A DNA stretch of 64,000 nt from Candidatus Blastococcus massiliensis AP3 (lineage in GTDB: Bacteria > Actinomycetota > Actinomycetes > Mycobacteriales > Geodermatophilaceae): contig NZ_HG931174.1 of the NCBI RefSeq assembly GCF_000582785.1, positions 522,427 to 586,426 of the forward strand, given 5' to 3'. Each line of letters begins with the position of its first letter. Positions within the stretch are counted from its first letter, which is position 1. The notes below the pieces were generated by a model. The model saw only the letters and a program-made list of their open reading frames with translations, had not been told where the DNA came from and did not search any database. Below, in pieces: positions 1 to 64,000 of this stretch. The translations under genes and the position numbers were made by a program.

Positions 1-2
1 AC

Positions 3-551
3 CTGGAGGACGACGGCGTGACCCCGGCCCTCCTCGACCTGGAGACGGCGACGGTGGAGCAGGTGGCCGACGTCCTCGCCGGCGCCGATGCGGTCGTCTT
101 CGCCGCCGGCGCGGGCCCGGGCAGCGGCGCCGCCCGCAAGGACACCGTCGACCGCGGGGCCGCCGTGCTGCTCGCGGACGCCGCCGAGCGGGCCGGCGTC
201 CTCACCTACCTCCTCGTCTCCTCCATGGGCGTGGACCTGGTCGCCGACGGAGCCACTCCCGCGAGCGTGGACGAGGTCTTCACGGCCTACCTGCGGGCCA
301 AGCTCGCCGCGGAGGAGGACCTGCTGGCCCGCCGGGACCTGGCGGTCACCGTGCTGCGCCCCGGGGGGCTCACCGACGAACCGGGCACCGGCCGGGTCAC
401 CCTCGCCCGGCACGTCGACCGGGGCAGCATCCCCCGGGACGACGTCGCCGCCGTCCTGGCGACGCTGCTCCACGGGAGCCGCGACGGCGTGGTGGCCGAG
501 CTGGTGAGCGGGCCCACCCCCATCGCCGAGGCTGTCGCCACGCTGCCCTGA
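3..551 (+). CDS. NAD(P)-binding SDR/NmrA-like protein, 5' partial
   Basis: The reading frame is open from the window edge to a TGA at 549-551, so the N-terminus with the usual glycine-rich nucleotide loop is missing. The visible 180 or so residues contain GADAVVFAAGAGPGSG, LLVSSMGVD and VTVLRPGGLTDEPGTG, which match the atypical short-chain dehydrogenase (NAD(P)H-binding, NmrA/YwnB-like) fold. The YxxxK pair is not obvious, which is normal for this subgroup, so the reaction cannot be named. It converges with truA with no bases between the two stop codons. Confidence 0.8.
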   Translation: MEDDGVTPALLDLETATVEQVADVLAGADAVVFAAGAGPGSGAARKDTVDRGAAVLLADAAERAGVLTYLLVSSMGVDLVADGATPASVDEVFTAYLRAKLAAEEDLLARRDLAVTVLRPGGLTDEPGTGRVTLARHVDRGSIPRDDVAAVLATLLHGSRDGVVAELVSGPTPIAEAVATLP

Positions 552-1346
552 CTACACCCGGCGGGCGCGGGTGACCTGGCTGCGCGCGGCGAGCATGTCG
601 TCGGGCGGGTAGTCGACGCGCACGAGGGTCAGACCCCCGGCCGGCGCGACCGGCACCTCGCTGGCCCGCTCCTCCCGCGCGAAGAGGGATGCCGGCCACT
701 CGGGCGGACGCCGCCCCTCCCCCACGGCGGTCAGCGCCCCGACCAGGCTGCGGACCATCGAGTGGCAGAAGGCGTCGGCGGAGGCCTCCACCGTGACCAG
801 GTCGGCGTCCCGCGCGACGTCCAGCGCCAGCAGCGTGCGGATCGTCGTCGCCCCTTCGCGGCGTCGGCAGAAGGCCGCGAAGTCGTGCTCTCCGAGCAGC
901 AGCGCGGCCGCCGCCGCCATGGCCGGGACGTCGAGCGGGCGTGGCCACGCGGCTGTGTCGGCCCGGCGCAGCGGCGGTGGGCCCCAGGGGGCGTCGGTCA
1001 GGCGGTAGACGTAGTGCCGCCCGAGCGCGGCGAAGCGCGCGTCGAAGTCCGGGTGCGCCTCCGTGACTGCGGGGACCGCGATGTCCGGCGGCAGGATCCC
1101 CCGCAGCCGGCGGACCAGTCGCTCGCGCTGCCCCTCCCACAGCTCCCGGGGGACGTCGCAGTGCGCGACCTGCCCGGCGGCGTGCACGCCGGCGTCGGTG
1201 CGGCCGGCGACGGTGAGCTCGACGGGTGTGCGCAGGATGGTGCTCAGCGCCCCCTCGAGGTCCCCCTGCACGGTCCGAAGCTCCGGTTGACGGGCCCAGC
1301 CGTGCAGCGCCGTGCCGTCGTAGCAGACCGCCAGACGGAGACGCAC
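552..1346 (-). CDS. truA: tRNA pseudouridine(38-40) synthase TruA
   Basis: This 264-residue protein converts uridines 38-40 of the tRNA anticodon arm to pseudouridine. It has the [17 protein letters not shown] block that carries the catalytic aspartate, the [17 protein letters not shown] region and the [12 protein letters not shown]-like segment (here [16 protein letters not shown]) typical of TruA. The start is a GTG at 1344-1346, giving [12 protein letters not shown]; longer in-frame extensions run into the preceding gene and lack family similarity. It is the last gene of the rplQ cluster, a common actinobacterial arrangement. Confidence 0.93.
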
Positions 1347-1407
1347 GAGCCCGCCACCGGGGTCGGTGACGGGCTCGGGCGGGTGCTGCTCGGTGTTCAG
1401 CGACGCG

Positions 1408-1668
1408 TCACTCGGGGTCGGGAGCCGACTCGCCGCCAGGGGCGTGCAGGCTCGCAGTGGCCGCGTCGCCCTGCTCGGCGGCGTTGACCTCGGCGGCCGC
1501 GGCATCGGCGAGCTCCGGGGAGACGTTGCCGCCCTCGACGACGACGCCGTTCTCCGCGGTCGGCTCGCGGTCGACGTCGCCGTCGTCCTGACGCTCACCG
1601 TCGGGGATGAAGACGTCGGCGACGACTTCCTGCGCCTCGTCGCCCGGCTGCGCGCCCGGGCTGGTCAC
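1408..1668 (-). CDS. Small acidic protein between rplQ and truA, unknown function
   Basis: An 86-residue frame begins with GTG inside a GTGA overlap with the rplQ stop, which suggests translational coupling. Third codon positions are almost all G or C, as in neighbouring real genes. The product is rich in Asp, Glu, Ala and Gly, with no Lys, no Cys and no hydrophobic segment, so it is probably a disordered cytosolic polypeptide. I do not recognise a family. It lies 61 nt upstream of truA in the same transcription unit. Confidence 0.62.
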
Positions 1669-2279
1669 TTGTCGCCGTCCGTGCCGGCGTCGGCCTCCGC
1701 GGTGGCGTCGTCGGCATCGTCCGGGCTGTCGGCGCTGTCCGCGGAATCAGCGCTGTCGGCGCTGTCGGCCGAGTCCGCGCTGTCCACCGAGTCGGCGGCA
1801 GTGTCGTCGGTCTCGACGGCGTCGGCGGTCACCTCTCCGGCAGCCGCGGCGGAGCCGGCGCCGGCGGCGAACTGCGTGCCACGGGCGCGCTCTGCCTCGC
1901 CGACCGCCTGCTGGGCGACGGTCAGCGCCTCGACCAGCTCGATGACCGCCATGGGGGCGTTGTCACCCTTGCGAGGTCCGACCTTGGTGATGCGGGTGTA
2001 GCCGCCCGGCCGGTTCGCGAAGCGCGGACCGATCTCGGCGAAGAGGGTGTGCACGACGTCCTTGTCGCGGATCGTCGTCATCACCTGGCGACGGGCGTGC
2101 AGGTCGCCGCGCTTGGCGAAGGTCACCAGCTTCTCGGCCAGGGGACGCAGCCGCTTGGCCTTGGCCTCGGTGGTGGTGATCCGCCCGTGCTCGAACAGCG
2201 ACGTGGCCAGGTTGGCCAGCATCAGCCGCTGGTGCGCGGGGGATCCGCCGAGACGGGGACCCTTGGTGGGGGTGGGCAT
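1665..2279 (-). CDS. rplQ: 50S ribosomal protein L17 with acidic repeat tail
   Basis: The first ~125 residues are a standard bL17 ([24 protein letters not shown] onward in pieces, with the GGYTRI signature). L17 lies near the polypeptide exit of the large subunit. The protein is 204 residues, about 80 longer than the minimal family size. The extra C-terminus is Ala/Thr-rich and then acidic, with a run of six or more DSA triplets (roughly window 1725-1800) ending in Asp-rich sequence. It follows rpoA as in most bacteria. Confidence 0.96.
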
Positions 2280-2343
2280 GTCGGTCCTTCCTCAGGCTGC
2301 CGGCCGGTGCCTGGCGGCTGCGTTCCTTGGTGACGTGCTGGAG

Positions 2344-2404
2344 AGGCCCCCTCGCAGGGCCCCGCCGCGAGCGTGCGAGCGGTGGGGGGCGAGGGGGTCC
2401 TTCC
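2344..2404 (-). terminator. Structured terminator repeat, copy A (after rpoA)
   Basis: Immediately after the rpoA stop the minus strand reads GGAAGGACCCCCTCGC and ends in GCGAGGGGGCC, forming a long GC-rich outer stem with an inner CCGC/GCGG stem and a CTCG-containing apex. Related elements follow map, rplO, rplL and htpX. It has no U-tract, so whether it terminates or attenuates before rplQ is inferred. Confidence 0.65.
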
Positions 2405-3481
2405 TCAGAGCTGCTCGGTCTCCTGGTAGGAGCCCTCGTCGTACTGCGCCTGGTCGTAGCCCGCGGCGTACTCGCCGGTGCCCTGGTAGGCGTCGGTCTC
2501 GTAGCCCTCGTCGTAGCTCTCGATGGAGGTGGGGATGAACCCGGGCGGGCTGTCCTTGAGGGCGAGGCCCATGGCCGCCAGCTTCATCTTGACCTCGTCG
2601 ATCGACTTCGCGCCGAAGTTGCGGATGTCGAGCAGGTCGGCCTCGGAACGCGTGACGAGCTCACCGACGGTGTGCACGCCCTCGCGCTTGAGGCAGTTGT
2701 AGGACCGGACGGTGAGGTCCATGTCCTCGATCGGCATCGAGAAGTTCGCGATGTCGGCGGCCTCGGCCGGGCTGGGCCCGACCTCGATGCCCTCGGCGTC
2801 GATGTTCAGCTCGCGCAGCAGGCCGAAGAGCTCGACCAGCGTCGACCCGGCCGACGCGATGGCGTCCCGCGGGGCGAGGGAGGGCTTGGTCTCGACGTCG
2901 ACGACGAGGCGGTCGAAGTCGGTGCGCTGCTCGACACGGGTCGCCTCGACCGCGTAGGTCACCTTCAGCACCGGGGAGTAGATCGAGTCCACGGGGATGC
3001 GGCCGATCTCCTGGCCGGGCTGCTTGTTCTGCGGCGCGGGCACGTAGCCACGGCCCCGCTCGACGACGAGCTCCACCTCGAGGCGGCCCTTGCCGTTGAG
3101 CGTGGCGATGTGCAGGTCGGGGTTGTGCACCTCGACGCCGGCCGGCGGAGCGATGTCCGCGGCGGTCACCTCGCCCGGGCCCTGCTTGCGCAGGTACATG
3201 GTCACCGGCTCGTCGGAGTCGGAGCTGACGACCAGGCCCTTGAGGTTGAGGATCAGCTCGGTGACGTCCTCCTTGACCCCCGGCACGGTGGTGAACTCGT
3301 GCAGGGTGCCCTCGATCCGGATGCTGGTGACAGCAGCGCCGGGGATCGACGACAGGAGCGTGCGACGCAGGGAGTTGCCGAGGGTGTAGCCGAAGCCGGG
3401 CTCGAGCGGCTCGATGACGAACCGCGAGCGCTGCTCGGTGATCGTCTCCTCGGTCAGCGTGGGGCGCTGTGCGATGAGCAT
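2405..3481 (-). CDS. rpoA: RNA polymerase alpha subunit
   Basis: A 358-residue RpoA. The N-terminal domain (about 1-235) has the assembly motif [19 protein letters not shown]. The C-terminal domain (about 250-320) has the DNA-contact helices of alphaCTD ([21 protein letters not shown] and [11 protein letters not shown]). A Tyr/Asp/Glu-rich tail follows. The ATG at 3479-3481 is chosen because GAAGGAGA lies just upstream and family similarity starts at MLIAQRP; an 11-codon in-frame extension is not needed. It lies between rpsD and rplQ. Confidence 0.97.
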
Positions 3482-3539
3482 TGTGTCTCCTTCAGGTCCT
3501 CCGGCGACCGCCATATGACGCCGTGAGGTGGGTGGTGCA

Positions 3540-3573
3540 GGCCCCGGCGGACATCTGTCCGTCCACCGGGGCC
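3540..3573 (-). terminator. Intercistronic hairpin between rpsD and rpoA
   Basis: An 8-bp GGCCCCGG/CCGGGGCC stem encloses a second inner stem CGGACA/TGTCCG. It begins 8 nt after the rpsD stop and has no U-tract, so an attenuator or RNA-processing/stability hairpin inside the operon is likelier than a full terminator. Confidence 0.45.
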
Positions 3574-3580
3574 GGTACTG

Positions 3581-4207
3581 CTACTTGGAGTAGAGCTCCA
3601 CGATCAGCTGCTCCTGGACCGGGGTGTCGATCACCTGACGGGCCGGGATGCTGTGCACGAGCACGCGCAGCTGGCTGCTGATGACCTCCAGCCACGGCGG
3701 CACGGGACGCTCGCCGGCGCGGGCCTGGGCGACCTCGAACGGCAGCATCGTGCGCGACTTCTCGGCCACCTCGACGATGTCGTTCTCGGACACCCGGTAC
3801 GACGGGATGTCGACCTTGCGGCCGTTCACCCGGATGTGACCGTGGCGCACCAGCTGGCGGGCCATGTCGCGGGACTCGGCGAAGCCGGCCCGGTAGACCA
3901 CGTTGTCCAGCCGCGACTCCAGGATCTGGAGCAGGACCTCACCGGTCTTTCCGGTCTTGCGGTTGGCCTCTTCGTAGTAACCGCGGAACTGCTTCTCCAG
4001 CACGCCGTAGATACGACGCGCCTTCTGCTTCTCGCGAAGCTGGAGCAGGTACTCGCTGTCCTTGGTGCGGCCGCGGCCGTGCTCGCCCGGCGGGTAGGGC
4101 CGGATCTCGATCGGGCACTTCGCGGACTCGCACTTGCTCCCCTTGAGGAACAGCTTCATCTTCTCGCGCCGGCAGAGGCGGCAGTCGGCTCCGGTGTAAC
4201 GGGCCAC
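3581..4207 (-). CDS. rpsD: 30S ribosomal protein S4
   Basis: A 208-residue uS4, a primary 16S rRNA binder. The N-terminus [23 protein letters not shown] carries two cysteines of a zinc-type site, completed by the later CxxxxxC of [13 protein letters not shown]. An S4 RNA-binding domain lies at about 97-160 ([27 protein letters not shown]). In many bacteria S4 represses the alpha operon; no leader pseudoknot was identified here. Confidence 0.97.
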
Positions 4208-4242
4208 GTCAAATACTCCTGTTTCGTCTCGTCAGTGACCGG

Positions 4243-4650
4243 TCAGACCCGGCGGCGCTTCTTGGGGCGGCAGCCGTTGTGCGGCTGCGGCGTCACGTCC
4301 TGGATCTGACCCACCTCGAGGCCCGTGGCCTGCAGCGAGCGGATCGCGGTCTCCCGGCCGGAGCCAGGGCCCTTCACGAAGACGTCGACCTTGCGCATGC
4401 CGTGCTCCTGCGCCTTGCGCGCGGCGTTCTCGGCAGCCATCTGCGCCGCGAACGGCGTGGACTTGCGCGAGCCCTTGAAGCCGACGTGGCCGGCGGAGGC
4501 CCAGCTGATCACGTTCCCGGCCGGGTCGGTGATCGACACGATCGTGTTGTTGAACGTGCTCTTGATGTGAGCGGCGCCGTGGGCGACGTTCTTCTTCTCC
4601 TTGCGGCGGACCTTCTTGGCACCAGCCGCGGTGCGAGCCCTGGGAGGCAT
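4243..4650 (-). CDS. rpsK: 30S ribosomal protein S11
   Basis: A 135-residue uS11 with [21 protein letters not shown] and the C-terminal [16 protein letters not shown] signature. It lines the mRNA exit side of the 30S platform. It starts with ATG at 4648-4650 in the standard rpsM-rpsK-rpsD order. Confidence 0.97.
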
Positions 4651-4748
4651 GTCTCTCCGGTCTGTGTCTGTGTTCGTGGCCTGGTAGTGCAGGCGCTCCG
4701 CCGGTCCGGCCCTACGGACTCAGCGACGGGGCGCCGGTGTGGCTCGCC

Positions 4749-5123
4749 TCAGCGAGCCTTCTTCTTGCCGGCGATCGTCTTGCGCGGACCCTTGCTCGAG
4801 CGCGCGTTGGTCTTGGTGCGCTGCCCGCGCACCGGCAGGCCGCGGCGGTGCCGCAGCCCCTGGTAGCTGCCGATCTCCACCTTGCGGCGGATGTCGGCGG
4901 CCACCTCGCGGCGCAGGTCACCCTCGACGCGGAAGTGCTCGTCGATGTAGTTGCGCAGCTTGAGCAGGTCCTCGTCGCCCAGGTCCTTGACGCGCAGGTC
5001 CGGGCTCACGCCCGTCGCCGCCAGGGTCTCCTTGGCGTGGGTCTTGCCGATCCCGTAGATGTAGGTGAGCGCGACCTCCATCCGCTTCTCGCGGGGGAGG
5101 TCGACGCCGGCCAGTCGTGCCAT
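4749..5123 (-). CDS. rpsM: 30S ribosomal protein S13
   Basis: A 124-residue uS13 beginning [14 protein letters not shown], with [10 protein letters not shown] and the basic [19 protein letters not shown] tail that contacts the P-site tRNA and the subunit bridges. The start is set at ATG 5121-5123 from family length; a 48-codon in-frame extension overlaps rpmJ and is not credible. Confidence 0.97.
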
Positions 5124-5137
5124 GTTCAGGTACTCCC

Positions 5138-5251
5138 TCAGCCCTGGCGCTGCTTGTGCCGGGCGTTGTCGCAGATGACCATGACCCGGCCGTGCCGGCG
5201 GATCACCTTGCACTTGTCGCAGATCTTCTTCACCGACGGCTGGACCTTCAC
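5138..5251 (-). CDS. rpmJ: 50S ribosomal protein L36 (zinc-binding form)
   Basis: A 37-residue bL36 that starts [14 protein letters not shown] from a GTG at 5249-5251; an in-frame stop lies just upstream, so this is the only start. The four zinc ligands C11, C14, C27 and H32 are intact, so this is the C+ form rather than the zinc-independent paralogue. It sits between infA and rpsM, as expected. Confidence 0.95.
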
Positions 5252-5323
5252 CGGTGCCGCCCCTCATTCCTCAGATCGTGTGCCGACCGCGTCTCTGCCG
5301 GTGGGCAGTCGCTGGCCGAGCGG

Positions 5324-5545
5324 TTACTTGTAGCGGTAGACGATGCGGCCGCGTGTCAGGTCGTAGGGCGAGAGCTCCACGACCACGCGGTCCTCGGGCA
5401 GGATGCGGATGTAGTGCTGCCGCATCTTGCCGCTGATGTGGGCGAGCACCCGGTGCCCGTTCTCCAGTTCGACCCGGAACATCGCATTGGGCAGCGGCTC
5501 GACGACGCGACCCTCGACCTCGATGGCCCCGTCCTTCTTCGCCAT
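5324..5545 (-). CDS. infA: Translation initiation factor IF-1
   Basis: A 73-residue OB-fold protein, [20 protein letters not shown] to the C-terminal [14 protein letters not shown]-1 blocks the 30S A site during initiation. It is the first gene of the alpha-operon transcription unit, with a ~290-nt upstream gap that holds a candidate promoter. Confidence 0.97.
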
Positions 5546-5716
5546 GCCCTACACGCACTCCTTGACTCGGTGGTACTGATCCGGCCCGCGCCCACGGTTC
5601 GACCCGGGACGACGTGCGCGGTGGTTGAAGAACAGGTGGTGCAGGCGCTCTCGCAGAGGGCGTTCCCCGTCACGCGGCCACAGCACGACGAAGGAACGGC
5701 GCTAGCGCCACGGGAA

Positions 5717-5746
5717 ATCGTACCCCGGCACCACTCTGGTCACCAA
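5717..5746 (-). promoter_or_regulatory. Candidate sigmaA-type promoter of infA operon
   Basis: On the minus strand TTGGTG (5741-5746) and TACGAT (5717-5722) are separated by 18 bp. Transcription would start near 5710 and leave a leader of about 165 nt before infA. The -10 fits TAnnnT well; the -35 matches only in part. Confidence 0.5.
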
Positions 5747-5775
5747 CCCGCCCCCATGAGGGGTGGAACACCCCC

Positions 5776-5836
5776 GGCCCCGTCGCAGGGGTCCGGTGCG
5801 AGGGCAGCGAGTGCCGGAGGGCGACGGGGTCCTTGC
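5776..5836 (-). terminator. Structured terminator repeat, copy B (after map)
   Basis: Directly after the map stop, GGACCCCGTCGC pairs with GCGACGGGGCC, with an inner TCCGG/CCGGA stem. The outer-stem bases differ from copy A (GT/AC instead of CT/AG) but pairing is kept. It ends the spc-operon transcript before the infA promoter. Confidence 0.7.
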
Positions 5837-6640
5837 TCAGGTGCGGGGCGTGACCCCGAACGGCGCCAGGCCGGCGACGCCGCCGTCCTCCGCCGTGAGC
5901 ACCCACGGACCCTCCGGGGTGATCGCCACGGTGTGCTCGAAGTGCGCGGCCCGGGAACCGTCCTTGGTGACCACCGTCCAGCCGTCCTCGAGCTCGACGG
6001 TCGCGGGGTCGCCCACGGTGACCATGGGCTCGATGGCCAGCACCAGGCCCGGGACCAGCTTCGGTCCCCGACCCGGACGGCCGTAGTTGAGGACGTGCGG
6101 GTCCTGGTGCATCTCCGTGCCGATGCCGTGGCCGCCGTAGTGGTCGACGATCCCGTACGGGTGACCGCTGGCCCGGATGGACTCCTCGACCGCGTGGCTG
6201 ATGTCGGTGAGCCGGCCACCGGCCAGGGCGCGGGCCAGGCCCGCCCACATCGAGCGCTCCGTGACGTCGAGCAGGGCCGCGTCCTCGGGCGAGGGCTCCC
6301 CCACCGTCAACGTGACCGCGGCGTCGCTGTGCCACCCCTCCAGGATGGCGCCGCAGTCGATGGAGACGTTGTCCCCCTCGGCGAGCACGCGGTCCGGATT
6401 CGGTATGCCGTGGACGACCTCGTCGTTGATCGAGGTGCAGATCGTTCCGGTGAAGCCGTGGTAGCCGAGGAAGTTGGGCACCGCGCCCTGCGAGCGGATG
6501 TGGTCCTCGGCGATGGCATCGAGCTCGCCGGTGGTGATCCCCGGCCTGAGCGCAGCCCTCATCGCGGCATGCGCGCCCGCGGTCACCAGCCCCGAGGCCC
6601 GCATGAGCTCGATCTCCTGCGGCGTCTTGATCTGGATCAT
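5837..6640 (-). CDS. map: Methionine aminopeptidase, type I
   Basis: A 267-residue enzyme that removes N-terminal methionine from nascent proteins. Family landmarks: GYHGFTGTICTSINDEVVHGIP with the substrate histidine, the metal ligands in DCGAILEGWHSDAAVT, HYGGHGIGTEMHQDP and AIEPMVTVGD, and the final ligand Glu in HFEHTVAIT. The ATG at 6638-6640 gives MIQIKTPQEIELMR, the normal start. It lies 94 nt after adk, typical for the end of the spc operon. Confidence 0.95.
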   Translation of the reverse strand: MIQIKTPQEIELMRASGLVTAGAHAAMRAALRPGITTGELDAIAEDHIRSQGAVPNFLGYHGFTGTICTSINDEVVHGIPNPDRVLAEGDNVSIDCGAILEGWHSDAAVTLTVGEPSPEDAALLDVTERSMWAGLARALAGGRLTDISHAVEESIRASGHPYGIVDHYGGHGIGTEMHQDPHVLNYGRPGRGPKLVPGLVLAIEPMVTVGDPATVELEDGWTVVTKDGSRAAHFEHTVAITPEGPWVLTAEDGGVAGLAPFGVTPRT

Positions 6641-6734
6641 GCGTCCACTCCACTTCGCGAGCAGCGGGAGACGGCTGAGGATCCCTGCCGTCATCTGCCG
6701 CGCCACTTCTCCGTCCGGGCTCGCGCCCCGGTGT

Positions 6735-7349
6735 TCAGTCCGCGTCCGACCGGACGGGGTCCCCGGAGGCATCGACGCCGAGCGCCTCGAGAGCGCGGGA
6801 CGTGACCTCCTCGACCGAGCCGATCGCGTCGATGCGGGCGAGCAGGCCCGCCGTCTCGTAGAAGCCGGACAGCGGCGCGGTCTGTTCCCGGTAGACCTTC
6901 AGCCGGTGCCGGACGGTCTCGGGCTTGTCGTCGTCGCGCTGGACCTCCTGGCCCTCGACGAGCATCCGCCGGCCGGAGAGACGGCGGACGAGCTCCTCCT
7001 CCTCGACGACGAGCTCGAGCACCCGGTCGAGCCCCTGGCCCAGTTCGGTCAGGGACTCACGCAGCTGCTCGGCCTGCGAGATGGTCCGGGGGAAGCCGTC
7101 GAGCAGGAAGCCCGCCTTGGCGTCGGGCTCGGCGAGCCGGTCCTTGACCATGGCCACCGTGATCTCGTCGGGAACGAGGTCACCGGCGTCCATGAAGACC
7201 TTGGCCTTCTGCCCGAGCTCGGTCTGACCGCTCACGTTGGCCCGGAAGATGTCGCCCGTGGAGATCGCGGGGACGAGGAGCCGCTCGGCGATGATCTGCG
7301 CCTGGGTGCCCTTGCCCGCTCCGGGCGGCCCCAGCAGGACGACGCGCAC
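6735..7349 (-). CDS. adk: Adenylate kinase
   Basis: A 204-residue nucleoside monophosphate kinase (ATP + AMP to 2 ADP). The P-loop is [11 protein letters not shown] near residue 7, then [10 protein letters not shown] and the [11 protein letters not shown]-binding motif. The LID lacks the four zinc cysteines. The GTG start at 7347-7349 shares its first G with the last base of the secY TAG, so translation is probably coupled. A C-terminal Asp-rich tail follows the core. Confidence 0.95.
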
Positions 7350-8659
7350 TACTTCAGGAACCCTTCGTAGTTGCGCTGATTGAGCTGCGTCTCGATCTGC
7401 TTCACCGTCTCCAACCCCACTCCGACCATGATGAGCACCGCGACCCCGCCGAACGGGAAGTTCTGGTTCTGCCCGGGCTGCGTGACCGCCAGGAAGAAGT
7501 TCGGCAGCACGGCGACCACGCCCAGGTAGATCGAGCCCGGCAGGGTGATCCGCGACAGTACGTACTGCAGATACTCCGCCGTCGGCCGGCCCGGGCGGAT
7601 GCCCGGGATGAAGCCGCCGTAGCGCTTCATGTCGTCGGCCCGCTCCTCGGGATTGAACGTGATCGACACGTAGAAGTACGTGAAGAACACGATCAGCCCG
7701 AAGAAGACCGCGATGTGCACCGGGCTGCTCTGGTCGATGATGTGGTTCTCGAAGAACTGCCGGAGCCCGCCGGTCTCGTTGCCCTGCAGCTGCACGATCA
7801 GCTGCGGCAGGTAGAGCAGCGACGACGCGAAGATGACCGGGATGACACCGGCCTGGTTCACCTTCAGCGGCAGGTAGGTCGAGGTGCCGCCGTACATGCG
7901 CCGGCCGACCATGCGCTTGGCGTACTGCACCGGGATGCGGCGCTGGGCCTGCTCGACGTAGACCACCGTGCCGATGATCAGCACCGCGAAGGCGCAGACG
8001 ACGGTGAAGACCAGGGCGCCGCGGGTCTGCAGGATCGAGCCACCCTCGGCGGGGATGCGGGCGGCGATCGAGGTGAAGATCAGCACCGACATGCCGTTGC
8101 CGATGCCGCGCTCGGTGAGCAGCTCGCCGAGCCACATGACCAGCGCGGTGCCGGCGGTCAGCGCGACGACCAGCATGATCGTCGTCCAGACGGAGTCGGA
8201 CGGGATGATCGGCTCGGAGCAGCCCGGGAACAGCTGGCCGCTGCGGGCGAGGGCGATGATGCCGGTGCTCTGCAGGACCGCGAGGGCGATCGTCAGGTAA
8301 CGGGTGTACTGGGTCAGCTTGGCCTGACCCGACTGCCCTTCCTTCTTCAGCTGCTCGAAGCGCGGGATGACCACGACCAGCAGCTGGACGATGATGCTCG
8401 CCGTGATGTACGGCATGATCCCGAGCGCGAACACCGACAGGCGCAGCAGTGCGCCGCCGGAGAACAGGTTGACCAGCGAGTAGATGTCGCGCTGGGCACC
8501 GGACTGGGCCGCGTCGAGACACCTGTTGATGGCCTCGACGGAGACGCCGGGCCCGGGCACCTGGGCGCCCAGCCGGTAGACGGCGATGATCCCCAGGGAG
8601 AACAACAGCTTGCGCCGGAGGTCTGGCGTCCGGAACGCCGCAGCGAACGCCTGCAGCAC
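7349..8659 (-). CDS. secY: Preprotein translocase channel subunit SecY
   Basis: A 436-residue, ten-segment membrane protein that forms the Sec channel with SecE (51434-50910) and SecG. Recognisable parts are the plug and first segments ([21 protein letters not shown]), [26 protein letters not shown], and the C-terminal cytosolic loop with [20 protein letters not shown]. The start is GTG at 8657-8659 ([18 protein letters not shown]). It sits between rplO and adk. Confidence 0.96.
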
Positions 8660-8692
8660 GTGCCCTCCCCTGATCGGTCGAGTGAGTGTAAA

Positions 8693-8767
8693 GACCCCCC
8701 TGCCCCACACCGCTCGCAGGCTCGCGGCGGAACCCTGCAGGAGGGCGGGGCAGAGGGGTCCTTCGTA
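8693..8767 (-). terminator. Structured terminator repeat, copy C (rplO-secY gap)
   Basis: This is the most divergent copy. The minus strand reads AAGGACCCCTCTGCCCC and closes with GGGGCAGGGGGGTC, with CTGCAGG and the CGAGCCTGCGAGCGG apex inside. It follows the rplO stop (8768) by 4 nt, in the rplO-secY part of the map. Because secY lies downstream toward lower coordinates, the element follows rplO only if rplO is a transcript end; in-operon attenuation is equally possible. Confidence 0.55.
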
Positions 8768-9211
8768 CTAGATGACGGACGTGCTGCCGCCGGCGGCGGC
8801 GATCTTCTCGGCAGCGGAGGCCGAGAAGGCGTGCGCCCGGACGGTGACGTTCACGCCGCCGAGCTCGCCGGTGCCGAGCACCTTGACCGGCTGGTTGCGG
8901 CGGACCGCACCGGCGTCGGCCAGGGTCTCCGGGTCGACCGAGCCGCCCTGCGGGAACAGCGCCGCGATCCGGTCGAGGTTGACGACCTGGAAGACGACCT
9001 TGTTCGGGGGCTTGAAGCCCGAGAGCTTGGGCAGCCGCATGTGCAGCGGGGTCTGCCCACCCTCGAACCGGGCGGAGGTGTTGCCACGCGCGCCGGTGCC
9101 CTTGGTGCCGCGACCGGCGGTCTTGCCCTTGGAGCCCTCACCGCGACCCACGCGGGTCTTCGCGGTGTGGGCGCCCGGGGCCGGACGCAGGTGGTGAACC
9201 TTCAGAGTCAT
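8768..9211 (-). CDS. rplO: 50S ribosomal protein L15
   Basis: A 147-residue uL15: [38 protein letters not shown] (in pieces), the [12 protein letters not shown] segment, and a C-terminal domain ending GGSTSVI. ATG at 9209-9211. It lies 13 nt after rpmD in the standard order. Confidence 0.96.
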
Positions 9212-9224
9212 AGCGAGTCTTTCC

Positions 9225-9404
9225 TCAGACTTCTTCGACGGTGACCAGGTGCGGCACCGTGGCGACCATCCCGCGGATCTCGGGACGGTCCTCCTGGACG
9301 ACCGAGTCGTGGATCCGCTTGAGGCCCAGCGAACGCAGCGTCTCACGCTGGTTGGGCTTCGTGCCGATGGCCGACTTGATCTGGGTGACCTTCAGCTGCG
9401 CCAT
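9225..9404 (-). CDS. rpmD: 50S ribosomal protein L30
   Basis: A 59-residue uL30 ([20 protein letters not shown], then [11 protein letters not shown]). The ATG at 9402-9404 is one base from the rpsE stop, so translation is coupled. A longer 9-codon extension into rpsE is not supported by family length. Confidence 0.96.
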
Positions 9405-9405
9405 C

Positions 9406-10029
9406 TCAGACTCCCTGGCCGGCACGAGCACGGAGCATGGCGGCGGGGGCGACGTCCTCCAGCGGCAGACCGCGGCGGGCCGCGATCTCCTCGGGACGGA
9501 CGAGGTCCTTCAGCGCCTGCATCGTGGCGTGCACGATGTTGATCGGGTTCGAGGACCCGAGGCTCTTGGAGAGCACGTCGTGGATGCCGGCGCACTCGAG
9601 CACGGCACGCACCGGACCACCGGCGATGACACCGGTACCGGGGCTGGCGGGCTTGAGCAGCACGACGCCGGCCGCCGCCTCACCCTGCACCGGGTGCGGG
9701 ATGGTGCTGGCGATGCGAGGCACCTTGTAGAAGTGCTTCTTGGCCTCCTCGACACCCTTGGCGATGGCCGCGGGCACCTCCTTGGCCTTGCCGTAGCCGA
9801 CGCCCACGGTGCCGTCGCCGTCGCCCACGATCACCAGGGCGGTGAAGCTGAAGCGACGACCACCCTTGACGACCTTGGACACGCGGTTGATGGCGACCAC
9901 GCGCTCGATGTAGTTGCTCTTCTCGGCGGGCGCGCCCCCGGGGCCCCGACCGCCGTCACGACGGTCGCGGCGGTCGTTACCGCCGCCGGCGCCACCGGCG
10001 CCGCCGCCGCGTCGCTGTGGTCCTGGCAT
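9406..10029 (-). CDS. rpsE: 30S ribosomal protein S5
   Basis: A 207-residue uS5 with the double-stranded RNA-binding-like N-domain ([21 protein letters not shown]) and the C-domain ([27 protein letters not shown]). It shapes the mRNA entry and decoding accuracy sites. A Gly/Arg-rich N-terminal extension of about 30 residues precedes the core, usual in actinobacteria. Start ATG 10027-10029. Confidence 0.96.
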
Positions 10030-10060
10030 CAGACGTCCCTCTCGATCAGCTTGTCGTACA

Positions 10061-10468
10061 TCAGAAGTCCAGCCCGCCCTCGCGGGCACCGTCGGCCAGG
10101 GCGGCGATGCGCCCGGCGTACCGGTTGCCACCGCGGTCGAAGACGACCGCCGAGATGCCGGCGGCCTTCGCCCGCTCCGCCACCAGGGCGCCCACCTGAC
10201 GGGCCAGGGCGGACTTGTCGCCCTCGGCGCCACGCAGGCCGGCGTCCATCGTGGAGGCGCTCACCACGGTGCGGCCGACGGTGTCGTCGACGACCTGCAC
10301 GTGGATGTGGCGCGAGCTGCGCTTGACCACCAGGCGCGGACGCTCGGCGGTACCCGAGACCCGCTTGCGCAGCCGGTTGTGGCGACGCAGCCGCGAGACG
10401 CGGCGCGCCGTGCTGATGTCGGTTCCGACGGGCTTGTGGACCCGAGCGGCCTTCTCTGCCTGAGCCAT
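10061..10468 (-). CDS. rplR: 50S ribosomal protein L18
   Basis: A 135-residue uL18 (5S rRNA binder): [25 protein letters not shown] in pieces, then HIHVQVVDD and the ending [10 protein letters not shown]. At the junction GTGATGGCT, the TGA of rplF overlaps an ATG (10466-10468) and an in-frame GTG one codon earlier; ATG is preferred. Confidence 0.95.
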
Positions 10469-11007
10469 CACTTACCCGTCTTCCCGACCTTGCGCTTGAC
10501 GACCTCGCCCTGATACCGCACGCCCTTGCCCTTGTAGGGGTCGGGCTTGCGGATCTTGCGGATCTTGGCTGCGACCTCACCGACGAGCTGCTTGTCGATT
10601 CCGCTGACCCGCAGGCGGGTCGGCGACTCGACGGCGAAGGTGATGCCCTCCGGTGCCTTGACGGGCACCGGGTGGCTGAAGCCCAGGGCGAACTCGAGGT
10701 CCGAGCCGCGCGCCTGGACGCGGTAACCGACGCCGACGATCTCGAGGGTCTTCGTGTACCCCTCGGTGACGCCGGTGATCATGTTGGCGATCAGCGTCCG
10801 CGACAGCCCGTGGAGGGCGCGGTTCTGCCGTTCGTCGTTGGGCCGCTGCACGAGCAGCGTGCCGTCCTCACTGCGCTCGACCGTGATCGGCGTCGCGACC
10901 GTGTGCGCCAGGGCGCCCTTGGGGCCCTTCACGTTCACCGTCTGGCCGTCGATGGCGATGTCCACGCCACCCGGCACGGGAATCGGCAGTCGTCCGATCC
11001 GTGACAT
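10468..11007 (-). CDS. rplF: 50S ribosomal protein L6
   Basis: A 179-residue uL6 with two similar domains: [21 protein letters not shown] at the N-terminus and the C-terminal [25 protein letters not shown] signature. It sits at the factor-binding region beside the sarcin-ricin loop. The stop overlaps the rplR start. Confidence 0.96.
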
Positions 11008-11019
11008 CTCGCTCGCCCC

Positions 11020-11430
11020 TTACCAGACGTAGGCGAGGACTTCCCCACCCACGCCCTTCTTGTTCGCCTGCTTGTCGGTGAGCAGCCCGGTCGAGGTCGA
11101 GATGATCGCCACGCCGAGACCGCCGAGCACCTTGGGCAGTGCGGTGGACTTCGCGTAGACCCGCAGACCGGGCTTCGAGACCCGCCGGACGCCGGCGATG
11201 CTGCGCTCACGGTTGGGGCCGTACTTCAGGTCGATCTGCAGCTGCTTGAAGGTGCTGCCGTCCTTCTCGATCTCGCTGACGTTCCAACCGGCGATGTAGC
11301 CCTCCTGCTGGAGGATCTCGGCGATGTGCGTCTTGAGCTTCGAGGACGGCATGACCGCTGCGTCGTGGTACGCCTGGTTGGCGTTCCGCAGACGCGTGAG
11401 CATGTCTGCGATCGGGTCGGTCATCGTCAT
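11020..11430 (-). CDS. rpsH: 30S ribosomal protein S8
   Basis: A 136-residue uS8 beginning [18 protein letters not shown], with the C-terminal [26 protein letters not shown] signature in pieces. In E. coli S8 represses the spc operon; no regulatory hairpin was confirmed here. Confidence 0.96.
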
Positions 11431-11543
11431 GGCGTGTGGTGCCTCTCTCGCCGCGGTTCCTCATGCCCCGGGTCATTCCGGACTTGGGGCGTGGGCCTCT
11501 CGGCGATCAGTGGTGCATCGGTGAGGGGTGGAACGGGGTCCTG

Positions 11544-11729
11544 CTACCAGCTGGACTTCTTCACGCCGGGGAGCTCCCCGGCGTGGGCCATCTCCCGCAG
11601 GCAGATCCGGCACAGGCCGAACTTGCGGAAGACGGCGTGCGGACGACCGCACCGCTGGCAGCGGGTGTAACCGCGGACCGCGAACTTGGGCTTGCGGGCC
11701 GCCTTGTTGATCAGCGCCTTCTTGGCCAT
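11544..11729 (-). CDS. rpsZ: 30S ribosomal protein S14 type Z
   Basis: A 61-residue uS14 of the short zinc-binding type. The CxxC pairs in RCQRCGRPH and LCRICLREM give four zinc cysteines, so it is the C+ form. It lies between rplE and rpsH, with a 113-nt gap before rpsH in which no gene is seen. Confidence 0.96.
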
Positions 11730-11748
11730 TGCTTCTCTCCTGCCCGGC

Positions 11749-12333
11749 TCAGCGGACGGTCGTGACGACGGGCTGGCCGGCGAAGGGGAATCCGAGCTGG
11801 CGGAGCAGCTCGCGACCCTCCTCGTCGGTGGTGGCGGTGGTCACCAGCGTGATGTCCATGCCGCGGGGGCGGTCGATCTTGTCTACGTCGATCTCGCGGA
11901 ACATCGACTGCTCGGTCAGCCCGAACGTGTAGTTGCCGTGGCCGTCGAACTGCTTCGGGTTCAGGCCGCGGAAGTCGCGGATGCGGGGCAGGGCCAGCGA
12001 CAGCAGCCGGTCGAGGAACTCCCACATGCGGTCGCCGCGGAGGGTGACCTTCGCGCCGATCGGCATGCCCTCGCGCAGCTTGAACTGCGCGATGGACTTG
12101 CGGGCCCGGACGACGGCCGGCTTCTGACCGGTGATGGCGGTGAGGTCGCGGACCGCGCCGTCCATCAGCTTCGCGTCGCGGGTGGCCTCGCCGACGCCCA
12201 TGTTGACGACGATCTTGGTCAACCGCGGGATCTGCATGACGTTCTCGTAGCCGAACTCGCCCTGCAGCGCCGGCACGATGTTCTCGCGGTAGTTGGCGAG
12301 CATGCGGGGCAGCTCACGGGTGGGTGCGCTCAT
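11749..12333 (-). CDS. rplE: 50S ribosomal protein L5
   Basis: A 194-residue uL5: [20 protein letters not shown], then [17 protein letters not shown] and DITLVTTA. It binds 5S rRNA and contacts the P-site tRNA. The ATG start at 12331-12333 is 2 nt from the rplX stop. Confidence 0.96.
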
Positions 12334-12335
12334 GG

Positions 12336-12683
12336 TCAGAGGTCCTTACCGGTGCGCCGCGAGACCCGGATGCTGCGGCCTTCCTCGTCCTTGCGGTAAC
12401 CGACCCGGGTCGGCTTCTCGTCGGAGTCGATCACCATCACGTTGCTCACGTGGATGGGAGCCTCCTGCGTGACGATCCCGCCCTGCTGGGCGCCGCGCTG
12501 GTTCGAGCTGATGCGGGTGTGCTTCTTGATCCGACCCACGCCCTCGACGAGGACCTTCTGCAGCTTCGGGTAGGCAGCGATGACCCGGCCCTTGGCGCCC
12601 TTGTCCTTGCCGGCGAGCACCAGGACGGTGTCGCCCTTCTTGACCTTCATCGACGGCGTCTTGCCGTTGCTGACGGCAGCCAT
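12336..12683 (-). CDS. rplX: 50S ribosomal protein L24
   Basis: A KOW-domain uL24 ([23 protein letters not shown] in pieces), an assembly initiator near the exit tunnel. The ATG at 12681-12683 gives 115 residues with GGAGG ten bases upstream. A GTG two codons earlier overlaps the rplN stop as GTGA, and an internal ATG 11 codons later would give the commoner short form. Confidence 0.93.
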
Positions 12684-12685
12684 GA

Positions 12686-13054
12686 TCACAGCACCTCCGG
12701 GGCGAGCGAGATGATTCGCATGAAGCGCTTGTCACGCAGCTCCCGGCCGACCGGCCCGAAGATGCGGGTACCGCGCGGGTCGCCGGTGTCGCGGATGATG
12801 ACCGCGGCGTTCTCGTCGAAGCGGATGTAGGAACCGTCGGGACGACGGCGCTCCTTCACCGTGCGGACGATGACGGCCTTGACGACGTCACCCTTCTTCA
12901 CGCCGGCGCCCGGCAGCGCGTCCTTCACGGTGGCGACGATGATGTCGCCGATGCCCGCGTAGCGTCGCCCCGAGCCGCCGAGAACCCGGATGCAGAGGAT
13001 CTCCTTCGCACCGGTGTTGTCGGCGACACGCAGTCGCGACTCCTGCTGGATCAC
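12686..13054 (-). CDS. rplN: 50S ribosomal protein L14
   Basis: A 122-residue uL14: [18 protein letters not shown] at the start and [16 protein letters not shown] at the end. GTG start at 13052-13054 behind GGGAGTAGGAC. It is the first gene of the spc group; a 220-nt gap with a strong hairpin separates it from rpsQ. Confidence 0.96.
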
Positions 13055-13123
13055 GTCCTACTCCCAAATACTTGTGGTGACAGCCGGGCCGGAACGGTGA
13101 ACCGGCTGTCCGGAACCCGCGTG

Positions 13124-13157
13124 CGGACGCACCGGCGGAGAGCCGCCGGTGCGTCCG
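13124..13157 (-). terminator. Hairpin between S10 and spc operons
   Basis: A perfect 15-bp stem (CGGACGCACCGGCGG with its complement) and a 4-nt AGAG/CTCT loop lie in the 220-nt rpsQ-rplN gap. There is no U-tract. It marks the likely end or attenuation point of the S10 transcript, with spc transcription restarting in the following 70 nt. Confidence 0.7.
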
Positions 13158-13274
13158 AAGCGCGAGACCGGGATGTGCACGCAGCTCCTGGTGACAGGTG
13201 CGGTGCGTGCCAGTCGACCAGCGTACCCGGTCGACCGTCGGCCCCGGAGGCCCGGGGCCTGGACGAGGCCTTCG

Positions 13275-13565
13275 TTACTTCGCCTTCTCCACGACCTGCA
13301 CGAGCCGCCACCGCTTGGTGGCCGACATCGGACGGGTCTCCATGATCTGCACGCGGTCGCCGATGCCGGCGACACCCTGCTCGTCGTGGACCTTGAGCTT
13401 GTTCGTGCGGCGGATGACCTTGCCGTAGAGGGCGTGCTTGACGCGGTCCTCCACCTCGACGACGACGGTCTTCTCCATCTTGTCGCTGACCACGAGGCCC
13501 TCACGGACCTTGCGGTAGCCGCGGCCGGCGAGGCCGGGCCCGGACGACTGCTGGGTCTCGCTCAT
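13275..13565 (-). CDS. rpsQ: 30S ribosomal protein S17
   Basis: A 96-residue uS17 with the OB-fold core [25 protein letters not shown] and the [11 protein letters not shown] segment. Its ATG overlaps the rpmC stop by 4 nt (ATGA). Confidence 0.96.
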
Positions 13566-13795
13566 GCCACACCCTCGTTCGGGGCGACCGAGAGACCCAG
13601 CTCGCGCTCGCGCATGATCGTGTAGATCCGGGCGATGTCGCGGCGGACGGTCTGCAGTCGCCGGTTGTTGTCCAGCTGGCCGGTGGCCACCTGGAACCGC
13701 AGGTTGAACAGTTCTTCCTTGGACTCGCGCAGCCGCGTGGCGAGCTCGTCAGCAGAGAGCTCGCGCAGCTCGGGAGCGGTCAGACCGGCGGCCAT
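13562..13795 (-). CDS. rpmC: 50S ribosomal protein L29
   Basis: A 77-residue uL29, a two-helix coiled-coil protein at the exit tunnel that helps dock trigger factor and SRP ([24 protein letters not shown] in pieces). The start lies in a GTGATGGC junction with the rplP stop, the same arrangement as rplF-rplR; the ATG at 13793-13795 is chosen. Confidence 0.95.
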
Positions 13796-14211
13796 CACAC
13801 TTCTCCTTCACGCGTGATGAAGCGGCACTTCATCGGCAGCTTGTGGATCGCGCGCCGCATGGCCTCGCGGGCCACGGGCTCGGCCACACCGGAGAGCTCG
13901 AAGAGCACCCGGCCCGGCTTGACGTTGGCGACCCACCACTCCGGGGAACCCTTGCCGGAACCCATGCGGGTCTCGGCGGGCTTCTTGGTGAGCGGACGGT
14001 CCGGGTAGATCGAAATCCACACCTTGCCGCCACGCTTGATGTGGCGGGTCATGGCGATACGAGCGGACTCGATCTGCCGGTTGGTGACGTACGCCGGCTC
14101 GAGCGCCTGGATGGCGTACTCGCCGAAGTTGATCTCGGTGCCACCCTTGGCCCGGCCGGACCGGCTCGGGTGGTGCTGCTTGCGGTGCTTCACGCGCCGG
14201 GGGATCAGCAC
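13795..14211 (-). CDS. rplP: 50S ribosomal protein L16
   Basis: A 138-residue uL16: [34 protein letters not shown] and [19 protein letters not shown]. It binds the A-site tRNA elbow and organises the peptidyl-transferase centre. The start is 3 nt after the rpsC stop. Confidence 0.97.
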
Positions 14212-14214
14212 GTC

Positions 14215-15144
14215 TCAGCCCTCCGTCGTGGGGTTCTCGGCGGCCGTGCTCTCGGCCGCAGCGGTGGCCTCGGGGCCGGCAGCCTCGGCGAGGGTCTGCT
14301 CGGGAGCGACCTCGCCGGACGTCTGCGCGACCACGGCCTCGGTGGTGTCGGCGGCGGCGTCGGCCGGCCGCCCGGTGCCCTCGGCGGCGGCGCGGCCGGC
14401 CTCGGTGCCACCAGCGGTGGTGCCCGAGGAGCCCGAACGACGCGGGCGCTGCGGGCGCTCGCGACGCTGGCCCTGACGCTCGGCCAGGGCCTCGAGGGCC
14501 GCACGCTCGGCGCGCGAACCGCTGACGTCACCCTTGTAGATCCACACCTTGACGCCGATGCGGCCGAAGGTGGTGCGGGCCTCGTAGATGCCGTAGTCGA
14601 TGTTCGCGCGCAACGTGTGCAGCGGGACGCGACCCTCGCGGTAGAACTCCGAGCGGCTCATCTCGGTGCCGCCGAGGCGGCCCGAGCACTGCACCCGGAT
14701 GCCCTTGACCTGCGGGCTGCGCTGCGCCGACTGCATGGCCTTGCGCATGGCACGACGGAAGCTGACCCGGCTGGAGAGCTGCTCGGCGACGCCCTGGGCG
14801 ACCAGCTGCGCGTCCGACTCCGGGTTCTTGACCTCGAGGATGTTCAGCTGCACCTGCTTGCCGGTGAGCTTCTCGAGCTCGCCACGGATGCGGTCGGCCT
14901 CCGCGCCGCGACGGCCGATGACGATGCCCGGCCGGGCGGTGTGGATGTCGACGCGGACCCGATCACGGGTGCGCTCGATCTCGACCTTGGAGATGCCGGC
15001 CCGCTCCATGCCCTTGGACATGAGCTTGCGGATCGCGACGTCTTCCTTGACGTAGTCCTTGTACAGCTTGTCCGCGTACCACCGGGACTTGTAGTCGGTG
15101 GTGATCCCGAGTCGGAACCCGTGCGGGTTGACCTTCTGACCCAC
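14215..15144 (-). CDS. rpsC: 30S ribosomal protein S3 with long C-terminal tail
   Basis: A 309-residue uS3. The core (about 1-215) has [22 protein letters not shown], the KH domain with [16 protein letters not shown], and the C-terminal [31 protein letters not shown] in pieces. About 85 further residues are Ala/Glu/Thr-rich and probably disordered. The GTG start shares a base with the rplV TAG (TAGTG). Confidence 0.95.
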
Positions 15145-15611
15145 TAGCGGGTCCCTCCCCTCGTGTTGCTGGTGGACTGCTGGGCCGCGGGGCCGACCAT
15201 GCCGGTCTCCCGGCGGGCCTTCCGCGACTTCTGCGCGAGGTCGGCGCTGGTGGCCACCTCGCTCACCTCGATGGTGATGTGGCTGGTCCGCTTGTTGATG
15301 CGGAACGCCCGGCCCTGCGCACGCGGACGGATCCGCTTGAGCGTCGGACCCTCGTCGACGTAGGCGGCGCTGATGACCAGCGCAGCCGGGTCGAGCTGCA
15401 GGTTGTGCTCGGCGTTGGCCACCGCGCTGGCGACGACCTTGGCCACCGGCTCGCTGGCGCTCTGCGGCGCGTAGCGCAGCAGGGCCAGTGCCTCGTCGGT
15501 GGGCAGGTAGCGGACCATGTCCACCACCCGCCGGGCCTTCATGGGGGTCACGCGGACGAACCGGGCCGTAGCCCGGGCGACCGGCGCCTCCTGTCCCAAC
15601 TGGGAAGTCAT
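15144..15611 (-). CDS. rplV: 50S ribosomal protein L22
   Basis: A 155-residue uL22: [14 protein letters not shown] and the loop/beta-hairpin region [24 protein letters not shown] (in pieces) that lines the exit tunnel constriction. A short Ser/Thr/Arg tail extends beyond the family minimum. Confidence 0.96.
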
Positions 15612-15631
15612 CTGAATCTCTCTCTACCTGG

Positions 15632-15913
15632 TCAGCCCCGCCGCGAGCGGCGGTCGTCCTTGATGTGCCCACGGAACGTGCGCGTGGGGGCGAACTCGCC
15701 GAGCTTGTGCCCGACCATCGCCTCGGTCACGAACACCGGGACGTGCTTGCGGCCGTCGTGCACCGCGAGGGTGTGACCCAGCATGTCCGGGATGATCGTC
15801 GAGCGACGTGACCAGGTGCGGATCACGTTCTTGGTGCCCTTTTCGTTCTGCGCGTCCACCTTCTTGAGCAGGTGGTCGTCGACGAACGGGCCCTTCTTCA
15901 GGCTGCGTGGCAT
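15632..15913 (-). CDS. rpsS: 30S ribosomal protein S19
   Basis: A 93-residue uS19: [18 protein letters not shown] and [17 protein letters not shown]. It sits in the 30S head with S13. Confidence 0.97.
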
Positions 15914-15936
15914 GTCTGTCGGCTCCTCTGTCCCGC

Positions 15937-16770
<834 letters not shown>

Positions 16771-16818
16771 TGCTGACTCAGTCCCTGTCTATATCTCTGG
16801 TCCGTGGATCCGGGCCCG

Positions 16819-17121
16819 TCAGGCGCCCGGACCCCCGAAGATCTCGATGCGGTCGCCGGGGGCGAGCGAGACGATGGCGCGCTTGGTGTCCTTGCGCTTG
16901 CCCATCTGGGTGCCCCGGCTGCGCTTGCGCTTGCCCTGGCGGTTGATCGTGTTCACGCCGGTGACCTTCACGTCGAAGATCTGCTCGACCGCGATCTTGA
17001 TCTGCGTCTTGTTGGCCTCGGGCAGCACGATGAACGTGTACTGGTTGTCGTCGAGCAGCCCGTAGCTCTTCTCGGAGATGACCGGGGCGAGCAGGACGTC
17101 CCGGGGGTCGCGGACGCTCAT
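16819..17121 (-). CDS. rplW: 50S ribosomal protein L23
   Basis: A 100-residue uL23: [24 protein letters not shown] in pieces, and [20 protein letters not shown]. It is the docking site for trigger factor and SRP at the exit. It overlaps the rplD stop by 4 nt. Confidence 0.96.
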
Positions 17122-18062
17122 GCCTTCTCCTCGGTGGTCTCGTCAGCGGCCACTGCATCGGTGGCAGGAGCCTTCTTGGCGGGTGCCTTCTTCGCAGCGG
17201 CCTTCTTCGCCAGCTTCTCGTCCGCCGACTTCGCCGACGCCGCCTTCTTGGCCGGAGCCTTCTTGGCGGCAGCCTTCGTGGCGGCGGCCTTCGTGGCAGG
17301 AGCCTCGGCGGCCGTCTCGACGGTGCCCTCGCCCTCGGCGGGAGCGATCGAGGGGACGCCCCCGGCGACCCCCTCCGTGGACAGGTCCGGCAGCTGCCGG
17401 CCCTTGCCCTTGGCCGGACCGGCGACGAACTCGGCCAGTGCGGTCTCGGTGAAGACCACCTCGTCGGCGACGAGCACGTCGTAGGTGTTGAGCTGGCCGG
17501 CCTCGATCAGGTGCACCTGCGGCAGGTTGCGCAGGCTCACCCAGTTGAGGACGTCGTCGTGGTCCAGGACCACGAGGACCTTCTTCGCCGAGGTGATGGC
17601 GTTCAGGGTGGCCATGGCGGACTTGGTCCGCGGGGCGTCGCCGTCGACGAAGGCGGAGACCACGTGGACGCGGCCTTCGCGGGCCCGGTCGGAGAGGGCA
17701 CCGCGCAGGGCGGCGGCCTTCATCTTCTTCGGGGTCTTCTTCGTGTAGTCGCGGGGCGTGGGCCCGAAGACCGTGCCACCGCCGGCGAACTGCGGCGCCC
17801 GGGTCGAACCCTGACGGGCCCGGCCGGTGCCCTTCTGGCGGTAGGGCTTGGCGCCACCGCCGCGCACCTCACCACGGGTCTTGGTGGAGTGCGTGCCCTG
17901 GCGCGCCGCGGCGAGCTGCGCCACGACGACCTGGTGCATCAGGGAGACGTTCGCGTTGGCGTCGAAGAGCTCACCGGGCAGCGTCACGCTGCCGGAGGTC
18001 TCCCCTGCCGGGGTGCGGACGTCGACCTGGCGGTCGGTGCGCGTGTCGATCGACTGGCTCAC
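17118..18062 (-). CDS. rplD: 50S ribosomal protein L4 with Lys/Ala-rich tail
   Basis: The first ~225 residues are a standard uL4, with the tunnel-lining loop [30 protein letters not shown] (in pieces) and [10 protein letters not shown]. The protein is 314 residues, about 90 longer than usual. The extra C-terminus is an Ala/Lys-rich histone H1-like tail with several KKAPAKK and TKAAAKK units. Start ATG overlaps the rplC stop by 4 nt. Confidence 0.95.
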
Positions 18063-18724
18063 TTCTTGTCACTCCCCACGGGGCCGCCCTTGACCGCGGA
18101 GCGGACGAGGAGCAGGCCACCCTTGGGACCGGGGACCGCACCCTTGATCAGGATGAGCCCGCGCTCCGCGTCGACCTTGTGAACGACCAGCGACAGCGTG
18201 GTCGTCTTCACGGCGCCCATGCGGCCGGCCATCTTCAGGCCCTTGAACACGCGGCCCGGGGTGGACGCGCCACCGATGGAACCGGGCGACCGGTGCTTGC
18301 GCTGGGTGCCGTGCGACGCGCCGAGGCCCTTGAAGCCGTGACGCTTCATGACGCCGGCCGTGCCCTTGCCCTTGCTGGTGCCGATGACGTCGACCTTGGC
18401 CACGCCGTCGAACACGTCGGCGGTCAGCTCCTGGCCGACCGTGTAGTCGCCGGCGTCCTCGGTGCGCAGTTCGACCAGGTGCCGCCGCGGCGTGACGCCC
18501 GCCTTGGTGAAGTGCCCGCCCTCGGGGCGGTTCACCTTGCGCGGGTCGATCTCACCGAACCCGAGCTGGAGGGCCGAGTAGCCGTCCACCTCGGGGGTGC
18601 GCACCTGGGTCACCACACACGGGCCCGCCTTGACGACGGTCACCGGCACGAGGCGGTTGTTCTCGTCGAAAACCTGGGTCATCCCCAGCTTCTCGCCGAG
18701 GAGACCGCGAAATGTGCTCGCCAT
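18059..18724 (-). CDS. rplC: 50S ribosomal protein L3
   Basis: A 221-residue uL3: [25 protein letters not shown] in pieces, and the conserved [22 protein letters not shown] segment with the glutamine that is often methylated. An early assembly protein of the large subunit. Confidence 0.96.
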
Positions 18725-18739
18725 GTCTGCTGACTGCCC

Positions 18740-19045
18740 TTACTGAATGTTGACGTCGACCGAGGCCGGCAGGTCGATGCGCATGAGCGCGTCCACCGTC
18801 TTCGGCGTCGGGTCGAGGATGTCGATGAGCCGCTTGTGCGTGCGCATCTCGAAGTGCTCGAACGAGTCCTTGTACTTGTGCGGCGAACGGATCACCGCGT
18901 ACACGTTCTTCTCCGTCGGCAGAGGCACCGGGCCGACCACACGCGCTCCGGTCTTGGTGACCGTCTCCACGATGCGCCGCGCCGAGGCGTCGATCGCCTC
19001 GTGGTCATAGGCCTTCAGCCGGATGCGGATCTTCTGTCCCGCCAT
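18740..19045 (-). CDS. rpsJ: 30S ribosomal protein S10
   Basis: A 101-residue uS10 ([37 protein letters not shown]), also the NusE transcription partner of NusB and NusG. First gene of the S10 operon. In the 126 nt upstream I find tuf terminator hairpins but no clear TAnnnT -10, so S10 transcription may rely partly on readthrough. Confidence 0.96.
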
Positions 19046-19104
19046 CGCTGTCTTCTGCTCCTGCCGATCGGTTGTGAAAGTTCGAGTGGGTCTGCTGACC
19101 CGGT

Positions 19105-19161
19105 CCCGGGCAGCTGCCCGGGGGTCCTGGCCGGGCGGCGGCCGGCTCGCGGCCGCCGCCC
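19105..19161 (-). terminator. Double hairpin terminator after tuf
   Basis: A 12-bp perfect stem GGGCGGCGGCCG/CGGCCGCCGCCC with a 5-nt loop (19133-19161) begins 11 nt after the tuf stop. It is followed by the 18-nt palindrome CCCGGGCAGCTGCCCGGG (19105-19122). Neither has a U-tract. Confidence 0.65.
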
Positions 19162-19171
19162 GTCAGGGGAA

Positions 19172-20365
19172 CTACTTGTTGATCTTGGTGACGCGTCCGG
19201 CGCCCACGGTCCGGCCACCCTCACGGATGGCGAACTTGAGGCCCTCCTCCATGGCGATGGGCTGGATCAGCTCCACCGTCATCTCGGTGTTGTCGCCGGG
19301 CATGACCATCTCGGTGCCCGAGGGCAGCGTGACCACGCCGGTGACGTCCGTCGTCCGGAAGTAGAACTGGGGACGGTAGTTGTTGAAGAACGGCGTGTGA
19401 CGGCCACCCTCGTCCTTCGAGAGGATGTAGACCGAACCCTCGAAGTTGGTGTGCGGGGTGATCGAGCCGGGCTTCACGACGACCTGGCCGCGCTCCACGT
19501 CCTCGCGCTTGATGCCGCGGAGGAGCAGACCGACGTTGTCACCGGCCTGGCCCTGGTCGAGCAGCTTGCGGAACATCTCGACGCCGGTGACGGTCGTCTT
19601 GGTCGAGTTCTCGCGGATGCCGACGATCTCGATCTCCTCGGAGACCTTGACGATGCCGCGCTCGACGCGGCCGGTGACGACCGTGCCACGACCGGTGATC
19701 GTGAAGACGTCCTCGACGGGCATGAGGAACGGCTTGTCGATGTCGCGCTCCGGCTCCGGGATGGCGGTGTCGACGGCGTTCATCAGCTCCATGAGCTTGT
19801 CGCCCCACTCGGCGTCGCCCTCGAGGGCCTTGAGCGCCGACACGCGCACCACGGGGACGTCGTCGCCCGGGAACTCGTACTCGCTGAGGAGCTCGCGCAC
19901 CTCGAGCTCGACGAGCTCCAGGATCTCCTCGTCGTCCACCATGTCGGCCTTGTTCAGGGCCACCACGATGTAGGGGACGCCGACCTGGCGGGCCAGGAGG
20001 ACGTGCTCCTTGGTCTGCGGCATCGGGCCGTCGGTCGCCGCGACCACGAGGATCGCGCCGTCCATCTGCGCGGCACCGGTGATCATGTTCTTGATGTAGT
20101 CGGCGTGCCCGGGGCAGTCGACGTGGGCGTAGTGCCGGCTCTCGGTCTGGTACTCGACGTGGGCGATCGAGATCGTGATGCCGCGGGCCTTCTCCTCGGG
20201 CGCCTTGTCGATCGAGTCGAAGGCCGACGCCTCGTTGAGGTCCGGGTACTTGTCGTGCAGGACCTTGGTGATCGCCGCGGTCAGCGTCGTCTTGCCGTGG
20301 TCGATGTGCCCGATGGTGCCGATGTTGACGTGCGGCTTGGTCCGCTCGAACTTGGCCTTGGCCAC
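19172..20365 (-). CDS. tuf: Elongation factor Tu
   Basis: A 397-residue EF-Tu that delivers aminoacyl-tRNA to the A site. GTPase motifs: [14 protein letters not shown], the switch region [22 protein letters not shown] and NKADM. Domains II and III follow, with [13 protein letters not shown] and the C-terminal [15 protein letters not shown]. Confidence 0.98.
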
Positions 20366-20428
20366 TGGGTTCCTCTCCTCGTGGTTACGCAGGTGGTGCG
20401 TGCTCTGGGGGGTTTCGGGCGGGGCCCG

Positions 20429-20456
20429 CCGGTCACGGGCCTCCGCCCGTGACCGG
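20429..20456 (-). terminator. Hairpin between fusA and tuf
   Basis: A perfect 12-bp stem CCGGTCACGGGC/GCCCGTGACCGG with a 4-nt loop starts 8 nt after the fusA stop. It may attenuate str-operon transcription into tuf or act as a processing site. Confidence 0.6.
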
Positions 20457-20464
20457 TCTTGCCG

Positions 20465-22564
<2,100 letters not shown>

Positions 22565-22663
22565 TGCTTCTCCTCGTGGTTCTGGTCCGTGTGCGGGTGC
22601 CGGGGCCGGACTCTTGTGGAGCGTCCCGGTGTCCCGCCGACGGCGGGCGCTGGCGGCTGTGCC

Positions 22664-23134
22664 TTACCAGCGGTAGTGCGCGAAGGCCTTGTTCGACTCG
22701 GCCATCTTGTGCGTGTCCTCGCGCCGCTTCACGGCGGCACCGAGGCCGTTGCTCGCGTCGAGCAGCTCGTTCATGAGGCGCTCGGTCATCGTCTTCTCGC
22801 GACGGGCCCGGCTGTACTGGATCAGCCAGCGCAGCCCCAGCGTGGTGCTCCGCGAGGGGCGCACCTCGACCGGGACCTGGTAGGTCGCGCCACCGACACG
22901 GCGGCTGCGGACCTCGAGGGACGGCTTCACGTTGTCCAGCGCACGCTTGAGCGTGACGACCGGGTCGGTGTCGCTCTTGGCGCGGGCGCCCTCGAGCGCG
23001 CCGTAGACGATCGCCTCGGCGACCGAGCGCTTGCCGTCGACGAGCACCTTGTTCACCAGCTGGGTCACCAGCGGCGACTGGTACACCGGGTCGATGACGA
23101 GCGGACGCTTCGGCGCGGGGCCCTTGCGCGGCAT
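22664..23134 (-). CDS. rpsG: 30S ribosomal protein S7
   Basis: A 156-residue uS7 ([47 protein letters not shown] in pieces), which nucleates the 30S head. The ATG at 23132-23134 overlaps the rpsL TAA by one base (TAATG). Confidence 0.97.
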
Positions 23135-23508
23135 TAGCTCTTCTCCTTCTTCGCGCCGTAGCGGCTGCGAGCCTGCTTGCGGTTGCGGACACCCTGGGTG
23201 TCCAGCGAGCCGCGAATGATCTTGTAGCGCACGCCCGGGAGGTCCTTCACGCGGCCGCCGCGCACGAGCACCATCGAGTGCTCCTGCAGGTTGTGACCGA
23301 CACCGGGGATGTAGGCGGTCACCTCGATGCCACTGGTGAGGCGGACGCGAGCGACCTTGCGCAGCGCCGAGTTCGGCTTCTTCGGCGTCGTCGTGTACAC
23401 ACGCGTGCACACTCCGCGGCGCTGGGGCGAACCCTTCAGCGCCGGAGTGCTGGTCTTGACGACCTTGTCCTCGCGGCCCTTGCGGACCAGCTGGTTGATC
23501 GTGGGCAT
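23134..23508 (-). CDS. rpsL: 30S ribosomal protein S12
   Basis: A 124-residue uS12: [39 protein letters not shown] (in pieces) and [13 protein letters not shown]. It forms part of the decoding centre. The residues that change in classic streptomycin resistance (Lys of TTTPKKPNS and Lys of the RKxxR/GVRD-type loop) look wild type. First gene of the str operon. Confidence 0.97.
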
Positions 23509-23816
23509 GGGTGGCCTGGATCTCCTACCTGCGCTGGGTCGTGCTCTCGATGTATGCCTGCTGGTGGTGCTCGGGTGCCGAACTCCCCGGAAGAAGTCCA
23601 CCCGATCCCGGCCGCCAACCACCATCCGGCCCCCGCGGTCGGGCGTGTCGCCCGGCCCGGGACCGGCCCGTGGTCGGACCGAACTCGGTTGCCCCTCGCG
23701 ACTCGGCGCCGCCGCCTCCCGGCCTTGAGCCGGAGGGCGGTCCCCGGTGACCGGAACGATCACCCAGGCGCACCGCGAACGGGAGCTGGCCCAGGGCACC
23801 CTGGGCACGGCTGACC

Positions 23817-23845
23817 ACGATACCCGTGCCTCGGAACCCGGTCAA
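23817..23845 (-). promoter_or_regulatory. Strong sigmaA-type promoter of str operon
   Basis: On the minus strand TTGACC (23840-23845) and TATCGT (23817-23822) are exactly 17 bp apart. Transcription would start near 23810 and give a ~300-nt untranslated leader before rpsL. The leader (23509-23810) contains no convincing small gene. Confidence 0.72.
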
Positions 23846-24119
23846 AGCCGGGTCCCTCACATCCACGGCCGGGTGGCCGACCGCGGGCCGCCGGAGCGGA
23901 CCACGCCGGGACAACCGCGCCTCGCGGCGGTCGATTCCCCGACGCCGTGGCGATCCGGGTCTCCCGGGGGCCGACCCTACTCCCGGACGGTCGGCGCGGT
24001 TACCCGCGCCGCGCCGCCGTTCGCACGGCGGTTCCGGGCCCGCCCGTCCGGGAACTGTCCGACCCCGGGCCTAGCGTCGCCGGCAGCCGGTCGCCCCCGA
24101 TCGGAGGAGGGAAGGGCAC
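23846..24119. other. Intergenic stretch, no gene seen
   Basis: Divergent space between the str promoter and the trypsin-like gene. It is very GC-rich. I see no convincing reading frame or RNA gene. A GGAGGAGGG ribosome-binding site closes it at about 24104-24112. Confidence 0.5.
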
Positions 24120-25112
24120 GTGCATCCCGACAGCGCGCGCGAGTTGAAGGCTCTGCTGCTGGAGGGGCTGCGGTCGGCTCCCCCGACGGCGCTCACCGCC
24201 GACCGGGCCGGTGGAGCACGGTGGCCCCACGTCGCTGTGGGACTGACGCCCGTGGCCGGTGGACGCGCGCGCGTGGCCGTCCGCCTGGAGGAGGACGGCG
24301 ACCGCGCCGCGCTCCCGGATCTGGGGCGGGCGGCCGATGCCGAGATCGACATCCGCGTCATCGGGCCGGTCCGCGCCTACTCCTCCTCCCCCACGCCCGG
24401 CGAGCTCCAGCGACGCACGCGCCCCCTGCGGCCCGGGGTCTCGGTGGCCCACCCCGGCGTGACCGCCGGGACGCTGGGCGGCTTCGTGCGCACCGCCGCC
24501 GGGCCGGCGATCCTGTCGAACAACCACGTGCTCGCCGCCAGCGACGCGGCCTCGGTCGGGGACCCGATCCTCCAACCCGGCCCCGCCGACGGCGGCCGAC
24601 CGGACGACCGGGTGGCCACGCTGACCGCGTACCGGCCGTTCCGGAGCGACGGGGGCAACCTTGTCGACGCCGCGGTCGCCGCCCTGGACGCGGGGGTGGC
24701 GATCGACCTCGCCGCCTACCCCGGCGGGCCGCTCCTCGGCCCCGTTCCACCGGCTGACGAGATCGATCCCGACGAGGCGGTGGAGAAGGTGGGCCGGACG
24801 ACCGCGCACACGGCCGGCCGGATCACCGCCGTGGAGGTCGACGGCGTCGCGGTGCAGTACGACGAGGAGATCTTCGGCTTCGACGACCAGGTGGAGGTCG
24901 AAGGCACCTCCGGACCGTTCAGTGCCGGCGGCGACAGCGGGTCGGTGATCTGGCGCAGCCGCGACCGGGCTCCGCTCGCGTTGCTCTTCGCCGGCAGCAG
25001 CACCGGGGGGAGCAACGGCGCCGGGCTCACCTTCGCCAACCCCCTCGTCACGGTGCTCGACCTGCTCGGCGCGGAGTGGTGGACGGACCCCTTGTCCCCG
25101 ACCGCTCGCTAG
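24120..25112 (+). CDS. Trypsin-fold serine protease-like protein (Nal1-like)
   Basis: A 330-residue protein without signal peptide or membrane segment. The chymotrypsin-fold triad is readable: His in PAILSNNHVLAASD (about 138), Asp in NLVDAAVAALD (about 182) and Ser in SAGGDSGSVIW (about 276). The N-terminal ~90 residues (WPHVAVGLTPVAGGRARVAVRLEE, ending in IGPVRAY) look like the VVGVG...V domain that precedes bacterial Nal1-type peptidases. GTG start at 24120 behind GGAGGAGGG. The substrate is unknown and cytosolic action is inferred. A small protein resembling the N-domain follows. Confidence 0.75.
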   Translation: MHPDSARELKALLLEGLRSAPPTALTADRAGGARWPHVAVGLTPVAGGRARVAVRLEEDGDRAALPDLGRAADAEIDIRVIGPVRAYSSSPTPGELQRRTRPLRPGVSVAHPGVTAGTLGGFVRTAAGPAILSNNHVLAASDAASVGDPILQPGPADGGRPDDRVATLTAYRPFRSDGGNLVDAAVAALDAGVAIDLAAYPGGPLLGPVPPADEIDPDEAVEKVGRTTAHTAGRITAVEVDGVAVQYDEEIFGFDDQVEVEGTSGPFSAGGDSGSVIWRSRDRAPLALLFAGSSTGGSNGAGLTFANPLVTVLDLLGAEWWTDPLSPTAR

Positions 25113-25171
25113 CTCGCCCCAGGGCCCTGCGGGAGGCCTGAGGGTGTCGCTCCCGCCGCGCTGGGGGCACG

Positions 25172-25396
25172 ATGGGCGGTGTGACCGACCGGAATGCCGC
25201 GCGCGCCGCCAAGCGCACGCTCGCCGCGCGCCTGCGCGCCGAGCCCGGCGTGGTCGGTGTGGGGCTGGCCCGCCGGGACACCGGTTACGTCGTCAAGGTG
25301 GACCTGGTCGACGAGGGTGCTGCGAGCCGGGTGCCGGCCGACGTCGACGGGGTCCGGGTGGTCACCGAGGTGATCGGCGTGGTCCGTCCGCTCTGA
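25172..25396 (+). CDS. Small protein resembling the N-domain of Nal1-like peptidases
   Basis: A 74-residue frame with strong G/C third-position bias. The core PGVVGVGLARRDTGYVVKVDLV and DVDGVRVVTEVIGVVRPL parallels VGVG...V and I.V.GPVRA of the upstream protease's N-terminal domain. No catalytic residues. Start is uncertain: ATG 25172 or GTG 25181, neither with a strong ribosome-binding site. It may act with or regulate the protease 59 nt upstream (inference). Confidence 0.62.
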   Translation: MGGVTDRNAARAAKRTLAARLRAEPGVVGVGLARRDTGYVVKVDLVDEGAASRVPADVDGVRVVTEVIGVVRPL

Positions 25397-25457
25397 CGTG
25401 CCGATAGCGTGCCCCCAGGGGCGTCGCGCCGCGCGCCCAGAGACCTGAGGAGGGCAC

Positions 25458-26498
25458 GTGCGCATCGGCACCCAAGCCAGCTACAGCGGAGGGTTCGCCC
25501 AGACCGCGGCAGAGGTCCGCGACCTGGAGGCCGCGGGCCTCGACCTCATCTCGGTGGCCGAGGTCTACACGTTCGACGCGGTCAGCCAGCTCGGCTACCT
25601 GGCCGCCGTCACCGAGCGGGTGGAGCTGCTCAGCGGGATCTTCCCGATCTACAGCCGGACGCCGGCCCTGACGGCCATGACCGCCGCCGGCCTGGACTTC
25701 GTCTCCGACGGCCGGTTCACCCTGGGCCTGGGCACCTCCGGGCCGCAGGTCATCGAGGGCTGGCACGGCGTGCCGTACGACGCGCCCCTGCAGCGGACCC
25801 GCGAAGTCGTGGAGATCTGCCGCCAGGTGTGGCGCCGTGAGCGGCTGCAGCACGAGGGCAAGAAGTACACCGTGCCCCTGCCGGCCGACCAGGGCACCGG
25901 CCTGGGCAAGCCGCTCAAGCTCATCAACACCCCGGTACGGGACCGGATCCCCGTGATGCTCGCGGCGCTCGGGCCGAAGAACGTCGAGATGTGCGCGGAG
26001 ATCGCCGAGGCCTGGGAGCCGATCTTCTTCCTCCCCGAGCGCGCCCAGTCGGTGTGGGGTGAGGCCCTGGCCGCCGGCAAGGCCAAGCGCGCGCCCGAGC
26101 TCGGTGAGCTGCAGGTCGTCAACGGCGTCTCGGTGGCCATCGGCGACGACGTCGACCACCTCCTGGACGCCGTCCGGCCGGGGCTGGCCCTCTACATCGG
26201 CGGGATGGGCGCCCGGGGCAAGAACTTCTACAACGACCTCGCCGTCCGCTACGGCTACGAGGCGGAGGCCAAGACCATCCAGGACCTCTACCTGGACGGG
26301 AAGAAGGACGAGGCGGCGGCCGCCATCCCCGACGAGCTGGTGCGCCTGACGTCCCTCATCGGCCCGGAGTCGTGGGTCGCCGAGCGGATCGCGGCCTTCC
26401 GCGAGGCCGGCGTGACCACGCTGATGGTGCAGCCCCTCGACGGCAGCCGCGAGGGCCGGCTCCGGACGGTCGAGACGATGAAGCGCCTCGCCGGCTGA
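25458..26498 (+). CDS. LLM-class F420-dependent oxidoreductase
   Basis: A 346-residue luciferase-like TIM-barrel protein starting with GTG behind GAGGAGGGCAC. Landmarks are MRIGTQASYSGGFAQTAAEVRDLEAAGLDLISVAEVY (in pieces), LLSGIFPIYSRTPALTAMTAAGLD and GLGTSGPQVIEGWHG, as in the F420-dependent subgroup common in actinobacteria. The substrate cannot be told from sequence. It is followed by a 12-base C tract and is not clearly in an operon. Confidence 0.85.
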   Translation: MRIGTQASYSGGFAQTAAEVRDLEAAGLDLISVAEVYTFDAVSQLGYLAAVTERVELLSGIFPIYSRTPALTAMTAAGLDFVSDGRFTLGLGTSGPQVIEGWHGVPYDAPLQRTREVVEICRQVWRRERLQHEGKKYTVPLPADQGTGLGKPLKLINTPVRDRIPVMLAALGPKNVEMCAEIAEAWEPIFFLPERAQSVWGEALAAGKAKRAPELGELQVVNGVSVAIGDDVDHLLDAVRPGLALYIGGMGARGKNFYNDLAVRYGYEAEAKTIQDLYLDGKKDEAAAAIPDELVRLTSLIGPESWVAERIAAFREAGVTTLMVQPLDGSREGRLRTVETMKRLAG

Positions 26499-26500
26499 CG

Positions 26501-26512
26501 CCCCCCCCCCCC
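26501..26512 (+). repeat. Homopolymer of 12 cytosines
   Basis: Twelve consecutive C residues lie directly after the oxidoreductase stop and 4 bp before the -35 of the next operon. Such a tract is rare even in this GC-rich DNA and is prone to slippage or sequencing error. Confidence 0.85.
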
Positions 26513-26515
26513 ACT

Positions 26516-26560
26516 GTTGCCATGCAGGAAACTCGCCGCTAGGGTTTCCTGCATGGCAAC
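26516..26560 (+). promoter_or_regulatory. Promoter embedded in a 17-bp perfect inverted repeat
   Basis: Arms GTTGCCATGCAGGAAAC (26516-26532) and GTTTCCTGCATGGCAAC (26544-26560) are perfect complements with an 11-bp spacer. Inside lie a -35 TTGCCA (26517-26522), a 17-bp gap and a -10 TAGGGT (26540-26545). The predicted transcription start, 7 nt after the -10, falls on the A of the ATG at 26553. The site is a strong candidate operator, probably for the winged-helix regulator of the same operon. Confidence 0.75.
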
Positions 26561-26996
26561 TGGCTCCGATCGCACCCCTAGCGCTCCGGACGCTCGGAGA
26601 GCGCTGCAGCAACTGTCCGCGGACCGGGCCGCGGTGCGCTATCCGCCCATGCCGCGGTGGTTCTATCCCGTGCAGGCGAGCCTCCTCGCCGGCCTGTGCC
26701 TCGTCCAGCTCCTACCTTCCCCGGCGGCGGCCGTGGCGACCGTGCTCGCGGGCGTCACGGTGGCCTTGCTGGGATCGCGCTACTGGCTGAACCGACCCGA
26801 CGTCTCCGGGGTCACCCCGTCGCTTCGCGACATGCTCCCCTTCCTGGCCGGCACGTCCGGCGCCATCCTGCTGGCGATGGCCCTGTCCAGGACGACCGGC
26901 GCCTGGTGGGTCTGGATCGTCGCGGCCGTCGTGGTCGCCGGCGTCGTGCTGCGCACGGGCGCTACCTACCGCCAGGAGTACGGCGATGCCGCCTGA
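26553..26996 (+). CDS. Small membrane protein, leaderless start, unknown function
   Basis: A 147-residue protein with a polar N-terminus (about 1-37) and four predicted membrane segments: VQASLLAGLCLVQLL, AAVATVLAGVTVALLG, MLPFLAGTSGAILLAMAL and WWVWIVAAVVVAGVVL. The ATG lies in the right arm of the promoter palindrome with no Shine-Dalgarno, consistent with leaderless translation. It overlaps the downstream regulator by 11 nt, so the pair is one operon. I do not recognise a family. Confidence 0.82.
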   Translation: MATGSDRTPSAPDARRALQQLSADRAAVRYPPMPRWFYPVQASLLAGLCLVQLLPSPAAAVATVLAGVTVALLGSRYWLNRPDVSGVTPSLRDMLPFLAGTSGAILLAMALSRTTGAWWVWIVAAVVVAGVVLRTGATYRQEYGDAA

Positions 26997-27288
26997 GGCG
27001 CCGGTCTTCGACGAGATCATCCACGCACCGCATCGACTCCGGATCTGCGCGGTCCTGGGCGCGGCGCGCCGCGTCGAGTTCGGGTTCCTGCAGGACCGCC
27101 TGGAGTTGTCGAAGTCCGCGCTGAGCAAGCACCTGTCCCAGCTGGCCGACGCCGGGTACGTGACCCAGGAGCGAGGCGTGCGGGAGGGCCGCAGCCGGCT
27201 CTGGCTCACCCTCACCCCCGCGGGCAGGCGTGCCTACGCCGCCCATGTCCGGGCACTCCAGCAGATCATCGCCGCCGACCCCGGCTGA
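26986..27288 (+). CDS. Winged-helix transcriptional regulator (HTH_34/MarR-like)
   Basis: A 100-residue single-domain regulator. HAPHRLRICAVLGAARRVEFGFLQDRLELSKSALSKHLSQLADAGYV (in pieces) is the helix-turn-helix, and the wing RGVREGRSRLWLTLTPAGRRAY follows. It starts at ATG 26986 inside the preceding gene. Such regulators commonly pair with a small membrane protein. It likely binds the palindrome at 26516-26560 and autoregulates (inference). Confidence 0.85.
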   Translation: MPPEAPVFDEIIHAPHRLRICAVLGAARRVEFGFLQDRLELSKSALSKHLSQLADAGYVTQERGVREGRSRLWLTLTPAGRRAYAAHVRALQQIIAADPG

Positions 27289-27294
27289 CGAGAT

Positions 27295-27369
27295 CCTCCC
27301 TCACCGCGGAGCGTCCTCCCCCACCGTCCACCGTGAGGGAGGACGCTCGGTGATCAGGTGACCTGATCA
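27295..27369 (+). other. Overlapping stems and a 19-nt palindrome at convergent gene ends
   Basis: Two mutually exclusive stems share the same right arm: CCTCCCTCAC with GTGAGGGAGG, and GAGCGTCCTCC with GGAGGACGCTC. They are followed by TGATCAGGTGACCTGATCA (27351-27369), symmetric around one base. The region lies between the regulator and rpoC; a plus-strand terminator or a protein-binding site is possible. Confidence 0.5.
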
Positions 27370-27392
27370 TCGCCACGGGACGGGGACGCGAA

Positions 27393-27425
27393 GGGGCCCC
27401 GCAGGCGAATCGCCTGCGGGGCCCC
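27393..27425 (-). terminator. Terminator of rpoBC
   Basis: A perfect 15-bp stem GGGGCCCCGCAGGCG/CGCCTGCGGGGCCCC with a 3-nt loop lies 18 nt after the rpoC stop. It is symmetric, so it could also stop plus-strand transcripts from the regulator operon. Confidence 0.85.
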
Positions 27426-27443
27426 TCCGTCACTCAGCGGCGA

Positions 27444-31349
<3,906 letters not shown>

Positions 31350-31443
31350 GGTGGTGACCCCTTTCCGGGGCTAGTTCTTCGCTTCTATGACTTGGGGTGC
31401 AGTGCCGGCCGGCCCCGACTGCTCAGGGCCGGCCGACCACCGA

Positions 31444-34950
<3,507 letters not shown>

Positions 34951-35150
34951 GATGCGTCCTTCCAAGGACCTCACGACGTGCCAATGTGAACGGGGCGGGT
35001 TCGGCGGTGTCGACTCCGGGTCGTCGTCGGTAATGGCGAGGCTGTCCGCGACGGCCGCGAACGCCCGGATCGAGGGTCGACGCGGGATCGCCCGGTTGGT
35101 TCCCGGGCACCCGACGTGACCCGTCTCAGCGGGCAGGCAGTCAGAGGGCA

Positions 35151-35191
35151 GCGCAACAGGAGACCCTACCCCTGCTGTTGCGCGCTGTCCA
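35151..35191 (-). promoter_or_regulatory. rpoB promoter within an inverted repeat
   Basis: On the minus strand TGGACA (35186-35191), 17 bp, then TAGGGT (35163-35168) form a sigmaA-type promoter. Transcription would start near 35156, leaving a leader of ~205 nt. Nine-base arms GCGCAACAG (35151-35159) and CTGTTGCGC (35175-35183) flank the -10, a candidate operator or initiation-region hairpin. No gene was seen in the remaining intergenic DNA from 34951 to 35361. Confidence 0.68.
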
Positions 35192-35361
35192 CGTCGGGGG
35201 TACCGGTGCGACCGGTGCCACACGGTGTCGCGGCGCGGTCCGGGGACGGACCGGCAGGGGCGGTGCGGACCCCATGATGCCAGCCGCGGGGCCCCCGTGG
35301 CACCGCCACGCCGAGTGGTCCCCCGCGGGGCCCGCCGCGAGTGGAAGGCCCCGGTCCTCCG

Positions 35362-36159
35362 TCAGGAGGTGCTCAGGATGATGGCCTCGCTCAGCTTCCA
35401 CTCACCGTCGACCTGGACGACCGTGACCCGCAGCGTGTAGATGCAGGCCGACGTGCCGGTCGCGGTCCGGCACTCCGAGCCCGGCGGGGCCGGCTGGGTC
35501 CCGGCGTTCGTCGACTCGACGACCAGTTCACCGAAGACGACGAGGGTTGCGGTGTCCTGGGCCTCGTTGACCTGCTGGAGGCCGACGTCGGTCACGTCGT
35601 AGCGGCCCTTGGCCGACGCCTGCTCGTACTGGTCGACGAGCGTGTCCTGCCACGTCTGCTCCTGCTGCTCGCGCAGTTCGCCGGTGGTGACGTCGAGCTT
35701 GCGCTGGATGCTGCCCTCGGAGTCCTCGTAGTCGTAGGCGTAGAGCGCCTCGACGCCGTTGCGGGCGGCGGCGAAGATCTCGGGATTCACCGTGGTCGGG
35801 TTCAGCCGCTGCCACAGCAGCAGCCCGGCACCGGCCGCGGTGATCAGGCACAGGAGCGCGAGCGTCAGGGCGAGGACGGGCACCCGGCGCCGGGCGGTGG
35901 TCGTCGTGCCGGCGGGCGACGATCCCGCGGCACGGGAGGTGCGCGGCCGGGCCGACGACGCCGGGCGGGACGAGGCCTCCGGGGTCGGGGCGGCGCTCGT
36001 CGCGGCTCCCTCGGTGGGGGCCAGGTCGTCCCCGGCAGGGGCCGGGTCGTCGCGGTCGCGGCGGCTGCCCGCCACGCGGGGACGCGGGCTGGGGCGAGCG
36101 GGGCCGCCGCCGCGCGTCCGGGGCGTGGGACGGGGCCGGTTCTCGGAGTTCTCGGTCAT
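35362..36159 (-). CDS. Mce-associated membrane protein (distal)
   Basis: A 265-residue protein: a disordered Pro/Arg/Ser/Ala-rich cytosolic N-terminus (1-93), one membrane segment (VPVLALTLALLCLITAAGAGLLL in pieces, about 94-116), and an extracytoplasmic domain resembling Mce-associated/NTF2-like proteins (VEALYAYDYEDSEGSIQRKLDVTTG, then DGEWKLSEAIIL). It is the last gene of the mce operon. Such proteins are thought to stabilise Mce complexes. Confidence 0.85.
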   Translation of the reverse strand: MTENSENRPRPTPRTRGGGPARPSPRPRVAGSRRDRDDPAPAGDDLAPTEGAATSAAPTPEASSRPASSARPRTSRAAGSSPAGTTTTARRRVPVLALTLALLCLITAAGAGLLLWQRLNPTTVNPEIFAAARNGVEALYAYDYEDSEGSIQRKLDVTTGELREQQEQTWQDTLVDQYEQASAKGRYDVTDVGLQQVNEAQDTATLVVFGELVVESTNAGTQPAPPGSECRTATGTSACIYTLRVTVVQVDGEWKLSEAIILSTS

Positions 36160-36166
36160 CTCCCGG

Positions 36167-36838
36167 TCACCGCCCCGAGATCCCGGACAGCAGCCAGCGG
36201 TCGTCGACCTTCTCCAGCGTCACCTGGATGCGCGACTTCTCGATCACCGGCCGCGGCTCGACCGCGTTCTCGCTCGTCGCCGCGACGAGCAGCATGACCG
36301 TGGCCTCCTTCTCGTCGGCCCGGGTGATCCCCGCCCCGATGACCTCGGTGTTGGCCACCAGCTCGAACTGGGTGATGTTCTCGCGCTGCCCCTCGAACTC
36401 CTCGACGGCCTGCTCGGTGAAGTCGCCGGTCGTCACCCGGCGGATCTGCTCGAGGTCGTCGTCGAGGGTCAGGTGGTCGAAGGAGGCGATGTCGACGACG
36501 GCCGACCGAGCCGCCTGCAGCGCCGAGGCGTAGTCGGCCGTGCTCACCGGGGAGTCGTCGGGTCGGGTGAACCACAGGTAGGCCGTCGCGGCGAGGAGCA
36601 GCACCAGCAGGACGCCGAGGACCGGCACCAGCGGAAGGGTGAGCCGGCCGCGGGTGCGCCCGCTGCCGGCTTCCTCGCCGGACGCCTTCTCACCCGTGCC
36701 CGGCTCGTCCGTGCCCGGGTCCTCCGTCCCCTGGCCGGCCGGCGCGTTGCGCTCGTCCGTCCCGTCGCCGACCGAGGAGGGCACGTCGCCCTCCTCGTCG
36801 CGCGTTCGCGCCTCCGTGTCGCTCGTCACTCGCGTCAT
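36167..36838 (-). CDS. Mce-associated membrane protein (proximal)
   Basis: A 223-residue paralogue of the next gene: acidic disordered N-terminus (1-65), a membrane segment (LPLVPVLGVLLVLLLAATAYLWF in pieces) and an exported domain with SAVVDIASFDHLTLDDDLEQIRRVTTGDF (in pieces) and DDRWLLSGISGR. Seven bases separate it from the following gene. Confidence 0.87.
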   Translation of the reverse strand: MTRVTSDTEARTRDEEGDVPSSVGDGTDERNAPAGQGTEDPGTDEPGTGEKASGEEAGSGRTRGRLTLPLVPVLGVLLVLLLAATAYLWFTRPDDSPVSTADYASALQAARSAVVDIASFDHLTLDDDLEQIRRVTTGDFTEQAVEEFEGQRENITQFELVANTEVIGAGITRADEKEATVMLLVAATSENAVEPRPVIEKSRIQVTLEKVDDRWLLSGISGR

Positions 36839-36880
36839 TCTCCTGGTTCTCGACCGGCCGGTTCCGCAGGCATGCCGGGG

Positions 36881-38155
36881 TCAGCCCGTCACGGTCGCGA
36901 AGGGGGTGGTCTTGAAGAGCCCGTGCAAGGGGTTGGGGAGACCGCCGGGCGGCGGCGGGAGGCTGCCACCGGCCTCCTCCTCCGGCGTGGTCGAGCCGCG
37001 GCCACCGCTCCGTCCGATGTTCTGCTCGCCGCGGATGTTGCTGCCGTTCTCGTCGACCTCGTCGCCCGGGTTCGGGTCGACGCCGTTGACGACGTCGCAC
37101 CGCACCGCATCGGTGTTGACGCTCTCGACCGCCCCCTGCGTGGGTGTGCTCGAGCTGGGCACGTAGCCGCTCACGCACGAGTGCGGGTCTCCGGCGTTGA
37201 GCACGAAGCCGAAGTGGGAGCGCAGCACCCCGTCCGCGTCCCGGCGGACGACGGTGAACCCGCCGGTCACCGCGTCGGGATAGGTCACCAGCATCTGGCG
37301 GATGCCGTCGAGCCGCGGGATCTGGACGCCGTTGAGGATGTCGAGGTTGCGCACCAGCGAGCCGAGCCCCGGGCCGGCCTGGTCCACCAGGTCCTGGAGC
37401 GACTGCCCGGCATCCGGGGCGTTGACCACGATCTCGCGCAGGTCTGGGTCCATGTCCACGAGCGTGTCGGTGAACAGCCGCAGGTCGGACGCCCACTGAC
37501 GGATCGCCGACCGGCTCTCCCGCTGGGTGTCCAGCACGGTCTGCGAGTCGACGATGAGGTCCAGGGTCCGCGGGAGGGACTCCTGGGCGCGGGCGAGGAG
37601 CAGGTCCCCGTTGTCGATGAGCCGACCCAGGTCCTCCCCCGCGCCCTCGAACGCGCGGCCGAGCTCCTCGACGACGATCCGCAGGTTCTCCTCGTCCAGC
37701 GACCCGACGAGCCCGTCGAGGTGGAGCAGCATCTGCTCCACCGGCACCGGGATGCTGGTCCGCTCCTGGGGGATGACCGCGCCGTCCTCGAGGTACGGCT
37801 CACCCTCGCCGGCGGGCCGGAGGATGACGTACTGCTCCCCCACCGCGCTGCGGGTCGCCACCGTCGCGTCGGTGTCGGCGGGGATGGGCTCGGCGTCCGG
37901 GTCGATCCGCAGGACGACCCGGACCCCGTCGTCGACCAGCTTCATGTCGGTCACGCGGCCCACCGCGACGCCGCGATAGGTGACCTCCGCGTTGACGAAG
38001 ATGCCACCGGAGTCCTCGAAGTCCGCGGACACCTCGTAGGAGCCGCCCAGCACGATGCGGTCCAGCCCCACGTAGGTGAACCCGAGGTACGCCATGCCGA
38101 CCACGGCGAGGGTCACGAAGGCGACCAGCCTGACCTTGGTGCTCCGCGCGATCAC
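36881..38155 (-). CDS. mceF: Mce family substrate-binding protein MceF
   Basis: A 424-residue protein with an N-terminal membrane anchor (about 8-28), an MlaD/Mce domain (about 38-115: VSADFEDSGGIFVNAEVTYRGVAVGRV in pieces), then a long helical region (120-320) that builds the hexameric tunnel in Mce complexes, and a Pro/Gly-rich tail. GTG start overlaps mceE by 4 nt (GTGA). Confidence 0.93.
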   Translation of the reverse strand: MIARSTKVRLVAFVTLAVVGMAYLGFTYVGLDRIVLGGSYEVSADFEDSGGIFVNAEVTYRGVAVGRVTDMKLVDDGVRVVLRIDPDAEPIPADTDATVATRSAVGEQYVILRPAGEGEPYLEDGAVIPQERTSIPVPVEQMLLHLDGLVGSLDEENLRIVVEELGRAFEGAGEDLGRLIDNGDLLLARAQESLPRTLDLIVDSQTVLDTQRESRSAIRQWASDLRLFTDTLVDMDPDLREIVVNAPDAGQSLQDLVDQAGPGLGSLVRNLDILNGVQIPRLDGIRQMLVTYPDAVTGGFTVVRRDADGVLRSHFGFVLNAGDPHSCVSGYVPSSSTPTQGAVESVNTDAVRCDVVNGVDPNPGDEVDENGSNIRGEQNIGRSGGRGSTTPEEEAGGSLPPPPGGLPNPLHGLFKTTPFATVTG

Positions 38156-39435
38156 TGCCCCACCTCACCCAGGTTCAGCGTGCCCACCGGACCGGAGGGC
38201 AGCTCGCCGCCGGGCAGCTGCTCGACGACGCGGCCGCCACCGAGCTGCTCGAGCAGCGAGAAGCCGCCCCCGGGTGCCGCGGTCCCGGGGGGGTCGTCCG
38301 CTCCTCCCCCGGTGGCGCCCGCCGCCGTCCCGCCGGGCTCGCTGCCGCACTTGCCCTGGGCGATGGCGTCCTGCAGCGGCAGCTCGATCAGGGCCCCGGC
38401 CTGGTCGATGACGTACCGGCACAGCAGCTGGGTCAGGTCCAGGTTGACCGTCGCCGTCATGTTCGCGAAGAGCGCGACGCCACCCGACTGCGCCTGGCGG
38501 TAGTTCAGGGCCGTCAGGGAGCTGTCCGGGAAGGGGTAGGTCAGCAGGAGCTCCAGGGACCGGCCGAGGTTGGGTCCTGCCGCCGCCAGCTGGGTCAGGA
38601 TCGGCTGGAGCAGCCTCAGGTCCTCGACGGTGTTGGCCGCGGACTGGTTGATGATGCGGGTGCCCACGTCACCGAGCCGGGCGAGCCCCTCCAGCATCGA
38701 GACCAGCAGGTCGCGCTGCTCGTTGATGACGTCGAGGCCGGGCCCGATGGTGTCGAGCGCGTTCTCGATGGTGGCGGTCCGGCCGGCGAGCGTGATGGCC
38801 AGTTCGTTCGCGCGGTCGAGGGCCCGGTTGATCTCCGCGCGCTGCTCGTCCAGCCCGCCGATGAAGGTGTCGAGCTGGTTCAGCGTGTCCTTGATCTCGG
38901 CCTCGCGCCCCTCCAGGGCGTCCCCGAGCTCGCGGTTGATCGTCTGCAGCTGGGCCAGCCCGCCGCCGTTGAGGACCAGCGAGAGCGCCCCGAGGAGCTC
39001 CTCGACCTCGACATTGCGGTTGGTGCGGTCGAGGGTGATGCGCGCGTCGTCGCCGAGGCGACCCCGGGGCTCCTCCGTGCCGGGAGGCGCCAGCTCGACG
39101 AACTTCTCGCCCAGGAGCGAGGTCTGCTGGATGGCCGCCACCGCGTTGGCCGGGAGCTCGACGTCCCGGTTGACGGTGATGGTCACGACCGCGGTCCAGT
39201 CCTCCTCGTCCAGCTCGATGGAGTCCACCCGTCCGACCGGCACGTCGGCGACCCGCACCCCGGACTGCGGCACGAGGTCGAGCACGTCGAGGAACTCCAC
39301 CTCGACGGTGTACGGGTCGTCACCGACGTCGGCACCACCGGGCAGGTTGAACGACGACGCCCCCCGGAAGCCGCAGCCACCGAGCAGGAGGACGCCGGCC
39401 GCGAGGGCTCCGGCCCGCTGCACTCGCCGGTTCAC
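38152..39435 (-). CDS. mceE: Mce family lipoprotein MceE
   Basis: A 427-residue protein with a lipoprotein signal (RVQRAGALAAGVLLLGGCG; lipid-modified Cys about 21). The Mce domain (about 42-115, VEVEFLDVLDLVPQSGVRVADVPVGRV in pieces) and a long helical region follow, with a Gly/Pro-rich tail. The fifth Mce protein is the lipoprotein in actinobacterial operons, which fixes its position. GTGA overlap with mceD. Confidence 0.94.
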   Translation of the reverse strand: MNRRVQRAGALAAGVLLLGGCGFRGASSFNLPGGADVGDDPYTVEVEFLDVLDLVPQSGVRVADVPVGRVDSIELDEEDWTAVVTITVNRDVELPANAVAAIQQTSLLGEKFVELAPPGTEEPRGRLGDDARITLDRTNRNVEVEELLGALSLVLNGGGLAQLQTINRELGDALEGREAEIKDTLNQLDTFIGGLDEQRAEINRALDRANELAITLAGRTATIENALDTIGPGLDVINEQRDLLVSMLEGLARLGDVGTRIINQSAANTVEDLRLLQPILTQLAAAGPNLGRSLELLLTYPFPDSSLTALNYRQAQSGGVALFANMTATVNLDLTQLLCRYVIDQAGALIELPLQDAIAQGKCGSEPGGTAAGATGGGADDPPGTAAPGGGFSLLEQLGGGRVVEQLPGGELPSGPVGTLNLGEVGQ

Positions 39436-40676
39436 GGGGCACCCACCGGGAGGACGCCGGGCAGCAGACCCCCGCCACCGGCACCACCGCCGCCCCCACC
39501 GCCGAGGAGTGCCTGCCGCAGCTCCTCGTAGTCGGGGATGCCGTTGCCGTTGAGGTCGTCCAGGCTCCCGTCGGCGTTGGCGTCACCGGAGAGCAGCCGG
39601 GCGCAGATCTCGTTGACGCCGTCCCGCACCGGGCCCGTGGGGTCGGGCAGGGGCAGGGGCAGGTCGAGCTCGAGGTCGACCCGGCCGATCTGGGCCAGGG
39701 CTCCGCAGACGACGACCTCGGCGTTGAGCGCGCCCAACCCGTTGTCGCGGGTGTCCAGGGTCCCGTAGTCGGGGTTGTAGGCGCGCGCCAGGTTGCCCAG
39801 CGCGGCGGGTGCCACGTCCAGCACCTCGGCGAGCTTGGTCCGCTGCTGCACCAGGACGAGGGTGACGTCGGCCAGCCGGTTCACGTTGGTGGTCAGCAGG
39901 CTCGTGTTGTCGCGGACGAAGACGGCGACCTGGCCGAGCGCGTCGCTGAGCAGGGACACCGCCTCCTGGAGGTCCGCCCGCTCGTCGGCCAGGAGCTGGC
40001 TCACCGCGGCCATGTTCTGGTTGAACTGGCCGACCTGGACGTCGATCTGGGCCAGCGCCGAGGTGAACGTCTGCAGGTTGTCCAGGGAGTCGAAGAGGTG
40101 GTCGCGGTTCTCCGCGAGCGTCTCCACGGCCTGCGAGAAGCCGGTCAGGGTGCGGTTGAGCGTCTCCCCGTTGCCCTCGAGGTTCGCCGCGCCGACGTCG
40201 ACCAGGTCCGACAGGGCGCCGTCCGCGTTGGCCCCGTTCGGCCCGAGGGCCTCCGACAGCTCGTCGAGGGCGGCGTACACGGCGTCGAGCTCCACCGGGA
40301 TCCCGGTGCGCTCCAGCGGCACCTCCGCGCCGTCCTCCATCGTCGGCCCCCCGTCGTACACCGGCGAGAACTGCACGTACCTGTCCGAGACCAGGGAGGG
40401 CGCGAGGACGATCGCGTTGGCGTCGGCCGGCACGTCGTAGTCCTCGTCGATGCTCATGTCCACCCGGACCTTGTCGCCCATCGGGACCACGTCGTCGACG
40501 GTCCCGATGGCGATGCCCAGGACCCGGACGTCCGAGCCCGGGTAGAGGCCGACCGTCTCGGTGAACCACGCCGTCACGCGGTACTGACCGACCGGGCGCA
40601 GGATCGTCCATCCCAACGCCACGAGCAGGACGACGGCCGCGCCGATCGCCACCGCGCGCTGCAGCGAGCCACTCAT
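39432..40676 (-). CDS. mceD: Mce family protein MceD with C-terminal EF-hand-like loops
   Basis: A 414-residue Mce protein: membrane anchor (about 9-27), Mce domain (VTAWFTETVGLYPGSDVRVLGIAIGTV in pieces) and helical region. Near the end GDANADGSLDDL and DLNGNGIPDYEEL resemble paired calcium-binding EF-hand/dockerin-type loops, followed by a Gly-rich end. The ATG at 40674-40676 overlaps the mceC stop (TGATG). Confidence 0.93.
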   Translation of the reverse strand: MSGSLQRAVAIGAAVVLLVALGWTILRPVGQYRVTAWFTETVGLYPGSDVRVLGIAIGTVDDVVPMGDKVRVDMSIDEDYDVPADANAIVLAPSLVSDRYVQFSPVYDGGPTMEDGAEVPLERTGIPVELDAVYAALDELSEALGPNGANADGALSDLVDVGAANLEGNGETLNRTLTGFSQAVETLAENRDHLFDSLDNLQTFTSALAQIDVQVGQFNQNMAAVSQLLADERADLQEAVSLLSDALGQVAVFVRDNTSLLTTNVNRLADVTLVLVQQRTKLAEVLDVAPAALGNLARAYNPDYGTLDTRDNGLGALNAEVVVCGALAQIGRVDLELDLPLPLPDPTGPVRDGVNEICARLLSGDANADGSLDDLNGNGIPDYEELRQALLGGGGGGGAGGGGLLPGVLPVGAP

Positions 40677-41698
40677 CACTGACCTCCCGGGGTGCATCCG
40701 GTGACCGGGGTCTCTGTCTCGCTGCAGACGGCGGCGCCGACGATGGAGGGGATCAGGTCGTTGACGAAGCTGTCGAACCAGCGCCCGGTGCCGAGCGCGT
40801 TGGTGAACACCCGGACGAAGGGCGCGAGCTCCTGCACCGTCTCCGCGAGCGCGGCCCGGTTGCGCGACAGGATGTCGGTGACCCGGGACAGCTGCTGCAG
40901 CGCCGGGGTGAGCACCTCGCGGTTGTCGGCCACCAGGCCCGAGAGCTGCCGGGCCAGCTCCTGCGTGCTGGTCAGGATCGAGTCGATCAGCTCGCGACGC
41001 TCCTGGACCTCCGTCAGCAGCGTGTTGGAGTCCAGGATCAGCTGGGTGAACTCGCCGTTGCGGTCGGCCAGCACCTGGGTCACGTCCCGCGTGGCCGACA
41101 GCAGCTGCCGCAGCTCGGCGTCCCGGGAGGCGATGGTGTCGGACAGCCGGGCCAGCCCCTCCAGCGAGGTGCGCACCTCGTCGGGGGTCTCGGAGAAGGT
41201 CTCCGACAGCACGTCGAAGCTGGCCGCCAGCTGACCGGTGTCGATCTGCTGGACCGTCGCCGACAGGTCGGCGAACGCCTCCACGACGTCGTACGGCGAG
41301 GCGGTGCGCTCCAGCGGGATGCGCTCGTCGGGATCCAGCGCCTCCGCTCCGCGCGGCACGAGGGCGACGTACTTGGCGCCGAGGACCGTCTCGATCTTGA
41401 TCGCCGCCTCCGACCGGTCACCGACGAAGGTGTCCTTGATGCGGAGCTCGACGGTCACCGCGCCGTCCTCCAGCGCCATGCTCTCGACCGAGCCGACCTT
41501 CACCCCGGCGACCCGGACCGCGTCGTCGGGCCTGAGGCCGGCGGCCTCGGAGAACTGGGCCTTGTAGACCGTGCCCCCGCCGATCAGCGGCAGGGACTGC
41601 GCGTTGAACGCCAGGTACACCAGGACGGCGATCACGGTCATGCTGATCGCCCCGATGACGACCGGGTTCTTGTCGCGGAAGTTCGACGAGCGAGCCAT
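40676..41698 (-). CDS. mceC: Mce family protein MceC
   Basis: A 340-residue Mce protein with an anchor (PVVIGAISMTVIAVLVYLAF), an Mce domain (YKAQFSEAAGLRPDDAVRVAGVKVGSV in pieces, about 42-115) and a helical region; it ends with a cysteine-containing segment (AAVCSETETPVTGCTPGGQ). The ATG at 41696-41698 overlaps mceB (TGATG). Confidence 0.93.
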   Translation of the reverse strand: MARSSNFRDKNPVVIGAISMTVIAVLVYLAFNAQSLPLIGGGTVYKAQFSEAAGLRPDDAVRVAGVKVGSVESMALEDGAVTVELRIKDTFVGDRSEAAIKIETVLGAKYVALVPRGAEALDPDERIPLERTASPYDVVEAFADLSATVQQIDTGQLAASFDVLSETFSETPDEVRTSLEGLARLSDTIASRDAELRQLLSATRDVTQVLADRNGEFTQLILDSNTLLTEVQERRELIDSILTSTQELARQLSGLVADNREVLTPALQQLSRVTDILSRNRAALAETVQELAPFVRVFTNALGTGRWFDSFVNDLIPSIVGAAVCSETETPVTGCTPGGQ

Positions 41699-42762
41699 CA
41701 GCCGCACCCCTCCGCTCCGCTTTCGAACTGGAACTCCCGGGCGATCGGCTGCTGCGCCGGGTCGAGCGGGTTGCCGGGGAGGGTGACCGTGCCGCCGGCG
41801 CTGCACATGAAGAAGTTGAACCAGCTGCCGTTGATGGCGGTCCGGGTGGTCAGGTCGAGCTTCACCGGCGCCGTCTGCAGGAACCGCTCGACGAGGTCGC
41901 CGGTGTCGGCCAGGTTGCCCGACAGGTCGCCCAGCGCGCGGATGTCCGCGGTCAGCGGAGCCCGGACGTCCTCGAGGAAGTCGGTGGTCGAGACGGCCAG
42001 CTCGTCGATCGTCTGGAGGGAGTCGAAGATCGCCTCGCGATCTCCGGCCAGGCCGGTGACGAACTGCTGGAGGCTGACCACCAGGTCCGACAGCTGCTGG
42101 TCGCGGTCGGCGAGCGTGCCCATCACGGTCGTGAGGTTGTCGATCACGCTGCCGATCACCCGGTCGCGGTCGGCGAGGCTGTTGGTCAGCGAGCCCACGT
42201 GCGCGAGCAGGCTCTCCATGGTGCCGCCCTCGCCCTGGAACACCTGGATGATCTCGAAGGACACCCGGTTGACGTCCGCCGGTGAGAGCGCCTGCAGCAG
42301 CGGCTGGAAACCGCCGAACAGCACGGTGAGGTCGAGGGCGTTGGTGGTCTGGGCGAGCGGGATGACCGCGCCCTCCTCGAGGGTGCTGCCACCCGACCCC
42401 TCGCCCTCGGTGAGGGAGATGTAGCGCTGCCCGACGAGATTCCGGAACTTGATGGTCGCCTCCACCTTGGACGGCAGGGGCAGGTCGGCGTCGACCTCCA
42501 GATCCACCTCGGCGACGGGGCGGTCGGTCGCGTCCTCGAGAGCGATCGCCACGACCTGTCCGACGCGGACGCCGGCGATCCGCACCTCGTCGCCCTCGAC
42601 CAGCCCGGCGACGTCGCTGAACTGGGCCTTGTAGACCACCTGATCGCCGTAGCCGGCGTTGGTGATGGTCGCGACCAGCGCGTACGAGGCCATGATGGTC
42701 ACCAGGGCGAAGGCGGCCAGCTTGACCAGCGGGGCGGCCAGACCGCGCAGCTTGTCCTTCAT
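41698..42762 (-). CDS. mceB: Mce family protein MceB
   Basis: A 354-residue Mce protein: anchor (LVKLAAFALVTIMASYALVA), Mce domain (YKAQFSDVAGLVEGDEVRIAGVRVGQV in pieces) and helical region with DLTVLFGGFQPLLQALSPADVN, a stretch typical of MceB. C-terminal cysteines at MCSAGG and EGCG. ATGA overlap with mceA. Confidence 0.94.
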   Translation of the reverse strand: MKDKLRGLAAPLVKLAAFALVTIMASYALVATITNAGYGDQVVYKAQFSDVAGLVEGDEVRIAGVRVGQVVAIALEDATDRPVAEVDLEVDADLPLPSKVEATIKFRNLVGQRYISLTEGEGSGGSTLEEGAVIPLAQTTNALDLTVLFGGFQPLLQALSPADVNRVSFEIIQVFQGEGGTMESLLAHVGSLTNSLADRDRVIGSVIDNLTTVMGTLADRDQQLSDLVVSLQQFVTGLAGDREAIFDSLQTIDELAVSTTDFLEDVRAPLTADIRALGDLSGNLADTGDLVERFLQTAPVKLDLTTRTAINGSWFNFFMCSAGGTVTLPGNPLDPAQQPIAREFQFESGAEGCG

Positions 42763-44132
42763 CGCAGCATCACGGTCTTCCCCCGCAGGAGGGGCGCCAG
42801 GACGGCTGCCCCGTTGTCGGAGACGTCCTCGGGATCGCTACCGCTGTGGTAGGCGAGGATGCTCTTCACGAACTCCAGTTCGGCGGCCGAACCCGGTAGC
42901 GCGCCGGGCAGGGAGTTGCCCACGCCGCCCGCCCGGTTCCGGGGGACGTTGTCCGGGTTCCCGCCGTCATCGGCTCCCCCTGCGTAGCAGGCCGGCTCGT
43001 CGCGCAGCTCGCTCTCCGGGCTCTCGATGCCGTCCAGCGGCGGGTAGGGGCAGTAGAACTCGCCGGCTGCCGCCTGCGCGATCTCGCCGTCGATGTCGTC
43101 CAGGCCGCGGCAGTCCGGGGGTGCGTTGTCGGCGTAGATCGGCTGGTCGCCGGGCTGGTAGGCGTTCCGCGGCGGCAGCGTGAACACGATGTTGAGGTTC
43201 AGCGCGGGATCGCCGTCGGCCCCGAACGTCTCGCCGATCCGCGGGACCGACCGCGCCAGCCCGTCGAGCAGGCACGGGTAGACCGGCGAGTACTCCGCGA
43301 ACAGGCCGAGGACGGGGAGGGAGGTCTCCGCGACCGAGATCAGGTTGCGCTCGTTGCGCTCCAGGAATCCCGCCGTGACATTGGACGAGCTGGTGCCGAC
43401 CGTGAACGTCCGGCGCAGCTGCTCGGCCTGGTCGACCACCGTCGTGTTCGTGACCGCGAGGTTGTCCAGGACCGCGAGCAGGTCGTCGGCCGCGCCGTCG
43501 TAGGTCTCGGCGAAGTCCGCGAGCCCGGAGATGTCGGCCTGCAGCTCGGGGAGCACCGTGTTGATCTCCCCGAAGTACTCACCGACGCTGGCCAGGTTGG
43601 CGCCCAGGTCGTCGCCCCGCCCGCGCAGCGCGTCGGCGACCGCCCCCAGGGTGAAGGACAGGTCGTCCGGGTGGACGGCCTGCAGCAGGGGCAGCGTGTT
43701 GTCGATGACGCGCTGGAGCTCGATGGCGTTCTCGCTGCGGTCCTGACCGATGACGTCGCCGTCGGCCAGCCGTTCCCGGGAGGGCTGCTCGGGCAGCTCG
43801 AGGGACACGTAGCGCTCGCCGAAGAGCGTCTTCGGCAGCAGCCGCGCCGTCACGTCGGCGGGGATCTGGTCGAGGTGGTCGGGGTCGATCGCGAGCTCGA
43901 GCGTCGCCCCGTCGGCGTCGCCCGCGACGTCGCGGACCTCGCCGACGATGACCCCGCGGACCTTGACGTCCGACGCGGGCTGCAGCTGGCTGCCCGCCGT
44001 CTCGGTCTCGAGCGTCACCATCGCCACCTCGGTGAACACCTTGTTGTACTGGGCGACCGCGAGCCCCAGCAGCAGGGTGAGGACAGCCAGGAAGGCCACC
44101 CCCTGGAGACGCCGACGGATCCTCCCGCTCAT
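42759..44132 (-). CDS. mceA: Mce family protein MceA
   Basis: A 457-residue protein, the first of the six: anchor (VAFLAVLTLLLGLAVAQ), Mce domain (MVTLETETAGSQLQPASDVKVRGVIVGEV in pieces), a helical region, and a longer C-terminal domain with the NAYQPGDQPIYADNAPPDCRGL segment (in pieces) seen in MceA proteins. ATG at 44130-44132. Confidence 0.94.
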   Translation of the reverse strand: MSGRIRRRLQGVAFLAVLTLLLGLAVAQYNKVFTEVAMVTLETETAGSQLQPASDVKVRGVIVGEVRDVAGDADGATLELAIDPDHLDQIPADVTARLLPKTLFGERYVSLELPEQPSRERLADGDVIGQDRSENAIELQRVIDNTLPLLQAVHPDDLSFTLGAVADALRGRGDDLGANLASVGEYFGEINTVLPELQADISGLADFAETYDGAADDLLAVLDNLAVTNTTVVDQAEQLRRTFTVGTSSSNVTAGFLERNERNLISVAETSLPVLGLFAEYSPVYPCLLDGLARSVPRIGETFGADGDPALNLNIVFTLPPRNAYQPGDQPIYADNAPPDCRGLDDIDGEIAQAAAGEFYCPYPPLDGIESPESELRDEPACYAGGADDGGNPDNVPRNRAGGVGNSLPGALPGSAAELEFVKSILAYHSGSDPEDVSDNGAAVLAPLLRGKTVMLR

Positions 44133-44139
44133 GGCCGCA

Positions 44140-45009
44140 TCACCCCGCGATCCGGACGGTCGTCGTCGAGCCCCAGATGGCCAGGGACAGGAACAGGTCG
44201 ATGATGTTGATCGCCACGATCGAGAACCGCACGGCCCGGCCCACGGCCAGTCCCACGCCGGCGGGACCGCCGCCGGCCCGGTAGCCGTAGTAGCAGTGGG
44301 TCAGGATGACCACGACGGCGAACACGAGGACTTTGAGGAACGACCAGAGCACGTCCTCCGGTGGGAGGAACAGGTTGAAGTAGTGGTCGTAGGTGCCCGC
44401 CGACTGGCCGTAGGCCTGGGTCGCGATGAGCCGGGTGGCGAAGTAGCTGGTGAGCAGGCCGAGCACGTACAGCGGGATGACGGCGATGAACCCGGCGATG
44501 ATCCGGGTGGTGACGAGGAAGGGCAGCGAGGGCACCCCCATCACCTCGAGCGCGTCGATCTCCTCGTTGATCCGCATCGCGCCGATCTGCGCGGTGAACC
44601 CGCAGCCGACCGTGGCCGACAGCGCCACGCCCGCGACGAGCGGGGCGATCTCGCGGGTGTTGAAGTACGCCGAGAGGAAGCCGGTGAACGCCGCCGTCCC
44701 GAGCTGGTCCAGCGCGGCATAGCCCTGGAGGCCGACCGCGGAACCGGTGAAGAAGGACAGGGCGGCGATGACGCCGACGGTGCCGCCGATGACCGCCAGC
44801 GCACCGCTGCCGAAGGTGACCTCGGAGAGCAACCGGAAGGTCTCCCGCTTGTACCGCCGCAGCGTGCGCGGGGTCCACGCCAACGCCCGCGCGTAGAACG
44901 ACATCTGGTCGCCGAGGTCCTCGAGCGTGTCCAACGGCCGCTTGTAGACCATGCGGACGACGCGCCGCGTCCCGACCTTGATCCGGTCCACCGGTGAGAG
45001 CAGCGCCAT
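44140..45009 (-). CDS. yrbEB: Mce permease YrbE-B (MlaE family)
   Basis: A 289-residue integral membrane permease with about five membrane segments. It has the MlaE landmark FTAQIGAMRINEEIDALEVMGVPSLPFL (in pieces; the EIDALEVMG coupling helix that contacts the ATPase). It forms a dimer of half-permeases with YrbE-A. One base separates it from the upstream gene. Confidence 0.94.
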   Translation of the reverse strand: MALLSPVDRIKVGTRRVVRMVYKRPLDTLEDLGDQMSFYARALAWTPRTLRRYKRETFRLLSEVTFGSGALAVIGGTVGVIAALSFFTGSAVGLQGYAALDQLGTAAFTGFLSAYFNTREIAPLVAGVALSATVGCGFTAQIGAMRINEEIDALEVMGVPSLPFLVTTRIIAGFIAVIPLYVLGLLTSYFATRLIATQAYGQSAGTYDHYFNLFLPPEDVLWSFLKVLVFAVVVILTHCYYGYRAGGGPAGVGLAVGRAVRFSIVAINIIDLFLSLAIWGSTTTVRIAG

Positions 45010-45010
45010 G

Positions 45011-45826
45011 TCACTGCCCCTTCGGTGGGACGAGTTGGAAGTAGATCGCGGTCATCACGAAGTTCACGGCGAACAGCAGCATGAAGGTGATGACCACGGA
45101 CTGGTTGACGGCGTCCCCCACGCCCTTGGGCCCACCTCCGGCGTTGAGCCCCTTGTACGACGCGACGATGCCGGCGATCAGCCCGAAGACCAGGGCTTTG
45201 ATCTCGGAGGCCCAGAAGTCCTCGACCTGGGCGAGCGCGCTGAACGACGCCAGGTAGGCGCCGGGCGTGCCGCCCTGGAGGACGACGTTGAAGAAGTAGC
45301 CGCCCGCCGTGCCGACCACGCTGACCAGGCCGTTGAGCAGGACGGCGACGAGCATCGCGGCGAGCACCCGGGGCACGACCAGGCGCTGGATGGGGCTGAT
45401 GCCCAGGACCTCCATCGCGTCGATCTCGTCGCGGATCTTGCGCGCGCCCAGGTCGGCGCAGATCGCCGATCCGCCGGCGCCGGCGATCAGCAGCGCCGTG
45501 ACGATGGGGCTGGCCTCTCGCACCACCGCGAGGACGGATGCCGAGCCGCTGAACGACTGCGCGCCCAGCTGACGGGTCAGCGACCCCAGCTGCAGGGCGA
45601 TGACCGCGCCGAAGGGGATGGCCACCAGCGCGGTCGGGATGATGGTGACGCTGGCGACGAACCAGGCCTGCTGGATGAACTCGCGGAGCTGGAACGGGCG
45701 CTTGGGGAGCGCCTTCATGACGTCCAGGGCGAACGCGAAGAGGTTCCCGCTCGCGGCGAGAGGCCGGGTGGGCGAGAACTTGCCGTCCAGCAGCCCCGGC
45801 GCCTTCGGTTCCTCCGTCGCCGTCAC
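45011..45826 (-). CDS. yrbEA: Mce permease YrbE-A (MlaE family)
   Basis: A 271-residue permease with AGAGGSAICADLGARKIRDEIDAMEVLGISPIQRLV (in pieces), the same coupling-helix motif as YrbE-B. GTG start at 45824-45826 overlaps the ATPase stop by 4 nt, which puts it in the same operon. Confidence 0.93.
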   Translation of the reverse strand: MTATEEPKAPGLLDGKFSPTRPLAASGNLFAFALDVMKALPKRPFQLREFIQQAWFVASVTIIPTALVAIPFGAVIALQLGSLTRQLGAQSFSGSASVLAVVREASPIVTALLIAGAGGSAICADLGARKIRDEIDAMEVLGISPIQRLVVPRVLAAMLVAVLLNGLVSVVGTAGGYFFNVVLQGGTPGAYLASFSALAQVEDFWASEIKALVFGLIAGIVASYKGLNAGGGPKGVGDAVNQSVVITFMLLFAVNFVMTAIYFQLVPPKGQ

Positions 45827-46953
45827 GAGCCGGCGTCCTGACGTGGCAGGACCTGGGTCGCGGTCGAACCGGAGGCATCGGGCTCGGGAGCCCAGTGCCG
45901 GCCACCGCTGCCCTGCGTCGGTGTGAACGCCCCCGAGTCCGCCTGCGCCAGCAGGTCCTCGGGCAGCGAGGCCCGGATCGCCTCCTGCGTGTCCTCGTCG
46001 AACTCGTGGAGCATGCGGGCCACCCGCTCCTGCCGACGACGTTCGGCCTTGCGCTCCGGCAGCCCCTCGGTGGGGGTCAGCTGCGGCGGCACGGCGTCCC
46101 CGCCGCTGGCGCCCTTGGGGCCGACCCCGTTGTGCGCGTCGCCGCCGCGGGCCTCCAGCTCCTTCATCTCCGCCTCGACCTGGGCGACGTCCTTCTCCTC
46201 GCTCATGCCGATCGGTCCCTCGCGGCGGCCGTTGAGGAACTGGCGGACGACCGGTTCCTGGGAGGTGAGCAGCTGCTCGCGGGGTCCGAACATGACCAGG
46301 TTCCGGCGGAACAGCAGGCCCAGGTTGTCGGGGACGGTGCGGGCGGTGCCGATGTCGTGGGTGACGATCAGGAAGGTGGCGTCGATCTGCGCGTTGAGAT
46401 CGACGATCAGCTGGTTGAGGTAGGCGACGCGGACCGGGTCGAGGCCCGAGTCCGGCTCGTCGAACAGGATGATCTCGGGGTCGAGCACGAGGGCCCGGGC
46501 GAGGCCCGCGCGCTTGCGCATACCGCCGGAGATCTCGCCGGGGAGCTTCTCCTCGGCGCCCTGGAGCCCGACCATGTCCATCTTCTCGAGGACGATGCTC
46601 CTGATCTCCGCCTCGCTCTTCTTCGTGTGCTCGCGCAGGGGGAAGGCGATGTTGTCGAAGAGGGTCATCGAGCCGAACAGGGCGCCGTCCTGGAAGAGGA
46701 CGCCGAAGAGCTTCCGGATCTCGTAGAGCTTGTGCTCGCTGGTCCGCACGATGTCGGTGTCGCTGATGACGATGGAGCCCTTCTCGGGCTTCAGCAGGCC
46801 GACCAGCGTCTTCAGGAAGACCGACTTGCCGGTCCCGGAGGGGCCCAGGAGCACGGAGATCTCTCCCGGCGGCAGGGTCAGGGTGACATCGCTCCAGATG
46901 TTCTGGCTGCCGAACGACTTCGACAGGTTCTCGACCTCGACTGCGACGCCCAC
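45823..46953 (-). CDS. mkl: Mce transporter ATPase (MceG/Mkl, MlaF family)
   Basis: A 376-residue ABC ATPase. Walker A GPSGTGKSV, Q-loop GVLFQDGALFGSMTLFDN, signature PGEISGGMRKRAGLARAL and Walker B EIILFDEPDSGLDP, then the switch histidine in LIVTHDIGTA. About 115 C-terminal residues beyond the core are charged, as in Mycobacterium Mkl. Start GTG 46951-46953 behind GGGAGGG; upstream in-frame codons cross the intergenic regulatory DNA. It powers the six Mce proteins and two permeases that follow. Confidence 0.93.
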   Translation of the reverse strand: MGVAVEVENLSKSFGSQNIWSDVTLTLPPGEISVLLGPSGTGKSVFLKTLVGLLKPEKGSIVISDTDIVRTSEHKLYEIRKLFGVLFQDGALFGSMTLFDNIAFPLREHTKKSEAEIRSIVLEKMDMVGLQGAEEKLPGEISGGMRKRAGLARALVLDPEIILFDEPDSGLDPVRVAYLNQLIVDLNAQIDATFLIVTHDIGTARTVPDNLGLLFRRNLVMFGPREQLLTSQEPVVRQFLNGRREGPIGMSEEKDVAQVEAEMKELEARGGDAHNGVGPKGASGGDAVPPQLTPTEGLPERKAERRRQERVARMLHEFDEDTQEAIRASLPEDLLAQADSGAFTPTQGSGGRHWAPEPDASGSTATQVLPRQDAGS

Positions 46954-47071
46954 GACTGACTGCCCTCCCGCTCCGGCTTCGCTGCCGGTCCCCGCCCCGC
47001 CGCACTGGCGAGCCCCGGCAGTGTGCTGCAGCACGGCCCTGTTCGCATCCGGAAGCCGCGTGCACACCTGA

Positions 47072-47085
47072 CTACTCGTCAGTAA
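47072..47085 (-). promoter_or_regulatory. Candidate operator upstream of mce operon
   Basis: The minus strand reads TTACTGACGAGTAG, a near-palindrome (TTACT-N4-AGTAA with one mismatch) of the kind bound by TetR-type regulators. It lies 119 nt before the ATPase start. A weak -10 TAACCT lies at 47102-47107. No regulator gene is adjacent. Confidence 0.4.
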
Positions 47086-47188
47086 CGAACGTGTCGGGGT
47101 CAGGTTACGTGGATCACCCCCCAGGTGTGTCCTGGATCTCCCCCGTTCCTCCGGACGGGGGTCCGCCAACCGAGGGCCAGGCACGCAA

Positions 47189-47222
47189 CAGGGGCCGTCC
47201 TCCGGCTGGAGGACGGCCCCTG
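47189..47222 (-). terminator. Terminator downstream of rplL (second of two)
   Basis: A perfect 15-bp stem CAGGGGCCGTCCTCC/GGAGGACGGCCCCTG with a 4-nt loop, 15 nt beyond the structured repeat copy D. Together they isolate the ribosomal transcript from the mce operon. Confidence 0.8.
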
Positions 47223-47237
47223 TCGACCGTGCTGGAA

Positions 47238-47296
47238 CGGCCCCGGCGCAGGGTCCCGGCCCGAGCGGAGCGAGGGCTGGGGGGCGCCGGGGTCCT
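47238..47296 (-). terminator. Structured terminator repeat, copy D (after rplL)
   Basis: It starts directly after the rplL stop with AAAGGACCCCGGCGC and closes with GCGCCGGGGCC. The inner stem is GCCC/GGGC with the CTCG apex. The outer pairs GG/CC replace CT/AG of copy A and GT/AC of copy B. Confidence 0.7.
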
Positions 47297-47689
47297 TTAC
47301 TTGACGGTGACGGTGGCGCCGGCGCCCTCGAGGGCGGCCTTGGCCTTCTCGGCAGCGTCCTTGGCGACCTTCTCCAGGACCGGCTTCGGCGCGTTGTCGA
47401 CCAGGTCCTTGGCCTCCTTGAGGCCGAGCGAGGTCAGGCCGCGCACCTCCTTGATGACCTGGATCTTCTTGTCACCGGCGCTCTCGAGGATGACGTCGAA
47501 CTCGTCCTGCTCGGCAGCGGCCTCGGCACCGCCACCGCCGCCACCGGCGGCGGGGGCGGCCGCGACGGCCACGGGGGCAGCCGCGGTGACCTCGAAGGTC
47601 TCCTCGAACTGCTTCACGAAGTCGGACAGCTCGAGGAGGGTCATCTCCTTGAACGCGTCGAGCAGCTCCGTGCTGGAAAGCTTGGCCAT
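47297..47689 (-). CDS. rplL: 50S ribosomal protein L7/L12
   Basis: A 130-residue stalk protein: an N-terminal dimerisation helix ([24 protein letters not shown] in pieces), an Ala/Gly hinge, and the C-terminal factor-recruiting domain ([28 protein letters not shown] in pieces). It starts 17 nt after the rplJ stop. Confidence 0.97.
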
Positions 47690-47706
47690 GTCGATCTCCT
47701 TCTGGG

Positions 47707-48321
47707 TCAGTCGTCGCTGGCCGCGTCGGCGGCCGGCGAGTCGGTCTCGGGGGTGGTGTCAGCAGCAGGTGCGTCGTCAGCGGCAGGAGCCTCGGCAGCC
47801 GGAGCGTCGGCGGCCTTCTTCTCCTGCAGCGCGGCGGCGAGGCGGGCGACCTGCGACAGCGGGGCCTGGAACAGCCCCGCAGCCTTGGTCAGGTTGCCCT
47901 TCATCGCGCCGGCCAGCTTGGCCAGCAGGACCTCACGGGGCTCGACGTCGGCGAGGCGGGTGACCTCGGAGGCGTCGACCGTGCGGCCGTCGACCACGCC
48001 GCCCTTGACGACGAGCAGCGGGTTGGCCTTCGCGAAGTCGCGGAGAGCCTTGGCGCCCTCGACCGGGTCGCCCTCGATGAAGGCGATCGCGGTGGGACCG
48101 TTGAGCAGCGGGGCGAGGTCGGAGAAACCGACCGAGTCCGCCGCCCGCTTCGTCAGGGTGTTCTTGACGACGGCGTAGCTGCTGCCCGCACCGAGGGAAC
48201 GACGCAGCTCGGTCAGCTGCGCCACGGTCAGCCCGCGGTACTCGGTGAGCACCGCCGCACTCGAGTTCTGGAACCGCTCGGTGATCTCGTCGATCACCGC
48301 GGCCTTCGCCTGCGTGGGCAT
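47707..48321 (-). CDS. rplJ: 50S ribosomal protein L10
   Basis: A 204-residue uL10, the stalk base that carries L7/L12 dimers. [36 protein letters not shown] (in pieces) is typical. A ~35-residue Ala/Asp/Pro-rich acidic tail extends past the usual length. Start ATG 48319-48321 by homology. Confidence 0.95.
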
Positions 48322-48592
48322 GGGCCTCCTCTCGTCTGTCGGGCGACCACTGGCCTTCGCGCGAACGCGGGCGATCGGGTGGCCCCGGAGACGAGGAACG
48401 CCCCGGCGCAGGGCGCACGGGGCGAGGAGCGGGCACGGGGCCCGCCTATCGAACCGTCCTCCTGCGCGGGTCGCCCGGAACTCCGGGACCTTCGATCGCA
48501 CGCGGACGTGCGACGACCAACGGTCTTGGGGGGAACGCCGACAAGAGTACGCGATACGACGACGGGCGCGGCAACCGGCCGGCGAGACCGGC
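48322..48592 (-). other. rplJL leader region
   Basis: The 270 nt between the rplA terminator and rplJ hold no gene. A TACTCT -10 candidate (48544-48549) lies in the only AT-richer patch; its TTGCCG -35 is 19 bp away, so the promoter call is weak. The rest of the leader is GC-rich and could fold into an L10-binding structure, but I could not confirm one. Confidence 0.4.
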
Positions 48593-48626
48593 GAGGGCCC
48601 CGCAGCACGTGCGCTGCGGGGCCCTC
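48593..48626 (-). terminator. Terminator after rplKA
   Basis: A perfect 14-bp stem GAGGGCCCCGCAGC/GCTGCGGGGCCCTC with a 6-nt loop lies 15 nt after the rplA stop. Transcription of rplJL then needs the downstream promoter or readthrough. Confidence 0.8.
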
Positions 48627-48641
48627 GGAGTCCGTCCTGGA

Positions 48642-49361
48642 CTAGGCGGTCGGCTCGTCCGCCAGCAGGTTCCGGGTGCGGTTCGGGTCGACCGGGATAC
48701 CCGGGCCCATCGTCGTCGAGATGGTGACCTTCTTGACGTACCGGCCCTTGGCCGACGACGGCTTGGCCCGCAGCACCTCGTCCAGCGCGGCCGCGTAGTT
48801 CTCGACGAGCTTGGCCTGGTCGAAGGACGCCTTGCCGATGACCAGGTGCAGGTTGGCCTGCTTGTCGACGCGGAAGTTGATCTTTCCGCCCTTGATGTCG
48901 TTGACGGCCTTGGTGACGTCGGGGGTCACCGTGCCGGTCTTCGGGTTCGGCATCAGACCGCGGGGGCCGAGGATGCGGGCGATGCGGCCGACCTTGGCCA
49001 TCTGGTCCGGCGTCGCGATCGCGGCGTCGAAGTCCAGGAAGCCGCCCTGGATCTTCTCGATCAGGTCGTCCGAGCCGACGACGTCGGCGCCGGCGGCCTC
49101 GGCCTCGGCGGCCTTGTCACCGGTCGCGAAGACGATGACGCGGGCGGTCTTGCCGGTGCCGTGCGGCAGGTTCACCGTGCCGCGGACCATCTGGTCGGCC
49201 TTGCGCGGGTCGACACCCAGGCGCATGGCCACCTCGACGGTGGCGTCGTAGGAGGTCGTCGACGTCTCCTTGGCCAGCGCTGCGGCCTGGAGCGGGGTGT
49301 ACAGGTTGTCGCGGTCGACCTTGTCGGCCGCGGCCCGGAACTTCTTGCCGTGCTTCGCCAT
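48642..49361 (-). CDS. rplA: 50S ribosomal protein L1
   Basis: A 239-residue uL1 of the mobile E-site stalk: [42 protein letters not shown] (in pieces) and [21 protein letters not shown]. Start at ATG 49359-49361 by family length. Confidence 0.96.
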
Positions 49362-49473
49362 GGTGGTTCCTCTCCGGGGGCCCTGATGAGCGGAGCCCCG
49401 GTCACGTGGTGAACGGGCCTGGCGAGGCCCTCCCACTACTTCTGGGTGGAACTGGTGAGGGGGTGGAGCTGGT

Positions 49474-49902
49474 TCAGACGACCGTGATGCCCATCGACCG
49501 GGCGGTGCCGGCGATGATCTTCTCGGCCTGGTCGAGGTCGTTGGCGTTGAGGTCGGCCATCTTGGTGGTGGCGATCTCGCGGACCTGGTCACGGGTGACC
49601 GTGGCGACCTTCGTCTTGTGCGGCTCGCCCGAGCCCTTGTCGACACCGGCGGCCTTGAGCAGCATGCGCGCGGCCGGCGGGGTCTTGGTGACGAACGTGA
49701 ACGACCGGTCCTCGAACACCGAGATCTCGACCGGGACCACGTTGCCGCGCTGCGACTCGGTCGCGGCGTTGTAGGCCTTGCAGAACTCCATGATGTTGAC
49801 GCCGTGCTGGCCCAGCGCCGGACCCACGGGCGGCGCGGGGGTGGCCGCACCGGCGTTGATCTGGAGCTTGATGACCGCGGTCAACCGCTTCCTGGGGGGC
49901 AT
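49474..49902 (-). CDS. rplK: 50S ribosomal protein L11
   Basis: A 142-residue uL11: [26 protein letters not shown] (in pieces), the GTPase-centre N-domain, and the rRNA-binding C-domain ending SMGITVV. The 112-nt gap to rplA contains no gene. Confidence 0.97.
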
Positions 49903-49952
49903 GACTTCCTTCTATCTCGGGTGGATCAGCTCGTAGGGGACGCCGTGAGACG

Positions 49953-50867
49953 TCAGATCTTCGAGACCTGGTTGAACGACAGCTCGACGGGCGTCTCGCG
50001 GCCGAAGATGGAGACCAGCACCTGCAGTTTCTGCTGCTCGGCGTTGATCTCGTTGATCGTGGCGGGCAGCGTCGCGAACGGCCCGTCCATGACGGTGACC
50101 GACTCGCCGACCTCGAAGTCGACGAGCGCGGCCGGCGCGGCGGCCGCCGGGGCTGCCTCGCCACCGGCGGTCCGGGCCGCCTGCGGAGCGGTCGCGGGCA
50201 CGAGGATCTTGACGACCTCGTCCAGCGTCAGCGGGGAGGGCTTGGAGGTCGCGCCGACGAAGCCGGTGACACCGGGGGTGTTGCGCACCGCGCCCCAGGA
50301 CTCGTCGTTGAGCTCCATCCGCACGAGCAGGTAGCCCGGCAGCACCTTGCGGTTGACCTGCGCCCGCTTGCCGTTCTTGATCTCGGTGACCTCCTCGGTG
50401 GGCACCTCGATCTGGTAGATGTAGTCCTCCACGTCGAGGGACTGGATGCGCGCCTCGAGGTTGGTCTTCACCTTGTTCTCGTAGCCGGCGTAGCTGTGGA
50501 CGACGTACCAGTCGCCGGGCGCCAGACGCAGCGCCTTCTTCATCGCCTCGGCCGGGTCCTCGTCCTCGGGCTCCTGGTTCTCCAGCTCCTGGGTCTCGGG
50601 CTCCTCCGCGACGTCCGAGTCCTCCGCGGGAGCGGCCAGCGGGTCGGCGGCGAGGGTGTCGGGGTCGCCGCTCTCGATCTCCGGGGTCACGTCGGCGACC
50701 TCGGTGTCGAGGTCCAGGGCGGCGGTGTCGCTCGAACCCTCGGCGGCGCCGGTCTCGCCGACGCCGGTCTCGACGTCGGCGGTGCCGCGCTGCTCGAAGC
50801 GGGCGTCGTCCAGGTCGATGCCTTCGACCGCACTGTCGGTCTCGAAGGGCTCGCGGGGCTCGGTCAC
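49953..50867 (-). CDS. nusG: Transcription antitermination/elongation factor NusG
   Basis: A 304-residue NusG. About 120 acidic N-terminal residues precede the NGN domain ([25 protein letters not shown] in pieces; [30 protein letters not shown] in pieces). The KOW domain ([21 protein letters not shown] in pieces) ends the protein. The acidic extension is common in actinobacteria. GTG start. Lies between secE and rplK. Confidence 0.95.
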
Positions 50868-50909
50868 AGATTCTCTTCCTTGTCGGATGGCGTGCGGGGC
50901 GGGCGGAGG

Positions 50910-51434
50910 TCAGCCGAAGACGGCGATCACGCCCCGGGAGAAGATCAGGTCCATCCCGGCGACCAGCGCCACCATGAACGCCACGAACACGATGACCACG
51001 CTCGTGTAGGTGATCAGCTCGCGGCGCCCCGGCCAGATGACCTTGCGGAGCTCGGCGACGACCTCGCGCAGGAACCGGCCGAGGGAGCGCTTCTGGCGGA
51101 TCTCGTCGGCCCGGGCACGCTCGGCCGCGGCACGCGAGCGGGTGCCACCGCCCTCGCTGCCGGCCGGCCGGGACGCCGACCGCGCGGCGCGACGGCCGGT
51201 GGCCGGCTCGTCCTCGGCGTCGTCGTCGTCCGCGGTGATCCGTCCGCGTCGACGCCGGGCCGGTGCGACGACCTTGTCCTCCTCGGCCGAGGCCTCGGCG
51301 GCGACCGCGTCCTCGGCGGCCTCGAGCTCGCCGGCGTCGTCGACGCCGGGGGTCTCGCGGTCGAGCTGCTCGTCGGTCAGCTCGGCGTCGGACACGTCGG
51401 GACGGTCGTCCTCGCGTTCCGGCTTCTCGCTCAC
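50910..51434 (-). CDS. secE: Preprotein translocase subunit SecE
   Basis: A 174-residue SecE. Only the last ~65 residues are the conserved part: [25 protein letters not shown], then one membrane segment ([20 protein letters not shown]). The ~105-residue N-terminus is acidic and Arg/Ala-rich and lacks membrane segments. GTG start. Partner of SecY (8659-7349). Confidence 0.94.
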
Positions 51435-51513
51435 TGCGCCTCGCTCGCCTCGTGGTGGGTGCCGTCCCCGGCGGGGGCGGTCGGTCGTCGGCCGTGCATC
51501 GTGGGTCCTGCAG

Positions 51514-51589
<76 letters not shown>

Positions 51590-51695
51590 AGACCCCGGAA
51601 CGGGGCCCGGGACCGCCCGCCTCACCACGGCAGCGCGGTGCCTCGCGAAAGTTCCGAGGCACGCCGGTGGCGGGGTCAGCTGCCCCAGGACGGCC

Positions 51696-51701
51696 AGTGT
51701 A
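51696..51701 (-). promoter_or_regulatory. Candidate -10 of tRNA-Trp/secE/nusG
   Basis: TACACT on the minus strand fits TAnnnT. A TTGGCT or TGGCTG 18-19 bp upstream is a weak -35. Between it and the tRNA an 8-bp hairpin GTGCCTCG/CGAGGCAC is seen at about 51638-51664. Confidence 0.45.
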
Positions 51702-51793
51702 CGGGACCGCGACCGGGCACAGCCAACGTCCCACCGATGGCCCGCGACAGCATCGACTCGGTGCGGGCGCGCCGTCTTTGACACCATGCTCCT

Positions 51794-53062
51794 ATGCCCG
51801 CCCAGCCCACGACCCCCGCGTCCTCGGAGCCGTCCACCCCGTCCACCGAGCTGCCGCCCGCGCAGCGGCGCATCTCCCGCCGCATCGCCGGCATCGCCGA
51901 GTCGGCGACCCTCGCCGTCGACGCCAAGGCCAAGGCGCTCAAGGCGGCCGGCAAGCCGGTCATCGGTTTCGGGGCCGGTGAGCCGGACTTCCCGACGCCG
52001 GACTACATCGTCGAGGCCGCCGTCGAGGCCGCCCGCCGGCCGGCGATGCACCGCTACACCCCCGCCGGCGGCCTGCCGGCCCTGAAGGACGCGATCGTCG
52101 CCAAGACCGCGCGCGACTCGGGGCTCCAGGTCACCGCCGCCCAGGTGCTGGTCACCAACGGCGGGAAGCAGGCCGTGTACGAGGCGCTGGCGACGATGCT
52201 CGACCCGGGCGACGAGGTGCTCCTGCCCGCTCCGTACTGGACCACCTACCCCGAGGCGATCCGGCTGGCCGGCGGTGTCCCCGTGCCGGTCGTGGCCGAC
52301 GAGCAGAGCGGCTACCTGGTCTCCGCCGCGCAGCTCGAGGCAGCCCGCACCCCGCGCACGAAGGTGCTGCTGTTCTGCTCGCCCTCGAACCCCACCGGCG
52401 CGGTGTACCCCGCCGAGCAGGTCGCGGAGATCGGCCGCTGGGCGCTGGAAGCCGGCCTCTGGGTGCTGACCGACGAGATCTACGAGCACCTGACCTACGG
52501 CGGGGCGACCGCACCGTCGATGCCCGTGCTCGTCCCCGAGCTCGCCGACCGCTGCGTCGTGGTGAACGGCGTGGCCAAGACCTACGCCATGACCGGCTGG
52601 CGGGTGGGCTGGATCGTCGGGCCCGCCGACGTCGTCAAGGCGGCCACCAACCTGCAGTCGCACGCCACCTCGAACGTCGCCAACGTCTCGCAGGCCGCCG
52701 CCATCGCCGCGCTCACCGGTGACCTCTCGGCGGTGGCCACCATGCGCGAGGCCTTCGACCGGCGCCGGAAGACGATCGTCTCCATGCTGCGCCAGATCCC
52801 CGGCGTCGCCTGCCCCGAGCCACAGGGGGCCTTCTACGTGTACCCGTCGGTCAAGGGGCTGCTCGGCCGGTCCATCGGTGGCCGCACCGCGGAGACCAGC
52901 GTCGAGCTGGCCGAGCTCATCCTCGAGCTGGCCGAGGTCGCCGTCGTCCCCGGCGAGGCCTTCGGCACCCCGGGCTACGTGCGGATGTCCTACGCGCTGG
53001 GCGACGACGACCTGGCCGAGGGCGTCGGCCGGATGCAGCGTCTGCTGACCAGCGCCGACTGA
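51794..53062 (+). CDS. PLP-dependent aminotransferase class I (AspC-like)
   Basis: A 422-residue fold-type I aminotransferase that probably transfers the amino group of aspartate or a related acid to 2-oxoglutarate. [44 protein letters not shown] and the PLP lysine in [17 protein letters not shown] are clear, with a C-terminal YVRMSYALG arginine. An N-terminal Ser/Thr/Pro extension of about 22 residues is atypical and the true start may be later. Confidence 0.88.
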
Positions 53063-53073
53063 GCGCAGGGCCT

Positions 53074-54492
53074 CTACCCGCTCAGCGCGCCGGCGTCGAC
53101 CAGGACGTCGCGCGCCTCGGGCAGGTCGGCCAGGGCGGCCGCGACGTCCTCGGGGGTGGCGATCGTCCAGGCCGCCGCGTCCACGTAGCAGCGCACGGCG
53201 GCGTCGAACGCCTCGGCGCCGGCGGCCTCCCGTGCCGCGAGCAGCACCGCGCCGCCCTTGCCGTAGACGCGGGCGCCGTACTGCCGCTGGGTGCGGAAGT
53301 CGTCCATGGCGGCGCCGACGTCGCCGTGCACGCCCAGCGCCGGCTCCAGCTCCGCGGCCGACGACGGGTGCACGAGCGCCTCGGCCCAGGTGGCGAACGC
53401 CTCGTCCAGCCAGGGATCGCGGTACTGCGAGTTGCCGACCATCCCGTAGAACCACATGTGCGCGACCTCGTGCACCAGGACCTCCGCGCTGGGCGAGGCC
53501 TGCAGGATCGAGCTGGGGTACTCGATGCCGCCGCGGTAGTCGGGCAGCTGCGGCACGGTGAGCGTGCCGTAGGGGAACGGCCCGAGGTGCTCCTCGAGGT
53601 CCGCGATGGCCTCGACCGTGGCGTCGGCCAGCTCGTCGGCCGTCGGCTCCGCGCCGGGCAGCGCCCCCGCTGTCACCCGGACGCCCTCCGGCGTCGTCCG
53701 CTCGGCGGTCGTGAACCGCCCGGCGGCGACGCTGACGTCCCGGGCCACCGGCTCTTGGGACGTCCAGGTGCGCCGGCCCGCGGCGTCGGGAGCCGTCGGC
53801 TCGGCCTGGTCACCGGTCATCAGCACGGTGAGGTCCGCGGGCGCCGAGACCCGCACGGTCGTGTCCGCGGCCGCGCTGGTCGTCGTCTCCCCGGAGATCT
53901 CGACGAACGGGTCGCGCGCCCACCCGACCCCGGGCTCCCAGGCCAGGAGCGGGGCGCCGCTGGCCCACCACGACACGTCCTCGTCGGAGCCGACCCGCTC
54001 GAACCCGCCGGAGCCGAGGGTGAGCGTGAAGTCCAGTTCGACCTCGGTGGTGTCCCCGGCCTCGAGCGGCTCGTCCAGCGCGACGACGTAGCCGCCGCCG
54101 GGACCTGACGCGCCCAGGGACTCGTAGCGCGAGCCGGCCACGTCGTCGCCCCGGACGGCGTCGACGACCAGCCGCGAGCCCGCCGACGCGATGTCAGGGC
54201 CGTTGGGCACCAGCCGGAAGACCAGCTCTTCGACGGGGCGGTCGGGGGTGAACACGACGGTCTCGGTCCCGGTCACCGTGCGCAGGTCGTCGGCCAGCCG
54301 GAAGTCCAGCCCGACGCGGGGGCGGTCGGGATCGGGCTCCGCCCGCCCGGGGCAGGACTCCTGCCGGACGGCGGGGGACGACACGGTCGCGGGCTCCGGT
54401 GCCGTGACGGTGTCGACGAAGGAGGTGCAGCCGCTCAGCAGCGCGGCGCCGGCCACCGCGGCGACGGCGGTGCGCAGCGGCGCCCGGTTCAT
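53074..54492 (-). CDS. M1-family zinc metallopeptidase lipoprotein
   Basis: A 472-residue protein with a lipoprotein signal (AAVAGAALLSGC; modified Cys about 22). The catalytic motif is HEVAH (in VLVHEVAHMWFYG) with the third zinc ligand Glu 19 residues later (DPWLDEAFATWAE), an HExxH-x18-E pattern of M1 gluzincins. YRGGIEYPS takes the place of the GAMEN exopeptidase loop. The N-terminal ~250 residues form the beta-sandwich. It is exported and membrane-bound; the substrate is unknown. Confidence 0.88.
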   Translation of the reverse strand: MNRAPLRTAVAAVAGAALLSGCTSFVDTVTAPEPATVSSPAVRQESCPGRAEPDPDRPRVGLDFRLADDLRTVTGTETVVFTPDRPVEELVFRLVPNGPDIASAGSRLVVDAVRGDDVAGSRYESLGASGPGGGYVVALDEPLEAGDTTEVELDFTLTLGSGGFERVGSDEDVSWWASGAPLLAWEPGVGWARDPFVEISGETTTSAAADTTVRVSAPADLTVLMTGDQAEPTAPDAAGRRTWTSQEPVARDVSVAAGRFTTAERTTPEGVRVTAGALPGAEPTADELADATVEAIADLEEHLGPFPYGTLTVPQLPDYRGGIEYPSSILQASPSAEVLVHEVAHMWFYGMVGNSQYRDPWLDEAFATWAEALVHPSSAAELEPALGVHGDVGAAMDDFRTQRQYGARVYGKGGAVLLAAREAAGAEAFDAAVRCYVDAAAWTIATPEDVAAALADLPEARDVLVDAGALSG

Positions 54493-54911
54493 GCCAGGCG
54501 GACGACGGCGCGGGCCAGCGAGAGGACCTTCTCCCCCGCGCTCGAGACGACGAGGTCCACCCGCACGCGCCCCTCCTCGAGGAGCACGCCGACGGTTCCG
54601 CGCACGGCCACCTCGGCGCCGGTGTCGTCGTCGGGGACGGTCACGGGGCGGCCGAACCGGACCTGGAACTCGACGAGCGCGGCGGGGTCCCCGGTCCAGT
54701 CGGTGACGGCGCGGCCGGCCAGCGCCATGGTGAACATGCCGTGGGCGATGACACCGGGCAGCCCCACCGCCGTCGCCACCCGGTCGCTCCAGTGGATGGG
54801 GTTGAAGTCGCCCGACGCCCCGGCGTAGCGGACCAGATCGGCCCGGGTGACCCGGTACACCTGCTCGGGCAGCTCGGTGCCGACGGTGACGTCGGCGAGC
54901 CGGACGGTCAC
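54489..54911 (-). CDS. hadB: MaoC-like (R)-hydroxyacyl dehydratase subunit HadB
   Basis: A 140-residue hot-dog fold protein with the hydratase motif YAGASGDFNPIHWSDRVATAVGLPGVIAHGMFTMALAGR (in pieces); catalytic Asp and His are present. In mycolate-type fatty-acid synthase II the active subunit is HadB, paired with HadA. It overlaps hadA by 4 nt and the peptidase stop likewise. Confidence 0.88.
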   Translation of the reverse strand: MTVRLADVTVGTELPEQVYRVTRADLVRYAGASGDFNPIHWSDRVATAVGLPGVIAHGMFTMALAGRAVTDWTGDPAALVEFQVRFGRPVTVPDDDTGAEVAVRGTVGVLLEEGRVRVDLVVSSAGEKVLSLARAVVRLA

Positions 54912-55354
54912 GCCTCGCCCCGCGCCACGAGCATCGACGTCGCCGTGCAGACCGCTTCGCCGTCCTCGGTGGCCAGATCCACGCGGGCGGTCAGCAGGTC
55001 GTTGCCGGCGACGGTGCGGGCGGCGTCGATCGTCGTCGTCGCGACCAGCCGGTCCCCGGCCCGGATCGGGCGATGGTGGGTGAACCGCTGCTCGCCGTGG
55101 ACGACGCGGCCGTAGTCGATCGCTACGTCGGGGTCGTCGAGCACCACCATGGCTGCCTCGAGGCTGACCGCGATGGCGAAGGTGGGCGGGGCGATCACGT
55201 CGGGATGGCCGGCCGCGCGGGCCGCCTCCGCGTCCCGGTACAGCGGGGAGCCGTCACCGATCGCGGCGGCGAACTCGGCGATCTTCGTGCGGCCGACCTC
55301 GTAGACGGCGGAGGGCGGGTAGCTGCGCCCGACCAGTGTCCGGTCCAGCGCCAT
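54908..55354 (-). CDS. hadA: MaoC-like dehydratase subunit HadA
   Basis: A 148-residue hot-dog fold protein (VGRSYPPSAVYEVGRTKIAEFAAAIGDGSPLYRD in pieces; VIAPPTFAIAVSLEA) that lacks the catalytic Asp-His pair and therefore matches the stabilising HadA half. Same order as in other actinobacteria: tRNA-Met, rpmG, hadA, hadB. Confidence 0.88.
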   Translation of the reverse strand: MALDRTLVGRSYPPSAVYEVGRTKIAEFAAAIGDGSPLYRDAEAARAAGHPDVIAPPTFAIAVSLEAAMVVLDDPDVAIDYGRVVHGEQRFTHHRPIRAGDRLVATTTIDAARTVAGNDLLTARVDLATEDGEAVCTATSMLVARGEA

Positions 55355-55386
55355 GCTCCCGCCCTCTCGCGTCGCGGCTGATCGGG

Positions 55387-55551
55387 TCAGCGGGTCTCGC
55401 GGTGCAGCGTGTGCTTGCGCTCGCGCGGGCAGTACTTCATCAGCTCGAGCCGGTCGGGGTCGTTCCGCCGGTTCTTGCGGGTGATGTAGTTGCGGTTCTT
55501 GCAGTCCTGGCAGGCCAGGGTGATCTTCGGGCGGACGTCGGTGGCTGCCAT
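55387..55551 (-). CDS. rpmG: 50S ribosomal protein L33
   Basis: A 54-residue bL33: [34 protein letters not shown] and HRETR at the end. Zinc cysteines C14, C17 and C41 are present. The usual fourth cysteine is Glu44 (CPRERKH), so it has an incomplete zinc site. ATG at 55549-55551. It precedes hadA. Confidence 0.94.
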
Positions 55552-55625
55552 GGAGTGCTCCTAGCCTTGTCGGACAGGACCCGGGCCGGGTCCTGGTGTC
55601 GCTGCGGCACGGGTGCCGATGCGAC

Positions 55626-55653
55626 GACGGACCCCGTTGGTGCGGGGTCCGTC
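55626..55653 (-). terminator. Terminator after tRNA-Met
   Basis: A perfect 11-bp stem GACGGACCCCG/CGGGGTCCGTC with a 6-nt loop lies 6 nt past the tRNA 3' end and 75 nt before rpmG. It separates the tRNA from the ribosomal gene or attenuates it. Confidence 0.75.
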
Positions 55654-55658
55654 GGGAG

Positions 55659-55732
55659 TAGCGGTGACCGGACTTGAACCGGTGACACAGCGATTATGAG
55701 CCGCTTGCTCTACCAGGCTGAGCTACACCGCC
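55659..55732 (-). tRNA. tRNA-Met (anticodon CAT)
   Basis: A cloverleaf with acceptor GGCGGTG/CACCGCT (first pair G-U) and anticodon loop CTCATAA, so the anticodon is CAT. It looks like the elongator form (first pair G-U is formed, with the T-arm GGTTCAAGTCC). No encoded CCA. Confidence 0.95.
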
Positions 55733-55803
55733 GGGCGACCTGCGGCCCGGTCTCGCGACTGGACCGGAAGGTCGACGTACATGTTTCCACGTCTGTCTTG
55801 CTG

Positions 55804-55876
55804 AGCCCCTTTACGGAATCGAACCGTAGACCTTCTCCTTACCATGGAGACGCTCTGCCGACTGAGCTAAAGGGGC
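55804..55876 (-). tRNA. tRNA-Thr (anticodon GGT)
   Basis: A cloverleaf with acceptor GCCCCTT/AAGGGGC, anticodon loop ATGGTAA (anticodon GGT) and T-arm GGTTCGATTCC. No encoded CCA. A TATCGT -10 candidate lies at 55896-55901. Confidence 0.96.
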
Positions 55877-55883
55877 GTGCTCG

Positions 55884-55912
55884 GAGCCGTCAGAGACGAT
55901 ACCTGACGGCTC
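55884..55912 (-). terminator. Terminator of the GGDEF/EAL gene overlapping tRNA-Thr promoter
   Basis: A perfect 10-bp stem GAGCCGTCAG/CTGACGGCTC with a 9-nt loop begins 26 nt after the GGDEF/EAL stop. Its loop contains TATCGT on the minus strand, a -10 for tRNA-Thr. Confidence 0.75.
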
Positions 55913-55937
55913 CGGCGCACTCGCGGGGGCCCGCCGT

Positions 55938-58469
55938 TCAGCCGCGGACGAAGAGGCGCCGGTGCGCCGCGCCGTGCGCCGCCGTCCGGACGCCGGTACG
56001 CGCCAGCAGCCAGCTCTCCAACCGGTCGTCGGGCAGCGGCCGGCTCACCAGGAAGCCCTGCAGCTTGTCGCAGCCCATCTCGGCGAGCAGGTTGCGCGTG
56101 ACCTCGTCCTCGACCCCCTCGGCCACCACGCGCAGGCCGAGGTTGTGCGCCAGTTCGATGATCGACCGCGCGATGAACGACTCCCCCTGGCTGGTGGACA
56201 TGCCCAGCACGAAGGACTTGTCGATCTTGACCTCGTCGATCGGCAGCTGCCGCAACTGGGACAGCGAGGAGTAGCCGGTCCCGAAGTCGTCCATCGACAG
56301 CCGCAGACCCAGGTCGTGCAGGTCGGCGAGAACCGTGCTGTCGCGGACGGAGTCGCCGACGACGCTGCCCTCGGTCAGCTCCAGGGTGAGCAGCTCCCCC
56401 GGGACGCCGTGCCGCTGCAGGGCACCCCGCACACGGGCGACCAGGTCCGGCTCGGTGAGGCAGTGCGCGGAGAGGTTGACCGCGACCGACAGTGCGATGT
56501 CCTGGTCCAGCCAGCGCCGGCAGCGGGCCAGGGCGAGGTCCAGGACGTGGTCGGTCACCGCCCCGATCCGGCCGATCTGCTCGGCCAGGTGGATGAAGTC
56601 GTCCGGCGGGATCGAGCCGTAGCGCGGGTGCGCCCAGCGCACGAGCGTCTCCACCGAGACGATGTCGGAGGTCTGCGCGTCGATGATCGGCTGGAAGACC
56701 ACGCTGATCTGACCGTCGGCCATGGCCTGCTCGATCTCGGTGCCCAGCTGCAGGCGGCGCAGGCTCTGCTGGTCGAGCACGGGGTGGTAGCTGGCGACGC
56801 CGCCGGAGTCCGAGGCCGCGAGCAGGGCGACGTCGGCGCGCTGCATCAGCGTGCCCGAGTCGGTGCCGTGGACCGGCGCCGCCGCGACGCCGATGGTGAG
56901 CGTCACCTCGAGGTCCAGTCCGGCCACCCGCACACGGGTGGCCGCCGCCTCGCGCAGCCGTCGCGCGGCGCGCTCGGTGGCGGCGAGCGACAGGCCGGGC
57001 AGCAGGACGGCGAAGCGCTCGCTCTCCATCCGGGCCAGCAGTGCCTGCGGCGGGGCGTGCTCGCGCAGCAGCCCGGCGGTGACCAGGAGCAGCTCGTCGC
57101 TGGCCGCGTGCCCGAGCGTGTCGGTCACCTCGGTGTAGTTGCCCAGGGCGGCGAGGACGAGCCCGGCCCGCGCGCCGTCCGGATCGGCCTCGAGCAGGGC
57201 GTCGATCTCCGCGGCCAGCCGCTGCCGGTTGGGCAGTCCGGTGAGCCGGTCGTGATCGGCGTCGTAGCGGATCTGGGTGAGCAGCTGCTGGTGGCGGATG
57301 GCGGCGTTGACGTGCGTGAGCATCGACGTGAGCGCGGCGAGGTCGCTGTCGGCGAAGGAGACGACGACACTGCTGCGGTCGCAGACCTCGAGGTAGCCCG
57401 GCTCGCCACCGGCGGTCGCGAGCGGGGCCGCCAGCAGCTCGGTGACGCCGCGTCGGGCCAGGGCCGCGGCCTGCTCCTCGTCGGCGTGCGCCATGGAGAC
57501 CAGCACCGGCCCGTCGGCCTCCGCCACGGCCCGGCGGAAGACGTCGTCCGGGTCGCCGGGGCCGTCGTACCAGACGGCCCCGTCCGCGGCGGTGACGACG
57601 AGCTGCGGCGGCTCGTCGAGGTAGGGCGGCAGCCACATCGCCACCCGCTCGGCGTTGAGCAGCTCCTGGACCGCGTCGACGATCTGCCGCGTGCCCGCCT
57701 CGTCCGGGGTCACCTGCGCGACGCGCCGGGCGAAGTCGTAGACCCGCTGGACGCTGTGCCCGCGACGGGTGACCGCCCCGAAGTGGCGGTAGAGGAGCGC
57801 GAGAGCGCCCAGCAGCGGGGTCAGCAGCAGCCAGGCCCAGCCGGTGACGTGGATGAGCAGCAGCGCCGCGAGACCCACCACGACCGCGACCGGCCCCACG
57901 AGGAACACCGGGACGAAGAGGCTCGTCCACAGCGAGCGCCCGGGGTACCCCTGGGTGGCGGTGATGGCGCCGGCGAACAGCAGGGCCCCCAGCAGGTCGG
58001 CGACGAGGATCGCCACCAGGTAGGAGATCCAGGTGGCCGGCGAGGTCAGTTCACCGCTGGGCAGGACGGAGAGCACGGCGACGGCCGCGCCGACCTCCAG
58101 GACGGACACGGCGACCGTGGCCACCGCCTGCGGCCGCGGGAACCGCTGCCAGACGACGACGGCGGCGACGACGACGGCCTGGGCGATCGCCGTCCAGGCG
58201 CCACCCACCTGCACCAGCGCCACGACGATCGCGAGCTCACTGGCCGAGAAGGAGAAGGCCTGCCGGCGGAACTCGAAGTGCAGGTGGATCGACTCGACCG
58301 CGGCGAACGCCAGGAAGGCGGCGATCAGCGCGGGGATCGAGACCGTCAGCGACTGGGTCGCCAGCACCGCGACCATGACCGGCACGGCCAACACCACGCC
58401 GAGGACGGCGACGGTCACGGGCGAGCGGAAGGTCTGCGGGGGCGTCGCTCGAACGTCCTGCTCGGGCAC
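55938..58469 (-). CDS. Membrane-bound c-di-GMP protein: MASE-like, GAF-like, degenerate GGDEF, EAL
   Basis: About 843 residues. The first ~230 residues hold seven or eight hydrophobic segments, then a GAF-like region (about 245-390). The GGDEF domain (about 400-560) has MESERFAVLLPG where GGDEF should be, so cyclase activity is unlikely. The EAL domain (about 580-830) keeps the ETL variant of EAL, VNLSAH, LELTEG, MDDFGTGYSS, KIDKSFV and VVAEGVED, so it is probably an active c-di-GMP phosphodiesterase. GTG 58469 is chosen because AGGTGAG lies just before it; GTG 58475 or TTG 58481 are alternatives. Confidence 0.87.
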   Translation of the reverse strand: MPEQDVRATPPQTFRSPVTVAVLGVVLAVPVMVAVLATQSLTVSIPALIAAFLAFAAVESIHLHFEFRRQAFSFSASELAIVVALVQVGGAWTAIAQAVVVAAVVVWQRFPRPQAVATVAVSVLEVGAAVAVLSVLPSGELTSPATWISYLVAILVADLLGALLFAGAITATQGYPGRSLWTSLFVPVFLVGPVAVVVGLAALLLIHVTGWAWLLLTPLLGALALLYRHFGAVTRRGHSVQRVYDFARRVAQVTPDEAGTRQIVDAVQELLNAERVAMWLPPYLDEPPQLVVTAADGAVWYDGPGDPDDVFRRAVAEADGPVLVSMAHADEEQAAALARRGVTELLAAPLATAGGEPGYLEVCDRSSVVVSFADSDLAALTSMLTHVNAAIRHQQLLTQIRYDADHDRLTGLPNRQRLAAEIDALLEADPDGARAGLVLAALGNYTEVTDTLGHAASDELLLVTAGLLREHAPPQALLARMESERFAVLLPGLSLAATERAARRLREAAATRVRVAGLDLEVTLTIGVAAAPVHGTDSGTLMQRADVALLAASDSGGVASYHPVLDQQSLRRLQLGTEIEQAMADGQISVVFQPIIDAQTSDIVSVETLVRWAHPRYGSIPPDDFIHLAEQIGRIGAVTDHVLDLALARCRRWLDQDIALSVAVNLSAHCLTEPDLVARVRGALQRHGVPGELLTLELTEGSVVGDSVRDSTVLADLHDLGLRLSMDDFGTGYSSLSQLRQLPIDEVKIDKSFVLGMSTSQGESFIARSIIELAHNLGLRVVAEGVEDEVTRNLLAEMGCDKLQGFLVSRPLPDDRLESWLLARTGVRTAAHGAAHRRLFVRG

Positions 58470-58592
58470 TCTCACCTGCAATCCGCGGGGTGGATGGGCC
58501 CGGAGAGGCTAGCAACGCAGACGCCTCCCGGACCCCGGTTGCGCTCGCGCCGCGACTCGAAAGGGTCAGCAGCGGGACCGGCCCCGGGAACG

Positions 58593-58630
58593 CCGCAGGG
58601 CAGCCGGTCCGACGACCGGCTGCCCTGCGG
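58593..58630 (-). terminator. Perfect 17-bp hairpin between peptide gene and GGDEF/EAL gene
   Basis: CCGCAGGGCAGCCGGTC pairs completely with its complement across a 4-nt loop. It begins 36 nt after the RGIRWS peptide stop and ends 124 nt before the GGDEF/EAL start. It either ends the peptide transcript or attenuates entry into the c-di-GMP gene. No clear U-tract. Confidence 0.8.
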
Positions 58631-58665
58631 GAAGCGATGTGGTGCGGGCGGTCAGACCGCCGCGC

Positions 58666-58740
58666 TCAGCTCCACCTGATGCCGCGGCTCCACCGGATAC
58701 CCCGGCTCCACCGGATCCCACGCTGAACGTTGCTGCTCAT
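58666..58740 (-). CDS. 24-residue peptide with three RGIRWS repeats
   Basis: On the minus strand ATG AGC AGC AAC GTT CAG is followed by three 18-nt units, each encoding RGIRWS, then TGA. GAGGAGG lies just before the ATG. The units differ at Arg, Gly and Arg codons (CGT/CGG/CGC, GGG/GGT/GGC, CGG/AGG) but every change is synonymous, strong evidence that the peptide is selected. It is cationic (six Arg) with three Trp and no signal peptide. I do not recognise the family. Candidates are a leader peptide, membrane-active peptide, signalling or modified peptide. Confidence 0.75.
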   Translation of the reverse strand: MSSNVQRGIRWSRGIRWSRGIRWS

Positions 58741-58763
58741 GACGCCTCCTCATTGGCATGACC

Positions 58764-58783
58764 GACTGCGATATGCGGCAGTC
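58764..58783 (-). promoter_or_regulatory. Inverted repeat upstream of RGIRWS peptide
   Basis: Arms GACTGC and GCAGTC flank an 8-bp core (GATATGCG), which itself carries an AT-richer patch. It lies 24 nt upstream of the peptide start, where a -10 would be. Candidate operator; the promoter hexamers themselves are not clear. Confidence 0.45.
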
Positions 58784-58929
58784 ACTTACGCGCGGGGGCA
58801 GAGCGTCGTTCGGTTCGGACCGCGCACGGAGAGTGCTTCCCCTCACCCCTGGGGGGCAAGCACCGAAGATCACGGCCGGGTGAACGACATGCATGTCGTC
58901 ACCCTCCGTACACGAAGATCAACGATTCG

Positions 58930-59621
58930 TCATCCAGATGGGCGAGGAAGCTCCTCCAGGACCTCGGTGACGACGTGGCCGCCGATCTCCACGGCCTTCA
59001 TCACACCCACTGCCCGGCCCGGGGGTCACGTCGGCGATCAGGCCCAGCCGGTCCGACTCCGGCGACTCCGGCGCCGTCGGCGTGCCGAGGAGGTCGGCGA
59101 CCCGCTCGTAGGCGACCGCGGCACGGGGATCGCCGCCCGCGGCGCCGGCCACCCCCTCGAGCGGGGAGTGTGGTCCCGTGTCCGGTGTGGCGTCCCAGGT
59201 CCCGTCCAGGTCGAACGCGACGGCGCCCACCGCCGGCACCTTCGCCAGGCCGCCGGTCTGCGGCACCGCCGAGGTGAGCCCGACGACCGCGCCGGTGAGG
59301 CTCCCCCGTCGCTCGGCCTGCTGCTGGGCCTCGAACTCGTCCAGGGCGTGCTCCAGCCGGGCACCGCACTCGCGGACGGCCGCGCCGGTGCGACGGCGGC
59401 AGCCGTGGCCCGGTCGACCGTCCACCCGGCCGGATCGCCGTCGTCACCCAGGCCCGTGGCGAGCGCCCTCAGCTCGCCCGCCAGCGCGGTGGCGAGCACG
59501 GGCTGACGATCCAGGAGCAGCCCGACCGCGGCGCGGAGCGGATCCCGTCGGCGGTGTCGGCCCTCCCGTGCAGCGACCGGCCGAGGGCCCGGACCTCCTC
59601 GGCCCGCATCTCGATGCTCAC
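58930..59621 (-). pseudogene. Frameshifted hypothetical protein gene
   Basis: Four successive pieces in different minus-strand frames read as one protein. Piece 1 starts at GTG 59621 (VSIEMRAEEVRALGRSLHGRAD); then VGLLLDRQPVLATALAGELRALAT; then AAVRECGARLEHALDEFEAQQQAERRGSLTGAVVG (in pieces) to DRLGLIADV; then AVGVMKAVEIGGHVVTEVLEELPRPSG and TGA at 58930-58932. The breaks lie near 59531-59537, 59385-59405 and 59011-59026. Family not recognised. Real decay or sequencing errors could both explain it. Confidence 0.7.
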
Positions 59622-59660
59622 CGGCGCAGTGCGGGCACGTCGAGCGACCTCTCGGGGCGT

Positions 59661-59745
59661 CGTCCACAGGTCGATCGGCCTGACCGGCCGCCACCCGATC
59701 GGGTGTCCACAGTGTCCACAGGATCTGTCCACAGGTCGTGGACAA
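59661..59745. repeat. Cluster of DnaA-box-like TGTCCACA motifs
   Basis: TGTCCACA occurs at 59704-59711, 59713-59720 and 59726-59733 on the plus strand, CGTCCACA at 59661-59668, and TTGTCCACG on the minus strand at 59737-59745. The actinobacterial DnaA box is TTGTCCACA. They lie in the 151-nt gap upstream of the TadE-like gene, which otherwise holds no gene. Confidence 0.6.
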
Positions 59746-59772
59746 CCGGCGCGTCGACCTACGCTGCCCGGC

Positions 59773-60204
59773 GTGCACCACCGGTGGGAGGACTCCGAGC
59801 GCGGCTCGACGCTGCCGTTCGTCCTGGTCTGCTGGCTGGTGGCCGCGCTCATGATCTTCGGCGCGATCGCGGCCTCCGACGCGTTCCTGGAGCAGCAGGA
59901 GGTCCAGGCGGTCTGCGACGGCGCGGCGCTGGCCGCCGCCAACCAGGCGGACGAGGCAGCGATCTACGCCGGCGGCGTCGGGACCGCGCTGCCGCTGACC
60001 CGCTCCAGCGCCCAGGCGGCCGTCGCCGACCAGCTCGGCGCGGGGGCTTCGGCGCTGGACGCGTGGACGGCCGAGACCGACGGCACCGAGGTCACCGTGC
60101 GCTGCACGCGGTTCGTGGACATCGCGTTCGGCTGGTTGTTCCTCGGCGGGCAGCAGTTGGAGCGCACGGCCACCGCCAGCGCTCGCGCACCCACCCTCGG
60201 CTGA
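59773..60204 (+). CDS. TadE/TadG-like pilus-assembly protein
   Basis: A 143-residue protein with a short basic/polar N-terminus (VHHRWEDSERGS), one membrane segment (LPFVLVCWLVAALMIFGAIAA, about 15-35) and an exported domain. The E at position 10 and GSTLPF resemble the prepilin-like TadE/G start, and AVCDGAALAAANQAD is typical of TadG-like proteins (Flp pilus assembly). GTG start with no ribosome-binding site; a TACGCT -10 (59760-59765) places the transcription start on the GTG, so it may be leaderless. No other tad gene is in view. Confidence 0.75.
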   Translation: MHHRWEDSERGSTLPFVLVCWLVAALMIFGAIAASDAFLEQQEVQAVCDGAALAAANQADEAAIYAGGVGTALPLTRSSAQAAVADQLGAGASALDAWTAETDGTEVTVRCTRFVDIAFGWLFLGGQQLERTATASARAPTLG

Positions 60205-60209
60205 ACGGC

Positions 60210-60243
60210 GACGGCCCCCGATCTGAAAGAGTCGGGGGCCGTC
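60210..60243. terminator. Bidirectional terminator between TadE-like gene and tRNA-Tyr
   Basis: A perfect 12-bp stem GACGGCCCCCGA/TCGGGGGCCGTC with a 10-nt loop begins 5 nt after the TadE-like stop and ends 11 nt from the tRNA-Tyr 3' end. It serves both convergent units. Confidence 0.85.
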
Positions 60244-60253
60244 GTACCGTGCG

Positions 60254-60335
60254 TGGCGGGTGAAGGATTCGAACCTTCGAAGGCTAAGCCGACGGATTTA
60301 CAGTCCGCTCCCATTGGCCACTCGGGCAACCCGCC
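60254..60335 (-). tRNA. tRNA-Tyr (anticodon GTA)
   Basis: A class II tRNA with a long variable arm. Acceptor GGCGGGT/ACCCGCC, anticodon loop CTGTAAA (anticodon GTA), T-arm GGTTCGAATCC. A TATTCT -10 candidate lies at 60354-60359, 12 nt from a plausible start. Confidence 0.96.
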
Positions 60336-60420
60336 GTGCGGTGGTACCGGAGAAGAATACAAGACGGCGGACGCCGACCTCGGGCCCCCGAGCGGTGTCC
60401 GCGCGACGGAGGGAGTTCGC

Positions 60421-60912
60421 ATGGCCGACGCATCGTTCGACGTGGTCAGCAAGGTCGACCGCCAGGAGGTCGACAACGCTCTGAACCAGGCGGGCAAGGA
60501 GCTGTCGCAGCGCTTCGACTTCCGCGGCACCAACGCCACGATCGCCTGGGCGGGCGAGGAGGGCGTCACCCTCTCCGCCGACACCGAGGAGCGGGTCAGC
60601 GCCGCCCTGGAGGTCTTCAAGGAGAAGCTGATCAAGCGCAACATCTCGCTGAAGGTCCTCGACGCCGACGAGCCGCAGTCCTCGGGCAAGTCCTACAAGA
60701 TCTCCGCGCGGATCAAGCAGGGCATCGAGTCCGACGTCGCCAAGAAGATCGCCAAGCTCATCCGCGACGAGGGCCCGAAGGGCGTGCAGGCGCAGATCCA
60801 GGGCGACCAGCTTCGGGTCAGCGGGAAGAAGCGGGACGACCTGCAGGCGGTGCAGCAGCTGCTGCGCGGCGCCGACCTCGACGTCGCCCTGCAATTCGAC
60901 AACTACAGGTGA
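60421..60912 (+). CDS. YajQ-family nucleotide-binding protein
   Basis: A 163-residue cytosolic protein: [37 protein letters not shown] (in pieces) and [21 protein letters not shown]. The family has two ferredoxin-like domains and binds nucleotides, in Xanthomonas c-di-GMP. Whether this one binds c-di-GMP is unknown. It stands alone between tRNA-Tyr and the sigma factor gene. Confidence 0.95.
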
Positions 60913-60914
60913 GG

Positions 60915-60948
60915 TGAGGGAGCGGCCCTGCGAGGGGCCGCTCCCTCA
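60915..60948. terminator. Bidirectional terminator between yajQ and sigma factor
   Basis: A 14-bp perfect stem TGAGGGAGCGGCCC/GGGCCGCTCCCTCA with a 6-nt loop. The right arm overlaps the TGA of the sigma-factor gene at 60946-60948. Confidence 0.85.
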
Positions 60949-61860
60949 GCGCCCGGGCAAGACGACATCGAGGCCCTGCACGACGACGGGGTCGCTCACG
61001 ACCTCCACAGCGGTGATCCGTCCGTCCGTGACGACGAACTCCAGCGCCGCACGCACCCGGCCGTCGGGGACGAACACCGCGCCGGGAGCCCCGTCGACGA
61101 GTGCCGGGAGGGCGGCCTGGGCCTTGCCGAGGAACGAGCGGGCGACCTCCTCGCGGCCGCCGAGGCGGCGGATCCCGCCGAGGGCCGCCACGGGGGCGTC
61201 CGCGCGGAGCACGACCTCCGGGTCCAGCACCGCGAGCAGCCCCGCGAGGTCGCCGCCCCGGGCGGCGGCCAGGAAGGCGCGCACCACCTCGTGCCGCCGC
61301 CCGACGTCTCCCGGGCCGGCCGCTCCCGGGCCGGCCGCTCCCGGGCCGGCCGCTCCCGGTGCGGCCTCCCGGACCCGGCGCCGGGCCCGGCTGGCCAGCT
61401 GGCGCACCGCGACCGGACTCCGGTCGAGGATCTCCGCCACCTCGCCGAACGGGACGGCGAAGAGGTCGTGCAGCACGAAAGCGAGCCGTTCCGGTGGCGT
61501 CAGGGTGTCCAGCACCACGAGCAGGGCCAGCCCGACGGAATCGGCCAGCACCGCCTCGGTCTCCGGCTCCGACCCCCCGTCGGCGTCCGGGGCATGCAGA
61601 CCCACCGGCTCCTCGCGGCGGGCCGCCCGGCGCCGCAGCATGTCGACGCAGACCCGCCCCACGACCGTGGTCAACCAGCCGCCGAGGTTCTCGACATCGC
61701 CGGCCCCGGTCCGCTGCAGGCGCAGCCATGCCTCCTGGACGGCGTCCTGCGCCTCGCCCCCGGCACCCAGCACGCGGCGCGCGACCGCCAGCAGGTGCGC
61801 CCGGTGCGCCTCGAACTGCTCGGCCAGGAGCTGGTCCGGCGCTGCCGCGTCCTCGCTCAC
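60946..61860 (-). CDS. ECF sigma factor with SnoaL-like C-domain (ECF41/SigJ type)
   Basis: A 304-residue sigma factor. Region 2: LLAEQFEAHRAHLLAVARRVLGAGGEAQDAVQEAWLRLQ (in pieces). Region 4: LTPPERLAFVLHDLFAVPFGEVAEILDRSPVAVRQLASRARRRVRE (in pieces). A linker of three GAAGP units (61311-61355 at DNA level) joins a SnoaL/NTF2-like domain (VVRAFLAAARGGDLAGLLAVLDPEVVLRAD in pieces) that regulates sigma activity in this group. GTG start. A matching promoter lies in the divergent gap. Confidence 0.92.
   Translation of the reverse strand: MSEDAAAPDQLLAEQFEAHRAHLLAVARRVLGAGGEAQDAVQEAWLRLQRTGAGDVENLGGWLTTVVGRVCVDMLRRRAARREEPVGLHAPDADGGSEPETEAVLADSVGLALLVVLDTLTPPERLAFVLHDLFAVPFGEVAEILDRSPVAVRQLASRARRRVREAAPGAAGPGAAGPGAAGPGDVGRRHEVVRAFLAAARGGDLAGLLAVLDPEVVLRADAPVAALGGIRRLGGREEVARSFLGKAQAALPALVDGAPGAVFVPDGRVRAALEFVVTDGRITAVEVVSDPVVVQGLDVVLPGR
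61311..61355 (-). repeat. Three perfect 15-nt tandem repeats in the sigma-factor linker
   Basis: CCGGGCCGGCCGCTC repeats three times without a mismatch on the plus strand and codes for the GAAGP units of the linker between region 4 and the SnoaL-like domain. The exact identity suggests recent expansion. Confidence 0.9.
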
Positions 61861-61862
61861 CC

Positions 61863-61888
61863 GTCACATCCTCCCGTCGCCATCCGTC
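61863..61888 (+). promoter_or_regulatory. ECF41-type promoter of the VOC gene
   Basis: GTCACA (61863-61868), exactly 16 bp, then CGTC (61885-61888). The published ECF41 signature, as I recall it, is TGTCACA-N16-CGTC; the first T is C here. Transcription would start near 61895, about 50 nt before the VOC ATG at 61946. Confidence 0.72.
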
Positions 61889-61896
61889 AGTGGTGT

Positions 61897-61922
61897 GACG
61901 GCAGCGGCCGTCCCGATGTGAC
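61897..61922 (-). promoter_or_regulatory. ECF41-type promoter of the sigma-factor gene
   Basis: On the minus strand GTCACA (61917-61922), 16 bp, then CGTC (61897-61900). It points at the sigma gene, so the sigma factor is probably autoregulated. It faces the VOC promoter, with the two -10 elements forming a CCGTCA-N6-TGACGG inverted repeat. Confidence 0.72.
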
Positions 61923-61945
61923 CCGACAGCGGAGGAGAACCCGTC

Positions 61946-62338
61946 ATGAACGCATCCGCACGACAGCTCGGCAGCGTCCGGTACCTGGTCGACGACGTCG
62001 GTGCCGCCGTGCACTTCTACGGCGACGTCCTCGGCTTCGAGGTGGGGTTCGATGCCCGGCCCGCGGTCGCCGAGCTGGTGCGGGGGTCGCTGCGCCTGCT
62101 CGTCAGCGGCCCGATCAGCTCGGCCGGGCGGGCGATGCCCGACGGGCGGGTGCCGGCGCCGGGTGGGTGGAACCGCATCCACCTCGTCGTGGACGACATC
62201 GAGGCCGAGGTGAGCAGGCTGCGGGCCGCCGGCATCCCCTTCCGCAACGAGGTCCTCGACGGACCGGGCGGCCGTCAGGTCCTGGTCGAGGACCCCTGCG
62301 GCAATCCCGTCGAGCTGTTCCAGCCCGCCCGCGCCTGA
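61946..62338 (+). CDS. VOC (glyoxalase/bleomycin-resistance fold) protein
   Basis: A 130-residue VOC-fold protein: VRYLVDDVGAAVHFYGDVLGFEVGFDARPAVAELV (in pieces), then RIHLVVDDIEAEVSRLRAAGIPF and LVEDPCGNPVELFQPA. Metal-binding His and Glu positions are present, but the substrate cannot be told. It is the likely target gene of the divergent ECF sigma factor. Start ATG behind GGAGGAG. Confidence 0.9.
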   Translation: MNASARQLGSVRYLVDDVGAAVHFYGDVLGFEVGFDARPAVAELVRGSLRLLVSGPISSAGRAMPDGRVPAPGGWNRIHLVVDDIEAEVSRLRAAGIPFRNEVLDGPGGRQVLVEDPCGNPVELFQPARA

Positions 62339-62342
62339 GTTC

Positions 62343-62401
62343 GGCCCCGTCGCAGGGTCCCGCCCCGAGGAACGAGGGGTGGGGGGCGAGGGGGTCCTTC
62401 T
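62343..62401 (-). terminator. Structured terminator repeat, copy E (after htpX)
   Basis: It starts right after the htpX stop with GAAGGACCCCCTCGCCCCCC and closes GCGACGGGGCC. The inner stem is CCCC/GGGG with the TCGTTCCTC apex. One mismatch interrupts the outer stem. It is convergent with the VOC gene, 4 nt past whose stop it begins. Confidence 0.68.
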
Positions 62402-63280
62402 TCAGCGCTGGCCGAGGTCGCGGGCCATCTGCTCCAGGCGCGCGATCCGCTCGGGCATCGGTGGGTGCGAGGCGAACATCGACGCCATCCCCTGCCCCCG
62501 GAACGGGTTGGCGATCATCAGGTGGCTCTGGGTGACCAGCCGGTCGTCCTGGGGCAGCGGGAGGGCTGTGGCGCCGCGCTCGATCTTGCGCAGCGCCGCG
62601 GCCAGCGCCAGCGGGTCCTGCGACAGCTGCGCCCCGGTCGCGTCGGCCTGGAACTCCCGGCTGCGGCTGACCGCCATCTGCACCAGCCCGGCGGCCAGCG
62701 GGCCGAGGAAGATCAGCAACAGCCCGCCCAGCGCGTTGCCGCCGCCACGGTCGTCGCCGCCCCGGCCGCCGAACAGCGAGGCGAACATCGCCATGTGCGC
62801 CAGGTAGGTGACCACCGTGGCCATGGCGCCGGCGACCGAACTGATGAGGATGTCGCGGTTGTAGACGTGCGAGAGCTCGTGGGCCAGCACGCCGCGCAGC
62901 TCCCGGCGGTCGAGCAGTTCGAGGATCCCCTGGGTGACGCAGACGGCCGCCGTGCGCGGGTTCCGCCCGGTGGCGAAGGCGTTGGGCTGGTCGGTCGGGC
63001 TCACGTAGAGCCGGGGCATCGGCTGGCGGGCCTCGGTGGCCAGCTCGCGCACCATCGCGTACAGCTGCGGCGCCTGCGTCTCGGTGACCGGGAAGGCCCG
63101 CATGGCGCGCAGCGCCAGCTTGTCGGAGTTGAAGTAGGCGTAGCCGTTGACGCCGAGCGCGATCACCAGGGCGATGAACAGCCCGCCGCGCCCTCCGATG
63201 AGGGCGCCGGCGACCAGGATGAGCCCGCCCATGAGACCGAGCAGGAGAGCGGTCTTGAGTCCGTTGTTCCAGCGCTGCAC
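62402..63280 (-). CDS. htpX: HtpX-family zinc metalloprotease (M48)
   Basis: A 292-residue membrane protease that degrades misfolded membrane proteins. HELSH (in [15 protein letters not shown]) binds zinc, with the third ligand in SREFQADA. Four hydrophobic segments, including [18 protein letters not shown] at the N-terminus. Start GTG 63278-63280 ([16 protein letters not shown]) by homology; longer in-frame codons upstream are not family-like. Confidence 0.93.
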
Positions 63281-63444
63281 GACCTGCTCAACGGCGTCGC
63301 GGCGAGTGCCGTTCCCGGCCCCCGTCCGGTGGAATGCGCGGCCCCTCCGGGTGGTTGACGTCTGTGAATCTGGAATCACCTTCGGGTCTCTGTACCCGGG
63401 CGTGTCCCGCGCACGTAACCTCGGCCGGTGGAGGTACACCACTG

Positions 63445-64000
63445 ATGACTGCCAGCACCCCGCCGCCCATCGGCGCGCCCCACGACGACGTCTCCGCCAC
63501 GGCCGCGCACGCCGCGACCGGCGGACTGGTCAAGAGCGTGGTCGCGCTCGACCGCGTCGTCATCCGCTTGGCCGGCGACTCGGGCGACGGCATGCAGCTG
63601 ACCGGCAACCGGTTCACCAGCGAGACGGCGTCCTTCGGCAACGACCTGTCGACGCTGCCGAACTTCCCCGCCGAGATCCGGGCGCCAACAGGGACCCTGC
63701 CGGGCGTCAGCTCCTTCCAGCTGCACTTCGCCGACCACGACATCATGACGCCGGGCGACGCCCCCGACGTCCTCGTGGCGATGAACCCCGCGGCACTGAA
63801 GTCGAACCTCTCCGACCTGCCCGGCGGCGGCCTGCTCATCCTCGACTCCGACGAGTTCACCCCGCGCAACCTGGCCAAGGTCGGGTACGCGACGAACCCG
63901 CTCGAGGACGGTTCGCTCGAGGGCTGGCAGACCGTGCCGGTGCCACTGACGTCGATGACGCTCGACGCGCTCGCCGACTCGGGCCTCGGCAAGAAGGAGG
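63445..64000 (+). CDS. korA: 2-oxoacid:ferredoxin oxidoreductase alpha subunit, 3' partial
   Basis: Begins at ATG 63445 behind GGAGG. The first 185 residues show an N-terminal extension of about 35 residues, then [20 protein letters not shown] (glycine-rich gamma-domain start), [26 protein letters not shown] in pieces and [12 protein letters not shown]. This matches the KorA/OorA class that oxidises 2-oxoglutarate to succinyl-CoA with reduced ferredoxin. Continues beyond the window; the beta subunit is expected next. Confidence 0.93.

Follow-up and report, generated by a model that had tools for sequence, protein, structure and literature searches.

A small gene on the minus strand (58666..58740) of a 64,000-nucleotide stretch of Candidatus Blastococcus massiliensis AP3 (hereafter, "the window") encodes a 24-residue peptide made of MSSNVQ and three RGIRWS units. 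Genes of this kind are conserved in the family Geodermatophilaceae, to which Blastococcus belongs, their repeat units are kept matched by selection on the peptide, and they are paired with one particular subfamily of membrane-GAF-GGDEF-EAL enzymes; in other orders of the class, the same type of unit forms the tails of subtilases beside that enzyme subfamily. We tentatively read the gene as a free-standing "W-tail," that is, a cationic peptide of (R)GxxWx units that would work with the downstream membrane-GAF-GGDEF-EAL protein, and we give this account a little under an even chance. The resemblance of the peptide to a free-standing W-repeat tail of the subtilases found beside the same enzyme subfamily had been missed in the preliminary description of this DNA.

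The peptide itself had been described correctly: the translation of window positions 58740-58666 (minus strand) reads MSSNVQRGIRWSRGIRWSRGIRWS up to the stop, and the Shine-Dalgarno word GAGGAGG reported four bases before the ATG can be read from the sequence at 58745..58751 (minus strand). The stop-to-stop frame around the gene is only 27 codons long, so a longer N-terminus or a signal sequence is impossible in the window gene, and the peptide holds no hydrophobic segment or signal sequence. A search of its own genome with the peptide gave one strong match (E 1e-10) and a second at E 1, and at E ≤ 0.1 the same query matched in 23/23 genomes of the genus and 67/112 genomes of the family. On the basis of these own-genome, genus, and family matches, chance is excluded and the peptide gene is real. 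An SD-like word precedes 101/101 of the family genes described below, in agreement with the proposal of a small gene with translation signals. The peptide also lies below every cut-off in Pfam and NCBIfam (best Pfam E 1.8), as expected from the earlier statement that it belongs to no described family.

The gene begins within a conserved promoter-like and 5' leader block that includes the ATG (58738..58861, minus strand), for which a model, R1, was built from 43 sequences. At E ≤ 0.01, R1 matches 101/112 Geodermatophilaceae genomes, and in 100/112 the block is followed by a W-unit peptide. We list 106 leader places, 101 of them directly followed by such a peptide (in 100 genomes); the five that were dropped are the place in G067, which has E 0.008 and lacks a peptide, and one second place each in G039, G044, G048, and G062. 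Start codons of the 101 genes are ATG (96) or GTG (5). At the order level (298 genomes), the strong R1 matches all fall within Geodermatophilaceae. Seven weak R1 matches outside the family (E 0.01-0.09) were treated as chance, as were peptide-profile matches outside the family, which were weak with few exceptions and mostly lay within long frames. Separately, the second leader copies in G039 (L178) and G044 (L198), ~0.6 and 1.9 kb from the first, precede a different small membrane-like protein (MSKRARSKKRRRTG.. and MPKKTRQSSPTV..), which raises the possibility that the leader is used by another gene as well.

Peptides of the family consist of a variable, often Ser/Thr-rich start and one to five units of the form R-x-x-[K/R, rarely S or M]-W-x. 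Examples are RGVKWT, RGHKWS, RGNRWS, RGASWS, and, from the part of the family genes in which position 2 is not Gly, RTNKWT and RNPRWG, among many others. Trp is invariant in tandem units, the N-terminal part is unconserved in both length and sequence, and a single unit is found in only 2/101 genes. Net charge is +3 to +9 across the 101 genes, and none of their repeat units contains an acidic residue.

In the window, the three 18-nt units (58669..58722, minus strand) encode the same amino acids with different synonymous bases. The preliminary description had counted six differing positions, all synonymous; synonymous they all are, but they occupy three columns (the third base of Arg1, the third base of Gly2, and the first base of Arg4). 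Its reading of this pattern as selection on the peptide sequence, with units that match in residues yet vary at synonymous sites, is borne out across the family. In 315 within-gene unit pairs, we counted 1345 identical codons, 515 synonymous differences, and 30 non-synonymous differences, to which two mis-registered genes (G090 and G099) both contribute. Identity at residue 3 falls from 98.4% within a gene to 27.8% between genes of one genus and 7.2% between genera, and the corresponding values for residue 6 are 99.0%, 27.3%, and 24.0%. Where Arg1 or Gly2 is shared, its codon is identical in ~50% of comparisons within a gene versus 39-41% and 32-33% between genes; agreement of only about half within a gene means that most units were not recently copied, though their amino acids match. 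Among unit pairs with at least two synonymous differences, 157/163 are identical in amino acids, compared with 431/7970 unit pairs between genes of a genus. For 326 gene pairs with differing unit residues, codons at the same unit index agree more often than those at different indices (0.393 vs. 0.351; 1/300 shuffles as high), an excess suggesting that some units kept their place while residues changed in all units; this test is weak, and occasional replacement of the array is likely as well. These comparisons argue that selection acts on the peptide and keeps its units matched, the variable residues changing between species in all units together.

The paired gene (55938..58481, minus strand) encodes an 847-aa protein with a hydrophobic N-terminal region (several hydrophobic segments within its first 230 residues) followed by GAF, GGDEF, and EAL. 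Its GGDEF site is changed and reads MESERF, and the EAL site words ETLVRW, NLS, DDFGTG, KID, and EGVE are kept; judging from this combination, the enzyme should be a phosphodiesterase. It lies downstream on the same strand in 100/101 family genes, with the match beginning 225-436 nt after the peptide ATG, and the remaining gene sits at a contig end. The place upstream of a GGDEF/EAL gene had already been pointed out, and the check suggested then, a search for short repeat ORFs upstream of such genes in relatives, gave a positive result with a motif wider than guessed. Genes that we take to be MaoC, YajQ, and HtpX are often conserved around the locus too, so the pairing inside the family proves little by itself. 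The genome that contains the window has another enzyme of the subfamily (L324), and upstream of it no repeat peptide is present, the sole hit there being a 15-aa ORF.

Other features of the neighborhood are the following. The ORFs orf247 and orf168 (58919-59781, minus strand) correspond to opposite ends of one longer region in relatives (e.g., G001, G003, G011), where the matches lie about -2700 and -650 relative to the start of the peptide. The window thus probably contains, between the peptide and the TadE-like gene, a gene that has been shortened or has decayed. At a distance of ~1.7-2.2 kb from the peptide, a conserved neighborhood includes a tRNA and a YajQ-like gene (60254-60912); in some bacteria, YajQ is a c-di-GMP-binding protein. 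Inside a sigma-factor-like gene (61860-60946) there is a 15-bp tandem repeat, CTCCCGGGCCGGCCG (61308-61366), which codes for AAGPG repeats.

Enzyme orthologues elsewhere in the order carry the pairing beyond the family. We examined, with long flanks, 20 of the 21 loci returned from other families (L266 was left out; no such ORF was found there), and a MaoC, YajQ, or HtpX match lies near all 20. Short ORFs were sought by a fixed rule: a length of 15-75 aa, [GDN]xxW among the 15 C-terminal residues, an SD-like word, and a position within 600 nt. They are present at 13/20 orthologous loci versus 12/1071 other windows of those loci; one of the 13 (L272) has only 16 aa and may be chance, and 7/20 loci fail the rule, with L271 and L273 also showing W-ending ORFs under looser rules. 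The upstream ORFs differ in sequence from the Blastococcus peptide, the Trp motif being common to both. Their motifs include DGGSWTFA x4, DGNTWTFV x5, and GALWG x2, and other peptides end in DVVWGAG.., ..DGAIWG, ..GVVWL, and ..DFDWN. A hydrophobic segment is found near the N-terminus in six order-locus peptides tested. These counts indicate that the peptide-enzyme pairing is older than Geodermatophilaceae. As a separate observation, the DGGSWTFA and DGNTWTFV peptides (L247/L268 and L249/L270) are eight-residue Trp repeats at the equivalent place in another family, and they too match within a gene and differ between genes.

Across other orders of the class, 35/118 genomes have a match to the enzyme subfamily at E ≤ 1e-25, and before the enzyme one often finds long frames that end in tails of GAGWR, GRTWA, GLRWN, GATWS, GSSWR, GSTWT, or GSQWS. 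By a fixed rule, a W-tailed frame lies upstream at 13/28 best loci and 8/20 paralogous loci versus 3/1186 control windows, the motif rules having been set after examples were seen and applied identically to the controls. Three of the best loci with W-tails (L292, L295, L296) come from one genus, and the upstream sequence is truncated at three of the 28 (L290, L302, L303). By the rules, 13/28 best loci have no W-tail and no short ORF; L290 ends ..NGLRWY in an open frame and fails the rule, and a short hit in L309 looks like chance. All five W-tailed frames tested against Pfam are Peptidase_S8, and some of the subtilases have signal-like N-termini by eye. A search from the protease side, with one query in 148 genomes, gave 30 subtilase loci, of which 23 were readable (seven had no frame by the S8 pattern) and six of these were excluded for having no W-tail, the wrong frame, or too little downstream sequence. 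In the 17 remaining loci, where a W-tailed subtilase has 600 nt or more of downstream sequence, the enzyme follows in 14 (two of these matches are weak, E about 1e-14); this count is not independent of the enzyme search, since many loci are shared and the query was itself taken from a locus of this kind. Before other GGDEF/EAL genes, we found W-tails in 0/20 cases, one gene having a short ORF that fits a lax rule; 18 of these controls have no match to the membrane region and two a weak one, and in two (L390 and L401) the start is doubtful because the frame has just 184 and 189 residues, respectively.

Trp-repeat tails on subtilases occur in sequence databases, and we found no named family for the GxxWx tails. 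The five tails examined consist of 6-22 copies of one unit, and GAGWR x22 and GSSWR x19 are encoded with a wide range of synonymous codons, Ser for instance by both AGC and TCN. Both forms occur in one family (f43), which has subtilase tails (L291, L293, L298, L306) and a stand-alone peptide ending in ..EAGTRWGSADRGTRWG (L294). The window gene is like the tails in its repeated GxxWx units (R-G-I-R-W-S), in the match between units despite synonymous variation, and in the enzyme of the same subfamily, a membrane-GAF-GGDEF gene, that follows it. It is unlike them in having neither a protease nor a signal sequence, and peptides of its family add an Arg, giving a period of six residues, and have one to five units where the five tails have 6-22 copies. 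Searches of the genome that carries the window gave nothing at E ≤ 1e-40 for a W-tailed S8 and one weak match (E 0.1) for W-repeats. For three subtilases, the NCBIfam matches, which stay below cut-offs, were to models of proteases and, in a few weak cases, to unrelated models. In Pfam, the pentapeptide repeat GETHR (PF05671) matches the tail of one of five subtilases (L350; 24.8 bits vs. a cut-off of 22.4, with no single stretch passing the threshold), and Prion_octapep (PF03991) matches the DGGSWTFA peptide (E 0.00066, 20.1 bits, cut-off 32), which, unlike that family, contains no His; both matches look like low-complexity resemblance.

RNA folding of the 101 leaders shows no excess over shuffles (mean MFE z -0.09). 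Single folds paired GACGCTCTGCCCC with the SD region, but an RNA switch hiding the SD was dropped, as SD occlusion does not exceed that in shuffles, the SD being unpaired at 0.46 versus 0.40 in shuffles over the 101 leaders. A consensus 5' hairpin contains one pair with 13 two-sided changes, which by eye follow clades. With Rfam, the whole window yields four tRNAs only at the gathering score, and the peptide region at a lax threshold yields a best E of 0.5, all below gathering. In one relative (L029), positions 1070-1155 (plus strand), ~0.3 kb upstream of the leader block, resemble the c-di-GMP-II-GCG riboswitch weakly and probably by chance (E 0.31; 28.1 bits against a gathering score of 47.9). 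Upstream of the promoter-like block, an inverted repeat, GGTGACGACATG/CATGTCGTTCACC (58879..58903, no strand assigned, read from the sequence), is a possible regulator site. Repeated GTGAC/GTCAC words are seen at 58862-58960 (minus strand), and similar words occur in relatives by eye with varying spacing. Past the peptide stop, folding gives a GC-rich hairpin with 17-bp arms (58593..58630, minus strand), a probable terminator; by eye, most of 34 folded stretches (two uninformative) have a strong GC-rich hairpin at this place, the sequence of which is unconserved among relatives. A -10-like element, TTGCTAGCCT (58505..58516, minus strand), was read by eye. Most relatives read have TGTTAGCCT or close variants between the hairpin and the enzyme start, with TGTTACCTT or other variants in one genus, and this element is possibly the enzyme gene's own promoter.

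Position and strand before the enzyme, the strong hairpin past the stop, and the conserved 5' leader are what one would see if the gene were a leader peptide, with translation of a W- and Arg-rich ORF deciding read-through past the hairpin into the GGDEF-EAL gene. Known attenuation leaders such as trpL and TnaC likewise have a short ORF upstream of a larger gene and a hairpin between the two. Unlike in those systems, the units here co-vary as peptide: the variable x residues, implausible as a sensor, are kept matched between units. The equivalents of the window peptide have hydrophobic N-terminal segments or are subtilase tails, and the TGTTAGCCT-like element past the hairpin looks, by eye, like a separate promoter of the downstream gene. 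In place of a run of sensed codons, the Trp codons are six apart and the others vary synonymously, and neither the upstream leader fold nor SD occlusion exceeds shuffles. A terminator/antiterminator switch overlapping the ORF would also be expected of such a leader; the hairpin seen here lies past the stop. We consider attenuation unlikely. A different possibility is a multi-copy signal precursor, in which each unit would be released by cleavage as the same hexapeptide and would act as a species-specific signal that the membrane enzyme senses. Yeast alpha-factor precursors carry identical copies that are cut out as signal, and the present genes share with them several matching short copies per gene and a species-specific sequence; the coordinated change of copies between species and the neighboring protein with its hydrophobic N-terminal region also speak for this. 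However, the window peptide has no hydrophobic segment that could direct export, a signal sequence is impossible in its frame, and no known processing site is seen; the single unit in 2/101 genes and the five subtilase tails with 6-22 copies, which look structural, also make a precursor of this kind quite improbable.

The tandem, core-like units with their invariant Trp would suit a RiPP precursor, e.g., one crosslinked at Trp and Arg, but such a precursor should have a conserved leader part, and the N-terminal part here is unconserved. The queried neighbors, presumably MaoC, peptidase M1, TadE-like, YajQ, HtpX, sigma factor, and glyoxalase genes, are not modifying enzymes, and we regard this explanation as very unlikely. 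The net positive charge and the lack of acidic residues in the repeat units of the 101 genes would also fit an antimicrobial peptide, or one that binds nucleic acids, unrelated to the enzyme; that explanation leaves the specific pairing across orders unaccounted for, and units of other families such as DGGSWTFA are not basic, so we doubt it strongly. Of the preliminary interpretation, then, selection on the peptide, the small gene, the GGDEF/EAL context, and the absence of a described family stand, and the leader peptide and the modified-peptide precursor have lost ground.

We return to the reading of the gene as a free-standing W-tail. A pairing that is specific and crosses orders is most simply explained if the W-units act on the enzyme, probably on its membrane region, and the peptide is probably a ligand of its partner. 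In the mechanism we propose, the multi-pass membrane region would be where the W-units bind, and this binding would set the enzyme's c-di-GMP hydrolyzing (EAL) activity. Several matching units may raise avidity or may have to pack against one another, in which case a change in one unit would be kept only together with a change in all units. We infer the physical binding, the effect on activity, and the side of the membrane from comparative sequence data. The main difficulty is that peptides of the Geodermatophilaceae have no signal sequence, whereas several of those from other families have a hydrophobic N-terminal segment and some subtilases have signal-like N-termini by eye; it is therefore hard to see where all of them would act in common. 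More speculatively, and with considerable doubt, W-tails could be ligands of a new class, built from repeats that match one another and directed at a membrane c-di-GMP phosphodiesterase. They would comprise subtilase tails and freed, stand-alone peptides with units that change in concert, and each species would have a private peptide-receptor code for c-di-GMP control.

The peptide-enzyme pair appears to be undescribed, as suggested by our finding nothing on such peptides or tails in the open-access literature, which leaves out most subscription journals. To our knowledge, the signals for many membrane c-di-GMP enzymes are unknown. One such enzyme subfamily now has a candidate peptide partner that is genetically linked to it, and the repeats provide a directly testable case in which selection on the peptide, and not just recent DNA copying, keeps the units identical.
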